This document shows positions 1-64,000 of a DNA stretch of 64,000 bases, one piece after another. Where the stretch lies: the NCBI GenBank assembly GCA_945888455.1, contig CAMCZV010000001.1, positions 104,582 through 168,581 on the forward strand, read 5' to 3'. Position numbers and translations under genes: made by a program. Position 1 is the stretch's first letter. Every line of letters starts with the position of its first letter. Source of the stretch: Candidatus Finniella inopinata (GTDB lineage: Bacteria > Pseudomonadota > Alphaproteobacteria > Holosporales > Holosporaceae). The notes beneath the pieces are model-generated. The model ran no database searches and was not told where the DNA came from. It was given only the letters and a program-made list of their open reading frames with translations.

Positions 1-2525
1 TGCCCCCTCTGAACACGCCAGACGGTGTGGCCACAGGGGCTGTTATGGGCTTTGCCAATATGATTTTACGCTGGCAAGATCAGCACGCCCCCACCCATGG
101 GATCATTGTTTTCGACCATGGAAAATCCACATTTCGCCAGAATTTATATCCCGAATACAAGGCCCACAGACCGCCAACACCATTGGGATTATCCGCCCAA
201 TTCCCCATCATTCAAGAATTTTGCGCCCACATGGATATTTCTTGCATCAGCAAACCGGGTATCGAGGCCGATGATTTAATCGCCAGCATTACGCACCAAG
301 GATTAATCATGGGGTGGGATATTCATATTGTAACGTCTGACAAAGATTTGCTGCAATTATCCCAACCTGGGGTCAGCATGTACGATCCCATGAAAAATCG
401 TATTCTCGATGCCGATGCCGTTGCAACCTTGTGGGGGGTGCGACCCGATCAAATCCCTCATGTTCAAGCATTGGCTGGCGATACCGCCGATGGCATTCCA
501 GGCATTCCTGGGGTGGGCATTAAAACGGCGACCACTTGGATTCAAACGTTTGGGTCTGTTCAAGGATTAATTGACAGTGCACACCAATTAACATCCGCAA
601 AAAAGAGAGACCTGGTGGCAGAATATGCCGATCAAGCCCGAATGTGTTATGACTTGGCCTTGTTGCAAAATACGTTTTGGGATGACCAATGGAATCTACA
701 AGACTGGACTTGGGCAAGGCATCCAAAGGCAGAGGCATTAAGGGGTTTTGTAAATACATTTCATCTGAAAACCTTGGGAGATCGATTGGGTAAACGCGGC
801 ATCATTGATGCTGAATCATCCTCAAAATCAACAGAATTGGCCTCAAAACCCTTTGCCTGGGGCCTTATTCCCGATCATTGCCCCGAGGCCTATACCCCAC
901 AAACCCAACACTGCATAGAGGATCACATCATTGAAGCAGGACAGGTGGCTCTGGTCTGTACCAATGACGGTGTTGTGGCCTGTTGGGATGAAAACCATTG
1001 TGCCCTAATGGATGAGGATGCATTGATGCGCATTTGGCAAGACGCGCGTTGTATTAAAATTGTTCATGATGCCAAAACATGGTTACACAAACACATTCAG
1101 TACGCCCAATCCATGGGGCCTTTTGATGATCTGATGCTGTTGTCGTACATTCTAAATGGCACAAAGATCAAGCATGATTTGGCCTCTATTTTCAACCTTT
1201 TTGGTTGGGGGGATGACGCCATGCATTGGAATGCGTCACAAAAAGCCAGAGCCATGCTGGTGGTATGGGAAAAAAACCGCATAGCGTTGCGGGAAAAACA
1301 GTTGATGCGTACCTATGAATGGATGGATCGGCCATTAATTCCGGTTGTTGTTGACATGGAACATGCAGGAATCAGTATTGATGCCAGTGGATTAGAGAAA
1401 CTGGAAAAACACTGGGGAAACGAGGCCAAAAACCTGTCTGATCAGATTATAGAGATGGCTGGACAAACGTTTAATCCTGCTTCACCCAAACAATTGGGAA
1501 AAGTATTGTTCGAAGATTTAGGTTGGCCCAATGGAAAAAAAGGTAAATCTGGCGCATACCACACCGACAGCGATGTATTGTCTCGTTTTGCCGCCATGGG
1601 TTATTCGTTGGCTGAATTATTATTGGAATGGCGACAAATCAGTAAATTAATCAACACCTATGCCAAGGGACTGCGCACCCATATTCATCCTGAAACCGGA
1701 CGGATTCACACCACATACAGCACAACGACCACATCGACAGGGCGATTGTCCTCTTTGGAACCCAATGTGCAAAATATTCCCATTCGAACAGAACGGGGTC
1801 GCCTTTTGCGTGCTCAGTTCAAAGCCCCGCCCGGCTATGCATTTTTATGCCTTGATTATTCTCAAATCGAATTGCGTTTGTTGGCGCACATGGGGCCCAT
1901 ACCGTCTTTACAGCGGGCCTTTCAAAATAATCTGGACATTCACACCCAAACGGCGTGCCAATTGTTCCATTGCGATGACAAAGACGTTACACCTGACATG
2001 CGTCGAACGGCCAAAGGCATTAATTTTGGCATTTTATATGGCATCAGTGCCTTTGGTCTGGCGGAACATTTACGCATTGATCGGATCATGGCCAAAACCA
2101 TGATTGATCGGTATTTCACCGCATACCCTGAAATTTTAGATTATTTAGAGCGCACCCGACAAAATGCACGTACGCTAGGCTATGTCACCACATTATGGGG
2201 CAGGCGATGCATCATTTCAGGCGCGGATCATGCCAAAGCTTTTGTCAGATCAGGAGCCGAACGCCAAGCCATTAATGCCCCATTGCAAGGGACTAGTGCC
2301 GATATCATCAAGCGCGCCATGATTGTTAGCCATCATTGGGCTAGGGAAAACCCAGATTACGATGCATCGCTTGTCATGCAAATTCACGATGAATTGGTTT
2401 TTCAGGTCCGCCAAGATCACATTATTTCTGTGCGCGATTGTTTAATTCCTCTGATGGAAAAGATTGCCGATTTATCTGTTCCCTTGCTGGTGACCTCTTC
2501 TATGGGGCCAACATTGGATCAATGA
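1..2525 (+). CDS. polA: DNA polymerase I (5' end outside window)
   Basis: Family-A polymerase for gap filling, Okazaki fragment maturation and repair. The reading frame is already open at base 3 (…PPLNTPDG…, the usual PolA N-terminus), so the gene starts upstream; the GTG at 27 is internal. The 5' nuclease domain comes first, with EADDLI, TSDKDLLQL and the helix-hairpin-helix GIPGIPGVGIKTA. The polymerase domain has the O-helix RRTAKGINFGILYGIS, motif A DYSQIELRLLAHM and motif C QIHDELVFQV. Between them, where a 3'-5' exonuclease normally carries a D-x-E motif, I find only EAGQVALVCTNDG, so proofreading is probably lost. Stop TGA is at 2523-2525; secD follows about 140 bases later. Confidence 0.97.
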   Translation, partial: PPLNTPDGVATGAVMGFANMILRWQDQHAPTHGIIVFDHGKSTFRQNLYPEYKAHRPPTPLGLSAQFPIIQEFCAHMDISCISKPGIEADDLIASITHQGLIMGWDIHIVTSDKDLLQLSQPGVSMYDPMKNRILDADAVATLWGVRPDQIPHVQALAGDTADGIPGIPGVGIKTATTWIQTFGSVQGLIDSAHQLTSAKKRDLVAEYADQARMCYDLALLQNTFWDDQWNLQDWTWARHPKAEALRGFVNTFHLKTLGDRLGKRGIIDAESSSKSTELASKPFAWGLIPDHCPEAYTPQTQHCIEDHIIEAGQVALVCTNDGVVACWDENHCALMDEDALMRIWQDARCIKIVHDAKTWLHKHIQYAQSMGPFDDLMLLSYILNGTKIKHDLASIFNLFGWGDDAMHWNASQKARAMLVVWEKNRIALREKQLMRTYEWMDRPLIPVVVDMEHAGISIDASGLEKLEKHWGNEAKNLSDQIIEMAGQTFNPASPKQLGKVLFEDLGWPNGKKGKSGAYHTDSDVLSRFAAMGYSLAELLLEWRQISKLINTYAKGLRTHIHPETGRIHTTYSTTTTSTGRLSSLEPNVQNIPIRTERGRLLRAQFKAPPGYAFLCLDYSQIELRLLAHMGPIPSLQRAFQNNLDIHTQTACQLFHCDDKDVTPDMRRTAKGINFGILYGISAFGLAEHLRIDRIMAKTMIDRYFTAYPEILDYLERTRQNARTLGYVTTLWGRRCIISGADHAKAFVRSGAERQAINAPLQGTSADIIKRAMIVSHHWARENPDYDASLVMQIHDELVFQVRQDHIISVRDCLIPLMEKIADLSVPLLVTSSMGPTLDQ

Positions 2526-2667
2526 TGGTGTAAAAAACTTGGCCAAAGCCCATCCGTGTCATGTAAAAACCATGTATACTGTGAATCATTACCATCACAG
2601 GGCCTTTTTCAAGGCCGGAATCATCGTTGATCCAAAAGCAAAGGGTCAGAAAACAACAGGGGGAATA

Positions 2668-4212
2668 ATGAAACGCTGGAAATTGCTCGCCGTCATTTTA
2701 TGTGCCGTTTGGGGTATTTTAATGGTGCTGCCCACTTTTTTACCATCCCATATACGGGAAAAGCTGCCCAGCTGGCTGCCTGAAAAAACCATGACCTTGG
2801 GCTTGGATTTATCTGGTGGTATTCATTTATCCTTGGATGTGGATACGGAAAAGTATATCCAACAGCGTTGCCAGGGCGTCGTGGACTTTTTACGCCCGAT
2901 TTTGTTAAAAGAAAAGATTTTATATCAAAAAATGCAATCAGAGCCCTATGGCGCCAGTTTTGTTTTACTGAATAAAAAAGACTTAACCCGATTGAAACAA
3001 ATCGCAACCCGCATGGATAACATTACCCTGGAATGGATGACATCAGAAAACGGAAAATACATCATTCAAATTCCTGAATCCGAACGTCAGATGATGGCCA
3101 AAGATGTGTTGGGTCGATCGGTTGAAATTATTCGCAAACGTATTGACGAAACGGGTGCATTGGAGCCCATCATTTATCAGCAAGGAGCGCGTCAAATTAT
3201 TGTACAAATTCCTGGATTTGATGATCCGGATCGGGTACGTACATTGCTGGGAAAAACGGCACAATTGGCCTTTCATTGGGTGGGTTCTTCTGATGATGTA
3301 AATTGCATCACCATGCCGTATCAAAATAATGCGTTACGCCGCATTCCTGTGGAAAAAAGACCCGTCATGTCTGGTGATAAGATTTTACGTTCTGGTGCCA
3401 CGTACCAATCTCGAGATTATGGGGCGGAACAACCTGTGGTTACATTGGAGTTTACGCCAGAAGGACGGGCCATGTTTGCCGATTTGACGCGGGCAGAACA
3501 TCATAAACGGGCACTGGCCATTGTGATTGATGGAGAAATTCTCAGCACCCCTGTTATCCAAGCCCACATCACCAATGGCGCAGCTGTGATCAGTGGAAAC
3601 ATGACAATCGAAGAAGCCCAACAATTGGCCACCATGATTAATTCTGGCGCCTTGCCCGCGCCCCTGTTGATCCAAGAAGAGAAAATAATCGGTCCAGGTC
3701 TGGGTAATGACTCCATTGTGGCGGGAACCCGCGGCACCACATTGGCTGTGGTGGCTGTGGCCCTATGGATGGTCATGACGTATGCCTATTTTGGATGTTT
3801 TGCTGTACTGGGCATTGCCTTTAATCTGCTATTTTTGGTGGCTCTGTTGATTCTGATTGGGGCAACATTAACGCTGCCAGGATTGGCGGGCATTGCTCTG
3901 ACTGTGGGCATGTCCGTTGATGCCAACGTGCTGATTAACGAACGCATCAAAGAAGAATTGCGAAAAGGGGCTTCTGTGGCAAATGCCATTATTGCAGGGT
4001 ATTCCAGAGCCATGAAATCGATTTTGGATTCCAACATTACGACATTGATTGGCGCATTATGTTTGTACATATGTGGATCTGGCCCTGTGCGTGGGTTTGC
4101 GGTGACCATGGGCATGGGCATTTTGATTTCACTCTTTACAGCCATTTTATTAACCCGGTTTTTGGTTGGCCAATGGGTGGCGTGGAAAAATCCTCAAACC
4201 CTCTCGATTTGA
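2668..4212 (+). CDS. secD: Protein translocase subunit SecD
   Basis: Inner-membrane SecDF subunit that uses the proton gradient to complete Sec-dependent export. The ATG at 2668 is chosen over an upstream in-frame TTG at 2539 because a purine-rich AGGGGG box sits just before it and the protein then begins MKRWKLLAVILCAVWGIL, a typical first membrane segment. The family motif LGLDLSGGIHLSLD follows, then a large periplasmic region (about residues 60-340), then five more membrane helices with the signature VGMSVDANVLINERIKEEL. Length is about 514 residues, normal for the family. secF lies downstream, but separated by about 200 bases rather than abutting. No yajC is seen upstream. Confidence 0.97.
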   Translation: MKRWKLLAVILCAVWGILMVLPTFLPSHIREKLPSWLPEKTMTLGLDLSGGIHLSLDVDTEKYIQQRCQGVVDFLRPILLKEKILYQKMQSEPYGASFVLLNKKDLTRLKQIATRMDNITLEWMTSENGKYIIQIPESERQMMAKDVLGRSVEIIRKRIDETGALEPIIYQQGARQIIVQIPGFDDPDRVRTLLGKTAQLAFHWVGSSDDVNCITMPYQNNALRRIPVEKRPVMSGDKILRSGATYQSRDYGAEQPVVTLEFTPEGRAMFADLTRAEHHKRALAIVIDGEILSTPVIQAHITNGAAVISGNMTIEEAQQLATMINSGALPAPLLIQEEKIIGPGLGNDSIVAGTRGTTLAVVAVALWMVMTYAYFGCFAVLGIAFNLLFLVALLILIGATLTLPGLAGIALTVGMSVDANVLINERIKEELRKGASVANAIIAGYSRAMKSILDSNITTLIGALCLYICGSGPVRGFAVTMGMGILISLFTAILLTRFLVGQWVAWKNPQTLSI

Positions 4213-4305
4213 AAAAATGGTCCCGCATTTGTGTGGGAGGGGGGGTACCGTGGATTCAGGCAAGGGCGCCTGTTCCGGTGGGTCATGGTTGGCATGCCAT
4301 TGAAT

Positions 4306-4320
4306 AGGGGGCACCCCCCT
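4306..4320 (+). other. G/C-homopolymer hairpin in the secD-secF spacer
   Basis: An AGGGGG…CCCCCT inverted repeat with a very short loop sits between secD and secF. It lacks an immediate U-run, so it may be an attenuator, an mRNA-stability element or chance. It resembles other poly-G/poly-C hairpins in this window. Confidence 0.4.
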
Positions 4321-4409
4321 GTATTGTTGACATCAATCATGAGATAATGGAAAAAACAAGATCAGATCGCCCTTTTTATGGATTTTTCTGTGATTTCAGA
4401 GAGGTACCC

Positions 4410-5330
4410 ATGGCATTAATTTCCTTGCCACAATCATTTTCCATTTCATTTTTAAGATTCAAGGGGCTGCCCCTTGGGTTGTTGCTCGCCATGATGGTTA
4501 CAGTCCTGTTGGGGTACCAGTTTAGGGGAATGAATCTAGGCGTAGATTTTCGCGGTGGAACCAGTCTAGAAATAGACATGAAAAATGCCATAGAAATTAA
4601 CGTTTTACGCACCCAGTTGCGGGAAAAAATAGGACACGAGGTGACCGTGCAATCCGTGGGAAAAACAGGGAAAGAGCTCCTGTTACGCACGGATATTCAG
4701 GACCCAAAACTATTGGACACCATTCGTTCGGTTTTGGGGGAAACGGCGGTCTATAAAAAAATCGAAACCATTGGTCCAAAAGTTGGTAAAGAACTGATTA
4801 AAAATGGCGCTTTGGCGATTTTCTGGGCATTGCTGGCCATGATGATGTATGTCTGGTTCCGTTTCGAGTGGCAATTCAGCCTATGCGCCTTTGTGGCCTT
4901 ATTGCACGATTGTTTGGGGCTGTTGGCCTTTTTTATGTGGACACGATTTGAATTTAATGAGAGCGCCGTGGTGGCCATTTTGATTACAGCGGCCTATTCC
5001 ATTAACGATACGGTGGTGATTTTTGATCGACTTCGAGAAAAACGTTTAGACAATCGTGGAAAGGGACTGGGGATGCCAGACCTTGTGAATGCCAGTTTAA
5101 ATGAAACCTTATCGCGCACCCTGTTAACCTCTTCTACGGCTCTTTTGGCTCTGGTCATGTTGTACTGTTTTGGTGGCGAAGTGATTTCAAATCTCAGCTT
5201 GCCTATTTTAATTGGCATTATTATTGGGACGTACTCGTCCGTGGTCATTGCCGTGCCATTGTTGATTTGGTTGCCCGAATCGCCCCTGAAACCCGAACAC
5301 GAGATCATCAATGCGGATACTGGGCATTGA
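4410..5330 (+). CDS. secF: Protein translocase subunit SecF
   Basis: Partner of SecD in the inner membrane. ATG 4410 is preferred because AGAGAGG lies about 6 bases upstream and MALISLPQSF leads straight into the first helix; a longer in-frame start at 4347 lacks a clear ribosome site. Motifs seen are LGVDFRGGTSLEID in the first periplasmic segment and AAYSINDTVVIFDRLREK in the helix 4-5 region, both SecF hallmarks. Six membrane segments are evident over about 306 residues. The 3' end overlaps ruvC by 20 bases, suggesting translational coupling of two unrelated functions. Confidence 0.97.
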   Translation: MALISLPQSFSISFLRFKGLPLGLLLAMMVTVLLGYQFRGMNLGVDFRGGTSLEIDMKNAIEINVLRTQLREKIGHEVTVQSVGKTGKELLLRTDIQDPKLLDTIRSVLGETAVYKKIETIGPKVGKELIKNGALAIFWALLAMMMYVWFRFEWQFSLCAFVALLHDCLGLLAFFMWTRFEFNESAVVAILITAAYSINDTVVIFDRLREKRLDNRGKGLGMPDLVNASLNETLSRTLLTSSTALLALVMLYCFGGEVISNLSLPILIGIIIGTYSSVVIAVPLLIWLPESPLKPEHEIINADTGH

Positions 5331-5784
5331 TCCTGGAAGTCGATTCATGGGTTGGGGCATGGTCGATTATTTGGGAACAGAGCGTTTAGGGCCCTTTGGA
5401 TGTATTCGTCCGAAAGGAACGGATATTGCCGTGCGATTAGGGCAAATTGATGGACAATTATCGGATATTATCCAGCAGCATCAACCGAAAATCATGGTGC
5501 TAGAGACCATTTTTGTAAACATCAATCCTCAATCGGCTTTGACTTTGGGCTATTCCCGTGGGGTGGTTATGGCTGTGGCTGCCAGGCATGGCTTGGGCAT
5601 TGTCGAATATGCACCCAATACCATCAAAAAGAGTTTGACAGGGTATGGTCATGCCACAAAAGAGCAAATGATCGCCATGATTGGTCGTCTGTTTGGTATA
5701 GAAAACATGCCATCAGATACGGCCGATGCCCTAGCGGGTGCGTTGTGCCATGCGCGCCACATCCCTTTTTTAGAAAGGACATAA
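5311..5784 (+). CDS. ruvC: Holliday junction resolvase RuvC
   Basis: Endonuclease that cuts four-way junctions during recombination repair. At 157 residues it has family length. It opens MRILGIDPGS with catalytic Asp7; the other acidic ligands are Glu65 (VLETIF), Asp136 and Asp139 (SDTADALAGA). The start lies inside the 3' end of secF in another frame. ruvA and ruvB, its usual partners, are not in the window. It is convergent with comM, a branch-migration helicase, with only 25 bases between their stop codons. Confidence 0.96.
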   Translation: MRILGIDPGSRFMGWGMVDYLGTERLGPFGCIRPKGTDIAVRLGQIDGQLSDIIQQHQPKIMVLETIFVNINPQSALTLGYSRGVVMAVAARHGLGIVEYAPNTIKKSLTGYGHATKEQMIAMIGRLFGIENMPSDTADALAGALCHARHIPFLERT

Positions 5785-5809
5785 CAGAGGAAACCCCATA
5801 CCCCCCCCA

Positions 5810-7315
5810 TCACACGCCACACAAAGGGCCTTGCAGACGATAGGTTAATGCCTCTGATAAATGGTTGGCCGATAGCACCTGGCTGCCTTCCAGTGCGGCA
5901 ATGGATCTGGCCACACGAATAATACGGTAATAGGTTCTTGCCGATAAAGACCATTTTTCAATGGCTTTTTGCATTAATGCCCCTGCGGCTGGACTTTGGC
6001 GTAACACAGCATCCAATTCTGCGGGCAGGGGATGGCGGCTCATCTGATTGGCGGCATGAAAATCCCAGGCATATTGAACCCTTTTTTGCAGATCAGGACT
6101 TTGTTTTTCATCCGCAGGCCATTGGGCCAACAGAGTTGGCTTAACCTCTGGTATTTCCAAAACCATATCAATGCGATCCAAAAACGGACCCGACAGGCCA
6201 CTTTGGTACGCACTGGCGCAGGATGGTGCCTTGCGACATTGGCGCTCTTCATTTCCAAAATAACCACAGCGACAGGGGTTCATGGCACCAATCAATTGAA
6301 AGTCGGCGGGATAAATGGCTCTGTAATTGGCCCGAGATACCACCGCCGTCTGCGTTTCCAACGATTGCCGTAAGGAATCAAGGGCCATTCTGGAAAATTC
6401 AGGCAATTCATCCAAAAACAAAACCCCCTGATGGGCAAAGGAAATTTCTCCTGGTACGCCTTTGATCCCCCCTCCCACCAATGCCGCCATGGATACGGAA
6501 TGGTGGGGATTGCGAAATGGTCTTTTCTGAATCAATGATCCCGTCACGCTGTTGCCCTGACCCAAGCTGTGAATCATGGTGACCTCTAGGGATTCTTGAG
6601 CCGTCATAGGCGGTAAAATGGATGCCATGCGCATGGCCAACATGGATTTTCCTGTTCCAGGCGGACCCACCAAAAGAACATTATGGCGCCCCGCTGCGGC
6701 AATGGTTAAGGCTCTTTTTGCTACCTCTTGCCCATGAATATCTGAAAAATCGCCGAAAAAACTCAAATCGTTTGTAATTTTTCCCTCTGGCCGAGTCAAT
6801 ACATGATGCCCTTTGTAATGATTGACCAAAGACAGCAAATGATCGGGGGCCAATACATCTCCATCTCCACCCCAAACGGCTTCTCCGCCGCATTCGGAAG
6901 GACAAACCAATAATCGATTTTCATGGCTGGCCAATAATGCCGTGGATAACGCCCCACGGACAGGCTTGATACGCCCATCCAGCCCCAATTCACCAATGGC
7001 AATGGCTTGGGACAACGGATGGCTGGGTAAAATGTCCAATGCCATTAACAACGCCAACGCCAAGGGTAAATCGTAATGGTTGCCCTCCTTTTGAATATCG
7101 GCTGGCGATAAATTCATCGTAATTCTTTTGGCAGGCAGAGCAATTCCCAAAGTATGCAAGGCCGAACGAATACGCTCTTTTGATTCAGTAACCGCCTTGT
7201 CCGGTAACCCCACAATGGAAAACGAGGGCAAGCTTCCCCCCGCAATTTGAATTTGCACACTGACGCGCACAGCCTGAATGCCCTGAAAAGACACCGTCTG
7301 AATTTCCGATATCAT
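5810..7315 (-). CDS. comM: YifB/ComM family Mg-chelatase-like AAA+ ATPase
   Basis: Predicted AAA+ helicase related to magnesium chelatase. In naturally competent bacteria ComM drives branch migration during uptake of transforming DNA; in other species its role is less clear. The N-terminal domain holds the family segment FSIVGLPDKAVTESKERI. Walker A GPPGTGKS lies near residue 215 and a Walker B-like FLDELPEF follows. A cysteine-containing segment (NPCRCGYFGNEERQCR) and the C-terminal domain complete 501 residues, a normal length. The family call is firm; a competence role is not shown here. Confidence 0.94.
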   Translation of the reverse strand: MISEIQTVSFQGIQAVRVSVQIQIAGGSLPSFSIVGLPDKAVTESKERIRSALHTLGIALPAKRITMNLSPADIQKEGNHYDLPLALALLMALDILPSHPLSQAIAIGELGLDGRIKPVRGALSTALLASHENRLLVCPSECGGEAVWGGDGDVLAPDHLLSLVNHYKGHHVLTRPEGKITNDLSFFGDFSDIHGQEVAKRALTIAAAGRHNVLLVGPPGTGKSMLAMRMASILPPMTAQESLEVTMIHSLGQGNSVTGSLIQKRPFRNPHHSVSMAALVGGGIKGVPGEISFAHQGVLFLDELPEFSRMALDSLRQSLETQTAVVSRANYRAIYPADFQLIGAMNPCRCGYFGNEERQCRKAPSCASAYQSGLSGPFLDRIDMVLEIPEVKPTLLAQWPADEKQSPDLQKRVQYAWDFHAANQMSRHPLPAELDAVLRQSPAAGALMQKAIEKWSLSARTYYRIIRVARSIAALEGSQVLSANHLSEALTYRLQGPLCGV

Positions 7316-7541
7316 TTCTATACTGTGGTTTTACGTTTAAAAGATTTTAAACGACAAAATCAAAAGGTGTCAATACAATCTTTTTACATAAATTTTTAAT
7401 AAAAAGGTAATGTTTTAAGGGAAAAGTGATGGCCAGAATAAGAACAGGATCTGACCAGAGTTATATTGGCAATGGGCTGATGATTCTGTCACACTGGATA
7501 CAGATACACCTGCCTATTTTATTGTTCAGGAGACACCCTAT

Positions 7542-8942
7542 ATGCCACATAGCCCAAAAAAGCCCTATTTTTCCATGGCAAAAATGCTTTTTTCTCTGGT
7601 TTTATGCTCTGTATTATCCACCAATCATGCCGAGGGACCTTTGCCTGGTCAGAACAAAAAACCCTTAGAACTGACGGTCCGAAAAGGTGTGTTTTCTAAA
7701 ATTCCCATTGTATTTTTGGGGTTCCAAACCCTGGGATCGGACATGGATATTGGCTCTGTGGTGGAAAATGACCTGCGTCTATCCGGTTCTTTTTCCATTC
7801 TGCCTAATTACAGCATGGGCCAACGGGACCAAGAAGCCCTGAGTAAGCCCAATTTGTTGTTATGGCAAGCGTACCCAGGCGCCATGGTGGTTCAGGGAAA
7901 CATCACCTCCAACGGGAGCACCATATCCGTAGAGTTAAAGATGTACGATGCCACATTAAACAAATTGCTGAAAACCGGAACGATTTATGCCAGCATCTCG
8001 CAATGGCGTTCATTGGCCCACCTGATTTCTAATGCCATTTATTACGAATTAACAGGTGAAAAGGGTATTTTTGATACGCAAATCGTATTTGTCGCGCAAA
8101 GCGGAACGGCACTGAAACCCGTTGCCCGCATCGCCATTATTGACCAAGATGGTTACAATTTACGATTTTTAACATCGGGTGATGAATATTGCGACAGTCC
8201 AAAAACATCTTTGGTATCGCCCAACATTGCCTACTCCTTTTTAAACAAACGCAGATACATGTTGCGCATGCACAATATTGCCACAGAACAAAAGACCATT
8301 TTGCCCATCAAAGGCATTGGTATTTCTGCAGAATTTTCTCCCAACGGTCGGGATGTTTTAATCAGTGATTCCTTTAATGGGAGCACAACCTTGAACATAT
8401 ACGACATGTCTACGGGCCAAACACGACAGCTGAATCGATCCTATGGCGGTATTGCCGTTTCCCCCAGTTATGCCCCTGATGGTCAATCGTTTGTGGTGTC
8501 ATCGGATCAAGATTTAACCGCCAGCACGGAAACAAAGCGCCGCATCGGAGCACCAAAATTATACATCGTTCAAAATAATGGCGTCGTTCAATTGCTGTCC
8601 AAAGGCAAAGGCAGTTATCTCAGTCCGTCCTGGTCACCCGATGGAAAATACGTTGCTTTTGTAAAGCGTTCCAAGGGTAATTATTATATTGGTGTCATGA
8701 ATAGGGATGGTACGGGTGAACGCATGCTGGCCAGTGACCACATGATCGATTATCCCTCGTGGGCCCCCAACAGCCGCATGTTGATTTTTTGCGCACAACA
8801 AAGGCGCTTTTCGCCCTATTCTCTGTTTATTGTGGATTTGACAGGTCGATCATTAAGAAAACTGCCTGTTCAAGCTGGAGGCGCGTCTTATGGTGGAAAA
8901 CACCCCAGCTGGCATGCTTACAAAGCAAAAGCAACCTCTTGA
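7542..8942 (+). CDS. tolB: Tol-Pal system protein TolB
   Basis: Periplasmic beta-propeller that links the Tol inner-membrane complex to Pal and supports outer-membrane constriction. ATG 7542 follows a CAGGAGA box. A signal peptide (MAKMLFSLVLCSVLS) lies about 12 residues in, so MAKMLF could be an alternative start. The N-terminal domain precedes WD40-like repeats (SPSWSPDGKYVAFV, YPSWAPNSRMLIF). At 466 residues it is of family length. tolQ, tolR, tolA and pal are absent on both sides, which is unusual because they normally form one operon. Confidence 0.96.
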   Translation: MPHSPKKPYFSMAKMLFSLVLCSVLSTNHAEGPLPGQNKKPLELTVRKGVFSKIPIVFLGFQTLGSDMDIGSVVENDLRLSGSFSILPNYSMGQRDQEALSKPNLLLWQAYPGAMVVQGNITSNGSTISVELKMYDATLNKLLKTGTIYASISQWRSLAHLISNAIYYELTGEKGIFDTQIVFVAQSGTALKPVARIAIIDQDGYNLRFLTSGDEYCDSPKTSLVSPNIAYSFLNKRRYMLRMHNIATEQKTILPIKGIGISAEFSPNGRDVLISDSFNGSTTLNIYDMSTGQTRQLNRSYGGIAVSPSYAPDGQSFVVSSDQDLTASTETKRRIGAPKLYIVQNNGVVQLLSKGKGSYLSPSWSPDGKYVAFVKRSKGNYYIGVMNRDGTGERMLASDHMIDYPSWAPNSRMLIFCAQQRRFSPYSLFIVDLTGRSLRKLPVQAGGASYGGKHPSWHAYKAKATS

Positions 8943-8945
8943 TCC

Positions 8946-8972
8946 ACGGGGGGGGCATATGGTGTGCCCCTG
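8946..8972 (+). terminator. Possible terminator after tolB
   Basis: A GGGGCA…TGCCCC inverted repeat with a short loop stands just past the tolB stop, followed by a pyrimidine-rich TGCCCTTCTTT. It lies between convergent tolB and lptD and could act on either strand. No pure U-run is present. Confidence 0.35.
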
Positions 8973-9025
8973 CCCTTCTTTGCGGCCCTCAGCTGTTATG
9001 TTTTTGGTGGGGATTGATCAAAAAA

Positions 9026-11356
9026 TCATAAATCGGAATATAATCCATGGTCAAAGCGTTGATCTTGTTGCAGCAATCCGCCAATGGTTTTTAATTGGAG
9101 AGACACCCCAACACTCCACCCAGGCTTGATGTCTTGCATGGAGTAATAGGATTTTTGAATGGTGAAATTAAACAATACGCACTCATTTTGATAGCCCATA
9201 CCAAATCCCACATCCATTAATTTCGGCCGTTCATCTGGGGTATAAAAATCATGGGTGGCAAAGGCTTTCAGCGTCCAAAAATTGCCTATTTTTGATGATA
9301 TCTTTAATATCAATTGATTATAATTGGTTTGTGATGATCGGGGTCTGTTCGGCTCATCACTCTGCCCAAAGGCGTAACTGCCTGAAATGGTGGCCCAATC
9401 TGCCCCCCCCTGCCACCCAATTTCTTGAAAACGCATGGTCTGATTTTGTGCATCCAAACGAAAACGATAAATAACATCTCCATAATCCAACTGTGCATCC
9501 AATTGTCCGACATAATCTGACTTTCCACGACGAATGCCCACCACATTTAATACAGGGTCTGGATCAACAAACGATTGGCTTTGACCCAAAAAAGCATGCA
9601 TGGATCCAAGGGAAAAATCGCCATTCCAATCCAGTCCGTAATTAATACGCGACCCTTGATCCAATCGATCATATCCTGCAAATCGGTTGTGATCGAACAC
9701 ATTGCTTTCATCAAAAATCAAGCTCTGGCTGTCCTCATTATAGGGCATTGGACCTGTAACCATGGGCCCAAGCAAAACCTGAACAACAGGACTGAACGTC
9801 CCCAATTTAGGCACCATCCATGGCATACGAGAAATCACTCCACACTGGGGAATGATTTGAGCCAGGGTAGAATAGGTCACAGATTCATGATTGATATAAG
9901 ACAATGGTTTTTCCATGGCATACAGGGTTGTCCCCGTTGCAGCAAATACATCAAAGGTTTGCCCCCAAGGCGTGACGTTTCGAGAATCCCATTGAACGCC
10001 AGTATGAACACGCTGCATCCGATTGCCTTGTTTGCGGTACAACGACAAAGTGCTGAAATCAGCCGATATTGTGCTGCCTTTCCACAGTGGATTAGACTGA
10101 TAGGTATACCGAATTTCTGGCAAAATATAGGGTATGGTGCTTTGCCGATCTTCTGGCTGTAACCCACGATAATTCAAAGCACGGATATTCCAATAATGAC
10201 AGTCATCAAAACGTTCTAATGTGGCGTGCGATGGCAAAAATGTGGCTTGACTCTGTCCAAAAAACGTTCGAGTTTCCAAAAATGTTTCATCACTAACCCA
10301 CCACTGTTCTGCAGAAAATTTCCAATACTCATTCATGCTAAAATCGGTTTTTCCATGGAAAAATCCACGCAAAGCCGGTATGGAATACTTCAGATCTTTC
10401 TGGCCCAACCCCACACCATCTTCATCATCAAAAGGTATGGGTTCGCCTCCGATTTGTTCTCGATTTTTTGGGTTATACCACCCCGTTTGATAAAAAGATG
10501 GATTGATGGCCCCCTCGATCATGGTGTTATGGCGGTTTGTATGCCCTCTGTATTTGGCTGCCAATAAACCTCCTGCACGCGTGGTGATGTATGGCGTCCA
10601 GGTGATGTCATGTTCTGGGCTGATGGCCCAAAAATAGGGCACGCCCAAGTAAGCTCCCAATTGAGCATTCATCCCCACATCAGGTGAAACAATTCCGCTG
10701 GCACGTGTGGTGGGTACATAAAAATAGGGTAAATAGGCCACAGGCATGCCCAAAACAGAAAAGTGAGCATCTGTATATTCCGTTCGTTGACGTGTTTTAT
10801 TCAAGACAATTTCTCTGGCATGCACGGACCATAACGGGTTTCCGTATGATTTTCCAAAAGAATCCACACACAAGGCACACGGCGTGTATGACCCCATACT
10901 CAACGTTGTTCCAGTCTTGCTATGCTGAATATTTTGTGCGGTAAAGCGTTCTTGGGACGATGAAAATCCCCGAACACACTTCATCTGTCCTGTTTCCTGA
11001 TCCAATGCAATACGAACCTGTTCACAATGAACGATTGTGCCATTTCCATACATAATAATGACATTCCCCTTGGCAGAAACCGTATTGGTTTTCGGATGAA
11101 ATTGCATGGAATCGGCCGTGATTTTTGTTCCGCCTTGGGATAGTGCAACCCGTCCCTTGGCATCCACCTGCCCCGTTTGTTCATGAATGCAACCAGCCAG
11201 AGTCTGCAAAACGATCGGCTCTTTTTTGGATTTTTGAAAGGCGTTTAAATCTAAGTTTGGACCTTGTCTTACCCCATCATCCGTTTTCCAAGCCGACAAG
11301 CCCAACGCCATAATCAACAAAATCATCCAACGGTATTCGCGTCGCAAAACCACCAT
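9026..11356 (-). CDS. lptD: LPS-assembly outer-membrane protein LptD
   Basis: Outer-membrane beta-barrel that, with LptE, inserts lipopolysaccharide in the outer leaflet. I start at the ATG at 11356 rather than the GTG at 11365. The N-terminus carries a hydrophobic signal segment (WMILLIMALGLSAW), then an OstA-like jellyroll (KITADSMQFHPKTNTVSAKG) near residues 75-115. The LptD core includes LGMPVAYLPYFYVPTTRASG, and the remaining ~500 residues have the alternating aromatic/polar pattern of a barrel. Length, about 776 residues, is usual for alphaproteobacteria. A stand-alone gene; surA and pdxA, often next to it, are missing. Confidence 0.94.
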   Translation of the reverse strand: MVVLRREYRWMILLIMALGLSAWKTDDGVRQGPNLDLNAFQKSKKEPIVLQTLAGCIHEQTGQVDAKGRVALSQGGTKITADSMQFHPKTNTVSAKGNVIIMYGNGTIVHCEQVRIALDQETGQMKCVRGFSSSQERFTAQNIQHSKTGTTLSMGSYTPCALCVDSFGKSYGNPLWSVHAREIVLNKTRQRTEYTDAHFSVLGMPVAYLPYFYVPTTRASGIVSPDVGMNAQLGAYLGVPYFWAISPEHDITWTPYITTRAGGLLAAKYRGHTNRHNTMIEGAINPSFYQTGWYNPKNREQIGGEPIPFDDEDGVGLGQKDLKYSIPALRGFFHGKTDFSMNEYWKFSAEQWWVSDETFLETRTFFGQSQATFLPSHATLERFDDCHYWNIRALNYRGLQPEDRQSTIPYILPEIRYTYQSNPLWKGSTISADFSTLSLYRKQGNRMQRVHTGVQWDSRNVTPWGQTFDVFAATGTTLYAMEKPLSYINHESVTYSTLAQIIPQCGVISRMPWMVPKLGTFSPVVQVLLGPMVTGPMPYNEDSQSLIFDESNVFDHNRFAGYDRLDQGSRINYGLDWNGDFSLGSMHAFLGQSQSFVDPDPVLNVVGIRRGKSDYVGQLDAQLDYGDVIYRFRLDAQNQTMRFQEIGWQGGADWATISGSYAFGQSDEPNRPRSSQTNYNQLILKISSKIGNFWTLKAFATHDFYTPDERPKLMDVGFGMGYQNECVLFNFTIQKSYYSMQDIKPGWSVGVSLQLKTIGGLLQQDQRFDHGLYSDL

Positions 11357-11539
11357 TCCCGACACGATAACATTATACCATACAGTGTAAACGGAACATT
11401 ACCAGAATCCTAGCCAAGGGTTAATGGGATACCCCCTTAAAAACAGGCCATACCCCCGCAAGAATAGCGAATCCACCCCGTCAGAAAGGCCCAACCTGTG
11501 ACAGATCGCAGCCCCCCAACAAATCATGCCCAAGGACAC

Positions 11540-13336
11540 CTATTTTTTCAGTTTTAACACCTCGATAAAGGCTTTTTGAGGTACCTCGACGTTACCAAAT
11601 TGGCGCATTCTCTTTTTACCCTCTTTTTGCTTGTCCAACAGTTTGCGTTTACGGGTAATATCCCCACCATAACACTTGGCCGTGACATTTTTACGCTGTG
11701 CAGAAATGGTTTCACGGGCCACAATTTTACCCCCAATGGCGGCCTGAATGGCGATGGGGAATAATTGCTTTGGAATCAAATCTTTTAACCGTTCACATAC
11801 GGCCCGGCCCTTGTTTTGGGCTTTTTCTCTGGGCACAATGCTGGATAATGCATCCACGGGTTCACTATTTAATAAAATGCTCAGCTTGACCAAATCCCCA
11901 GGCTCATACCCATCAAATTGGTAATCAAAACTGGCATACCCACGGCTGACGGTTTTCAAGCAATCGTAAAAATCAAAGACCACTTCGTTTAAAGGCAATC
12001 GGTACGTAATCATGGCGCGTTTATCGGCCAAATAGGTAAAATCTTTTTGAAACCCACGACGTTCTGTTAATAACGTTAAAATAGACCCAACATACTCATC
12101 TGGCACCAAAATTGTGGCGCAAATCCAAGGTTCATGAATGGATTCCACCAGATTTGGTTCAGGCAAGTCCGATGGATTGTGGACCTCTAGAATGGTTCCT
12201 TTTTTCAAATGAACTTGGTAAACCACACTGGGCGCCGTGATGATTAAATCCAGATTGAATTCGCGAAACAGGCGTTCTTGAATGATTTCCAAATGCAACA
12301 ACCCCAAAAATCCACATCGATATCCCATCCCCAAAGCGGTGGAACTTTCTGGTTCAAAGGAAAAACTGGCATCGTTCAGGCGCAATTTATTCAAACTGTC
12401 TCGAAGACGTTCGTAATCGGGGCCTTCTACGGGAAACATGCTGCAAAAAACCACCGGAATCGATGGTTTAAAACCTGGCAATGCCTGGGCACACGGTCGA
12501 CTGTCCAAGGTCAAAGTATCGCCAATTTTACAATCTTGTACATGACGAATGTTCCCGCTGATGTACCCCATTTCCCCGCTGGACAAACAATCTACAGGCT
12601 TTGGATAGGGGGTAAAAATACCCACTTGCTCCATGGTGTATGTGGCATTGGCGGCCATCATTTTGATTTTGGTTTTGGGCAATAATTGGCCCTGCTTGAT
12701 GCGAACCAACACCACAACGCCCAAATACACATCATACCAACTGTCCACCAATAAGGCTTGTAATGGCGCATCCTCGTCACCTTTTGGTGCGGGCAAACGT
12801 TCCACAATGGCTTCCAGCACATCATCGATTCCAAACCCTGTTTTGGCCGAAACCTCGACAGCAGAATCCCCATCAATCCCAATATCATCCAATTGACGCC
12901 TTACAGCCTCTGGGTTGGCTGACGGCAAATCAATTTTGTTTAACACCGGAATAATGGTGTGATCATGGGCAATGGCTTGGTATACCGTGGCCAATGTTTG
13001 CGCCTCGATGCCCTGACTGGCATCCACCACCAGAATGGATCCTTCGCATGCCGCCAACGATCGACTGACTTCGTACGCAAAATCCACATGCCCTGGCGTA
13101 TCCATCAAATTCAATTGATAGGTTTCCCCATTTTTTGCCGTATACGTTAACCGCACCGTCTGAGCCTTGATGGTAATACCACGCTCTCGCTCGATATCCA
13201 TGCTGTCCAAATATTGTTCTTTTTTGTGCCGAGGATCCAAATCGCTGCATCGCTCCAACAAACGATCGGCCAACGTGGATTTTCCATGATCAATATGGGC
13301 AATAATGGCGAAATTACGAATATGATCTTGGCGCAT
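11540..13336 (-). CDS. lepA: Elongation factor 4 (LepA)
   Basis: Ribosome-dependent GTPase that acts on stalled ribosomes or initiation complexes. It starts [20 protein letters not shown], containing the P-loop; DTPGHVDF (G3) and NKIDLPSA (G4) follow. Domains II, III and V and the LepA-specific C-terminal domain give 598 residues, the standard length. The C-terminus ends …EVLKLKK as in other LepA proteins. The gene stands alone between lptD and fabG on the same strand, with gaps of 98 to 183 bases. Confidence 0.97.
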
Positions 13337-13434
13337 GATAAAGACAGAACAGCAGTTTTATAAAACAATTATACAAGATTTTTTTACAAAAAACCCACTG
13401 TTTTATCATCACCTCTCCACATCTCTCGATGATC

Positions 13435-14199
13435 CTAAACCATACACAATCCGCCATTGACATGAATGGTTTGGCCCGTGATATATCCAGCCCGAGCATC
13501 GGCCAAAAATAACGCTGCAAAGGCAATTTCTTCTGGTGTTCCTACACGTTTCTTGGGAATTTTTCTGATCCATTCTTGTAAATCCAAACCTGCCGTCATG
13601 GGCGTTTCAATAAATCCAGGGGCGATGGCATTCACCGTAATGGAACGACTGGCCCATTCCAAAGCCAATGCTTTGGTCAGTCCTGTCAACCCTGACTTGG
13701 CCGCAACATAATTGGATTGCCCTCCATTGCCAGTAAACGCCACCACAGAAGAAATGTTAATGATGCGGGCATACCCCTGCTGATCACCCAGAGTGGCCTC
13801 TTTAAGCACAGGAAATAAACCCCGACACAATAAAAATGGGGCGGTTAGATTGGTTTGGATGACCTCGTCCCAATCCTGATCCTTGATGCGCGGGGCCAAA
13901 CTGTTTTTGTTTGTCCCACCATTATTAATCAGTATATTCAATGGTATTTTTTCTTGCTTTATTTGTTCTATTACAGAATTCACAGAGTCACGATCCGATA
14001 AATCCATGGGCCAAATATCACAACGCTGTCCCAATTCATCTTTCAAACTCTGCAACACATCTGTACGCCGACCGGATAAATGCACATGAGCACCATGGGC
14101 ATGAAAAACCCGAGCAATAGCCTGACCAATGCCACCCGTTGCCCCTGTGATCAAGGCATGAGCCCCCAATAATGTCTGATTTGACACGAAACTGTTCAT
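13435..14199 (-). CDS. fabG: 3-oxoacyl-ACP reductase (FabG-type short-chain dehydrogenase)
   Basis: NADPH-dependent reduction of 3-oxoacyl-ACP in fatty-acid elongation. The Rossmann motif TGATGGIGQAIA lies at about residues 18-30. The catalytic triad is intact: Ser150/151, Tyr164 and Lys168 (SNYVAAKSG). The family NNAG motif reads NNGG here, a mild deviation. The C-terminal segment GYITGQTIHVNGGLCMV is typical of FabG. At 254 residues it is of family length. fabD, acpP and fabF, common neighbours, are absent. Another short-chain dehydrogenase activity cannot be fully excluded, but FabG is the best fit. Confidence 0.9.
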   Translation of the reverse strand: MNSFVSNQTLLGAHALITGATGGIGQAIARVFHAHGAHVHLSGRRTDVLQSLKDELGQRCDIWPMDLSDRDSVNSVIEQIKQEKIPLNILINNGGTNKNSLAPRIKDQDWDEVIQTNLTAPFLLCRGLFPVLKEATLGDQQGYARIINISSVVAFTGNGGQSNYVAAKSGLTGLTKALALEWASRSITVNAIAPGFIETPMTAGLDLQEWIRKIPKKRVGTPEEIAFAALFLADARAGYITGQTIHVNGGLCMV

Positions 14200-14249
14200 G
14201 ATAAAATGCTCTTGATAAAAAGATAGTTCAGCCTAGTCCAAGTGGGCTG

Positions 14250-14297
14250 CTCTGTAAAGACTACGCTCTAAGGCTCTGTAAAGACTACGCTCTAAGG
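14250..14297. repeat. Perfect 24-bp tandem duplication upstream of fabG
   Basis: Two adjacent identical 24-base units, 14250-14273 and 14274-14297, each starting CTCTGTAAAG and ending CTCTAAGG. A TGGGCTG heptamer flanks the pair on both sides. It sits in the spacer between the AsmA-like gene's stop and fabG's start. It may be a recent slippage duplication; no function is evident. Confidence 0.9.
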
Positions 14298-14321
14298 TGG
14301 GCTGTGATGGGTTATGGCCAT

Positions 14322-17300
14322 CTAATCTGTGACCTGGATCCGTGGTTTTTGATTGGGGTCACGAATTTTTTCCTTTTTAGACTTTTTAAACAACGGGATG
14401 TTTTTCAAAAAACCCAACTTGAAAATACTTAAGGGAACCGTCTTTATTTTTGGATCATTCCATGGTCCTGTGATTTTAAATTCTGATGATACCAACCCTT
14501 TTTTACCCCCTAAAAGCCAACCAAGCACAGGAAAATTGCTGAAAACGGTATTGAGGAAATTACTGGGAACCGATACACCTTGTAATTTAAATTGCCGTTG
14601 GTTAATATCCACCGTTCCCTTCAGCACCAACCCTAAATTAATCCCTTTGGCCACAGCATTTTCCAGTTTCAATTCACCGGATGAATATTTGAAATCCGCA
14701 TCTACCTGGTTAAACAGCACACCAGAGGAAAACAACTCTGTAAACAACGTCGGCGAAATGCTGGTCAATAATTTTCCCAATGCACCTAGCTTGGTTTTAA
14801 TCTGATCCACATGAATCTTGCCCATGTACACACCATCGGTATTTTGAGTCGCATCCAAATATAAATCTCCTCCTCGAATCCGTTGGGTAATGCCCAATCC
14901 GTTGCATACCGATCCCACATCCACCGTATCGGCCAGAATGTGGATATTCCCTCCTTGTAAGGGTTTCCACAATATGGATACGTATCCTGTTTTATTGCGC
15001 TTGGTATTATTGGCACGATGAACAGAGTAAAAGGACCCCTTGCTCCATAAAAAATGGTTCCAAAAACTGCTCGATTTTAGCATGATGCTGGGGGCACTGC
15101 CCGATAATTGTAAATGAACCTGATCCACGGTGATGGTTTGAAAGCGTATGCTGTCACAGGCCAAATCCAAATCAATGCCAATAGAATTTCCTTTTTTATG
15201 TGAGACAACAGCAGGCAAAGCTGGGATTGGTTTTTTGAGAGGTGCTGTTCCTGTGGGTTTTAAGGGCGATAAGTTCAAAACAGGAGCCCTGAAAAACAGC
15301 CGGTGATGCCCACCTTTTTGTAAGACACTCCATAAATGCTCCCAGTGCCCAGCCTTGTGATCACTCGCAAATGCATAACGAAAAAACGCCTTGCCCAAGC
15401 GAATCTGACTGGTAATGGGCATTCTCGCCATACAATCGGCATGCACTTGACCTGAAACGTCATCGCCCTTCATGGATATATCCCAGGTTTTATCTGATTT
15501 TTTAACATGAATACCCAGTTTTTTCCCCACTGGCTTTTTCCAATCCAGCCAAGGTAATGCGCAGGCACAGGAACTGAAATCTATATCCACATCCCACAAA
15601 CTCTTTTTATACGACCCCCTGACACTGGTTTTCCCCTGAAGATAGGGGGCCACAGGCAGACCACTGAGTGTTGAAATGTGACCAGCATTGGGATGGGCAG
15701 AAAACTGAAACGCATCGTTTTTCCATAACCAATTTACAGGAATGCCATTGGCCAAACCTTTTCCTGTTATGCTGGATTCTTTTTGATCATGATCAATCAC
15801 CAGATGGGTGTTTTGCACATGAATGTCATGGTTTGCCAACAAAAAATGAAATCCAGCATTGGAGATATTGCTGTGCAGATTCAAATGAATGTCATCGTCT
15901 GCAATCACAGGTCGCAGAGGAAAATGCCCGGAAATATGGGTCATGGCCACCCCTGTTAAATGGCGAATATCCATACCTGTATGGCCAGACCACTGTAATA
16001 ATCTGGGAAACAGGGTGGCCAATGGCCCCACCAGATTGGTATCTAGTTTTAAAACAGGGGTGCTGCTCAGAGAAATGATCACACGGCCACTGCATTGATG
16101 CTGGTCCATTACAGCCTGTTTAATGGCGATATCAAATCCATTTTTGTCAAAGGTGCTAACCGCATTGATTTTAAGGATGGTTGGCATTTGGCTTTTAATA
16201 GACAATCCCAAATCTTGCAGTTGAAACGTGCCGTGACAATCCAAATCCCCTGGGGCTTTTCCAGCATCTTTTTTGGAAATAACAACAGCCGCTTTTGTAA
16301 TGGCCCCTGTATGAACGTGATTTAAAATCCATCGGCGTGTTAATGATGTTTGGGGGATTTCTGGCCACAGGTGATGCCATTTTGAGATGGGAATGGAACC
16401 ACGATTTATCCCCGTTTTAATCACAAAATCCGATGCACTGGTACCGGTGCATTGGGCGTATATCTGCGCTTGATCCAGATCTATTTTGGCCGAAATATGC
16501 AACGGCGATTGATCCGATTTCATGACGTTGATGGAACCATTGGATACAACAACCCCAGGCTGCTTTGGATTTTTTTTAACCGTATTGCTGAAAAGCACCC
16601 CAGGAATGATGCTTTTCCCGTGTTGTTTTAATGCCCACTGTATGGACCAATTCCCCAAACCTGTTGGATCCATTGCCCATCGGGCCTTTCCATTACCAGA
16701 TACTCCAACAGGACCCAGCCCCAAAAATCCCGTATTGATGGTGACAGGATGAATCAATGCTGAAACATTGCCGCCTGTTTTATCGTGGTGTATATCCAAA
16801 CAGATTAGGGGACGTTTTCGATCTTGGGGTTGTATGAATTGGGATTGCGGCACCCCCATAAAATGGCCTGGATCAGAAAGAATACTGATTTTGCCCTTTT
16901 CCCAACGTACATTCCAAAAGGATACCATGTCATCGCCGTTGGGAAAAAACACAGCATCTTTATCGCGTTTTTCAGACTGTCCTGGCTGTGCCCACTGTGG
17001 CAACGTTCCAAACAGTGTCACATTTTTAATGCTGCCCGATCCATTGACAATAAATGGAATGATGGCAAAGGGTGAAAAATCATTGCCGCCAGAATTCAAC
17101 ACCTGGTTTAAATGAATGCGCAACCCCATCATATCCATATGATGAAGGCATATCCTTCCCGCAGCCCACCCCAAACTCAATCGCATGTTGTCTAAACAAC
17201 CGCCTTGAAATTCGATGTTTCTGGCACCCAAAACCCACCGACGGGTTCCTTTGGCGTCTTTTCCAAGAAACACATCCGCATTTTTAATGCCTCTTCCTTT

Positions 17301-17435
17301 TAACCATGGGGCGTAATACGGTTTCAAGAATCCCAGCTCTATGACATGGCCGTGCATCAAAAAATGATGCAACCCAAAGGACACAGCCCCCAGGGCACCC
17401 AAAAAAATGATGAAAAAGAACGGCAATCGTTTCAT
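14322..17435 (-). CDS. AsmA-like / YhdP-type giant envelope protein
   Basis: Probable inner-membrane-anchored periplasmic protein of the AsmA/DUF3971 superfamily, whose members (YhdP, TamB, YdbH) bridge the periplasm and are linked to phospholipid transport to the outer membrane. It has a single N-terminal membrane helix (about residues 4-24, LPFFFIIFLGALGAVSFG), then ~1000 residues of beta-rich sequence. The C-terminal block LKLENAVAKGINLGLVLKG and the end (GPWNDPKIKTVPLS) match the AsmA C-terminal region. Length is 1037 residues. The superfamily is clear; assignment to YhdP rather than a relative is inference. The opposite side faces a 250-base AT-rich spacer shared with ihfB. Confidence 0.8.
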   Translation of the reverse strand: MKRLPFFFIIFLGALGAVSFGLHHFLMHGHVIELGFLKPYYAPWLKGRGIKNADVFLGKDAKGTRRWVLGARNIEFQGGCLDNMRLSLGWAAGRICLHHMDMMGLRIHLNQVLNSGGNDFSPFAIIPFIVNGSGSIKNVTLFGTLPQWAQPGQSEKRDKDAVFFPNGDDMVSFWNVRWEKGKISILSDPGHFMGVPQSQFIQPQDRKRPLICLDIHHDKTGGNVSALIHPVTINTGFLGLGPVGVSGNGKARWAMDPTGLGNWSIQWALKQHGKSIIPGVLFSNTVKKNPKQPGVVVSNGSINVMKSDQSPLHISAKIDLDQAQIYAQCTGTSASDFVIKTGINRGSIPISKWHHLWPEIPQTSLTRRWILNHVHTGAITKAAVVISKKDAGKAPGDLDCHGTFQLQDLGLSIKSQMPTILKINAVSTFDKNGFDIAIKQAVMDQHQCSGRVIISLSSTPVLKLDTNLVGPLATLFPRLLQWSGHTGMDIRHLTGVAMTHISGHFPLRPVIADDDIHLNLHSNISNAGFHFLLANHDIHVQNTHLVIDHDQKESSITGKGLANGIPVNWLWKNDAFQFSAHPNAGHISTLSGLPVAPYLQGKTSVRGSYKKSLWDVDIDFSSCACALPWLDWKKPVGKKLGIHVKKSDKTWDISMKGDDVSGQVHADCMARMPITSQIRLGKAFFRYAFASDHKAGHWEHLWSVLQKGGHHRLFFRAPVLNLSPLKPTGTAPLKKPIPALPAVVSHKKGNSIGIDLDLACDSIRFQTITVDQVHLQLSGSAPSIMLKSSSFWNHFLWSKGSFYSVHRANNTKRNKTGYVSILWKPLQGGNIHILADTVDVGSVCNGLGITQRIRGGDLYLDATQNTDGVYMGKIHVDQIKTKLGALGKLLTSISPTLFTELFSSGVLFNQVDADFKYSSGELKLENAVAKGINLGLVLKGTVDINQRQFKLQGVSVPSNFLNTVFSNFPVLGWLLGGKKGLVSSEFKITGPWNDPKIKTVPLSIFKLGFLKNIPLFKKSKKEKIRDPNQKPRIQVTD

Positions 17436-17621
17436 AAAAAGTGGATCACGTCGAAAAAATAGGTGCTGTTTTCAAAATTGGCAAAACAAATCAAATACAC
17501 ACCAACATTGTAAAATAATTTAAAATCAATAGCCATCAAACAGCGGATTATTTTTCAAAGATTAAAAATGCCTATTTCATTAGGAAAATACCGGGATATC
17601 AATGAAAAATCACCCGTTTTT

Positions 17622-17653
17622 TTGACATTATATTAAAAAATAAAAACTAGGAT
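17622..17653 (+). promoter_or_regulatory. Weak candidate promoter for ihfB
   Basis: A perfect -35 TTGACA occurs at 17622-17627 in AT-rich sequence about 60 bases before the ihfB start. The best downstream hexamer, TAGGAT at 17648-17653, gives a long 20-base spacer, so the match is imperfect. Confidence 0.3.
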
Positions 17654-17685
17654 AAAGATACACTTTTACAAGAACGAATTTTAAA

Positions 17686-18030
17686 ATGACAAAAAAAGAT
17701 CTCGTTATGGCCGTTTGTGCCGCCAATCCCAGCACCAGTCGACAAGCAATCGAAGACGCAACCCATTTAGTTTTTGAAATGATGAAGTTTTATTTGGGGC
17801 ACCATCAACGTGTGGAATTACGTGGCTTTGGTATTTTTTCTGTACGTACCCGCTCAGGCCATAAAGCACACAATCCTCAAACCGGGGAAATGCTTTGGGT
17901 TCCAGAAAAAAGCGTCCCCTTTTTCAGGCCCAGCAGCGCGCTAAAGGATTCTCTGAAAAAGACCATTGCTCCCGTAAAAAATCGTACGTTTTTTGCAACC
18001 TTGACCCAGGCCGTCAGAGACATGATTTAA
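17686..18030 (+). CDS. ihfB: HU/IHF-family DNA-bending protein, IHF beta-like
   Basis: Small nucleoid protein that bends DNA, probably as a dimer with an IHF-alpha partner not present here. The dimerisation helices (KDLVMAVCAANPSTSRQAIE) are followed by the beta-arm region RVELRGFGIFSVRTRSGHKA and NPQTGEMLWVPEKSVPFFRP. The central GFGIFSV and NPQTGE blocks match IHF-beta better than HU. At 114 residues it is longer than usual by about 15, from a basic C-terminal extension. ATG 17686 has only weak ribosome-site match. It is convergent with gyrA. Confidence 0.88.
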   Translation: MTKKDLVMAVCAANPSTSRQAIEDATHLVFEMMKFYLGHHQRVELRGFGIFSVRTRSGHKAHNPQTGEMLWVPEKSVPFFRPSSALKDSLKKTIAPVKNRTFFATLTQAVRDMI

Positions 18031-18186
18031 TGAAATCAGAACTTGGCAGAGATCATAGAATAGAATCAGAGCCTAGACGGCATGATTCACACCGCCTCTG
18101 CCCAATCAACCCAAAAATCCAGGATAGGGTACAGTAATGGACCCTAAGCCCACAGAACACCCAAACCCATCCAGGAAGACAAGAAC

Positions 18187-21015
18187 TTAAAAATCGTCTT
18201 CTGCATCATCATTAGAATCAATGGGGCTGTCCGGCAGATCTTCTTCCTCATGATCAAACTGACCTTGGTCAGCCTTGGGGTGGTCCGATGGCGCCCCTAC
18301 AGCTGCCGCTGCATCATGGGCACTTGCAACAGCCGCAGCGTCGGCTTTTTCCACCAACTCAGCCTCTGGATCACCTGGAAAAATGGCGACAGATACAATA
18401 CGTTCGTGATTTTCCAAACGGAACAATTTAACGCCCTGGGTTTTACGACCTGAAATGCGAATATCCGCCACAGGGCATCGCAACAGCTGTCCTTGTTCTG
18501 TCAGCAATAAAATGTGGTCGTTTTCCTTGACGGGCAAGGCATTAACGATTAATCCTGTGCGCTCTGTCACATCCATAGTGGCCACCCCTTGGCCCCCTCT
18601 GTTGGCGCAACGATAGGCATAAGCAGACGTACGCTTTCCAAAACCACGCTCGCTGATGCTGAGTAAAAACTGTTCTTGCTCTTGCATCTCGGCCACCATT
18701 TCTCCGCTTAAAGAGGCTCCGTCCAGCGGCAAGGCGCTCAGCTCTTCACCCTCTATCGATTGAATTTTATGGCGATAGGACTCAATTTGATTTTGAGTAT
18801 ACTCATGAGAATCAATCAAGCTCATGGATACCACCGCATCCCTGTCTTTTAACAATATACCCCTGACCCCCGTAGACGTCCGACCAGAAAACTGTCTCAA
18901 GTCAGATGTGGCAAATCGAATGCTCTTACCATGATGAGACGACAATAGTACATCCTGGTTGGCGCCTGCCAAACTGACGGCAATTAATCGCTCACTGTCG
19001 CCCAATTTCATGGCAATTTTACCATTGGCTCGGATATCCAAAAAATCACCCAATGCATTTTTTCGTACATGCCCCAAAGAGGTTGCAAAAATAATATAGG
19101 GACAGACTGTTGTATCTTTGGGTAAGGGCAATAATGTGGCCAACGCCTCACCCTGATCTAATGGGAACAGACTGATCAATGGTTTTCCCCGCGCTGTGGT
19201 GGAACCCAAAGGCAATTCATGAACTTTTAATTGGTACGCTTTGCCCAATGATGTAAAGAATAACAAAATCGTGTGGGTATCGGCCACAAAAACCTGGGAG
19301 ACCTCATCCTCATCGCGGGTATCCATAGCCGTACGCCCGCGACCACCACGTTTTTGACTGCGATATGTGCTTAACGGAACACGCTTGATGTACCCTTTTA
19401 AGGTCACTGTGACCACCATATCTTCGCATTGGATCAAATCTTCGTCGGTTAATCGAGAGGTATCTTCTTCGATTGTGGTTAACCTTGGCGTGGAAAAGCG
19501 TTCTTTAATTTCCTCAAATTCTTGCTTGATCAAAGCCGACATTTTGTCGTGAGATCCCAACAGTTCCAAAAAAGAAAGGATTTCGGCGTGACATGTGCGT
19601 AATTCTTCGTCCAATTTTCCCCGCTCCATACCCGTTAAACGCTGTAAACGCAACGCCAAAATGGCTTTTGCCTGTTCCTCGGATAATGCATAGCCTGCGG
19701 CATCAATGTCTTCTCCCCACTCTTCCAAATAATAGCACAACTCTGGATCCAATGGCCAAACATGGCCAATCAATGTGCGCAGAGCAGAGGATGCATCGGC
19801 AGAGGCCCGAATCATCTCAATAACCCGATCAATAAACCGTACAGCAATGGACAATCCCATCAAAATATGGGCACGTTCCCTGGCTTTTCGTAAGAAAAAA
19901 TGGGTCCGTCGGGTCACCACTTCTCGACGAAAAGACAAAAAGGCACGCAAAATATCCAAAAGACTCATTTGAATCGGGCGCCCCTTGTTCAGCGCCAGCA
20001 TGTTCATACCAAACGATGTTTGCAGTGCCGTCATGGTGTACAATCGATTCAGGACGATTTCAGGAATGGCATCGCGCTTTAATTCAATGACCACACGCAC
20101 CCCGTGACGATCGGATTCATCTCGTAAATCAGAAATGCCCTCTAATTCCTTAGCATTAACCAACTGGGCAATGCGCTGAACCATATCGGCTTTGTTAACC
20201 TGATAGGGAATTTCCGTAATGATAATGGCTTGGCGATCTTTTTTGATGTCTTCAAATTGTACGCGCCCACGAATGATAAAACTGCCTCGACCCGTGCGAT
20301 ATCCTTCTCGAAAACCGCCTTTCCCCAAGATCACTCCTCCTGTGGGAAAATCAGGTCCCTTGATGTATGCCGAAAGGTCCTCTAGATCTGGCTGATCAAT
20401 CAAGGCACAGCAGGCATCCATGATTTCACCCAAATTATGCGATGGAATATTGGTGGCCATACCCACAGCAATGCCGCTGGCCCCATTGACCAACAAATTG
20501 GGGAATCGAGCCGGCAACACACCCGGAATTTCAAAGGTGTTATCATAATTGGGCTGAAAATCAACAGCATCCTTGTCATAATCTTTTAACAAAAATTCGG
20601 CCAGAGCCGTTAAACGTACCTCGGTATACCGCATGGCGGCCGCCTTGTCCCCATCCATGGATCCAAAGTTTCCATGCCCATCAATCAAACAGGCCCGCAT
20701 GGCGAAATCTTGGGCCAAACGGACCAATGCCCCGTAAATGGGGTCCGTACCATGGGGGTGATATTTGTAAATCACTTGTCCCACAACACGAGCCGACTTT
20801 TTATGCGGTTTGCTGAACTCGAAACCATCCTCTCCCATGGCATACAAAATGCGCCTCTGGACCGGCTTTAACCCATCCCGCACATCGGGCAGAGCACGCG
20901 ACACAATGACGCTCATGGCATAATCTAAATACGATCGCTTTAATTCTTCTTCAATCGTAACGGGAATAATTTCATCTATTTTTGTCAACGTCGGAGTTTG
21001 GCTTATTTTGGTCAA
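18187..21015 (-). CDS. gyrA: DNA gyrase subunit A
   Basis: Breakage-reunion subunit of gyrase. The catalytic tyrosine is Tyr130 in AAAMRYTEVRL. A GyrA-box QKRGGRG begins the C-terminal beta-pinwheel, which separates it from ParC. At 942 residues, with an acidic tail (EEEDLPDSPIDSNDDAEDDF), it has usual alphaproteobacterial length. The quinolone-site loop reads HPHGTDPIYG instead of the usual HPHGDSAVYD. By alignment, E. coli Ser83 corresponds to Asp91 and Asp87 to Gly95 here, so both classic drug-contact residues differ. It lies 72 bases after ssb on the same strand, probably co-transcribed. Confidence 0.97.
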   Translation of the reverse strand: MTKISQTPTLTKIDEIIPVTIEEELKRSYLDYAMSVIVSRALPDVRDGLKPVQRRILYAMGEDGFEFSKPHKKSARVVGQVIYKYHPHGTDPIYGALVRLAQDFAMRACLIDGHGNFGSMDGDKAAAMRYTEVRLTALAEFLLKDYDKDAVDFQPNYDNTFEIPGVLPARFPNLLVNGASGIAVGMATNIPSHNLGEIMDACCALIDQPDLEDLSAYIKGPDFPTGGVILGKGGFREGYRTGRGSFIIRGRVQFEDIKKDRQAIIITEIPYQVNKADMVQRIAQLVNAKELEGISDLRDESDRHGVRVVIELKRDAIPEIVLNRLYTMTALQTSFGMNMLALNKGRPIQMSLLDILRAFLSFRREVVTRRTHFFLRKARERAHILMGLSIAVRFIDRVIEMIRASADASSALRTLIGHVWPLDPELCYYLEEWGEDIDAAGYALSEEQAKAILALRLQRLTGMERGKLDEELRTCHAEILSFLELLGSHDKMSALIKQEFEEIKERFSTPRLTTIEEDTSRLTDEDLIQCEDMVVTVTLKGYIKRVPLSTYRSQKRGGRGRTAMDTRDEDEVSQVFVADTHTILLFFTSLGKAYQLKVHELPLGSTTARGKPLISLFPLDQGEALATLLPLPKDTTVCPYIIFATSLGHVRKNALGDFLDIRANGKIAMKLGDSERLIAVSLAGANQDVLLSSHHGKSIRFATSDLRQFSGRTSTGVRGILLKDRDAVVSMSLIDSHEYTQNQIESYRHKIQSIEGEELSALPLDGASLSGEMVAEMQEQEQFLLSISERGFGKRTSAYAYRCANRGGQGVATMDVTERTGLIVNALPVKENDHILLLTEQGQLLRCPVADIRISGRKTQGVKLFRLENHERIVSVAIFPGDPEAELVEKADAAAVASAHDAAAAVGAPSDHPKADQGQFDHEEEDLPDSPIDSNDDAEDDF

Positions 21016-21087
21016 CGTCTGGGTCTCGCTATCATAATGGAGGATGGTAAAAACAGGTGCCTATAGGATGCCACAGCAATCAATGGA

Positions 21088-21549
21088 TTAAAATGGAATT
21101 TCGTCGTCATCACTTTCCACAGCGTGCGGCACATCTGACATGCCAGACGAATATCCCGTCCCAGAATCATTGTGCGCTTTGTAATCAGAACCGCCCTCTC
21201 CCTTATTATCCAGCAAAACCACATCGCCCTTAAACCGAATGATGACTTCTTGCACGCGGTGTTCTTGGTTCTGAGTATCGGTCCATTTTCTGGTCTGTAA
21301 TTGCCCCTCTATGTAGACCTTTTGACCCTTTTTAAAAAAGCGCTCGATGATATCGGTCAAACGGGTATTAAAAACCACGACGCGGTGCCACTCTACACGC
21401 TCTTTACGCTCGTCACTGGAACGATCACGCCATTGCTCGGATGTGGCGACCGACAATGTGGCAATTTTTGAACCATCCTGGGCTGAACGAATTTCAGGAT
21501 CTTTTCCCAAATTGCCAATCAAAATCACTTTATTTAAACTGCCAGCCAT
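21088..21549 (-). CDS. ssb: Single-stranded DNA-binding protein
   Basis: Binds exposed single strands in replication, recombination and repair. I use the ATG at 21549 (MAGSLNKVILIGNLGKDPEI) because homologues start there; an upstream in-frame ATG adds four residues. The OB fold has WHRVVVFNTRLTDI and KKGQKVYIEGQLQTRKW. A flexible linker leads to the conserved acidic tip DDDEIPF that recruits partner proteins. Length is about 153 residues. Upstream of gyrA on the same strand. Confidence 0.97.
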   Translation of the reverse strand: MAGSLNKVILIGNLGKDPEIRSAQDGSKIATLSVATSEQWRDRSSDERKERVEWHRVVVFNTRLTDIIERFFKKGQKVYIEGQLQTRKWTDTQNQEHRVQEVIIRFKGDVVLLDNKGEGGSDYKAHNDSGTGYSSGMSDVPHAVESDDDEIPF

Positions 21550-21636
21550 ATCGCGATACACTTTGAAACATTTGAATCATTCTAACCCAAGAAATCAAAA
21601 AAATCAAAAAAGTCTTTACATAGGCTTGCGCGATGA

Positions 21637-21972
21637 TTAGGACGCCATTTCTGTGGAAACCTTTTCAATATACGGTTCCAACACTTGGGCCAATTCACCG
21701 CTTGTAAACATTTCTTGGGCAATGTCGCACCCGCCAATCAATTCACCCGCAACATACAATTGTGGAAACGTAGGCCAATTGGAAAACGCTTTTAAATTTT
21801 GACGTAAATCAGGGTCTGACAACACATCAAAACAGACAAAGGGAACATTTAAATGTTTTAACATGCGTACGACAACGCTGGAAAACCCACACATGGGGTG
21901 TTCGGCCGTTCCTTTGATAAATACAACCACTGGCGCGCTTTCAATCATGGTGGAAATCTTAGAAAAAGACAT
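21637..21972 (-). CDS. grxD: Monothiol glutaredoxin (Grx4/GrxD type)
   Basis: CGFS-type glutaredoxin that carries and delivers iron-sulfur clusters rather than reducing disulfides. The active site KGTAEHPMCGFS (Cys28) and the glutathione-binding TFPQLYVAGELIGGCDI are clear. At 111 residues it is of normal length. BolA, its usual partner and frequent neighbour in alphaproteobacteria, is not adjacent. It lies about 90 bases upstream of ssb on the same strand. Confidence 0.95.
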   Translation of the reverse strand: MSFSKISTMIESAPVVVFIKGTAEHPMCGFSSVVVRMLKHLNVPFVCFDVLSDPDLRQNLKAFSNWPTFPQLYVAGELIGGCDIAQEMFTSGELAQVLEPYIEKVSTEMAS

Positions 21973-22115
21973 AAAAATGTGTTTGGTATTTCTTGCATGA
22001 TACCAGATTTGGAAGAAGAATTAAAGGCTGAAGCCTACATTTGGAATCGTTTATCCATTTTTTAACAATCAAAACGCCATAATATTGAAACACACCATGA
22101 CAGAATTTAAATAAA

Positions 22116-22757
22116 ATGAATAAATTTTACACTGTTTTTTTGACAGCATTATTGGCTGCGGGAATCACCATGGCGACAGATTCAGTGGCTGAACTTCTTA
22201 CTGTGGAAACACTAAGAAATCCTGAGTTCTTGACCAAACAAGATCCATTTGCTGATCAAGTCAAAAAGAAAGTTCTGAGGGAAGATGTTTTCACAGGGCA
22301 AATATTGAGCATCCTGGAACCTCGAAAGGGGATAGCAGAAAACGCGGAAAGTAAAAGTAAAGCTATGGAAATATTGAAAGAAACAGAAGTCATTGTGAAA
22401 AACACAACGGGAAAAATTGTCGATTATCTTTATCAGGCTAGTGAAGATGCTGTAGAACAGGCTAAAAACAAACTGCCTGGGGCTATGGGAAAAGCAAAGG
22501 AAATGGGCGAATCAATGGCTAAAACATTCATGGAATATATGAAGAAAACGATGAGCCTTATCACAAATTCCTTCAAAAAAATGATGGGCAAGGATGACCA
22601 CAAAGCCCAAAACACACACACAAATGATGATGATGATGAACTTAACAGAGCAGTCAAAATGGTCTATGAATCCGGCAGGTATCAAGAAATCAAATATCCA
22701 AATCAGAAAAAAGAAAATTATAAAGCAATACTCCAGACCCTGTCCCAAAACGGCTAG
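22116..22757 (+). CDS. Unrecognised secreted protein, 213 residues
   Basis: Function unknown. The first ~25 residues (MNKFYTVFLTALLAAGITMA) form a clear Sec signal peptide. The mature part is helical and charged, with a central segment of small helices (KNKLPGAMGKAKEMGESMAK) that could be amphipathic or membrane-active, and a DDDDE acidic patch near residue 170. No cysteines or known domain were recognised. It is a single gene between the grxD region and a terminator preceding hppA. Its signal peptide and lack of family resemble other unknown secreted proteins in this window; a host-directed role is speculation. Confidence 0.75.
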   Translation: MNKFYTVFLTALLAAGITMATDSVAELLTVETLRNPEFLTKQDPFADQVKKKVLREDVFTGQILSILEPRKGIAENAESKSKAMEILKETEVIVKNTTGKIVDYLYQASEDAVEQAKNKLPGAMGKAKEMGESMAKTFMEYMKKTMSLITNSFKKMMGKDDHKAQNTHTNDDDDELNRAVKMVYESGRYQEIKYPNQKKENYKAILQTLSQNG

Positions 22758-22897
22758 ACCTTATCACCTGATTAATACAGGTGCACCATCCAAGCACCCC
22801 CTAGTCATGAGGGGTCAGATGCAAACGAATACGTGGGAACCATCCCAAACCGCCTCCCTTTGGCAAACCAGGGGGTGCGTGCAAACAAATCCAAAGA

Positions 22898-22923
22898 CAA
22901 GGCCTTCTCTGCCTTGCCTTTTT
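22898..22923 (+). terminator. Rho-independent terminator before hppA
   Basis: CAAGGC and GCCTTG form a 6-bp stem with a CTTCTCT loop, followed by CCTTTTT. It probably ends the transcript of the secreted 213-residue protein. Confidence 0.65.
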
Positions 22924-22975
22924 CGCGCTTTTCTGTCATTTCTGTAGGCAAAGAAGTTCAAAAAAGGTTAATTCT

Positions 22976-25144
22976 ATGGTACGGGCGATGGCATGGATGA
23001 TGGGCATTATACTGGCGAGCGCTGGGGCCATGACTTACAGCACAATGCAACCTTATATGGCCGTGATGGTGGCAGGCCTGGCGGCTCTGACCTACAGTGC
23101 TTGGATGGGGTCTGTTATTTTGGCTTTACCTGATGGCAACGAAACCATGCGCAGTATTGCAAAAGCCATCCAAGAAGGGGCGTCTGCCTTTTTATCTCGG
23201 CAATACAAAGCCATTTTTATGGTTGGCGCGGCATGTGCTATTTTTTTATGGTTTGGTTTTCCTAAAAACCCATGGATTACTCTGGGGTTTGTCATGGGCT
23301 CTGTTTTATCAGGCATCAGTGGGTATTTGGGTATGTTTGTATCCGTGCGCGCCAATGTTCGTACCACCCAAGCCGCCGTGGATCAAGGATTAAAGGGAGC
23401 CTTTTTGGTGGCCTTTCGTTCTGGCGCCGTGACGGGATTTTTAGTCAATGGTTTGGGGCTACTCAGCGTTGTTGTTTTAATGTGTGGTTTGCATTTTTGG
23501 GTCAATGCATCACCTCGGATCATCATGGAGGCCTTGGTTGGTTTGGGATTCGGAGCATCGTTGATTTCCATTTTTGCCCGATTGGGTGGTGGAATTTTCA
23601 CCAAAGGAGCTGACGTTGGTGCGGATTTAGTCGGAAAAATTGAACAGAACATCCCAGAAGACGACCCCAGAAATCCAGCCGTCATTGCGGACAATGTGGG
23701 GGATAATGTGGGCGATTGTGCGGGCATGAGTGCGGATTTATTTGAAACCTATGTGGTGACGCTCGTGGCCTCTATACAAATGGCGTTTTTTGGCATTCAT
23801 GCTGCAGCCAGCCCAGAATCTGGGGATGCCTATAAAATGGTCTTGGTAAACTTACCCCTGATGATTGGTGCATTATGTATTGTTGGATGCTTGGCAGGAA
23901 CATTCTTTGTCCGACTGAAAAAATCCATCATGGGGGCCTTGTACAAGGGGCTTTTTGCATCCATGGCGCTGTCGGCTGGACTCATCACCTTGTGCACCTA
24001 TTATATGGATTTGCCCTATCCGTATTCTAAGATGAATATTTTAAACTGTGTGTACATTGGCATTGCCACCACAGGGATCTTGGTTTGGATTACAGAATAC
24101 TATACGGCCTGTCAGTACAGACCTGTTCAAAGCATTGCAAAAGCTTCGGAAACCGGGGCTGGAACCAACATTATTCAGGGATTGGCCGTATCGATGGAAT
24201 CGTGCTTTATGCCTGTGCTCGTTATTGTGGCCGCCATTGCTGGGTCTTATGCGTGTGCTGGATTATTTGGCGTGTCGTTGGCCGCAACAGCCATGTTGGC
24301 CTTGATGGGTATGGTGATTGCCATTGATGCCTATGGTCCCGTAACAGACAATGCTGGTGGTATTGCTGAAATGTCTGGTCTGCCCGCATCGGTGCGTGAC
24401 ATTACCGATGAATTGGATGCCGTGGGTAACACCACAAAGGCAGTAACCAAGGGATACGCCATTGGATCGGCTGCGTTGGCGGCATTGGTGCTGTTTGCCG
24501 CATACACCCAAGAAGTGGGCCATTATTTGGGTCTGCATGACTTGTCTTTTGATCTGAAAAACCCTTTGGTGGTCATGGGGCTGTTTGTGGGCGGCGTCGT
24601 TCCCTATTTGTTTTCAGCCATGAGCATGAAGGCTGTGGGGCAAGCTGGTGCCGCGGTGGTCATAGAAGTGCGCAGACAATTTAAAGAAATTGTGGGCATC
24701 CAGGATTACAAGATGGAGGGAGGATCATTGATCGGACGCCCCGATTACGGCCGTGCAGTGGATATTTTAACCAAAGCATCCATTCGCGCCATGATGGTGC
24801 CATCCTTGCTGCCCATTGTCCTGCCTTTGGGGATTTATGCGGCTGTTAAAATGACGTCTGGGTCGACCATCAGTGCTGTGACCATGGTGGGCGGTGCATT
24901 ATTGGGGCTGATCATTACTGGGTTTTTCTTGGCCGTATCCATGACCTCTGGTGGTGGCGCCTGGGATAATGCGAAAAAATATATCGAGCAAGGAAACCAT
25001 GGTGGCAAAGGATCTCTTGCCTATCAGGCAGCCGTAACGGGCGACACGGTGGGTGATCCGTACAAGGATACAGCGGGACCAGCCATCAATGCCTTGATTA
25101 AAATTGCGAACTTGGCGGCGTTGCTGTTGTTGGCCTTTTTATAA
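22976..25144 (+). CDS. hppA: Membrane H+-translocating pyrophosphatase
   Basis: Couples pyrophosphate hydrolysis to proton export across the inner membrane and recovers energy from biosynthetic pyrophosphate. Some 15-16 membrane helices span 722 residues. The substrate loop reads [20 protein letters not shown], with further acidic motifs [12 protein letters not shown] and [12 protein letters not shown]. The determinant segment is [14 protein letters not shown]; lysine where potassium-dependent enzymes have alanine indicates the potassium-independent class. A perfect hairpin terminator follows. ATG 22976 is preceded by AAAAAAGG. Confidence 0.97.
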
Positions 25145-25182
25145 GGTCGGCACAGGCATCAGAAACAAGGCAACCGTTGGGG

Positions 25183-25208
25183 ATGGGGGGCAGTCCCCCC
25201 ATTTTTTT
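25183..25208 (+). terminator. Strong terminator after hppA
   Basis: Perfect 8-bp stem ATGGGGGG/CCCCCCAT with a CAGT loop, followed directly by seven T. It lies 38 bases after the hppA stop and separates it from the permease gene. Confidence 0.85.
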
Positions 25209-25265
25209 ACCCCATTAAAACCACCCTCGTCCAACAACCACTCGCCACAGGAGAACACGGTCGTC

Positions 25266-26072
25266 ATGATGTGCTCACACACCGCCATCCATACAGAGCC
25301 CACCCTCTGGGCTTTTATCGCCTTCATACTGATCTCTATTTCCTCTAGCCCTTTGGGGATTTTTTTGGTTTTACGACGCATGACGTTAATGGCCGACGGG
25401 TTATCCCATGGGTTATTACCGGGCGTAGCCGTGGCGGGTGCTCTTTTTGGACACATCTTGTGGGCCATGCATATGGTGGGGTTTTTTGTGGCGTTGGGTC
25501 TAGCCTGTCTAACCTCTTGGATTGCCCAACGTTCCCGGCTGGGCACCGATGCGGTTTTTTCAGGGTTTTCTTTGTGGGCGATGTCGGCCGGGTTATTAAT
25601 TTACCATCATTGCGATCATGATATGCACCTGTTAACAGGCTGTGTGAATGCCGTTGGTCCAAAAATGACGGGTGCCATGGCAGTGGTGGTGCTGATCAGT
25701 GTGGTATTTTGCATCACACAATATCGTGCATTAATTCTCAGTTACTTTGATCCCATGTTTTTTTGCATCCAAGGGGGAAAACCCCAACGCATTGAAATGG
25801 CATTTTTGATTGTTTTAACCCTGAACCTGATGATTTCTTTTCAAATTTTGGGTACTTTGTTGGGGCTGAGTTTTGTGATTTTGCCCGCACTGACCATGCG
25901 CATTTTTTCCAACTCTATTCCCAGGATGTGTGTGGGCGCCAGCGCCATCGGCATGGTATCCAGCAGCACAGGATTGCTGCTGATCCAAGGAAACCCAGGT
26001 ACGGGCATTGTCTTTATGATGGGCTGTCTGTACGCTTGTGCCCTGATTTATGAACGTGTCAGGGGGGCCTAA
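25266..26072 (+). CDS. ABC-3 family metal permease (ZnuB/MntB-like)
   Basis: Integral membrane subunit of a zinc/manganese-type ABC importer. ATG 25266 follows a CAGGAGA box; the open frame upstream runs into hppA and is not used. It has seven or eight membrane helices over 268 residues. Family marks are PLGIFLVLRRMTLMADGLSH near residue 30 and LGTLLGLSFVILPALTMRIF near residue 200. Neither the ATPase nor the periplasmic binding protein is next to it; they must be elsewhere or lost. Metal specificity cannot be told from the sequence. Confidence 0.85.
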   Translation: MMCSHTAIHTEPTLWAFIAFILISISSSPLGIFLVLRRMTLMADGLSHGLLPGVAVAGALFGHILWAMHMVGFFVALGLACLTSWIAQRSRLGTDAVFSGFSLWAMSAGLLIYHHCDHDMHLLTGCVNAVGPKMTGAMAVVVLISVVFCITQYRALILSYFDPMFFCIQGGKPQRIEMAFLIVLTLNLMISFQILGTLLGLSFVILPALTMRIFSNSIPRMCVGASAIGMVSSSTGLLLIQGNPGTGIVFMMGCLYACALIYERVRGA

Positions 26073-26095
26073 TCCCACCCTCTTTTTCTGCGGGT

Positions 26096-26752
26096 TTATG
26101 CCGTTACCAACAGTTTTCGTAACCGATCAGGGTCACCCCCCAGTAACACATCCAAATGTTGGCTGATGCGCGATGCATCCCAATCCCACCACCGCAATTG
26201 TAATAATACCGAAATGGTTTCGGCATCAAATCGAGTACGAATGTCGCGTGCAGGATTACCCCCAACGATTGCATAGGGCGATACATCGCGTGTCACCACA
26301 CTTTTGGCCGCAATAATGGCCCCATCGCCGATATGCACACCGGGTAAAATGGTGACATCATATCCAATCCAAACGTCATTTCCCACCACCGTGTCCCCCT
26401 TGAAATCGGACAACAATGGCGCATTTGCCCAAGGTCCCCCCATGATTTTAAAGGGATACGTTGAAAAACCATCCAGCCCATGCAATGCCCCATTCATGAT
26501 AAAGGTTACACCGGACGCGATCTGACAAAACTTACCAATGATCAAACGATCGCCAATAAAATCAAAATGATACAGGACATTTTTTTCGAAATTTCCCACA
26601 TCCTGTGGATCATCATAATAGGTATAATCGCCCACTTGGATACGGGGGTTTTTAATGATGTTTTTCAAAAAACATACTCGGGATACACCAGGTATGGGGT
26701 ATACAAGGTCAGGATCAGGCAAGATTTGAGGGGGCAATCGTTTATGGGGCAT
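26096..26752 (-). CDS. Vat/CatB-type xenobiotic O-acetyltransferase
   Basis: Left-handed beta-helix (hexapeptide repeat) acetyltransferase of 218 residues. It resembles streptogramin A (Vat) and chloramphenicol (CatB) acetyltransferases along its length: YPIPG at the start, [28 protein letters not shown], the catalytic-histidine segment [15 protein letters not shown], and [20 protein letters not shown]. The C-terminal WWDWD is also typical. The natural substrate is unknown; many chromosomal relatives are not proven resistance genes. It is followed on the same strand (upstream) by lysK with about 140 bases between. Confidence 0.88.
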
Positions 26753-26891
26753 AGGGGGGCTTCTTTTTTTGACTTATTAACACCCATCATCTGGGCCACC
26801 CCATGACGGATCATGACCGGGGCCAGACCCAGCCCCCAGAAAAAGGAACGGCCCCGCCAGCGTTTCATGCTGCACCCCACCCAGATTATCC

Positions 26892-28436
26892 CTATTCTGC
26901 GGCCAATCGGCTTTCTATCAATGCGCACGTCTCGTCTTTGCCGTATAGGGCAATAAAAGACCCCACCCGAGGCCCACTGGATTGCCCCAATAAAACCTGA
27001 TAAAACGCATCAAACCAGTCTTTGACCACGGGAAAGTGTTCATTTCCAATGGCATACGCCATGGTTTGCAGTGCCCCTGCATCGGTTTCTGGGCTGGTTT
27101 TTAATGCATCGACAAAGGCACGAAATGCCGCAACTTCTTGTGTATTGGCTGGACGGTATTGTTTTTGGGAAACCACTTTTTCGCAATAATACGTCACGGC
27201 ATGTCCCACCAACTGATCCAACAACGGGTGGGTTTCTGGGGTCACATCTGGATAAGCCCTCTGAATAAAAGCCCACACCAAAGCTTTGTCTTGCCCTTGG
27301 CAGACGCTGACCAAATTCAACAATAAGGAAAACGTCACAGGTGGCATGGCACTTACAGGTGGTTTTCCAGAATGAATCGACCAAACGGGATTACTGATTT
27401 GTTGCTCGGCCGATTGCCCCGAGTACGCCCCCAAATGCTGTAAATAATCATCCACCTGTTTGGGGATCACATCGAAAAACAAACGCTTGGCGCGACGCGG
27501 GGTTTGGTACATGTAATAGGATAAACTTTCCACAGGGGCAAAACGCAACCATTCCTCCACACTTAGACCATTGCCCTTGGATTTTGAAATTTTTCCACCA
27601 GCTTCATCCAAAAAATGCTCGTACGTCAGGTTTTGTGGGGGATTTCCACCCAAAATGCGGCATACTTTGTTGGCCAGTGTCACCGAATCAATCAAATCCT
27701 TGCCACACATTTCATAATCCACATCCAGTGCCACCCACCGCATGCCCCAATCCACCTTCCATTGCAATTTACACAACCCACCGGTGACAGATTGTTCTAC
27801 TAATGTGCCATCTTCATCCCTAAACACCACCGTATTTTCGCGATATTCCTCCATGGGAACCTGCAATACCCGACCGGTGGATGGCGAAATGGGTAAAAAA
27901 GGACTATAGGTTTGACGACGCTCTGGCCCCAATGTGGGTAAAATCACATCCAAAATTTCTTTGTGATGGCGTAAAACATTCAGCAATTGAGCATCAAACA
28001 TGCCGGATCTGTAACTCTCTGTCGAACTCATAAAGGTATAATCCAAGCCCAAAGCATCAATAAAAGCTTTTAACCTGGCATTGTTATGTTCCCCAAAACT
28101 GGGGTATTGTCCAAAGGGATCAGGAACCTCTGTTAATGGAAAGTTTAAAAATGGGGCCATGGCCTCGCCATTGGGTATATTATCCGGCACCTTGCGCAAG
28201 CCATCCATATCGTCAGAAAAACACAACAATCGGGTGGGAATATCCGACAATTGGGTAAAGGCGTGCCGGACCATGGTGGTTCGAACCACCTCTCCAAAGG
28301 TACCAATGTGTGGCAACCCCGATGGACCATACCCTGTTTCAAAGGTGACGACCGATTTATTTTCGACCCGTTTTAACAGGGCTCTTGCCTCTTCAAAGGG
28401 CCAGGTTTTAATGGAATCCAATACAGACGACATCAT
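26892..28436 (-). CDS. lysK: Lysyl-tRNA synthetase, class I
   Basis: Charges tRNA-Lys. This is the class I form found in archaea and most alphaproteobacteria, unrelated to the class II enzyme of E. coli. The HIGH-like motif is GPSGLPHIGTFGEV and the KMSKS-like motif is GGKISKSKGNGLS. Length is 514 residues. Two consecutive ATG codons (28436, 28433) follow AGGAAG; the second has better spacing, so the protein may begin one residue later. It forms a cluster with glyS and glyQ on the same strand. Confidence 0.96.
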   Translation of the reverse strand: MMSSVLDSIKTWPFEEARALLKRVENKSVVTFETGYGPSGLPHIGTFGEVVRTTMVRHAFTQLSDIPTRLLCFSDDMDGLRKVPDNIPNGEAMAPFLNFPLTEVPDPFGQYPSFGEHNNARLKAFIDALGLDYTFMSSTESYRSGMFDAQLLNVLRHHKEILDVILPTLGPERRQTYSPFLPISPSTGRVLQVPMEEYRENTVVFRDEDGTLVEQSVTGGLCKLQWKVDWGMRWVALDVDYEMCGKDLIDSVTLANKVCRILGGNPPQNLTYEHFLDEAGGKISKSKGNGLSVEEWLRFAPVESLSYYMYQTPRRAKRLFFDVIPKQVDDYLQHLGAYSGQSAEQQISNPVWSIHSGKPPVSAMPPVTFSLLLNLVSVCQGQDKALVWAFIQRAYPDVTPETHPLLDQLVGHAVTYYCEKVVSQKQYRPANTQEVAAFRAFVDALKTSPETDAGALQTMAYAIGNEHFPVVKDWFDAFYQVLLGQSSGPRVGSFIALYGKDETCALIESRLAAE

Positions 28437-28524
28437 ACTTCCTTGCTAACGGGTTATGACAAAATGCTATCATAAAACCATTACAAAAAAAGCAACCTGC
28501 ATGTCAAACTGTTGCCAATCTGTT

Positions 28525-30585
28525 CTACATGGCCAAAACCAAAGGCCCCAAAACAGAAAAATGATCAATGGTTTGACGCAACAGACCTAAACGCGCCTGG
28601 GCAAAAGGTTCTTCTTGCACCTTGATGCAATCCAAAAATGCATTTAATGCCCCTGTCCATTGGGGTAAAACATCATAAGAGCACGGCACATCCAACAAGG
28701 CCACAATGGCGCCTTCCAAGGCGTTGTCCAGCACAGAAAAATCCTTGCTGCTGTCTTGATTCTGCATCTGTTCCGCCAAAGCATAAACGCGACGATAGGC
28801 CGATATAAAATCCCCATGGTCGTTCAACAGCATGGCCAGTTGTTCCGCTTTGTTCCACATATCCCATATGTTTTGGCCTGTGCACAAGGATTTTATGGCA
28901 CTGGGATTGTTCAACATTTCAGACTCTTTGATCAAAAAAGCCAAACGATCCTGAAAAAACATCCGTAATTTTTCCATACCCTGATCATCACAATCGGACA
29001 AAAAACCTTGCCCTTGATAGTGCGAAACCGCTTGTCCAATGAATGCATCCAAATCCAAAGAAATTCCATGGGAAACAATGGCTTTGATGACGGACTGACA
29101 GGTGCGACGCAACGCCATAGGATCTTTTGATCCAGAAGGAATCCGAGCCAGGGCAAAAAAGCCCACCAGTGTATCCATGCCATCGGCTATGGCCAAAAAA
29201 GCCCCCAAAATTCCACCTTTTTTCAGATCCACAATGCGACCGCGCCCATAATGATAGACCTGTTGCAAGGCATCCGCCACCGCTGAATCAACCCCCTGAT
29301 GTTTTGCATAATATCGCCCCATAACCCCTTGCAGAACGGGAAATTCACCCACCATGGCCGTTAATAAATCACATTTGCTTAATAAGGCCACCTGCTCTGC
29401 CCATTCCAACACATCCTTTTGCCCTGCATGATGCACAATCCAAGACATCAACCCCTTTAAACGCAGAGTTTTATCGCGTAACGTACCCAAGCCTTGAAAA
29501 AACGACCTGTCGCCCAAGGCATCCAAACGACTGCTTAGGGGTGTTTTTAAATCCAATGTCCAAAAAAACAAGGCGTCTGACAAACGGGCATCCACCACCC
29601 GTTCATATCCCTGTCTGACCACAGCATCGTGCACTGGACCATCGGCAATCATAATAAAATAGGGCAAAATCTGGTCTGGCTTTTCCGCACAACGCAAACT
29701 GAAACATTTTTGATGCACCTGCAACGTCGTGATGATGACTTCTGGCGACAATGTTAAAAATTTCGGATTAAAGGCACACACCACCGCCACAGGCCATTGG
29801 GCCAGGCCTGCATTTTCCTCGACCAATGCGTCAAACGTATCCCCACACACCGTCGCATTCTGTTCTTGGGCCAATCGTTGTACATCATGGGCAATACGCT
29901 CTGATCTCGCAGCGTGATCGACGATAACGCCAGAATGCGCCAACTGTATCGTATAGGTTTCTGGTGAAACAATACGCATACCAAAGCGAGAATGGGGTCC
30001 ATTTTGATACAAAACATCCGCCGGAACATCAAAAAAATCCTTGTGGGGGGCCAATCGGTGTGCCTCTGACCAGGATCCCGACTGAACCCCATTAAATGAC
30101 CATTCTAAGGGCGTTTCTGCATACAACGTCACCATCCAGCGAATGGGGCGAATCCATGTTTGATCCCCCGTCCAAACCATTCGTTTTGGCCAAAACATAT
30201 GGGTTAACACATCATGACACAGTTGAACCAACAGCGTTTCCATGGGTTCTTGCTTTGCAGCCAACGTGGCGGACCACACCTTCCCTTTGGGTGTTAACAC
30301 TTGAGTGCATTCCTCTGGTTGCACACCATAGGTCCGACAAAATCCTGCAAAGGCTTTTTCACCCAAATCCACCAATGGCCCTTGTTTCACCACCGCTTGG
30401 CTTAAAACAGGAAAAATAGAGCTTAATCGGACCCCTAATCGCCGAGGCGTAATCCACGTTTTTACCCCCTGCACAATCAACGTTCCACTGTGCTGCATGA
30501 CCAAACGTTCCAAGGTTTCTTGTGCGCCTTTCTGCATGCGTGCGGGAATTTCTTCGCACCCAATTTCCCATAAAAAATCAGACAT
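28525..30585 (-). CDS. glyS: Glycyl-tRNA synthetase beta subunit
   Basis: Large subunit of the bacterial alpha2beta2 glycyl-tRNA synthetase, responsible for tRNA recognition. It starts MSDFLWEIGCEEIPARMQKG, the diagnostic N-terminus. An HD-like region and the C-terminal anticodon-binding segment (NAFLDCIKVQEEPFAQARLG) complete 686 residues, the usual size. It starts 2 bases after the glyQ stop, so the two are translated as a coupled pair. Confidence 0.96.
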   Translation of the reverse strand: MSDFLWEIGCEEIPARMQKGAQETLERLVMQHSGTLIVQGVKTWITPRRLGVRLSSIFPVLSQAVVKQGPLVDLGEKAFAGFCRTYGVQPEECTQVLTPKGKVWSATLAAKQEPMETLLVQLCHDVLTHMFWPKRMVWTGDQTWIRPIRWMVTLYAETPLEWSFNGVQSGSWSEAHRLAPHKDFFDVPADVLYQNGPHSRFGMRIVSPETYTIQLAHSGVIVDHAARSERIAHDVQRLAQEQNATVCGDTFDALVEENAGLAQWPVAVVCAFNPKFLTLSPEVIITTLQVHQKCFSLRCAEKPDQILPYFIMIADGPVHDAVVRQGYERVVDARLSDALFFWTLDLKTPLSSRLDALGDRSFFQGLGTLRDKTLRLKGLMSWIVHHAGQKDVLEWAEQVALLSKCDLLTAMVGEFPVLQGVMGRYYAKHQGVDSAVADALQQVYHYGRGRIVDLKKGGILGAFLAIADGMDTLVGFFALARIPSGSKDPMALRRTCQSVIKAIVSHGISLDLDAFIGQAVSHYQGQGFLSDCDDQGMEKLRMFFQDRLAFLIKESEMLNNPSAIKSLCTGQNIWDMWNKAEQLAMLLNDHGDFISAYRRVYALAEQMQNQDSSKDFSVLDNALEGAIVALLDVPCSYDVLPQWTGALNAFLDCIKVQEEPFAQARLGLLRQTIDHFSVLGPLVLAM

Positions 30586-30587
30586 AC

Positions 30588-31550
30588 TTATGAATCCTGT
30601 GTAAAATGTCCCTTGATTTCCACGACCTTTTCATCCCCATTCGCCAGTGTCTGATCTGATTCCTTGGTCAAACTTTGATCTCGAATCCATGCCGCACAAC
30701 AGGCGCTGGCCAAATGACGAATGCGCGCAATATTTTCTGCCCTCTGGGCCACACTGATGGCGCCGCGTGCATCCAAAATGTTAAAGATATGGTTGGCCTG
30801 AATGACGTAATCATAGGCCGGCAATACCAATTGCTTCTCCAACGCCAATGCCCCCCAGGTCAAAGCATCCTCAAAATGCTGCATCAATCCTGAAACAGGT
30901 GCATGTTCAAAACACCATGCCGAAAACTGTTGTTCTCCGCGCAAAGCCACATCACCCCACGTATACGGCGCATCGGAATCGGGATTATTCCAGGCCAAAT
31001 CAAAGAAACTGTCTTTGTTTTGTAAAAACAGGGCGATGCGCTCTAACCCATAGGTGATTTCCGCAGAAACGGGAGAACAGGCTATGCCTCCCATTTGTTG
31101 GAAATAGGTAAATTGAGTGACCTCCATACCATCCAACCATACCTCCCACCCCAAACCCGCCGCCCCCAAAGAGGGGTTTTCCCAGTCGTCCTCGACAAAA
31201 CGGATATCGTGTTTCTGGGTATCAATGCCCAGGCATTCGTAACTGCGCAGCAACAAATCCTGAACATCCTCTGGGGCTGGTTTTAAAATCACTTGAAATT
31301 GGTGGTATTTTTGAACGCGATTGGGGTTTTCACCATATCGTCCATCGCTGGGCCGTCGACACGGCTGAACAAAGGCGGCTTTCCATGGTTTTTGTGTCAA
31401 GGCATACAACGCCGTAAAAGGGCTGGATGTGCCTGCCCCCATTTCCAGATCATACCCTTGCAACATGACACAGCCCTGGCCTGCCCAAAATTCTTGTAAC
31501 GTCAACACCATGGATTGAAAAGAGCGTGCCTGGATCATAGAGAAAAACAT
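30588..31550 (-). CDS. glyQ: Glycyl-tRNA synthetase alpha subunit
   Basis: Catalytic subunit of glycyl-tRNA synthetase (class II). Typical blocks are FQSMVLTLQEFWAGQGCVML, RRPSDGRYGENPNRVQ, VEDDWENPSLGAAGLGWEVW and VTQFTYFQQMGG. Length is 320 residues. A second in-frame ATG at 31538 (MIQARSFQ) aligns better with many homologues; neither start has a clear ribosome site. First gene of a glyQ-glyS pair, with lysK next. Confidence 0.96.
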   Translation of the reverse strand: MFFSMIQARSFQSMVLTLQEFWAGQGCVMLQGYDLEMGAGTSSPFTALYALTQKPWKAAFVQPCRRPSDGRYGENPNRVQKYHQFQVILKPAPEDVQDLLLRSYECLGIDTQKHDIRFVEDDWENPSLGAAGLGWEVWLDGMEVTQFTYFQQMGGIACSPVSAEITYGLERIALFLQNKDSFFDLAWNNPDSDAPYTWGDVALRGEQQFSAWCFEHAPVSGLMQHFEDALTWGALALEKQLVLPAYDYVIQANHIFNILDARGAISVAQRAENIARIRHLASACCAAWIRDQSLTKESDQTLANGDEKVVEIKGHFTQDS

Positions 31551-31797
31551 GGATTAGAATACATACACCATACCAAAAAACCCCAGACATTCGCAATGAG
31601 ATAAGGTTTGATTTGCCATTTTTTCTGTACAGAACCCCGCCAGGTTTTGTGATATGCCCTGGGGGGATCCGTTGCGCCTTTTAAACGTTGGCGGGTCCGT
31701 TATCAGGCAGTGGTTTTAACCATCACCCGACGTCTTCAGCACAGGCACCATCAACATCGGCAGCCCCGGTCACATCACCCGATCTGTTTTTCAACCC

Positions 31798-32478
31798 TTA
31801 CATTCCCAGGTCTGACATAACAGAGCGTAAATCTTTAATTGTGTTTTCAAATATTCGGATGTCTTCATTTTTTTCAGCCTTCTCTGCATCGGAAACAGCC
31901 TCCTTTGAACGAATATTCTCAAGTTTTGATTTCAGTTCAGCTATTTTTGCTTTCGCTTCTGGCTTTTTAAACTCAGCCAGCTCTTTTGCCCCTTTCAGCC
32001 AGCCGGTTTGCAGAGCATATTCTTCATCCTCATAGTTATCGCCACCCAAATACGCTTCTGCCGACTCTATTCGATGTTTTACCTCATCATCCAAGGTTTC
32101 CTTCAGACCCCTTGCATTAACGATACCCCCAAAACTTTTCTTATAGTCTTCTAGAACATCACTGGCCAGGGTGGAAATTATTGCTGAATCCATATCGGCA
32201 TCTTTGACCTCTTGGCGCGCATTATCGTCAAGCCAGAGTTTATCCTGGTTTGGCATAAAGGATCGATCCTGGGACAAACCCGAAATCCCCAGATACTTAT
32301 CGCTAACCATCTCTGAAGACAAAAGATCCTGGGCGATTTTATGAACGCTGTTGCCCTCATCGATCTTGGATCTCAAGTACACCCGTGCATCTTCACGATC
32401 ATTTCTCCGCTCTACGGCACTTGTTTGATCTATCACAAGAAGCGCAAACGCAATAGCCAATACCTTATAATTTTTCAT
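31798..32478 (-). CDS. Unrecognised secreted protein, 226 residues
   Basis: Function unknown. MKNYKVLAIAFALLVIDQTS is a good signal peptide, with cleavage likely after SAV or nearby. The mature protein is highly charged and helical, with a coiled-coil-like C-terminal third (KAKIAELKSKLENIRSKEAV). No known domain was seen. After the TAA stop the same frame stays open for 24 more codons (rich in D, G, A, V) to a TGA, which may be the remains of a longer tail. A good promoter lies upstream. One of several orphan secreted proteins here. Confidence 0.72.
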   Translation of the reverse strand: MKNYKVLAIAFALLVIDQTSAVERRNDREDARVYLRSKIDEGNSVHKIAQDLLSSEMVSDKYLGISGLSQDRSFMPNQDKLWLDDNARQEVKDADMDSAIISTLASDVLEDYKKSFGGIVNARGLKETLDDEVKHRIESAEAYLGGDNYEDEEYALQTGWLKGAKELAEFKKPEAKAKIAELKSKLENIRSKEAVSDAEKAEKNEDIRIFENTIKDLRSVMSDLGM

Positions 32479-32509
32479 TTTAATATTTCTTGTTATTATA
32501 TCTAATTAA

Positions 32510-32539
32510 ATCTTATCATAAAAAAAAACACCTTGTCAA
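32510..32539 (-). promoter_or_regulatory. Promoter of the 226-residue secreted protein
   Basis: On the minus strand TTGACA (32539-32534) is separated by 18 bases from TAAGAT (32515-32510), a good sigma-70-like match. The predicted start of transcription lies about 25 bases before the ATG at 32478. Confidence 0.6.
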
Positions 32540-32737
32540 TGTTTTTTATTTAAAAACAAGAAAATGTTTGATTGATAACGTTAATGACAATCTAATATCA
32601 ATTGTTTTTGAATACCTGTATGCAAAAAAATCACCAATTACGTAAAACGCCTTGACAACACTCCGCCAAAAATCGGATAGGCAAACTGGCCCACACCATC
32701 AAATCATGGGCATCAAAAGAGTCTCTCTGATAAACAC
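32540..32737. other. AT-rich spacer without a gene
   Basis: Part of a 385-base stretch between a secreted-protein gene and the pseudouridine synthase gene. Apart from the promoter on one side and the terminator on the other I see no coding or structured element. Confidence 0.5.
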
Positions 32738-32785
32738 AAAAAAAACCCCCCGGTCAGATAACATGACAAGGGGGGGGTGTTTTTG
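32738..32785 (-). terminator. Terminator of the pseudouridine synthase gene
   Basis: On the minus strand a run of eight C pairs with six G across an 18-base loop and is followed by eight T (32745-32738). The A-rich 5' side can extend the stem. It stands about 80 bases beyond the stop of the 32864-34375 gene. Confidence 0.75.
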
Positions 32786-32863
32786 CAAAGGACAGGTGGA
32801 ATGAGGACGGTTTTTTCCGAGGCCTGATGATGGGGCTTTTCTTAAAACGCTTTTTTGTCCTGT

Positions 32864-34375
32864 TTACTTGTCCAGTTTCAATGTGGGCCGAGGTGTTTTA
32901 GGGCTACGGGACACAGGTTTGCCGATCCGTGGGGCACCATATGCTGGTCGCGATCCACCTTCGCTGGATGGTCGAGATGGACCATAGGCTGGTCGCGGAG
33001 AATCCGATCGTGGGGCACCGTATGCTGGTTTACCCTCGCCAAAAGAACGAGGCTTGGAGCCATAGGCTGGACGCGGAGAATCTGACCTTGGGGCACCGTA
33101 TGCTGGTTTACCCTCGCCAAAAGAGCGTGGCTTTGATCCGTACGCTGGTCTTGGAGAATCTGATCGAGGCGCCCCGCCACCGTACGCTGGGCGTGATCCT
33201 GAACTGCCTTCGCTGGATGGTCGAGATGAACCGTACGCTGGACGTGATCCTGACGATGAACCATAGGCCGCACGTGGGGCCGAACCATAAGACGGTTTAC
33301 CCTCGCCAAAAGAGCGTGGCTTTGATCCGTACGCTGGTCTTGGAGAATCTGATCGAGGAGCCCCGCCACCGTACGCTGGACGTGATCCTGAACTGCCTTC
33401 GCTGGATGGTCGAGATGAACCGTACGCTGGACGTGATCCTGACGATGAACCATAGGCCGCACGTGGGGCGGATTCGCCACCCTCCTCTGTCTGTTTGGGC
33501 GCACGTTTTTCCCAACGACTCTTTATGGCATTCTGCTTGATTTCCTCATTTCTGCCAGAATGTTCGCTGCGCTTTCCACAAAATTGGGCAGAAAAAACAG
33601 ATCTGGGCTTGCCGTCTGTTCGGCGCGGTATAGAGCCAGGCTGCCTCTGGGACAGACGCTTTTTTTCCTCTTCCACACTGGCCAAAAAGGCATCCACTGC
33701 TGCATCCTCTACGGGAATGACGTTACCAGCCACAAGGCCACCTAAACGAAATGGACCAAAGGAAATGCGCATCAATCGAGTCACGTGCTGGTTGATGGCC
33801 GACATCAGGACGCGAATTTCTCGCTTTTTTCCCTCGGTTAATGTCACCAAAACCTGGCTGCAGCCATCGGATTGGCGTTCTACCATGATGCGACATGGGC
33901 GATAATAAATATCTTCTATGGTCATGCCATTTTCCAGCGCATTAATGCGATCTTCTGTCAATTGTCCACGCACCCAAACGCGATAGCATCGATTTAATCG
34001 ACCCTTTTCCAAAGAATGCGCCACGGATGGGGCATTGGTTAACAACAACAACCCCTCGGATTCATAATCCAAACGACCCACACAAACCAAGGGGCCTTCG
34101 GGTAACTGGGGACGCAAGGCATCAAAAACCGTTGGGCGACCTTGGGGATCAAAACGGGTCACCAATTCGCCGACGGGTTTATAATAAAGCCACATTTTTG
34201 GCGAAGGCGGCAACAGCAAATCTGCGCCATCCAGAGCAATGGTCGTAAATGATTCGGCATAAAAATCTGTGGCCACCACGCCGTCCACCGCGATTCGGCC
34301 CATTTTGATGGCTTGCTCTGCCTGGCGCCGGGATAAGGGAGCGCGCTGAGCAATATAGGGGGCTAATCGAATCAC
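32864..34375 (-). CDS. rluB: RsuA/RluB-family pseudouridine synthase with RPAYG-repeat tail
   Basis: Probably modifies uridine in 23S rRNA. The N-terminal S4 RNA-binding domain (about residues 5-50) is followed by the RsuA/RluB/RluE catalytic domain with Asp103 in GRLDYESEGLLLLTN and the KKREIRVL block; the enzyme ends near residue 245. The last ~195 residues (from ~302) are a low-complexity tail built on RPAYG, RAAYG and KPAYG units joined by S/G/P/R linkers. A 63-residue block is repeated twice, and a 26-residue sub-unit again after it. Basic tails are common in alphaproteobacterial RluB, but this one is unusually regular. RluB versus a sister enzyme is not certain. Divergent from nusA. Confidence 0.88.
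   Translation of the reverse strand: MIRLAPYIAQRAPLSRRQAEQAIKMGRIAVDGVVATDFYAESFTTIALDGADLLLPPSPKMWLYYKPVGELVTRFDPQGRPTVFDALRPQLPEGPLVCVGRLDYESEGLLLLTNAPSVAHSLEKGRLNRCYRVWVRGQLTEDRINALENGMTIEDIYYRPCRIMVERQSDGCSQVLVTLTEGKKREIRVLMSAINQHVTRLMRISFGPFRLGGLVAGNVIPVEDAAVDAFLASVEEEKKRLSQRQPGSIPRRTDGKPRSVFSAQFCGKRSEHSGRNEEIKQNAIKSRWEKRAPKQTEEGGESAPRAAYGSSSGSRPAYGSSRPSSEGSSGSRPAYGGGAPRSDSPRPAYGSKPRSFGEGKPSYGSAPRAAYGSSSGSRPAYGSSRPSSEGSSGSRPAYGGGAPRSDSPRPAYGSKPRSFGEGKPAYGAPRSDSPRPAYGSKPRSFGEGKPAYGAPRSDSPRPAYGPSRPSSEGGSRPAYGAPRIGKPVSRSPKTPRPTLKLDK
33017..33172 (-). repeat. Tandem 78-bp coding sub-repeats in the rluB tail
   Basis: A 26-residue unit beginning APRSDSPRPAYGSKP occurs at 33172-33095 (the end of the second 189-bp copy) and again at 33094-33017, with a partial third copy after it. 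Length variation between strains would be expected. Confidence 0.85.
33095..33472 (-). repeat. Two tandem 189-bp coding repeats in the rluB tail
   Basis: Copy 1 at 33284-33472 and copy 2 at 33095-33283 encode the same 63-residue block with very few base differences. Each holds three RPAYG motifs. The near identity points to recent duplication or gene conversion. Confidence 0.9.
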
Positions 34376-34461
34376 AAGAGGACCACTGGAATAATGAAAT
34401 GTACGTTGTTAGCATGGCACAATCCCAGCGCCATGGAAATAGCGCGCCCTTTGACTCTACC

Positions 34462-34487
34462 TTTTATTCGTAAAAAAACGAATAAAA
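34462..34487. other. AT-rich hairpin in the rluB-nusA divergent spacer
   Basis: TTTTATTCGT and ACGAATAAAA form an inverted repeat of about 10 bp around an A-rich loop. It stands upstream of the predicted nusA promoter, so it may be an operator-like palindrome or part of the rluB leader. No direct evidence of function. Confidence 0.4.
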
Positions 34488-34533
34488 AACCGCTTGTCAA
34501 TGGACAAAAAAAGAGATAAGGTTGAAAAAACTA

Positions 34534-34563
34534 TTGATCGATCAAACGGTTTGGGGATATGAT
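34534..34563 (+). promoter_or_regulatory. Predicted promoter of nusA-infB
   Basis: TTGATC (34534-34539), an 18-base spacer and TATGAT (34558-34563) match the sigma-70 pattern well. It would give a leader of about 100 bases before the nusA ATG at 34670. Confidence 0.6.
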
Positions 34564-34669
34564 CCATGCATTTTGTAGATCTCTTGAATTAAATAGGGGA
34601 AAGGAAAGAGGATAGCATGTGCTTTTAATTCTTTTTACCCTCTTGTGTAAAAAAGGAGTAATTGTACCT

Positions 34670-36178
34670 ATGGCTACTCGCGGTGTCCCAGAAACCCCAA
34701 ATTTTGAATCCCTTGGCACTCTGTTAATCAGAGAAGCAGATATTCTAGCTCGGGAAAAATGCCTTTCTCCTCAGGTCCTTTTTGAATGTTTAGAGCAATC
34801 CTTTCAAAAAGTAATGGCCGATATTTATGGATCATCCCACGATATTCGGGTTGCGATTCATCGAACCAGTGGCGCCATCACTGTGGCAAGATATATGCAT
34901 GTTGTGGATCATGTTCGCAATGCGTTAAAAGAGGTCTCTGTGACGGAATCCGATGGCGTTCCTGTGGGCGACTATATTATAGACGAATTGCCCTTGCCTC
35001 CTTTTAACCGAGTCACCGTTCAGAATTTGAAAACAGCTCTGGTTAAAAATATTCAAGAAGTCGAGCGCACCCTGCAGTACAATGAATTCAAAGATCGGGT
35101 CGGTCATATTATTTCAGGCGTAGTCAAGCAGGTGGAAAACGGTAATTTTATTATGGATATTGGTCGTGCCGAAGGCGTTATTTTGCGAAATGATATGATC
35201 CCACGGGAAAATTATCGTGTCGGTGATCGGATCAAGGCCTATATTTATGCCGTGAAACGCGAAGCACGCGGACCTCAGATTTTTATGTCGCGCACACACC
35301 CTGGATTTCTCATTAAATTGTTTGCCAAAGAAGTGCCCGAAATTTACGATGGCTTGATTGAGATCAAAGCCGCCGCCAGAGATCCAGGCAGTCGAGCCAA
35401 AGTGGCCATTATATCGCGCGACGAACAACGGTCTTTTGACGCCATTGGCGCTTGTGTAGGGGTTAGAGGAAATCGGGTTAATGCCGTAAGCCAAGAATTA
35501 CAGGGTGAAAAAATCGACATTATTCCTTGGTCACCAGAACTGCCTGTTTTTGTGATCAACGCCTTAACACCAGCCGAAGCCATCAAGGTGATTGTGGTCA
35601 AAGATACCCACATGAAGGTTGTGGTTCCAGACCATCAACAAAGCATCGCCATTGGTCGACGGGGTCAGAATGTCAAGCTGGCCCACCAATTAACAGGATG
35701 CACCATTGAAATTGTGACGGAAAGTGTGGAAAGCCAGCAACGCACCCAATTCCGTCAAGAGGCAACTGCCCTGTTTATGGACAAATTGGACGTGGATGAA
35801 CTGATGGCACATTTCTTGGTGTCCGAGGGTTTTGAAACCATCGAAGACTTGGCTCAATCCTCTATGGAAGAGTTAGCCTCCATGCCCGGCATGACCCCAG
35901 AAGTGGCCACCGAGTTAAAAGAACGGGCCATAGAGGCTGTGGATGAAAAAGAGAAGGCGCTGGCTTCAGCGTTTACGCGCAGTGGCGGAGATGTCGCAAT
36001 TGTAAAAATTGGGTTTCCTGTGCAAGCTTTGTCTTGCCTATTATCTCATAAGGTGGTATCCCTGAAGAACCTAGCTGATTTATCCCTAGATGAGCTGCTG
36101 GATATCATCAAGCCGAAAGGCGCGATATTAGAACAAGAGCAATGGGGTGAATTAATTTTGAGGGCACGATCACTATGA
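34670..36178 (+). CDS. nusA: Transcription termination/antitermination factor NusA
   Basis: Binds RNA polymerase and modulates pausing, termination and rRNA antitermination. ATG 34670 has AGGAG 11 bases upstream; an earlier in-frame start at 34619 has none. An N-terminal polymerase-binding domain, an S1 domain (GHIISGVVKQVENGNFIMDI near residue 140) and two KH domains (ACVGVRGNRV; AIGRRGQNVKLAHQL) are visible, then acidic helical repeats (MPGMTPEVATELKERA). Length is 502 residues. Its TGA overlaps the infB ATG by four bases. rimP, usually just upstream, is absent, as is the ylxR gene often found between nusA and infB. Confidence 0.97.
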   Translation: MATRGVPETPNFESLGTLLIREADILAREKCLSPQVLFECLEQSFQKVMADIYGSSHDIRVAIHRTSGAITVARYMHVVDHVRNALKEVSVTESDGVPVGDYIIDELPLPPFNRVTVQNLKTALVKNIQEVERTLQYNEFKDRVGHIISGVVKQVENGNFIMDIGRAEGVILRNDMIPRENYRVGDRIKAYIYAVKREARGPQIFMSRTHPGFLIKLFAKEVPEIYDGLIEIKAAARDPGSRAKVAIISRDEQRSFDAIGACVGVRGNRVNAVSQELQGEKIDIIPWSPELPVFVINALTPAEAIKVIVVKDTHMKVVVPDHQQSIAIGRRGQNVKLAHQLTGCTIEIVTESVESQQRTQFRQEATALFMDKLDVDELMAHFLVSEGFETIEDLAQSSMEELASMPGMTPEVATELKERAIEAVDEKEKALASAFTRSGGDVAIVKIGFPVQALSCLLSHKVVSLKNLADLSLDELLDIIKPKGAILEQEQWGELILRARSL

Positions 36179-38682
36179 CGGATGAAAAAATGACGGAAGA
36201 AAAGAAAAAGCGCAAACCTTTGGGTCTACAAATTCCGTCAACACCACAAGGCCAAGCGCCTGGCCAAATCAGGCAAAGCTTGTCCCATGGGCGGTCTAAA
36301 AATGTCACGGTCGAAGTCAAACGCCGTCGTCAATCTAGCGGCAGTGGCCCTGATCGCGACACAGGAACACGATTAACGGGTCAAGAGCAAACGGTGCGGT
36401 TAAAGGCATTGCAAGAGGCTCTGATTGTCCAAGAGCAGCAAACGGCGCTGCAGGCGGCCCACGATTTGTTCCAAGCATCCCATGCTCCTGTGGAGACGCA
36501 CGCAGAACCAGCCGAGCAATCGGATGCAGTGAACGCCGTTGGTGGGTCTGATGAAGATCTCTCCACTACGCGCGATTTTGGCAATATGGACAAGCATTCT
36601 GATGCTGGTTCATTCCCTGTGGCATCTGCAGAGTCCGTTTCTGCCCCCGTTGCACCAGCGGTTGAATTAACGGCCGAAGAACGTTTTGCAGAAAACCTGA
36701 AAAAACGTCGATCCAACAAAGAAGATCGTCCAGAAATGTCCAGCAAGGAAAAAGAACCTTATGGCAAAACAGAAGCCATTAAGAAATCGCAAAAAGCGGG
36801 TAGAAAAAAGGATGTCAAAGTATTTCCGGGTGATTTGGCCGATGCAGAAGATTATCACAGACCTGTTTTAGGATTAAAAAAGTTGAGAAAAAACAGATTT
36901 GATGGATCAAAAAATCGATCCTCTAAATCCAGCAGCACCACCCCATCGGTGATCATAAGAGACCGCATCAGCATAGAAGATTTGGCTCATCAAATGGGGG
37001 AAAAAGTCACCGTTGTGATTCGCAGTTTAAACAAAATGGGCATGACGGTCACGCCTCAAAGCTCTATTGATGGGGACAGCGCACAGCTTTTTGGAGAAGA
37101 GCGTGGCTGCATGGTAAAAAGAGACCTTAACGAAAATCTAGAGCACGCCTTGTGGAATCAAGAGGCCTCTGATGCCGTTACCCGCCCGCCCGTCGTAACC
37201 GTTATGGGCCATGTGGACCACGGAAAAACGTCTCTGCTGGATGCATTGCGAAAAACAGACGTGGTGGCCAAGGAATCTGGTGGCATTACCCAGCATATTG
37301 GAGCATATCAGGTTCATTTGCCTTCTGGAAAAGTCATTACGTTTATTGACACCCCTGGTCACCAAGCCTTTACAAAAATGCGTGCACGCGGGGCAGAAAT
37401 GACGGATATCGTGATTTTAGTTGTTGCGGCTGATGATGGTATTAATGCCCAGACCGTAGAAGCCATTGCCCACTGTAAGGCAGCAAACGTGCCCATGATT
37501 GTGGCCATTAACAAAATAGACAAACCGGGCGCCCGACCAGATTATGTCCGCCAACAATTACTGAGCCATGAAATTGTGGTAGAAAAACTGGGCGGAGATG
37601 TCCAAGACGTCGAGGTGTCGGCCCTGCAAGGCATTGGTTTGGATGATTTAGAAGAAGCCATTGTGTTGCAAGCCGAATTATTGGGCTTGGCGTCCAGTCA
37701 AACCATTCGCGCAAAGGGTGTCATTTTGGAAACCCATGTGAAAAAAGGGTATGGCTCTGTGGCCACCTTGATGGTCCAAGAGGGCACATTACGCAAGGGT
37801 GATTTATTTGTGGTGGGTACCACATGGGGACGCGTGCGTCTGTTGTTTGATGATGCCGGTAAAACCGTATCGGATGCCACAGCATCACAACCTGTAGAGG
37901 TGGTGGGATTTTCCGAATTACCCCAATCCGGTGATCTATTCATGGTTGTACCATCAGAAAGCGCGGCAAAGGAATTTGTAGCCTGGAAAAAAGAGCACCT
38001 AGCCAGCATCAAAGAAGACAGCATCAGCACGCAGTTTTCTCTGGCTGACCATTTAAAGAGTCAAAATCAGAAAGAAAAAGCGGTGGTGATCAAGGCCGAT
38101 GCTCAGGGTTCTTTGGAAGGAATTTTGAACGAATTGGCCAAGATTAACCATGATGAAATTCAATTAAAAATTATCAGTACAGGTGTTGGGGCCATCAATG
38201 AAGGAGACGCCTTGTTGGCCATTGCATCTGGTGCTCTGATCATTAATTTCAATGCCCCTGTTTTGCCCGAAGCGCGCAAACTGATTGAAAGCAAGGGCTT
38301 GTGTGTCCTGCACCACAAAATCATTTATCGCGTTACCGATGATGTACGGGAAATTTTGTCCGGATTGTTGCCCCCTGTGTATCAAGAAGAATGGTTGGGT
38401 CGAGCACAAGTGATGCAGGTTTTTCATGTGAAAAAAGAATCCGCCATTGCGGGTTGTTTGATCAAAGAGGGACTGTTGCGTCGCAGCGAGAGCATTCGTG
38501 TTTTGCGTGGTGGTAAAGTGGTTTACGAGGGATCACTGAAAACCTTGCGACATATCAAAGACGATGTTCGGGAAAAAACCGCTGGCCACGAATGTGGTGT
38601 CATGTTGGATGGGTATTCTGATTTTCATGTGGATGATGTCATTGAATGCTTTACCCGCAAACGCGTCGAGCGATCGGTCTGA
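36175..38682 (+). CDS. infB: Translation initiation factor IF-2
   Basis: GTPase that places initiator tRNA on the ribosome. The first ~230 residues are charged, low-complexity sequence as in other alphaproteobacterial IF-2. An IF2-N domain ([20 protein letters not shown]) precedes the G domain with [26 protein letters not shown] and NKIDKPGA. Domains II-IV follow to residue 835. It overlaps nusA by ATGA. The usual followers rbfA, truB and rpsO are not found; a 620-base gene-poor stretch follows instead. Confidence 0.97.
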
Positions 38683-39306
38683 TGGGGACAGCGGTTTTCT
38701 TTGGGAGGAGAAGGCTGCATAGCAGCAGCTCGTAGGGCGGCCTGTACGTCGCCTGTGGTCATTCGAAGGCAACGGGGGTGGGTAAGCGCTACAATAATGC
38801 TCCTGTGGTGATGTCAGCCTGATTTCATCCAGGTCTTGACCCATAACGGATTGGTTTTATTGGACTTTTTGCCCATGGTTCAGAACCAGTCTTATTGGTT
38901 TGGGCCAGAAAATCCTATTGGCTCTATTTTTAAACATTGGTGAAATCAGTTGCTCTATGCTTTTCTGTGATTTATTGTATAATGTTTAGTCCAAAGGGCA
39001 CAAATAACTGTAAAAAGACAAAAAATATTTTATAAACAAAAAACTGGATTTAAATATTAGAGGATTTTCTAATGGTACTCTCATACAATTTCGCAGTAAT
39101 GCACCCCACATTTTCTAAATAAATCATTCATAGGTTGTAAAAGCATGGGATTTTTAAAAGAATGATTGTAAAATTTTGAAATAATACGGCGAACCATAAG
39201 ACATTGATTCGAGAGATAAAATTGCGGCATACGCAGAGGAAAAACCATTTGTAAACAGCACAAATAGGCTATACTTACAATAGAGAGTTACTCCCCATCA
39301 TGTATC
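38683..39306. other. Gene-poor stretch after infB
   Basis: About 620 bases with no credible gene. The first ~150 bases are GC-rich, the rest AT-rich. A TATAAT hexamer occurs at 38978-38983 without a well-placed -35. A 60-codon minus-strand frame (39081-39263) has no recognisable product or ribosome site. rbfA/truB would be expected here in most relatives, so this may be the scar of a loss. Confidence 0.5.
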
Positions 39307-39858
39307 ATGTTTTTCAAATCTGTGGTATCACGCATCCTGTCCCCAAAAATGCAATTAAAGGTATACCAGACTGTGTCACGTTTTTGGTGGGTCGGTGTGT
39401 GTGCAGTGGGATTTTTGGCCTGGGCAAGCGCAGAAATGTTGGAAGTTTTTGGGAATTTTCCCGCCTGTCGATTGTGCCACATTGAACGCTTTATATTCCT
39501 AACGGTGGGTGTGCTGGCTTTTTTGTATCTGGTGGCCAAGAAATGGGTGCATTTTGTCAAACCTGTCACCACGTGCATTTTGTCTTGGGCCGTTATTGCA
39601 GCCAGCGCACTGGGCTTTTTAATCTCACTGTACCACAGCGCCATTCAGTTTCATCTGGTTGCATTGCCATCGTTTTGTACGCTGCCCAAAACAGGGACCT
39701 TTGAACAGTTTATGGCCTTGCCCAGCGCCACGTGCGACCAATGGACCTTATCCTTTTTGTTTTTACCCATGCCTGTGTATTTGGTTTTCCTGTTTTTGTT
39801 CATTGCTGGGTTGACGTGGCATTTTTCCCGAACAAAAACATCCTCATTCCCCCATTGA
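39307..39858 (+). CDS. dsbB: DsbB-family disulfide bond formation protein
   Basis: Inner-membrane quinone reductase that reoxidises the periplasmic thiol oxidase DsbA. Four membrane helices are seen in 183 residues. The first cysteine pair is Cys54 and Cys57 in FPACRLCHIERF (the CxLC-xxxR signature); the second periplasmic pair is Cys124 and Cys143 (PSFCTLP; PSATCDQW). dsbA is not in the window. A related DsbI-type protein is possible. It precedes tRNA-Gly by about 60 bases. Confidence 0.85.
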   Translation: MFFKSVVSRILSPKMQLKVYQTVSRFWWVGVCAVGFLAWASAEMLEVFGNFPACRLCHIERFIFLTVGVLAFLYLVAKKWVHFVKPVTTCILSWAVIAASALGFLISLYHSAIQFHLVALPSFCTLPKTGTFEQFMALPSATCDQWTLSFLFLPMPVYLVFLFLFIAGLTWHFSRTKTSSFPH

Positions 39859-39920
39859 ATTGGGTACACGTTACTGATAAAATATTAGGGTGAACTTTGG
39901 AATTAAAATCAGTCCACAAT

Positions 39921-39991
39921 GCGGGTATAGCTCAGTGGCAGAGCAGGAGCTTCCCAAGCTTCAGACGAGGGTTCGATTCCCTCTACCCGCT
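39921..39991 (+). tRNA. tRNA-Gly (anticodon CCC)
   Basis: A full cloverleaf folds: acceptor GCGGGTA/TACCCGC, D-arm GCTC…GAGC, anticodon stem GGAGC/GCTTC with loop TTCCCAA (anticodon CCC), T-arm GAGGG-TTCGATT-CCCTC, discriminator T. CCA is not encoded. A T-run follows directly. Confidence 0.95.
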
Positions 39992-40729
39992 CTTTTTCTA
40001 GCCATCGTAAGTCTAACCATAGATATTCATTTTATTTTTTGATTATGATTTCCAGACTATGGTACGGTACCCGTCTTATTGGTTCATAGGAAAAACTTGG
40101 ATTAACAATGTCCGTTTACGATTTGCGCTGTTACCCCCTGTATGTGCTTGTTCGCAGCCTATTACCCATTGTGCCCAGTCCAACGATCCAGGCTTTGAAC
40201 AACAGTAGAAAATATAATGGAGCACCAGCAGGTGACCCTGCAGCGCTGTGATATGTCCTGAACCAGCAGTGACAACGCCAAAATGTTTGCAAAATGTTTG
40301 ATATAGCACGAGTCAGATATACCTTCAAGCCAAGGAAAAAGTGACCTCGCAATACGCATTCCGTATTACAACACGCCCATCAAAGCGCACTGTTGTTTTT
40401 CAAAGGCCAAGCGTTTACCGAATGGGATCGCAGAGGTTCGGGTACTGTGTATAGTTTATTCATAATGCAAAAAAGTTTGTACCGATTTATGCCATCGATT
40501 AAACCACATTGTCACCAATACCGATCGACACCATTCATCAGGCTGATCGTGTAAAAATAAAAGAACAAGTAAGGGATTCGGAAAAGATTATGCTGGACCT
40601 GTTTGATCGCATCATTCCATTGCGAAAGAAACCACTTGATGCGCTCAAGAAAATACACAGGACTAAAAATCTTTTTTTAAAATATATGTGATGCACTGCC
40701 CCCTAACCACTAGATTCGTCAGGGCGATC
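39992..40729. other. Gene-poor stretch after tRNA-Gly
   Basis: About 740 bases. Overlapping minus-strand frames of 65-78 codons (40076-40359) and a plus-strand frame of 60 codons (40509-40691, TTG start, lysine-rich, helical) are the only open frames; none has a ribosome site or recognisable family. The position next to a tRNA gene would suit a decayed insertion, but I see no att-site repeat or transposase motif. Confidence 0.45.
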
Positions 40730-41737
40730 ATGATCAATGCCAAGCCATTCACCCGATACAGATCTATTTTATGCATGACAATTTTTATGATGGGGATCTC
40801 TCTTATCCAGGCTGATCCACCTTTGGTTCTCTTTCCAGCGCAAAATGATACGGATGATTCTTTGATACAAAAACCGCCCGTTGTGGCAAAAAATCCAATA
40901 TTAATCCCTTTTGAGGTGGCCGGGAACAAAAATGGCTATAAGGATGAATCTGGAAAAATTGTTTTACCCGCCATATACATGTGGGCATTTCCATTTAACG
41001 ATTATGGCATTGCTGAGGTTAAATTGGACGAAAGAGAATATAAGACAAACAAAACAGAGCACGAGAAACGTGTAGAGGGTCAAATTTATACCATTCCGAA
41101 TATGTCATCAGGATGTTTTTACATCAATAAAAAGGGTAAAAAAATCGCCGATGCCTATGAAACGGATAATGGTCCAGATTATCCCACGACAGAGGGCTAT
41201 GTGCGCATTACAAAAAATGGAAAAGTGGGTTTAATGCATCTTTCGGGAAAAATCATTATACCCCCAAAGTATACCCTTCTTTGGATGCGATCTGGACAAA
41301 CCCCTTGGATTGCTGGGCATGGACAACAGGCGGTTTTGATCCACGGGATGGCGTATGAATTTGGCGGAACCTATGGCCTGCTTGATTCTAAAGGAAGGGA
41401 AATTTCCCCCATTGATTTTTCCAAAATAGCGTTATTTTATATGGGTCCTAATCATGAGATTGTGGATGTGAAGAACCATCAGATTTTAAATGTGGAAAAA
41501 CAGACGTCCTCTAAATATGCTCCATCTGATGAAAAAAAGTTCATTGACAGAGACAATCCAAGACGTTTGTTGGTGTTATACCGTGATAAAAGTGCCTATG
41601 TGCTGTACCGTAACGCTAAAAAAGAGTTGGCCATACGCAAAGAGCCCCTGTATGACGAGGGCTCTGGTCTGAAACCTGAATTGGTCAAGGATTCCCTGCT
41701 TGCAAGGGATGTTTTTACACACGATGGGACTGCTTGA
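40730..41737 (+). CDS. Secreted WG-repeat-like protein
   Basis: Function unknown. ATG 40730 is preceded by AGGG about 8 bases upstream and gives a signal peptide (SILCMTIFMMGISLIQA). The mature protein has several segments of the WG-repeat type: NKNGYKDESGKIVLPAIY, KNGKVGLMHLSGKIIIPPKY and GTYGLLDSKGREISPIDF, spaced 80-100 residues apart. WG repeats are found in secreted and surface proteins and bind diverse partners. Length is 335 residues. It stands alone, with a gene-poor stretch upstream, and is convergent with the SuhB-like gene. Confidence 0.72.
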   Translation: MINAKPFTRYRSILCMTIFMMGISLIQADPPLVLFPAQNDTDDSLIQKPPVVAKNPILIPFEVAGNKNGYKDESGKIVLPAIYMWAFPFNDYGIAEVKLDEREYKTNKTEHEKRVEGQIYTIPNMSSGCFYINKKGKKIADAYETDNGPDYPTTEGYVRITKNGKVGLMHLSGKIIIPPKYTLLWMRSGQTPWIAGHGQQAVLIHGMAYEFGGTYGLLDSKGREISPIDFSKIALFYMGPNHEIVDVKNHQILNVEKQTSSKYAPSDEKKFIDRDNPRRLLVLYRDKSAYVLYRNAKKELAIRKEPLYDEGSGLKPELVKDSLLARDVFTHDGTA

Positions 41738-41836
41738 TATGAATCGCCATAAAGCGGCACACACCACGATCCTGCATGATCAGAGTGTTTCTGCCACCAG
41801 GGATGCATGGGCAAAACCCCGTCACCATGGGCAACA

Positions 41837-42673
41837 TCATGACCCATGGGATGATTGTTCGGAGGGCGTGGCTTCTTGTTTTTTGGCTGCAGGGCTGGGA
41901 AACAACAGTTTCAACAATCCATGAATGGTGGGGTTTCCGACAATAAGATCATTCCCCCCTTCAAGAGAAGGAAAACGCCCATCGGGTGTACTGACCATGC
42001 CACCCGCCTCTTTGGCCAATAAAATGCCTGCAGCAATGTCATGGGGAACCGTATCATAGTCAAAAAACCCTTCATAACGACCACTGGCCACATAGGCCAA
42101 GTCCAAGGATGCCACGCCCCAGGACTGTACGCCCGCACCGTGGGTGGCCAAGGATTGCATCAATGGTGCCGCCAGCGCCGCTTTTTCCCCTCTGGGCACG
42201 CGGGTAGAAATTAACGCTTGATCACTTTTTGTCCGACCCGATACGCGCAACCGTGTTTGGTTCAAAAATGCACCACCCCCGCGGCAAGCCCAAAATGTTT
42301 CGTAACGCAAAGGATCATACACCACAGCGGCCACCAACTGGTTGGCCTCTTTTAAGGCCAAAGACATGGCAAAATGTGGCAATCCATGAGAAAAATTACG
42401 TTGACCATCCAGCGCATTAACAATCCAAACTGGTGCGTTTTGCCCCCCATATTCCATCAATCCAGACAGAGGCATCCACAAATTGGCCGTAGGATACAAT
42501 CGATGCAAAGCATCATGAATCAACGCCTCGGTGCGTTTGACGGCCACATCGACAAAGGGGCTGGTGCCTTCTCTTGACGCTTGTAAATTACCAATTTCTC
42601 CAAAATCTCGAATCAACCCTTTGGCAACTTTTTCCAAAAAAGAGGATACCGCATTAATGACTGCTGGACGCAT
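41837..42673 (-). CDS. SuhB/inositol monophosphatase-like protein, active site degenerate
   Basis: The fold is clear from WIVNALDGQRNFSHG (normally WIIDPLDGTTNF), HDIAAGILLAKEAGGMVS and GNPTIHGLL. Several metal-binding residues are missing. The GEE motif is replaced by MPLS (residues 67-70), the first Asp of DPLDG is Asn86, and the usual Thr after DG is Gln. Only Asp89 and the C-terminal HD aspartate remain. Catalysis by the normal two- or three-metal mechanism is therefore unlikely. In E. coli, SuhB works with NusA in rRNA antitermination independently of its phosphatase activity, which offers one possible role. Length, 278 residues, is normal and the frame is intact. Confidence 0.8.
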   Translation of the reverse strand: MRPAVINAVSSFLEKVAKGLIRDFGEIGNLQASREGTSPFVDVAVKRTEALIHDALHRLYPTANLWMPLSGLMEYGGQNAPVWIVNALDGQRNFSHGLPHFAMSLALKEANQLVAAVVYDPLRYETFWACRGGGAFLNQTRLRVSGRTKSDQALISTRVPRGEKAALAAPLMQSLATHGAGVQSWGVASLDLAYVASGRYEGFFDYDTVPHDIAAGILLAKEAGGMVSTPDGRFPSLEGGNDLIVGNPTIHGLLKLLFPSPAAKKQEATPSEQSSHGS

Positions 42674-42951
42674 AAAACATACTGATCAAAGAACTCTTTA
42701 CCAGGATACGCCATTGTGCGGTTTTTTCCAAACCCAAATTAAGTGTTTTGATCCTCATCCAAAATGACTTTTCACCCCATTTTAACGTAATGGATAGGTT
42801 TTTCTGGAAAACATTGTGCAAAAAAATCAAAAAAATCCTAGGAAAAAATTAATGACTTTTCTGGGCTATAGGTATAAAAACCGACCCGGCCCCCTTTGCT
42901 TTCCGCCCCAGGTCAGTTAGTCTATTAATCAAATATTCACGCATTTTTTTG

Positions 42952-45318
42952 ATGTCTCTGTTTTCCAAAAATAGATTAGCTGTTTTTTCCTCGTTATGCA
43001 TCATCACCAGTGCAAATGTCGCAAGTATGCCATCCCTGGATGATCCTTATTCCGTTACGGGGGGTGATTCCATCAATCAGGCTGAAAACATAGAGGTACG
43101 TGGGAATTTTCGCATCCAAAAACAAGCGATTTTGGACCGTGTTCCATTTAAATTGGATGGGCATTATACGCAAAAAGATATGGACAATATCACAAGAGAG
43201 CTGGTGAAGACTGGATTTTTTCAATATGTTTCCGTCACCACGTCTGGATCGAATGTGGTGATTACCGTATCGGAAAATCCATCCATCAGCAGCATTGTGT
43301 TCGAGGGTAATGCTGCGATATCCGATCAAGAATTCAATAAAATGATGTCCATACGACCAAGACAAGTGCTGTCCATGGCCGAAGTCAGAACTACAGAGAA
43401 CATGATTCGCGAAATCTATAAAATGAAAGGCCTGTATGCCGCATCTGTGGTCACCCAAGTGATCAAAGAGAGCAGCAACCGCGTTGTTTTGATTTTCAAA
43501 ATCAAAGAAGGTCGAAAAGCCGCCATTACCAAAGTCCTATTCAAGGGAAATGCCAAAATATCTGGATCATCGCTGTATTCCATCATCAGCAGCAAGGAAA
43601 AACGGTGGTATTACGTTTTTGGGGATACGGATGCGATTTACAGCACGGAAAAGATACAGAAAGATCAAGGAGCATTGCGGGATTATTATCGCAGACAAGG
43701 ATATATGGATGCAGTGGTGTCCGATGCTTATGCAGAACTGGCCCCCAATCAAACGGACTTTATTGTTACGTTTTGTATTCAAGAAGGAAAGCGGTACACC
43801 TTTGGTACCACCACCATAAGCTCTGAAAAGCCAGGCGAGGTGCCATCCTGTTGCGTGAATCAAGACTTTTCATGGAAAACGGGTCAATGGTTCGATCAAA
43901 TAATCGTAGAGGGCAAAGCCAAACAAATGACTGTGCTGTTGAACAAAAAAGGGTTTCCATTTTTTGAAGTCGTTCCCGAAACAAAAGTACGCGGCACATG
44001 CATCGATGTTCAATTTGTTGTGCGCGCCATCGCACCAGCCTATGTGGGAGAAATCACCATTCAGGGAAACATGAAAACAGATGATGCGGTTATTCGCCGA
44101 GAAGTAACCATCAAAGATGGTGACCCCATTACACCTCTGGCTTTGAAGTCTTCTGAAAGTCGGGTCATGCGTTTGGGATTTTTTGACACACTGGAAATCA
44201 CGTCTTCACCCAACAATCGAAATGATCGAAAAGACTTAACCGTTAATGTCAAAGAGGTGAAATCTACGGGAGAAATGGGGATATCTGCTGGGTATGATAC
44301 ACAAAACGGACCTGTAGCCAGAGTCAATTTGGGCGAAAGAAACTTTATGGGGCGTGGTCAAGCCTTGGGACTGTCGGGTATGATATCCCAACGACAAAAA
44401 AGCGCTGTTTTGTCCTTGCAAAATCCCTATTTTATGGGCCGGCAACTGACCGTTGGTGGAGACATTAACATCAACAGCATCAAAGGCTATACCAAAAAAG
44501 ATTTTCAAAAAGATGGCAGTTACGAACAAAGCAGTTATGGTGGAAGCGTAAACGCGAATTATAACCTAAGCAGTGGGTTAATCCAAAAGTGGACGTATAG
44601 TCCCAATGTTCAAACCATACGGTTTCTCAGCAGCCAACGCTCTTATTATTTGTATAACAACATCAAAGATCACAACACACGACTGGTTTCCACGGCTGGG
44701 CATCAGTTGAGTTATAACAAGAATTTTTATGATGCATCGGCTCTAAAAGCAGGCTATTTGGTGTCCACGACCAACCGGTTTACAGGATTGGGTGGCAGCG
44801 TTCATCTTTTGACCAACAGCATAGACAATGCATTTTTTTACAACATCGACCAAGACGGGGATTACCGCATTCGTTTAGGGGCAAGATATCAAATCATGAC
44901 CAAACTGGGGTATGTTCGATTTTCAGACCAGTTTAATTTGGGTGGATTTGCCTTTCCTGGTTTCTCTGAATCGGGTATCGGCCCCAGATGTAAACGCAGT
45001 GGGGATGCTTTGGGTGGACGTCAAATGTATGTTTTGTCTGCAAAACTCGATTTCCCCATCTTAAAAACATCCAATGATTTTACCATTAAGGGCTGTTTTC
45101 ACGCCCATTATGGTTCTTTGTGGAACACCATTTTTGAACAAGAAGAAGGGTACCCCATCAATGGATTAAAGTTATCAAATCGTGCATCTGTGGGGTTTGG
45201 TCTCTTTACATCTATTCCTGTGGTGGGTAAAATTGGTATCATCTTTTCAAGGGCAGTGATTAAGGAATCTTTTGACCAGCTTAGCGGATTTGAAATTGCC
45301 ATTGGGCGAGATTTTTAA
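42952..45318 (+). CDS. bamA: Outer-membrane protein assembly factor BamA
   Basis: Central barrel of the Bam complex that folds outer-membrane proteins. ATG 42952 is used; a TTG lies just before it. The signal peptide (LAVFSSLCIITSANVA) is followed by five POTRA domains (to about residue 415) with typical endings such as GFFQYVSVTTSGSNVVITV and GLYAASVVTQV. The 16-strand barrel region has GERNFMGRGQALGLSG and closes with IAIGRDF, the C-terminal aromatic needed for insertion. Length is 788 residues. skp follows at once and lpxD next, a conserved order; rseP upstream is absent. Confidence 0.96.
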   Translation: MSLFSKNRLAVFSSLCIITSANVASMPSLDDPYSVTGGDSINQAENIEVRGNFRIQKQAILDRVPFKLDGHYTQKDMDNITRELVKTGFFQYVSVTTSGSNVVITVSENPSISSIVFEGNAAISDQEFNKMMSIRPRQVLSMAEVRTTENMIREIYKMKGLYAASVVTQVIKESSNRVVLIFKIKEGRKAAITKVLFKGNAKISGSSLYSIISSKEKRWYYVFGDTDAIYSTEKIQKDQGALRDYYRRQGYMDAVVSDAYAELAPNQTDFIVTFCIQEGKRYTFGTTTISSEKPGEVPSCCVNQDFSWKTGQWFDQIIVEGKAKQMTVLLNKKGFPFFEVVPETKVRGTCIDVQFVVRAIAPAYVGEITIQGNMKTDDAVIRREVTIKDGDPITPLALKSSESRVMRLGFFDTLEITSSPNNRNDRKDLTVNVKEVKSTGEMGISAGYDTQNGPVARVNLGERNFMGRGQALGLSGMISQRQKSAVLSLQNPYFMGRQLTVGGDININSIKGYTKKDFQKDGSYEQSSYGGSVNANYNLSSGLIQKWTYSPNVQTIRFLSSQRSYYLYNNIKDHNTRLVSTAGHQLSYNKNFYDASALKAGYLVSTTNRFTGLGGSVHLLTNSIDNAFFYNIDQDGDYRIRLGARYQIMTKLGYVRFSDQFNLGGFAFPGFSESGIGPRCKRSGDALGGRQMYVLSAKLDFPILKTSNDFTIKGCFHAHYGSLWNTIFEQEEGYPINGLKLSNRASVGFGLFTSIPVVGKIGIIFSRAVIKESFDQLSGFEIAIGRDF

Positions 45319-45359
45319 TGCACCAAACCCCTCGACTTTACATAAAGGACCACTTTACG

Positions 45360-46073
45360 ATGAATTTACGACCTGGATTTAAATCCCTTTACGCAACATT
45401 TTTAACTCTGCTTTTAGTTACTTGCTTCAACGCTGCGGATTCCGCAACAAAAATGGACGCAGCTGCACCTAATCCAGCAATACACGTTGGTTTTCAGTTT
45501 GGTGTCGCCAGAATGCAAGACCTCAGTCAATCCAGCATTTATTTTCAAGATCTTCAAGTTTGGTTCATGAAAAAAAGCAAGCGCCTAGAAAAACGCTATC
45601 TTGAGTTTCGCAAATCTCTGGATGCCAAGGTTAAAAAAATTCAAGCATTGGTAAAATCGGGCGTTAATGCAGAGAAAATCAAAGAAAAACAGTTGGATCT
45701 TCAAAAAGAAGCCGCAGCTGAGGAAAAGAAGTTCCAACAAGAGCAACGCGATATTCAAAACTTTCAACAGGGTCACACCATGGAAATTTTGCGTCAATTA
45801 CGCTTGATTTTTAAAACCGTCGGTAAAAAACGAAACCTCAGCGTGGTTTTTGATGTGGATGGTGTATTATATGTGGATCCAGACCAAGCCGTTGATGTCA
45901 CTGCAGAAGTTTTGGCTCAGTTGAATGCGTCTTATGATAAAAAAGTTTTTGAAAAAGAAGCGGCAGCAGAAGCCAATGTAAAAACAACCAAGCCCATCAA
46001 GCCGCTTGCTAGAGAGGGTAAAAAAACTGCTGAAGAGAAGAAAGCAATCGGAACAGCTGCGGCCGCGGCATAA
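45360..46073 (+). CDS. skp: Periplasmic chaperone OmpH/Skp-like
   Basis: Holds unfolded outer-membrane proteins for BamA. The ATG at 45360 has AAAGGA about 12 bases upstream and starts a signal peptide (SLYATFLTLLLVTCFNAAD). A longer frame starts at an ATG overlapping the bamA stop (TAATG) and could give coupled translation. The centre (about residues 75-150) is a lysine/glutamate-rich coiled coil, and the segment NLSVVFDVDGVLYVDP matches the OmpH C-terminal strand region. The last 40 residues are an extra Ala/Lys-rich tail. Length is 237 residues, somewhat longer than E. coli Skp. Confidence 0.88.
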   Translation: MNLRPGFKSLYATFLTLLLVTCFNAADSATKMDAAAPNPAIHVGFQFGVARMQDLSQSSIYFQDLQVWFMKKSKRLEKRYLEFRKSLDAKVKKIQALVKSGVNAEKIKEKQLDLQKEAAAEEKKFQQEQRDIQNFQQGHTMEILRQLRLIFKTVGKKRNLSVVFDVDGVLYVDPDQAVDVTAEVLAQLNASYDKKVFEKEAAAEANVKTTKPIKPLAREGKKTAEEKKAIGTAAAAA

Positions 46074-46179
46074 CCTTATCCTGTTAAAGCCCCCTCTAAA
46101 TCATATTTTTGGTTTCAATCCAAAACCATGGTGGGGGGGTCAGCAGATCCTCTTTTTTTGATTGCCCTTGGATGTGCCC

Positions 46180-47526
46180 ATGACTCCCCCTTTTTTATCA
46201 GAAGAACCCACCGTTTCTCCTTGTGGCCCACAGCCGCTTTCTTTAAGCAATTTGGCTTTGTGGGGAAATGCTGAACGGATGGATCGGGGAAACGCTGAAT
46301 GTGTTGAACCGGCCAATCTTGTTCATCCAAATGGTGAAAAAGATGGTGAAAATTCTGAAAAATCGACCATACAAAGGGATACACATCTGGCCCCTTGTGA
46401 TGAATCTGTTTCGAAAAAGACCCCTTGTGGTGCAGATTATGACGCAAAAAATGGCGATTTAAAGACCGAATCGGGCACAAGACCGGTCACACAGGGTAAA
46501 AATACCCACGCCCCCCACGATCAGCCCAACACAAAGCCGGATACACAAAATAAAGACATGTCCCATGCTGAACCGGGCGCCAATCAGATCACAGATTTAT
46601 CCAGAGATTTCGCAGACGCCCAACCCCATCAGGTGACTTTTCTTGCTGATGAATACAGACGCCCATTGGGCAACAAACCATTGGTTACATCTGCTGGTGC
46701 TTGCTTTGTTAAAGCCCAAGATGCTCACCTTTTACCCCCCCATACCGCCGCACTGATCACGCCTAGACCCTATCGATCTTTTGTACAAGTATTGCGATTT
46801 TTAGATGCCAGACGTACCGAGCCACCCTCTTACAGCATTCACCACAGCGCACACATTCATGCAAGCGCCCAAATCGATCTAACGTGTCAGATCGGACCAG
46901 GCGTTATCATTGAAAAAAACGTGATTGTACACCCACACGCACGCATCGGAGCATGCACCCATATCGGCGAAAATGTCGTTATCGGGCACAGTTGCTCTAT
47001 TGGCACCCATGTCAGCATCGAGCACAGCACCATTGGCGACCACGTTCACATTCAATCTGGGGCACGCATTGGTCACATCGGATTTGGATTTGTGATTGAT
47101 GATCACGGATTTTTAGAAATTCCCCACCAGGGCAAAGTCATTTTGGGAAATCATGTCCACATCGGGGCCAATACAACCATTTCTCGAGGCAGTTTCACCA
47201 ACACGTTAATCGGCAACCACACCCGTATCGACGCCTTGGTGCAAATTGCACATAATGTTCATATTGGTCAGCATGTGGTCATTGCGTCTCAATGTGGCAT
47301 TGCTGGAAGCTGTCATCTGGGGGATCACTGTTTTCTAGGGGGGCAAGTTGGGCTGGCCAATGGGGTTGTTTTGGCTGCTGGTACAAAAATTGCGGCTAAA
47401 AGCGGCGTAATGCATTCTACACATACTGCGGAAACGCTGGCTGGTATTCCTGCTGTTCCTGCTCAACAATGGCGACGATCGGTGGTTTTATTGGCCAAAT
47501 GGTGCAAAAAGATGGATGATTGTTAA
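46180..47526 (+). CDS. lpxD: UDP-3-O-acylglucosamine N-acyltransferase LpxD with a long insert
   Basis: Third step of lipid A synthesis: transfer of a hydroxyacyl chain from ACP to UDP-3-acyl-glucosamine. The N-terminal uridine-binding domain is split. LSLSNLALWGNAE (residues 20-32) aligns with the LpxD start, and the next family block, DAQPHQVTFLADEYRRPLG, comes only at about residue 146. Between them lie ~100 residues of polar, low-complexity sequence absent from normal LpxD. The hexapeptide-repeat domain has IDALVQIAHNVHIG with the catalytic histidine, plus HIGFGFV and AGIPAVPAQQWRR. Length is 449 against a usual ~340. fabZ and lpxA do not follow. Confidence 0.92.
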   Translation: MTPPFLSEEPTVSPCGPQPLSLSNLALWGNAERMDRGNAECVEPANLVHPNGEKDGENSEKSTIQRDTHLAPCDESVSKKTPCGADYDAKNGDLKTESGTRPVTQGKNTHAPHDQPNTKPDTQNKDMSHAEPGANQITDLSRDFADAQPHQVTFLADEYRRPLGNKPLVTSAGACFVKAQDAHLLPPHTAALITPRPYRSFVQVLRFLDARRTEPPSYSIHHSAHIHASAQIDLTCQIGPGVIIEKNVIVHPHARIGACTHIGENVVIGHSCSIGTHVSIEHSTIGDHVHIQSGARIGHIGFGFVIDDHGFLEIPHQGKVILGNHVHIGANTTISRGSFTNTLIGNHTRIDALVQIAHNVHIGQHVVIASQCGIAGSCHLGDHCFLGGQVGLANGVVLAAGTKIAAKSGVMHSTHTAETLAGIPAVPAQQWRRSVVLLAKWCKKMDDC

Positions 47527-47929
47527 ATGATGATATGGTGACGGATGAGGTGTGGTGGTGGGAATGCAAGGTGGAGTTGTTATGATGTAGCTGTTCGTTT
47601 TTGATGACTGAACTGTGGCGGATTATCCTTCTGCCATATCCTTTATACCCATAGGGGAAAACCAACCTGAACAAGCCTCTCTCGCCAGCTGAATATAAAG
47701 GGGCAGACAGGTGCATACCCCCCGTGGTGTCACACCATGAACCTAAAGCCCAGGCGCCCCAAAACCGCAGCACCCCATTATGATTGCGCTGCAACATCCC
47801 CCGCCAAAATGCCGACTCCCTGCTGCGGACAAAGCCTACCAAGACTTGCATGCTCGATCTCAGCGGGGAAAAACACACCTGAAAAAGGGTGCATGCCCTG
47901 CTGAACCAATATCATTCAGGGATGTGCGG
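47527..47929. other. Gene-poor stretch between lpxD and secB
   Basis: About 400 bases between convergent lpxD and secB. A 153-codon minus-strand frame crosses into lpxD and has no ribosome site or family resemblance. I looked for tmRNA and RNase P signatures and saw none. Possibly eroded coding sequence. Confidence 0.45.
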
Positions 47930-48424
47930 TTAACCTTCTGATTTTGAACCCGATTGCGCGACTTTGCCCGATTGTTCCTTCATCTTTTTCTGGAACATAT
48001 CCATAAAATTAATAGGTTGCATATGAAATGGGGGTAACCCGCTGTTTTGCGTCAAAGTTGTCACGATATGGCGCACGCTGGGGAACAAGAAACGTGGACA
48101 TTCCACAAACAGAATAACGGGAAGAATGGATTCTGTGACCTCTGATACGAAAAACAGCCCCTCGTAATCCAAATCAATAGAAAAATTACGACTTTTTCCA
48201 GCCCCAACCTGAATACGAACCTGTAACACAATGCGATACATATCATTTCCCGCTGCGTGCGCATTCACGTTCAACGACAATTGGGTATCTGCTTCACCAT
48301 TAGAATCCCGTAACAACGTCACAAGATCTGGGTTTTTAATGCGTAAACTGGAAATATACTCTGCATCCACACGAATAGAGGGAACAGGCGCACTATTTGC
48401 AGCCGGTTTATCAAAAATAGCCAT
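47930..48424 (-). CDS. secB: Protein-export chaperone SecB
   Basis: Cytoplasmic tetrameric chaperone that keeps preproteins unfolded for SecA. The ATG at 48424 (MAIFDKPAANSAPVPSIRVD) is chosen because family homology begins soon after; the frame is open further upstream without support. Typical blocks are AEYISSLRIKNPD, LDYEGLFFVSEVTE and VECPRFLFPSVRHIVTTLT, and PPFHMQPINFMDMFQKK near the end. Length is 164 residues. It fits with secD and secF in the same window. Confidence 0.94.
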   Translation of the reverse strand: MAIFDKPAANSAPVPSIRVDAEYISSLRIKNPDLVTLLRDSNGEADTQLSLNVNAHAAGNDMYRIVLQVRIQVGAGKSRNFSIDLDYEGLFFVSEVTESILPVILFVECPRFLFPSVRHIVTTLTQNSGLPPFHMQPINFMDMFQKKMKEQSGKVAQSGSKSEG

Positions 48425-48829
48425 ACGATATACCGTTAAAAAATCACTTAACAGAATTATAAACCATTTGCTGTGATTAGAACATGGGCAGGATTGGCAC
48501 CACAAAAAGACAAACCAAGGGGATTGATCCAAGTCCACCACCGGCAATTCCATCAGGGGCAAGACAAAAATTGTTTCCTGCTATATTTATTTTGAAAATA
48601 AGTTTATATAAAAAACAACTATTAAAAGATATTTAAAGGCTTTATTTTAATTTTATGTATTTTTCAACATTTGCAAAACAAAAATTTTATTGTGCTATAA
48701 GTAAAGTGATTTTCTTTAATACAAAAAACAGAAATCAGAAAAATTATAATTAAAAAGAACAGTTAAAGTTAAAGGTACTTGTTTTTGACGCTTTTTCAAC
48801 AATCTGCATCCAGGCAGGAGGAAAAGGAG
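48425..48829. other. AT-rich spacer upstream of a split small gene
   Basis: About 400 bases, very AT-rich between 48570 and 48770. TTGCAA and CTATAA near 48673-48700 could be a promoter for the plus-strand gene, but the match is weak. No gene or stable hairpin was seen. Confidence 0.4.
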
Positions 48830-49150
48830 ATGACGGCGGAAACGCTAGCATTCTCAGCAAATGTTTGCATGCGAAAAGAGAAGGAGTTAAAAACGACGCC
48901 ACGAATGGGGCAACCCCCCAACGTTGGGAAGTCATCACAGTCGGTTGAAAATTTTTTTGCTAAAATAGGAGAGCAAAACAAGGAGAATACTGCCGAAACT
49001 TCCAGCAAATACGTTATTACCGACACAGGATTGTCTGCAGCTGATGAAATGAATAGTGTTTCAGAACAGCACGAACCATCCGAATCGCTATATCTATTTA
49101 ATCAAAACCACGTAATGCATATCCATCATGTGCGCAAAAAAAAAGATTAA
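48830..49150 (+). CDS. Unrecognised small polar protein; may continue past an A9 run
   Basis: Function unknown. ATG 48830 follows a strong purine-rich ribosome site (AGGAGGAAAAGGAG), which supports real translation. The 106-residue product is polar, with no signal peptide, and ends just after nine A (49136-49144). In the +1 frame a further open stretch runs from the same point to 49322 with a similar polar composition. One base fewer in the A-run would fuse both into about 164 residues. This is either a recent frameshift or a gene using slippage on the A-run. Confidence 0.55.
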   Translation: MTAETLAFSANVCMRKEKELKTTPRMGQPPNVGKSSQSVENFFAKIGEQNKENTAETSSKYVITDTGLSAADEMNSVSEQHEPSESLYLFNQNHVMHIHHVRKKKD

Positions 49151-49322
49151 TGATGCAGAAGATGGCTCAACAGATGAGTGCAATAAAAAAATTGATTTTC
49201 AAGCAGAATGCTCGATAATTTTAAGCAGTCAAAACCAAATGACTCAAAACATAAACTATGGTAGGGCATTTTTGGAAAATGACTGCCTAGATGCCGATCA
49301 AACGCAATCTACAAATTTATAA
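49128..49322 (+). pseudogene. Downstream frame of the split small gene
   Basis: Second half of the gene starting at 48830, in the +1 frame. It has its own ATG at 49128 but no ribosome site, which argues against independent translation. The product is rich in N, Q, D and S (e.g. IILSSQNQMTQNINYG). It ends at a TAA at 49320-49322. Confidence 0.4.
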
Positions 49323-49592
49323 AACAACTTCAAAACCGCACAAAGAAAATCCAAAAACCATCAAAATAAATCATCTGTAATCAAAAAAAAAGGGGGGGGG
49401 TGCCCCCTGTCCTATCAGATCTATCCACAAAGACGCAAAAAATGACTCAAAAGTGCTGTGGACACCGCCGCTATCACCATATCTCCTCAAAGAACCAACC
49501 CAGCGAAGCAGCCCCCCACGGTTATAGGATATCAATCAAACATGTTTCAAGCATATTTACCCAAAAAGCGGAAAATCCCACTTATACCCTAT
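49323..49592. other. Spacer without a gene
   Basis: Part of the 360-base gap between the split gene and rpsP. It contains an A-run followed by ten G and a short C-run (49382-49408), another of the poly-G/poly-C elements. Otherwise nothing recognisable. Confidence 0.4.
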
Positions 49593-49626
49593 AAAAAAAA
49601 AGGGAAGCCTTCACAAAAGCTTCTCC
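49593..49626 (-). terminator. Terminator of rpsP
   Basis: On the minus strand GGAGAAGC pairs with GCTTCCC (one mismatch) around a TTTTGTGAAG loop, followed by nine T. It lies about 60 bases past the rpsP stop. Confidence 0.75.
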
Positions 49627-49685
49627 TCAATGCTTAATCATGCTGTAAAAATTCATCACCCCATGAAAACGAAATGCTGTTATTG

Positions 49686-49973
49686 TTATACAGCTGGCTT
49701 TTTAGAACCACTGATGGGTTTTGGCGCCAAAATAGATGCCTTTTCAAGAAATGTGCGCACGCGATCGGTGGGTTGAGCCCCGCAAGACAACCAATACCGA
49801 ATACGCTCTTCTTTTAACTGAATGCGCGACGGATCATCTTTTGCCAAAAGTGGATTGTATGTTCCCAACTTTTCTTTTCCGGTTTCCCTGGGAGAACGGG
49901 CATCAGCAGCCATAATCCAGTAAAACGGACGCTTTTTCGCACCATGACGAGCCAAACGTAATTTAAAAGCCAT
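49686..49973 (-). CDS. rpsP: 30S ribosomal protein S16
   Basis: Small-subunit protein. The ATG at 49973 gives the normal N-terminus [20 protein letters not shown]; an upstream in-frame ATG at 49997 adds eight residues and is less likely. [18 protein letters not shown] and [16 protein letters not shown] are family blocks. Length is 95 residues. rimM, trmD and rplS, the usual operon partners, are absent. Confidence 0.96.
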
Positions 49974-50133
49974 ATTTAATTGCGGTATAAAATTCAATGC
50001 CCTCTTAGGATAAATGATTTTACATCATTTGAAAAGAGTCTGGGGATGGAAAAAAAACTCTAGGGCAGAAACATGAAAAAAAACTGCCCTAGAAACTAAA
50101 CCGCTTTTTAAAAAAAGAAAAAAGAGATAATGA

Positions 50134-50208
50134 TGGCTCCCCGGGCCGGATTCGAACCAGCGACCAAGTGGTTAACAGCCACTTGCTCTACCACTGAGCT
50201 ACCGAGGA
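50134..50208 (-). tRNA. tRNA-Asn (anticodon GTT)
   Basis: Reading the minus strand: acceptor TCCTCGG/CCGGGGA (one G-T pair), D-arm, anticodon stem with loop CTGTTAA (anticodon GTT), T-loop TTCGAAT, discriminator G and an encoded CCA at 50136-50134. Confidence 0.95.
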
Positions 50209-50404
50209 ACATCCATCTCATCCTATCACAAAGAGAATAGCAAAGCTAGTGGGTTTGTCCAATAAAAACATGGTTTTTTTGTCCTTTGTTATTCAAAAGT
50301 CTCACCAATCAAAGAAGCCCTGCCGAACAGAATGATGCCCCCCACCCCCACAAGAGGTCTCTGCTCTCATCATCACGCCACAGCCCATCGCGCAATGCAA
50401 ATCC

Positions 50405-51277
50405 CTAATCCTCATCAGTGGTACTTTCAGCATCATCCACATCAGCATCGACATCAGCATCGTGATTTTTTTTCGCCTTTTTCCGATCGCTGGTCGTGTC
50501 TATACTGTCGCCTTGAAGCTGAAAATCGTGCACCCTAAACCTATCCACATCATCCTCAAGATCGTACTCAAACCCCAGTTCTTCGTGCATGGATTCCCCC
50601 TCTTCATATTCATCGCCTGCGCTGGAATCGTATCCGTAATCATCGAGCAGACTGCGCTTCTTTTTTGAAGGCTTTCCTTTCTTTTTCAAAATTTTGTCCG
50701 AATCCTTTTCTTCTTTCTTTTCGATCTTTTTCAGGGATTTTCCTTGTTTTACCTCTTTCAACATCCGATCGAATGCCGCCTTGATGCTAATTATTTTTTT
50801 GGCGTTACCAGAAGAAACCACGTCCAAAAATTCTTTATCCAAATCCACGTAAACACTCTTTTTATCCTGCCCACTCTCTGTGGTCTGATCCTCGTCACCC
50901 TGTGCTGTCTGTTTTCTGATCTCTGCCTTATCTTTTTCCTCTATGTCTTTCCACCAGCGCAAACTTTCCAGAACCGTTTTCAAAAATTCAAGGGTGTCTT
51001 TTTCAGGACATTTCGCCAATCCAGCCTGATAAGCCTTTTTGGCTTTTTCCATTTTCACGTCTGGCATACGACCCAACAAATCATTGATGCCTGCTTTTTC
51101 AGCTTCGTGCTGGGGCTTTTGTGTCTTTTCGCCCTGACCAGGCTTGCTTAACTCAACGGCACCCCCAGGCGCCTGCGGACCTGACACACCATCTTGGGGC
51201 TGTATGCCTACTTCGGTCCCACTACAAGTATAGGAAACACACATCAACGCTGCAAAAATCAATCCATATTGAATCAT
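50405..51277 (-). CDS. Unrecognised secreted acidic protein, 290 residues
   Basis: Function unknown. The ATG at 51277 follows GGGGAG at good spacing and starts a short signal peptide (MIQYGLIFAALMCVSYTCSG). A Cys at the end may make it a lipoprotein, though the lipobox is imperfect. The frame stays open upstream into the mreB promoter side, but that part is not supported. The middle is charged and helical, with KKGKPSKKKRS-type basic clusters. The C-terminal third is strongly acidic and ends in an alternating DADVDADVDD stretch, coded by short GAC/GAT-rich repeats. Divergent from mreB. Confidence 0.7.
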   Translation of the reverse strand: MIQYGLIFAALMCVSYTCSGTEVGIQPQDGVSGPQAPGGAVELSKPGQGEKTQKPQHEAEKAGINDLLGRMPDVKMEKAKKAYQAGLAKCPEKDTLEFLKTVLESLRWWKDIEEKDKAEIRKQTAQGDEDQTTESGQDKKSVYVDLDKEFLDVVSSGNAKKIISIKAAFDRMLKEVKQGKSLKKIEKKEEKDSDKILKKKGKPSKKKRSLLDDYGYDSSAGDEYEEGESMHEELGFEYDLEDDVDRFRVHDFQLQGDSIDTTSDRKKAKKNHDADVDADVDDAESTTDED

Positions 51278-51452
51278 TAAAATACTCCCCAAAAATGTTT
51301 TAAAAATTATGCTGATTAAATCATAAAAAAAGATTGACAAACGGGCTGTGGGAAGCCGCACCGGGTTCTGCGGCCTTGCGACAGAAATTCCAGTCAATTT
51401 TTTCAAAAACAAAAAAATCGTGGTATTATACAGATACTGTTCATCAAAATAG

Positions 51453-52499
<1,047 letters not shown>

Positions 52500-52510
52500 A
52501 GGGTACAGCC

Positions 52511-52550
52511 TAAAAATGGGGGGGGGGTGCCTCCCCCAGTACTTTTTTAT
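52511..52550. terminator. Bidirectional poly-G/poly-C terminator between convergent genes
   Basis: Ten G (52518-52527) face five C (52533-52537) across a short loop. On the plus strand a T6 run follows (52543-52548), serving mreB; on the minus strand ATTTTTAGG follows, serving the 52550-53656 gene. Confidence 0.65.
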
Positions 52551-53656
52551 TAGAAACACCCCTTTTTGGGAGAGATGCTACGCATATACTTGCCAAAATC
52601 ATGAAAATTGATACGTTCTATCCATGCGCTGCCAAGATCTAAAAACGCACAGACATTAAGAATATCGCGATTTTTTTCTGCGTTCGCGATCGCCTTACTT
52701 ATCTTTGCCAAATTCTCTTCATTTCCAGTACGCTGCAATTGCGATTGCTTAAACTGAAGGAGGCCGTCTATCTCTTTTTCAATATTCTCTGGATAACGCC
52801 TCACCTTTTTTTCAAAAGCCTCAAACATAGAACTCTCAGGAAAATCAAGGTTAAACCAGTTAGGCCAATTAAAATTAGGTGAATGACCAAAAACCTTCTC
52901 ACAATCCTTCTTAACATCATCGGCTAACGTTTTAAACATTGATCCGAGTATATTTAAAAGTTCCGACTCGTTTTCTGGTATTTTCTCGCCATCACCGTCG
53001 TCGACATCCGTACATTTAAAACCAGTGAACGGGTGCAAAGATTCCTCATTGGAAAAACACTCGAACAGCTTAGTCAGATCCAGCGTTTTAAGTTTTACGT
53101 CGCCTTTCCCCATCTCCCGATTAGGCAAAGTGGACAGCTTAGTCAGATCCAGCGTTTTAAGTTTTACGTCGCCTTTCCCCATCTCCTGATTAGGCAAAGT
53201 GGACAGCGTAGTCGGATCCGGCGTTTCATTATTTCCTGATTCCTTACTAATCGGACATAATAAAAAATACTCCAATGTTTTATTCGATTTCGACACCTTG
53301 CCAAGCAGCATGTCGGCAAACTTTTTCAAACAATCAACAGTCCTTTTTGCTTGCTTTCCGCGAGCTGAGCCTATGTAACGGTTGACACGACCACAAAATA
53401 GAGGGTGATTTACAAGGAGCCCTTTATTTAAATCCATCCTTTCAGTGTTTTCAGCCCTTGATCCTGATATTTCTTCGAAATTATAAGCTGCAGATTCACA
53501 TTTTTTAATAAAGTCGTTCGAATAATCTGCATAGTATAAACACTTTTGATGAAGGCGATTTATGAGCTCTGCCTTATTTGTACTCTCCACCGCAGATTCT
53601 ATATTCACCAAAAGAAAAAACGATAGCACCACAGATAAATATTTGATTATTTTCAT
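52550..53656 (-). CDS. Unrecognised secreted repeat-containing protein, 368 residues
   Basis: Function unknown. MKIIKYLSVVLSFFLLVNIE is a strong signal peptide. The mature part has about ten cysteines, so disulfides are likely. Residues ~150-195 hold a 23-residue unit containing LSTLPNxEMGKGDVKLKTLDL, present in two nearly identical copies plus flanking partial ones. The C-terminal part is helical (FEAFEKKVRRYPENIEKE). No domain was recognised. TTGACT, an 18-base spacer and TAAAGT form a likely promoter upstream. It belongs with the other orphan secreted proteins here. Confidence 0.72.
   Translation of the reverse strand: MKIIKYLSVVLSFFLLVNIESAVESTNKAELINRLHQKCLYYADYSNDFIKKCESAAYNFEEISGSRAENTERMDLNKGLLVNHPLFCGRVNRYIGSARGKQAKRTVDCLKKFADMLLGKVSKSNKTLEYFLLCPISKESGNNETPDPTTLSTLPNQEMGKGDVKLKTLDLTKLSTLPNREMGKGDVKLKTLDLTKLFECFSNEESLHPFTGFKCTDVDDGDGEKIPENESELLNILGSMFKTLADDVKKDCEKVFGHSPNFNWPNWFNLDFPESSMFEAFEKKVRRYPENIEKEIDGLLQFKQSQLQRTGNEENLAKISKAIANAEKNRDILNVCAFLDLGSAWIERINFHDFGKYMRSISPKKGCF
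53066..53203 (-). repeat. Two tandem 69-bp coding repeats
   Basis: Units at 53066-53134 and 53135-53203 differ at one base that I can see, and each encodes 23 residues. A diverged third partial unit starts at 53204. The repeat is in frame and lies inside the secreted 368-residue protein. Confidence 0.9.
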
Positions 53657-53686
53657 ATTATTATTGTTTTATTGTTTGCTAACAAA

Positions 53687-53716
53687 ACTTTACACCAACC
53701 ATAATGTGAGAGTCAA
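53687..53716 (-). promoter_or_regulatory. Promoter of the 368-residue secreted protein
   Basis: Minus strand: TTGACT (53716-53711), 18-base spacer, TAAAGT (53692-53687). Predicted transcription start is about 25 bases before the ATG. The layout resembles the promoter of the secreted protein at 31798-32478. Confidence 0.5.
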
Positions 53717-53749
53717 GTTGTTAAACAAATGGCATAGAAAACATACCCC

Positions 53750-54289
53750 TTAACGCCTAACAGCCATGCGGGCCAGAGCATCCACCCTCTCGTTTTCCGG
53801 GTGTCCATTATGCCCACGCACCCACTGCCAGGTAATGCCAGAATGGGTTTTGGATAAATCCCACATGCGTTGCCATAAATCTTGATTTTCAACAGGTTTT
53901 TTAGCGCTCGTTTTCCATCCATTACGCATCCAACCCCCAATCCACAGGGTAATTCCCTTGATGACATACTGACTGTCAGAGGCAATGGTCATGGGCCCCT
54001 GAACGCGGTTGTTCTGAACCCATTCGAGCGCAGAAATCACAGCCAGCATTTCCATGCGATTGTTGGTGGTGCTGTTTTCCCTGCCGGATAATTCTAATGT
54101 TTGCTGATCATCACAAATTAATGCCGCCCACCCACCAGGACCAGGATTACCAGAACACGCCCCATCGGTAAAAATCCACATCATGGCCTTGTGTTGTTCT
54201 GAACTTTGGGGTGATGAAATCGGTTTTGCCGAATCCGATTGTGCCGAACCAGATTGTGCCGAATGACCGAACAGAGAAAAAAGTGACAT
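53750..54289 (-). CDS. rnhA: Ribonuclease HI
   Basis: Degrades the RNA strand of RNA-DNA hybrids. The catalytic acids are visible in FTDGACSGNPGPGGWA, NNRMEMLAVISALEW, ASDSQYVIKGI and the end block HPENERVDALARMA. The core starts near residue 36 (MMWIFTDGA), where another ATG (54184) stands. The 35 residues before it are Ser/Ala/Gln-rich with a small internal repeat (SAQSGSAQSD) and may be an extension or not translated. Convergent with nothing on its 3' side; divergent from cdsA. Confidence 0.94.
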   Translation of the reverse strand: MSLFSLFGHSAQSGSAQSDSAKPISSPQSSEQHKAMMWIFTDGACSGNPGPGGWAALICDDQQTLELSGRENSTTNNRMEMLAVISALEWVQNNRVQGPMTIASDSQYVIKGITLWIGGWMRNGWKTSAKKPVENQDLWQRMWDLSKTHSGITWQWVRGHNGHPENERVDALARMAVRR

Positions 54290-54427
54290 TGTCCGAACCC
54301 AAAATATTTTTAGGATTATACCCTGTTTTTACGGCCATTGGCCATGTCTGAACGGTGGGCGCGCCCTTGGCCTTGACGAAAACCCAAAATCAGATCTATA
54401 CATACAAAAAAAGGATGGGGTTAAACC

Positions 54428-55120
54428 ATGAATTTTCCTGATCTGCGGGTACGTCTGATGACGGGCATGATGTTGTGGGCGGCTCTGGGATTGTGGATCT
54501 ATTGTTCTATGGAAAATCCCATGGTGTTCCCCATTGGTCTGGTGATCATGGCCAGCATCTGTTTGTACGAATGGTTTCGTATGGGGGTTGGAAAATCCAT
54601 TCCATTACGCATTGTGGGGGCAGGTCTGATTATTTTCGGGTTTTGGGTGATTTTATCGAGAGTTTTTCTGAATTCTCGAGACTATCCGAACATGCTGGGC
54701 TATGTGGTATTTGTTCTGGCATTGGGACCCATTACGGATACGGCTGCCTATTTTGGAGGACGCCTAATGGGGGGACCAAAGTTATGTCCGGTCATCAGTC
54801 CATCCAAAACCTGGGCAGGATTTTTATCGGCCGTCATTGGTATCCCCATGCTGGCGTTCCTGTACTTGATTTCTTCCACGTTTTTCCCGATACAACAGAG
54901 CGTGTTCTATACGCTGGCCATCAGTCTTTTATGCTTGGCGGCACAAACGGGAGATTTGCTGGAATCTTGGGCCAAACGCCAATTTGGCGTCAAGGATTCT
55001 GGGTCCTGGTTGCCCGGGCACGGCGGCTTGCTGGACCGTTTAGACAGCATACTGGCCATCGCCATTGCGGTATTTTTGTTGGAACATATCCCACATCTGT
55101 TACAGGGACGTATTGGTTAA
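54428..55120 (+). CDS. cdsA: Phosphatidate cytidylyltransferase
   Basis: Makes CDP-diacylglycerol, the precursor of all membrane phospholipids. About seven membrane helices in 230 residues; shorter than E. coli CdsA. The family signature near the end is KRQFGVKDSG…LPGHGGLLDRLDS. The conserved loop ISPSKTWAGF lies near residue 125. Neighbours uppS, dxr and frr are missing. It overlaps the convergent mscS gene by 21 bases at the 3' ends. Confidence 0.94.
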   Translation: MNFPDLRVRLMTGMMLWAALGLWIYCSMENPMVFPIGLVIMASICLYEWFRMGVGKSIPLRIVGAGLIIFGFWVILSRVFLNSRDYPNMLGYVVFVLALGPITDTAAYFGGRLMGGPKLCPVISPSKTWAGFLSAVIGIPMLAFLYLISSTFFPIQQSVFYTLAISLLCLAAQTGDLLESWAKRQFGVKDSGSWLPGHGGLLDRLDSILAIAIAVFLLEHIPHLLQGRIG

Positions 55121-57280
55121 ACTGGAAATGGACTTAGAAAAAGAACTCGGCGGCACAGGAACAATAATGCCGGCTTCGTCAAACAGTTGCTTTAATTGAC
55201 GGTTGTATGCTCTGCGAATCATATCTTGCATATTGGGTGCAGTGGTAATTTTGACTTGTAAAACCACGGAATAGCTGGTGACCTCGTTCACGCCACGAAT
55301 TTCCAAAGGGCCCAAAATACGTCGCCCAAATATGGGAACACGCTTGACCAAGGTAAATGCTTTTTCGATTAAAAGCTGTACCCGATCCAAGTTTTCAGAA
55401 TAACCGATGGAAATATTCATCAAAACGGCTGAAAATAAACGATTTTTGTTTCCGATCACCTGGATGCTGCCAAAAGGGATGGTCAGCAACATGCCATGAT
55501 CGGATCGGATTTTCAAGGTGCGAATGGTGATGGATTCCACTTTTCCTGTTTTAGAATCCACCTCGACCTCATCCCCCACCATCAGGTTGTTTTCCAAAAT
55601 AATAAAGAATCCTGTGATAAAATCTCGCACAATATTTTGTACACCGAAAGACAAACCAAAGCTGGCCGCCCCGATGCTGGTCACCCAAGTCCCCACATTC
55701 ACATCGGCAAATTGACTAACGGCCAAAATAACCGCAGGCGTCCACACCACCACACGCAACGATGTACGCAACATGGCCATCAATGTTTTTAATCGACTGG
55801 CGAGAAAGTTGTTTTCCAGCGAATCACTCGTGTATTTTTCCTCTACGTAATAGCGCAAAATTCGATCGCCCACCTTGATGATAAAATAGGCAAAACTGAC
55901 AATCAAAAATGCATTGAATAGTCCAGAAAACACAAAACTCCTGACCGAGGTTAAAAATGTCCAATACCCTGCACCAATCCACATTTCGATATAGGGGTAC
56001 CAACAGGATAATAACAATCCATAGGCAAAAGTATCAACCACATAGGGCAATACTTTTTCAGAAAGCAACAGCGGTTTTAACAAAAAATCCTTGTGCCGCC
56101 TTTTCCACAAAAAACGCAATCGATAATATCGAAACATTTCCTTTGTGGGAAACAGAAAAATCCATACCATGGCCGTCATCACCACAGGAAACAGAAAATA
56201 GAGGAACCACTGTCTCTCCATCACAAACAGTACGGTCATGGCCGCAAAAAGCCAGCGAACCGATGTGATCGCCCGTAAAATCTTTTTGGGATCGGAATTC
56301 AATTCTAATGCAGCCCTGTCCAAAGATAACCCTTTATACCCACACCAACACGACCCCATCACCGCCACATCCACAATGGTCCGAACAACCGCATTTTTTT
56401 CACTTGATTCCAGAAAAATCAGGCCAATCACCCCCAAAATCGCCACAGAGCCCGCATAAACCCCAATCAACATACGCAACCAAAATGCCGTTCTATGGGC
56501 ATCGTCTGGTCGCATAACCACAAACCCCTGGGATGGTCGATTGGGCATCCAAGTCATTCCAATCCAGGTGTACATGGCCCAAATGCAATAAAAATGCAGA
56601 GGAAAAAGGGCACACGTGTTCAAGCTCCACCCATCTAGCGGTTTGACGCCCCAAATACGCATGGTAAACCCTAAAATCAAACTGATACACGCATAAATCG
56701 GCACAGGGAAAAGCAACAACGAGTTTAAACGACCCAAATGCAACAAGGACTTGAACTTTAATCGAAATAAAGATTTTTCTATGCGATGCTGCAGAAACTT
56801 TCCCCCCAACCCCACGCTGAATACACTGACCAAACACGATGCCAGCAAAAACAAAAGGTGTAATTTAATAGGCTTTTTCAGAACAGGATGCTCACCCATC
56901 ATCCGCGTTGTCAGACTGAAATCGGATAAAAAATCAGACAACCGTTGGCGAAAATGCTGAACAAGATGGTCTAAATGATTGGTGACCACAGTGGAGGCCG
57001 GCGATTCCGTCGGGCTGACAACAGAATCGCTCATGCCCAATTGATTCAGTATAACGGGCAAGCGTTTTTGCACTTTTTCCAGCTGGGTTTGCAATGCTTT
57101 GACCTCTGCAACGGCTTTTTTCAGCGAGAGCGACATCACAACAGGGGGTTTTTTAGGCACTGTGTTTGTTGCCATAATGATTTGCCCCCAAGCAAGGGCA
57201 ATCCAAACCATGGCGCACCCCAGAATCCACAGACCGCGGGCGCGAAACATGTTAAAAAAATGGATCAACAATAAAGGCAT
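55100..57280 (-). CDS. Large MscS-family mechanosensitive channel
   Basis: Probable osmotic-safety channel of the inner membrane. The conserved C-terminal MscS core (about residues 480-700) has SIGAASFGLSFGVQNIVRDF and the beta-domain GDEVEVDSKTGKVESITIRT. Before it are about ten further membrane helices and an N-terminal periplasmic coiled-coil segment (VKALQTQLEKVQKRLPVI), as in MscK or YbdG-like large members. ATG 57280 is preferred over a TTG at 57304. Length is about 726 residues. Confidence 0.9.
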   Translation of the reverse strand: MPLLLIHFFNMFRARGLWILGCAMVWIALAWGQIIMATNTVPKKPPVVMSLSLKKAVAEVKALQTQLEKVQKRLPVILNQLGMSDSVVSPTESPASTVVTNHLDHLVQHFRQRLSDFLSDFSLTTRMMGEHPVLKKPIKLHLLFLLASCLVSVFSVGLGGKFLQHRIEKSLFRLKFKSLLHLGRLNSLLLFPVPIYACISLILGFTMRIWGVKPLDGWSLNTCALFPLHFYCIWAMYTWIGMTWMPNRPSQGFVVMRPDDAHRTAFWLRMLIGVYAGSVAILGVIGLIFLESSEKNAVVRTIVDVAVMGSCWCGYKGLSLDRAALELNSDPKKILRAITSVRWLFAAMTVLFVMERQWFLYFLFPVVMTAMVWIFLFPTKEMFRYYRLRFLWKRRHKDFLLKPLLLSEKVLPYVVDTFAYGLLLSCWYPYIEMWIGAGYWTFLTSVRSFVFSGLFNAFLIVSFAYFIIKVGDRILRYYVEEKYTSDSLENNFLASRLKTLMAMLRTSLRVVVWTPAVILAVSQFADVNVGTWVTSIGAASFGLSFGVQNIVRDFITGFFIILENNLMVGDEVEVDSKTGKVESITIRTLKIRSDHGMLLTIPFGSIQVIGNKNRLFSAVLMNISIGYSENLDRVQLLIEKAFTLVKRVPIFGRRILGPLEIRGVNEVTSYSVVLQVKITTAPNMQDMIRRAYNRQLKQLFDEAGIIVPVPPSSFSKSISSLTNTSL

Positions 57281-57396
57281 AGATACCCCACTTTGAAAAA
57301 GCAAAAGAGTTCTGGTGATCAGACAAATAGAAGAATGTCAAAAAATGAATTTTTCAGACGGATTAATTTTAACAATAAATAAAAAACCACCCAACA

Positions 57397-58125
57397 TCAA
57401 TGGCCTTTACGACTCCTTTGGTCGCAAATCATGCTGTACGGAATGGATTGTTCCAAAACCCCCCTTAATCCCTGTTCATGATTCAGGGAAAATACAACAA
57501 TAGGTTTTTGATGCGACTTTGCCAACACAAGGGCCGTCATATCCACCACACCAAGGCGCTGTATGATGGCCTGGTCAAAGGAAACCCTTTGGTAAAACAC
57601 CGCATCAGGGTGGGTTTTGGGATCATGACTGTATACCCCATTCACCGACGTGCCCTTGATGACACAGTATGCATCCAATTCACACGCACGCACCACAGCA
57701 GTTGTATCGGTCGTCATGGCCCCGTGGCCTAACCCACCTGTGCACACTAAAATCGTTCCGGCATTCAACAGCCCGTTGGCATTCATCACATGAAACGGTT
57801 CACCAACTCCATCCACCATACGCGCCGTCATGATGGAAACACATGCACCCAATGCTTTTAAACCCGCACCTAATGCCAAGCCATTGAAATGGGTCGCCAT
57901 CATGCCCATCGTGTCTGCCACACCTTGTCCACAATACTCTGCGCCCTGTTTTCCCCGAAAAAAGTTACCGCCCCCCATCACCACCACCCATTGATACTGG
58001 GGCAATTCCACCAACATGCGGCAGACACGGTCCAGGGTATTCCAACACAATCCGTGGGTTTGTTTACCTTGCAAAAATTCACCTGACAGCTTTAAAACAA
58101 TGCGTTGACCTGGCTGAATAAACAT
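57397..58125 (-). CDS. pyrH: Uridylate kinase
   Basis: Phosphorylates UMP to UDP. ATG 58125 has AGGA upstream; homology begins right after it (RIVLKLSGEFLQG). Family blocks are VVVMGGGNFFRG, MGMMATHFNGLALGAGL, and ALVLAKSHQKPIVVFSL. The nucleotide segment GGLGHGAMTTDTTAVVRA deviates from the usual GGTGNPFFTTDTAA. Length is 242 residues. In most relatives tsf and frr flank pyrH; here neither does. Confidence 0.93.
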   Translation of the reverse strand: MFIQPGQRIVLKLSGEFLQGKQTHGLCWNTLDRVCRMLVELPQYQWVVVMGGGNFFRGKQGAEYCGQGVADTMGMMATHFNGLALGAGLKALGACVSIMTARMVDGVGEPFHVMNANGLLNAGTILVCTGGLGHGAMTTDTTAVVRACELDAYCVIKGTSVNGVYSHDPKTHPDAVFYQRVSFDQAIIQRLGVVDMTALVLAKSHQKPIVVFSLNHEQGLRGVLEQSIPYSMICDQRSRKGH

Positions 58126-58363
58126 AAAAAGAGATTTCCTTGACGCTGTACGTTGTTCCATCTGCTTGGATTGAAAACTTTTTTATCCAAAACAAAGACC
58201 GGATACAGTATAGCCAAAACCATTTTGTTGTCCCACCCCCCCTGTTTAGCCAAAAGTGTCGCGTGACCGTGCTGATGGGAAACACGCTGTTTTGCAGCAC
58301 CATCTTTTTCCATGAAAAACCATGGTACACTGTCACCAATGCTCTTGTGCTGCTTTTGGAATT

Positions 58364-59092
58364 ATGGTTGGAATTTTGGCACGCAATTTGGCTCTGTGTT
58401 TAGGAAAAAACAAAGTTTTACGCGATGTTTCCCTGACGGTGGATCCGGGGAAATCCTTGGTTTTAATGGGCCAATCTGGGGTTGGAAAATCCGTTCTGGT
58501 TCGCGCATTGTTGGGGTTGCTGCCCAGAGAAAAGGGGACGGTGGAATTGGGAAATTTTATCACAACACCCGACTCTGTGTTGCCACCTTTGGATTTTTTT
58601 CAACAAACCGGTGTGGTTTTTCAGTCTTATGCCCTATTTGACAGTTTACGCGTTTGGGAAAACGTGGCCTTTCGCATCAAAGGATCTGATCGTACGCGCA
58701 GAGAGCGCGCCGCACGCCTGTTGCACCAAGTTGAATTATCCGATGCCACATTAGATCTTTATCCCAACACCCTATCTGGCGGCATGAAACGTCGGGTCAG
58801 CATTGCGCGATCCATTGCTTTGTCACCAAAATTTCTGTTTTTTGATGAACCCACCGAAGGGCTGGACCCCATTTTATCCCACACCATTTCCGTCCTCATT
58901 CGAAAAGTAATCACCCAATTACAAGCCACGGCCATTACCATTTCTCATGACATTCACAGCGCCACGCACATCGGTGATCACATTGCCCTATTACACGATG
59001 GCGTATTGGGATGGCACGGAAAATCCAACGAATTGCATCGCACAACCCACCCCATCATGCGACGGTTTATCGAATACAGCACTGGATCATGA
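58364..59092 (+). CDS. ABC transporter ATPase, MlaF-like
   Basis: Cytoplasmic ATPase of the type that powers phospholipid exchange between membranes (Mla system). ATG 58364 is preceded by TTTGGA. Walker A is GQSGVGKS (residues ~36-43), the signature LSGGMKRRVSIARSI and Walker B FLFFDEPTEGLDP. The Met in the signature and the sequence around it match MlaF/Ttg2A best. Length is 242 residues. The permease MlaE, and MlaD, are not adjacent, so assignment to the Mla system is inferred from sequence alone. Confidence 0.82.
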   Translation: MVGILARNLALCLGKNKVLRDVSLTVDPGKSLVLMGQSGVGKSVLVRALLGLLPREKGTVELGNFITTPDSVLPPLDFFQQTGVVFQSYALFDSLRVWENVAFRIKGSDRTRRERAARLLHQVELSDATLDLYPNTLSGGMKRRVSIARSIALSPKFLFFDEPTEGLDPILSHTISVLIRKVITQLQATAITISHDIHSATHIGDHIALLHDGVLGWHGKSNELHRTTHPIMRRFIEYSTGS

Positions 59093-59195
59093 TGACCGAT
59101 TGTTGATAAAATGGTTTGTGGATAGACGGGGGTTTTACAGAAAAATTAACCTATGTTTTGTTATGCTTTTGATCATACCATAAAAGCCATCGGCC

Positions 59196-60566
59196 ATGAA
59201 AGTTCTGATCTGTGGAGTGGGGTCCATTGGATCCAGTTTGATTCATTATTTATCCTTGTATTATGAAATTGTTGCCATTGATCAGGATGCATCGGCGCTA
59301 GATCGCATTTCATCTGCATACGATGTGCAAACCATCCGTGGCAGCGCCTCTGACCCACGCATTTTGGAACAAGCAGACCTGAATAAACATTCTTATGTAT
59401 TGGGGGTTACCCAATGGGATGAGGTTAATTTGGTCACCTGTCACCTCAGTCATCTTTTTGGCGCAGTCACCACCGTGGCACGATTGGAAAACAAGGCCTA
59501 TTTTCAAGATACATTTTCTGAACCTTTGTCCAAATATTTTGAACTCAATTACTCTTTTTCATCCCATCAGGTTTCAACATCATGCATTTTGGCAAGCTTG
59601 GATTACCCCTATTGTTTTGATGCATTGCCCATTTTGAACGGAGCAGCCATGGTTTTGGGCATTCAAATGACGCCGTCTCATCCTTGGGTGGGGAAAACCG
59701 TGGCGGATATTGAACGTTCTTCTGGCATGCGATTAATCCGAATAATGACGCATCACACCCACTGGATTCCCAATTCGACAGATGTTTTGGGGGCCAATGA
59801 TGCCGTCTATGGGGTGGTGGCTGTCACGGATATACCCCAATTAAATGCACTCCATGATCTTTCTGATCAGAAAAAAGCAATCCTGTGCTTGGGGGCTTCC
59901 CCCATTTTGTTTTCCTTTTTACCCTATGCCCTGGACAGGGGTTTACGCATAACCCTGTTATCAGACAATGAAGACGATTTATTGGCGGCATCTCAGCAAT
60001 GTCCAGGCATCCAACTGATTCAAGGAGCCTATAACGATCCAAAATTATTGAAAACGGCATTAAAACATCAGGATACGGTAATCAGCATGGGGCCAAGCGA
60101 CGAGCACAACATTCTTGCATCCGTCATGGCCCACAGTTATGGGATAAAACACACCATGGCGTGTATTGAAAATTTACATTGCTTGTCGCCACTTTGTGTT
60201 CGTGGCGTGAATCAAATGATTCATTCTGGACCACGCATTGTGATGGAAATTCTGAAAAAGATCACCCAACAAGAAGATGCCTGGGTCTATCCCCTGCAAG
60301 GCATGGCCACAGGTATGGTGATCCAAGCGTATGTGCGACCAGAATCAAAAATGGCGGGAACACTGTGCCAAGATTGGCAAGAAGATCGTTGGCGTATTGT
60401 GGCGCTGTATCGAAATGATACTCTGATTTGGAATCCTGAAACCATTGCTGCAGGCGATCACATTTTGGCCACGGCACTGCCCGAAGGGTACGAGGTTTTT
60501 GAACATGCTCTGGTTATGCCATCATTAAAAACCAAGGCGGCCTGTCCCCATTCCGATCCAGAATAA
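59196..60566 (+). CDS. trkA: Trk potassium uptake regulatory protein TrkA
   Basis: Cytoplasmic NAD(H)-binding gate of the TrkH/TrkG potassium transporter. Two RCK units in tandem: the first Rossmann motif GVGSIG at residues 7-12 is intact, with the acidic strand end DQDASALDRI. The second unit starts near residue 227 with LGASPIL in place of GxGxxG, so its nucleotide site may be weak. RCK-C domains are seen around 140-220 and 360-440. Length, 456 residues, is standard. No trkH is near. Confidence 0.93.
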   Translation: MKVLICGVGSIGSSLIHYLSLYYEIVAIDQDASALDRISSAYDVQTIRGSASDPRILEQADLNKHSYVLGVTQWDEVNLVTCHLSHLFGAVTTVARLENKAYFQDTFSEPLSKYFELNYSFSSHQVSTSCILASLDYPYCFDALPILNGAAMVLGIQMTPSHPWVGKTVADIERSSGMRLIRIMTHHTHWIPNSTDVLGANDAVYGVVAVTDIPQLNALHDLSDQKKAILCLGASPILFSFLPYALDRGLRITLLSDNEDDLLAASQQCPGIQLIQGAYNDPKLLKTALKHQDTVISMGPSDEHNILASVMAHSYGIKHTMACIENLHCLSPLCVRGVNQMIHSGPRIVMEILKKITQQEDAWVYPLQGMATGMVIQAYVRPESKMAGTLCQDWQEDRWRIVALYRNDTLIWNPETIAAGDHILATALPEGYEVFEHALVMPSLKTKAACPHSDPE

Positions 60567-60604
60567 TCTTTTTCAAATACGTTTAAAAAAAGCCTTTTTA
60601 GGGG

Positions 60605-60633
60605 TTGCATTGGGGGTAAAAAGTACATATATT
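60605..60633 (+). promoter_or_regulatory. Promoter of initiator tRNA
   Basis: TTGCAT (60605-60610), exactly 17 bases, then TATATT (60628-60633), 6 bases before the mature tRNA 5' end. Good sigma-70-like match. Confidence 0.7.
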
Positions 60634-60638
60634 AATAA

Positions 60639-60715
<77 letters not shown>

Positions 60716-61084
60716 AGAAAAAATGACATAAAACCAAATTAATTGACGATTGTTCATCGCTCTTGCAAGGGTTTTTTGCAGACCTTTTCACAAGTTTTAT
60801 GCTTAAAAGATTCGAACCTTCTGGATTCTGCACCCGTTAGGGTAGGTCTCACCTATTGGGGGTCGTACCCGCCTGAGCAGGGTTGCTTGGTATTGATCTG
60901 GACCACAGGATTAACGTTGGATTCTGAACCCTTAGTCTGAACATCCAGCCGTTTTCATTGTCGAGCGCTGATTCAAAAAGTCTGAACAATGGAAAGGTTG
61001 TAATATCCATCTGAAGGGTACCAGGGGATCAAAATCACGCCACCATAATGAACCATTAATGGGTTAAAAACGAAATGAAAAGTG
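60716..61084. other. Gene-poor stretch between two tRNA genes
   Basis: About 370 bases between convergent tRNA-fMet and tRNA-Gln. A 65-codon plus-strand frame (60743-60940) has no ribosome site or family resemblance. No attachment-site repeat of either tRNA was seen. Confidence 0.45.
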
Positions 61085-61156
61085 CTGGGGTGCTAGGATT
61101 CGAACCTAGGGATGACGGTACCAAAAACCGTTGCCTTACCGCTTGGCTACACCCCA
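61085..61156 (-). tRNA. tRNA-Gln (anticodon TTG)
   Basis: Minus strand: acceptor TGGGGTG/CACCCCA, D-arm GCC…GGC, anticodon stem ACGGT/ACCGT with loop TTTTGGT (anticodon TTG), T-arm CTAGG-TTCGAAT-CCTAG, discriminator G. CCA is not encoded. Confidence 0.95.
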
Positions 61157-61249
61157 ATGCTTTTTCATTGTAACAAAACCCGAGACGCACAACAAGGCCC
61201 AACACAGGGTTTTTTACCCAAAGATTGAAACAACCACAGAAAAATAGGC

Positions 61250-61290
61250 AAAAAAAAATGCCCGTTTAGAACAAAGTTCTGTCAGGGCAA
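61250..61290 (-). terminator. Terminator of the 49-residue peptide gene
   Basis: Minus strand: TGCCC…GGGCA outer stem with an inner perfect AGAAC/GTTCT stem, followed by eight T. It is 41 bases past the stop of the small gene. Confidence 0.75.
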
Positions 61291-61330
61291 TACAAAAAAA
61301 CCGATCAACAGACCGGTTCAACAGCGAAAA

Positions 61331-61480
61331 TTACGAAGCATCTGGTTCTGTTTTTTCACCTTCTGCTTCTGCTTCTTCTTTGTCTACTTGTGGGCCTTCT
61401 TTCTTTTCGTGTGTGCATGTATCAGCAGAAACAGAAACAGTTAAACAGAACATAGCCAACATTAATGCATACCTTGTCAT
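61331..61480 (-). CDS. Small secreted peptide, 49 residues
   Basis: A short gene of unknown function, with strong support. The ATG at 61480 has a perfect AAGGAG box about 7 bases upstream, and a clear terminator follows the TAA. The product begins MTRYALMLAMFCLTVSVSAD, a textbook signal peptide with an A-x-A-like cleavage site. The mature part is only about 30 residues, with one Cys (TCTHEKKEGP) and a Glu/Lys-rich acidic tail ending TEPDAS. Its promoter would lie in 61481-61600, back to back with rpmF; no good match was found. Confidence 0.7.
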   Translation of the reverse strand: MTRYALMLAMFCLTVSVSADTCTHEKKEGPQVDKEEAEAEGEKTEPDAS

Positions 61481-61594
61481 TTATTTTCTCCTTGTTTTTA
61501 TAGGTTTTACAGGACCACCATAACCTTGTTTTAACCTCTGTGGCAATAGGGTTAAAAAAAATAGTCTAAAATTTGTAAAAAGAGTGTTTCAGCG

Positions 61595-61623
61595 TTGATT
61601 TTTTTACCTTGCAGACGTACAAT
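61595..61623 (+). promoter_or_regulatory. Promoter of rpmF-plsX
   Basis: TTGATT (61595-61600), 17-base spacer, TACAAT (61618-61623), about 30 bases before the rpmF ATG. Good sigma-70-like match. Confidence 0.65.
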
Positions 61624-61652
61624 ACGACTAATCATTTTATAAGATTCCATCC

Positions 61653-61874
61653 ATGGCCGTTCCAAAAAAGAAAACGAGCCCCTCTCGACAAGGGATGCGC
61701 AGCTCTGGCAAACATGTGCATGTTGACAACATGGTGCTGTGCAACAACTGTGACAATTTTCGCAGACCCCACCATATGTGCTTGCATTGCGGGCATTATG
61801 ATGGCCGTCATGTGATGACCACCAAGTCTCAAAAACGTGCCCAAAGAGCACTGGATGGCACAGAGAGTACATGA
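61653..61874 (+). CDS. rpmF: 50S ribosomal protein L32
   Basis: Large-subunit protein with a zinc ribbon. It starts [19 protein letters not shown] as usual and has four Cys: 30, 33, 43 and 46 (LCNNC…CLHC), so it is the zinc-binding form. Length is 73 residues. Its stop overlaps the plsX start (ATGA), the conserved rpmF-plsX pair. Confidence 0.96.
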
Positions 61875-62902
61875 CTTTACTCGCCGTTGACGTGATGGGG
61901 GGGGACGATGCGCCGTATGTGTGCATCGAAGGGATATCCATGTTTCACAAGAAATGTCCTGATGCTCAATTTTTACTCTTTGGGGATCAGGCGGTTATCA
62001 CCCCTCTTTTAAATGCATACAAAAACCTGGAACCTGTTTGCACCCTTGTTCACACCGATGAATGCATTTCGCCCACGGCCAAGCCATCTTCTGTATTGCG
62101 TCAATGGCCACGGTCCAGCATGCGTTTGGCTCTGGAGGCGGTGTCAAATAAAACGGCGCATGCCGCGGTTTCAGCGGGAAACACGGGGGCCTATTTGGCC
62201 TTATCCAAGAATATTTTAAGAACGCTGGGCAGCATTGATCGACCCGCCATTGCTTCTCAATTTCCCAGCAACAACGGTCAACTGATTATTTTATTGGATT
62301 TGGGTGGCACTCTGGATGCCTCTTCTCGAAATCTGGTGGAATATGCTCAGATGGGCAGCATTTTTGCAGAAAAGGTTTTGAAAATTTCTCAACCCAGCGT
62401 CGGACTGTTGAATGTTGGAAAAGAAGACACCAAGGGCAGCGACACCTTGCAACAAGCCTTTTTAAGCCTGAAATCATCCGCTCTGAATTTTCACGGATTT
62501 GTAGAAGGTCACGACATTGCCATGGGTACCGTTTCCGTGGTGGTCACCGATGGGTTTTCTGGAAACATTGCATTAAAAACGGCCGAAGGCATTGCCAAAT
62601 TATGCTTTTCATCGTTAAAAAAGAGCTTTTCATCCCACTGGTGGGGTAAAATCGTTGGCCTATTGGCCAGACCTTTTTTAAAGGATCTGCACAACCGTTT
62701 TGACCCACGAATTTATAATGGCGCCATATGGCTGGGTCTGAATGGAATTGCCGTTAAGAGTCATGGTGGAACCGATGCTGTGGGTTTTTCTCATGCCCTG
62801 CAAATGGCTTATGATATGGTTAAAGCCAACATCGTTTCCGAAATTGAAACATCCTTGAATACCAAGGACGATGAACCAAGAGATGCTGCTCGCTTGATTT
62901 AA
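61871..62902 (+). CDS. plsX: Phosphate acyltransferase PlsX
   Basis: Converts acyl-ACP to acyl-phosphate for phospholipid synthesis (with PlsY). N-terminal [13 protein letters not shown], then [36 protein letters not shown] and [15 protein letters not shown] are family blocks. Length is 343 residues. It overlaps rpmF by four bases. fabH and ihfA, usual followers, are not present; a decayed gene follows instead. Confidence 0.95.
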
Positions 62903-63088
62903 GCATCCCCGTTTACTCTAGGGCAGATTTTTTCATCACGACATGCTTTTTTCGTAACCAGCCCGTATACGCATCACACCATTGCTGAGTTAACCATATT
63001 GTTGAATGTTTAATATTTTTAATGTAAAATTATAAAGAATTTAAATATTTTTCCGATTCGTTGATAATTTTAAAAAAAGGAAAATATT

Positions 63089-63876
63089 GTGAAAAAATTA
63101 ATGAAAAAATGAAGCCTGTTGCTGGCCTTTGCCCTGGTTTTTACCAGAGAAATGAGTTAGCACATCTCTGCGGTGGAGGGCGATACTGATTCATCGTTCA
63201 CGACAACAATAAAGGGAGTCATCACGTATCAAGTTCAGTTGGAGGGTTTGATGACATTGATATAAAATCAATGGAATTGATAATGGTGCCCTTGGAGGAT
63301 CTGACTCAGCAAAAAACCGACCTGCTCAACGGGGCGCAATCATGGGACAAGACAAAACCCTTATTGGATTTATTATTCAATATTTGTGGAGAAAATCATG
63401 ATTCAATAATGGAACATTGCGATTTATTCGAAAATTTTAAAGAATTGCGTCGCGATGCTAAAAGCGCAATGAAAAAGATATTCGACAATCTTCTAGAATT
63501 ACAGAATAGCTTCAAGGCAACTTTCGAACAAGGGGCGGTAAAAACATTAATAGACGCTGCTCTATCCGTTCGTATGGACTTACCCAATTATGCTCCACGA
63601 ATACGCGATAGTATCTCTCAGATATCAAAATAAAGAGCGAAACATATCGAAAGGATTCAATAATCTGAAGAAAAAATGAAACAAATTGACCCTCAGGTCT
63701 CTCATGCAGATAAGGGGCGTGCTTTCTATTTAAAACAGATACAACGTAACCAGGACTATTTACAAAAGTGCGAAAAAGTGGCCACGAAAGTAGTGGCTAC
63801 AATTGCTGATCAATTGGCGGAGGACAGCCCGTATTTCACTGTCGTGAAAAAGATCCGCGATTTAGAAAAAGAATAA
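63089..63876 (+). pseudogene. Decayed gene of a secreted protein
   Basis: The GTG at 63089 follows an AAAGGA box and begins MKKLMKK, but the next codon is TGA (63110). Beyond it the same frame reads SLLLAFALVFTRE, clearly the core of a signal peptide, then TAG. Near 63240 coding sense moves to another frame, giving a 120-codon open stretch (63271-63633). After TAA it continues in that frame through a second TAA to a 66-codon stretch (63676-63876). So there are several stops and at least one frameshift in what was a roughly 260-residue exported helical protein. Both surviving pieces are helical and charged. No family was recognised. Confidence 0.7.
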
Positions 63877-63895
63877 TCCCAAACTTGGATTTAGA

Positions 63896-63920
63896 ACGGG
63901 GTGGTTATGTCCCACCCCGT
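63896..63920. other. Perfect 9-bp hairpin after the pseudogene
   Basis: ACGGGGTGG and CCACCCCGT enclose a 7-base loop, 20 bases after the last stop. No T-run follows on either strand, so it is not a canonical terminator. Confidence 0.5.
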
Positions 63921-64000
63921 GGGTTAAGAAATCAAAACATTACGACAGCAAAAGCATAGGATTTTGAATCAAGTTTTGAAATGTGGTTAAAAATTCTGCC

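Follow-up and report, generated by a model that had tools for sequence, protein, structure and literature searches.

The window analysed here, a stretch of 64,000 nucleotides, contains an rluB-like gene whose product ends in a long array of short tyrosine-bearing repeats. The gene and its parts are located as follows.

32864..34375, minus strand: rluB-like coding sequence, GTG start, 503 aa
33641..34375, minus strand: core (S4-like part and pseudouridine synthase part), aa 1-245; GRLD (D103) and Y131 are invariant in 54 sequences
33464..33640, minus strand: linker, aa 246-304, with a predicted short helix (aa 276-289) in a genus-conserved stretch
32936..33463, minus strand: repeat tail, aa 305-480, 14 [RK][PA][AS]YG units of three module types
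33105..33469, minus strand: 189-bp tandem duplication, 98% match, 1.9 copies (Tandem Repeats Finder)
32978..33166, minus strand: 78-bp tandem repeat, 2.4 copies, 85% match (Tandem Repeats Finder)
32867..32911, minus strand: C-terminal cap SRSPKTPRPTLKLDK, common to the window protein (G000) and L033

The genome comprises 810 kb in 8 contigs and the rluB-like gene is single-copy there. Searches with the full-length protein or its tail each gave a single match, the gene itself, and the repeat was found nowhere else in the genome; a search for plasmid homologs of the protein returned none. Downstream on the same strand lie a glyQ-like open reading frame and glyS, and upstream, in divergent orientation, nusA is followed by an infB-like frame, the glyQ-like and infB-like neighbours being named from sequence and not via a family search. 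Two further species of the genus are represented by separate public assemblies: L032 (CANHKV010000006, recorded as Holosporales bacterium RE-23may17-753) and L033 (VGCF01000011, recorded as Alphaproteobacteria bacterium M_surface_7_m2_013). Judging by its order, the source bacterium is probably host-associated (PMC11909080), and the isolate names point to a freshwater origin. Just downstream of rluB, an orphan 226-aa frame with a signal-peptide-like start (31798-32478, minus strand) was without Pfam or NCBIfam match. Its sole counterpart within the order is a stop-containing remnant at the same place in G001 (71% over 56 aa), and the frame looks lineage-specific and decaying. The start of a 368-aa frame further along the window (52550-53656, minus strand) is likewise signal-peptide-like and resembles that of the 226-aa frame; it holds an in-frame 69-bp tandem repeat (53065-53226, 2.3 copies, 95%).

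The protein is, as the initial annotation had it, a pseudouridine synthase; it belongs to the RluB/RsuA family and its core is ordinary: the score against TIGR00093 is 115.3 bits (cut-off 109.3), and RluB is the nearest solved structure. E. coli RluB, the 23S rRNA pseudouridine-2605 synthase (4LGT, 9CL9), is the best match to the core in sequence as well as in structure. The closest solved sequences are RluB 4LAB/4LGT and 9CL9, and 4LGT is also the first structure match of the predicted model (E 5e-22), with which it aligns over 242-247 columns. In this AlphaFold model, computed from 54 sequences (an input of three sequences gave a mean pLDDT of 33.7), pLDDT is 83-97 per 10-residue block up to residue 240, in agreement with the initially proposed end of the enzyme part near residue 245. 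G100-R101-L102-D103 and Y131 are invariant in the 54 sequences; the GRLD motif holds the catalytic Asp in E. coli RluB as well, where roles have been described for the catalytic Asp110 and the active-site Tyr140 (PMC3919597). The N-terminal region reaches 21.9 bits against Pfam S4 (cut-off 22.8). With NCBIfam PRK10700, the RluB equivalog, the protein scores 113.3 bits against a cut-off of 290, and the alphaproteobacterial relatives compared also score below it. Ortholog-level specificity for U2605 is therefore a tentative assignment from sequence; a search of the genome's own assembly for the 23S rRNA target site detected no 23S rRNA.

The units of the tail were recounted over aa 305-480 and match the initial tally exactly, with RPAYG 9, RAAYG 2, KPAYG 2 and KPSYG 1. 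They belong to three module types, namely GSRPAYG/APRAAYG, APRSDSPRPAYG and SKPRSFGEGKP[AS]YG. The array first reported at 33017-33472 is real, but that range cuts off the last units, which extend the array to 32936-33463. Repeated 5-mers cover 63% of the post-core residues as compared to at most 12% in 200 shuffles, and the RluB-like frame is the most repetitive among the 50 open frames of at least 150 aa in the window. Ranks 2 and 3 are taken by shadow frames of the same repeat stretch. Two such open frames of more than 200 aa cross the array on both strands (32881-33537); they are by-products of a stop-free repeat, and gene callers could misannotate them. From about residue 250, pLDDT is 50 and below and mostly <50 in the tail (54-sequence model), so that the tail is predicted to be disordered. 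The 281 post-core residues carry a net charge of +26 and 7.5% aromatics. No RGG was found in the tail sequence, which thus lacks the clustered motifs of an RGG/RG box; its Tyr and Arg, spaced by Ser, Gly and Pro in a predicted disordered chain, do follow the sequence pattern of stickers and spacers. As a separate observation, the pre-tail helix KQNAIKSRWEKR resembles the enterobacterial KANQIRRAVKRH, a resemblance that serves as a lead, the pattern having been built from both.

Comparison within the genus, as suggested initially, showed the array to be in frame throughout, with 4 units in G001, 14 in G000 and, on a contig that breaks off within the repeats, at least 18 in G002; these counts may not be exactly right in any given assembly. 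All 36 Tyr/His-Gly units of the three species sort into the three modules, with 16 short modules (ending mostly in GSRPAYG or APRAAYG), 12 copies of APRSDSPRPAYG and 8 of SKPRSFGE[GS]K[PS][AS]YG. Every unit could be assigned to a module, and decayed intermediates are absent. Module order and number vary among the species; the cap SRSPKTPRPTLKLDK is common to G000 and G001, and a linker with RWEKRAPK to all three. The tail was not found in other genera of the family, whose RluB is almost tail-less, and in the other members of the order, wherever the gene was detected, the core is followed by 5-14 residues. Short-tailed relatives, the finding that the initial annotation had named as speaking against it, are thus present at family level and absent within the genus.

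The 12 copies of APRSDSPRPAYG in the three species are identical in protein (12/12) despite at least 16 silent changes, with 0 non-synonymous ones, and the pN/pS of this module comes to 0.02 in comparisons between species and 0.04 in those within species. For the 14-residue module the ratio is 0.07-0.08; the two long module types together span 0.02-0.08, similar to the core at 0.06-0.13, and the seven C-terminal residues of every unit, pooled across modules, give 0.36-0.44. As module residues were used to classify the modules, the test is partly conditioned. Within species, the two long unit types differ at silent sites by a pS of 0.23-0.42, between species by 0.55-0.59 (paired values 0.42 vs 0.59 and 0.23 vs 0.55), and the differences among the 78-bp copies, like those between copies of different species, lie mainly at silent positions. 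Constancy of the peptide despite silent divergence indicates purifying selection on the peptide while copy number changes, and the greater similarity of units within species at silent sites points to some homogenisation. The main pattern is thus protein-level selection with partial homogenisation, and the 189-bp duplication, at 98% match, is recent. Of the DNA-level claims made initially, "almost no divergence" holds for the 189-bp pair but not for the 78-bp copies (85%, differences mainly synonymous). Expansion or homogenisation agrees with the variable copy number and with the closer units within species, but less well with the large silent divergence and the constant peptide.

For comparative purposes, about 170 RluB loci from Alphaproteobacteria and other Pseudomonadota were surveyed, a non-random set from which no frequency is claimed since many of the later loci were picked for long frames. 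Long basic tails are common in this survey. Clearly repetitive ones occur at L028, L068, L055, L066, L162, L170 and L154/L155/L157, with marginal cases in others. The tails at L055, L028, L068, L162, L170 and L154/L155/L157 sit at the same position of the same enzyme as in the window protein and are likewise Arg/Lys-Gly/Pro/Ser repeats; their motifs differ, with Phe or free of aromatics. The L055 units are RKPFG/RRSFG (R/K-x-F-G, with Phe for Tyr), the repeats of L170 and L162 bear Phe or Tyr, and L154/155/157 have RPARAPRD repeats without aromatics. The L028 tail is net negative overall, owing to an acidic stretch ahead of the repeats. Near-perfect long tandem tails with Phe or Tyr were observed at L170 (G456), L162 (G431), L028 (G042) and L068 (G208). 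Mapped onto an 83-core tree, the label "repetitive" requires 9 changes, at least 7 of them (gains or losses) forced by well-supported branches, and repetitive basic tails, dispersed in the tree as they are, apparently arose several times in RluB. The initial description of the tail as unusual must be narrowed accordingly, as repetitive basic tails, F-based ones included, recur in RluB. Still, it is in the window's genus that the arrays (G000, G002) show the highest repetitiveness, and the highest aromatic content among the long repetitive tails compared.

When 142 alphaproteobacterial genomes were searched, the tail found its top match outside RluB (E 1.7e-6; L177, G113:C17:39020-39361) in the C-terminal tail of a G113 DEAD-box helicase, which places D-R-P-A/S-F-G repeats (DRPAFGDRPQRDRG) behind an RNA-acting domain. 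It differs in the enzyme, in having Phe for Tyr and in its interspersed acidic residues, and appears to have been built independently, in convergence with the RluB tail. Tail matches in G053, G063 and G662 (E 3e-4 or worse), of which those in G063 and G662 cross stops, were judged to be due to chance.

By analogy with characterized RNA enzymes, we propose, at a probability of roughly 0.55, that the tail is disordered and binds RNA multivalently, tethering the enzyme to pre-50S rRNA. The core would work as in E. coli RluB, with 23S rRNA as target. The tail is a net-positive chain of 14 modules, each with one Tyr beside at least one Arg/Lys, separated by Ser/Gly/Pro spacers; Arg/Lys may contact rRNA phosphates, and Tyr may stack on bases and on Arg. 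Many weak contacts of low specificity could thereby keep the enzyme on the pre-50S particle while the target hairpin is briefly accessible. Unit number would set the avidity, and the array would grow and shrink through unequal recombination with the unit peptide kept by purifying selection. RNA binding by the tail is the likely part of this proposal, tethering and the tuning of avidity by unit number are suggested by it, and droplet formation is possible. The RluB-like core, the low pLDDT and positive charge of the tail, the constant modules, the in-frame differences in copy number and the recurrence of basic repeat tails, in RluB and in the G113 helicase, speak for the tether, although a constant peptide is compatible with any function at the protein level.

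For E. coli RluB, disorder is predicted over the final 40 residues, which were removed for crystallisation; the residues after 251 are described as poorly conserved and, by analogy with RluF, as dispensable for binding of the isolated stem-loop (PMC3919597). Their dispensability and poor conservation argue against the tether. The E. coli extension is also short (~40 residues) and non-repetitive, albeit likewise basic, C-terminal and predicted to be disordered, whereas in the window protein the core is followed by ~258 residues that include 14 Tyr-bearing units. The almost tail-less RluBs of the closest genera in the family indicate that the basic reaction does not need the tail. Conversely, in 9CL9 (E. 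coli RluB on pre-50S) 278 residues of the 283-residue chain are present in the structure library, and part of the region after 251 therefore seems to have been built into the model of the particle, as judged from these residue counts. The title of the entry, "WT 12C IM fraction, B-b3 with RluB bound", is read as referring to a large-subunit assembly intermediate from cells at 12 °C. A second precedent is Pseudomonas RNase E, in which disordered REER repeats of species-variable number take part in RNA binding, and mutation of the RNA-binding motifs (AR1, AR4, REER) impairs foci and growth (PMC11964227). The REER region resembles the RluB tail in being a disordered C-terminal repeat of variable copy number in a bacterial RNA enzyme, and differs in its Tyr-free motif, in the enzyme and in lacking homology; RNA binding has been shown there. 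Taken together with the E. coli stem-loop data, 9CL9 and the REER precedent favour a tether acting on an assembly intermediate, not on the isolated hairpin. Among the papers searched, none on RluB tail disorder was found.

Several other explanations were weighed against the tether. The tail could act as a condensate scaffold, with Tyr-Arg contacts between tails driving droplets, or entry into an RNA-rich body, and so raising the local concentration of the enzyme at nascent rRNA. Cation-pi contacts between Tyr and Arg are key drivers of phase separation in FUS, where glycine and polar residues act as spacers, and this chemistry would permit condensation here (PMC7865556); in Caulobacter, a disordered tail drives bacterial RNA bodies (PMC12510024). 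The tail shares with the low-complexity/RGG regions of the FUS family regularly spaced Tyr and Arg set apart by Ser/Gly/Pro, and has the top aromatic content among the long tails compared, but it is without RGG motif, Gln richness or homology. Against the scaffold, G001 carries 4 units only, and the repeat tails of L154, L155, L157 and L066 have almost no aromatics, so that such tails do not generally require aromatic stickers and condensation is disfavoured as a general purpose. Modification enzymes are also usually scarce, and we consider the scaffold unlikely. Alternatively, duplication at the DNA level, at the gene's 3' end, may have produced the tail as a tolerated by-product, as the recent 189-bp duplication, the different copy number in each of three species and the tail-less related genera would suggest. 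This neutral expansion is rather improbable and already disfavoured by the low pN/pS of the two long module types (0.02-0.08) and the 12 peptide-identical modules, by the frame maintained in three species and the cap conserved in G000 and G001, and by similar tails of independent origin in other RluBs. The exact constancy of APRSDSPRPAYG, stricter than composition alone needs, and the conserved short helix ahead of the array would fit a short linear motif docking to one partner, such as a ribosomal protein, a helicase or a degradosome component; as there is no candidate partner, the three module types share only the [RK]-P/A-A-Y-G core and arrays elsewhere use different motifs, docking appears quite improbable. 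An assembly artefact, or a collapsed or duplicated repeat, is rejected as hardly credible: repeats are hard to assemble and the G002 contig ends within the array, but the array is in frame in three separate assemblies of three species, with the same cap in G000 and G001, leaving only the exact copy number uncertain, and this initial reservation was not borne out.

Beyond the tether itself, it would be a long shot that sticker-and-spacer tails evolve time and again in bacterial RluB and draw the enzyme into an RNA-rich assembly body at nascent 23S rRNA, with unit number as an evolutionary dial; if true, this would be a functional counterpart of nucleolar recruitment. In summary, a housekeeping rRNA-modifying enzyme appears to gain long, repetitive basic tails repeatedly, with a unit number that shifts from one close relative to the next while the unit peptide stays constant. 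The genus of the window thereby offers natural variation in copy number (4, 14 and at least 18 units) that may serve to test whether tail valency tunes RNA affinity or condensation in bacteria.
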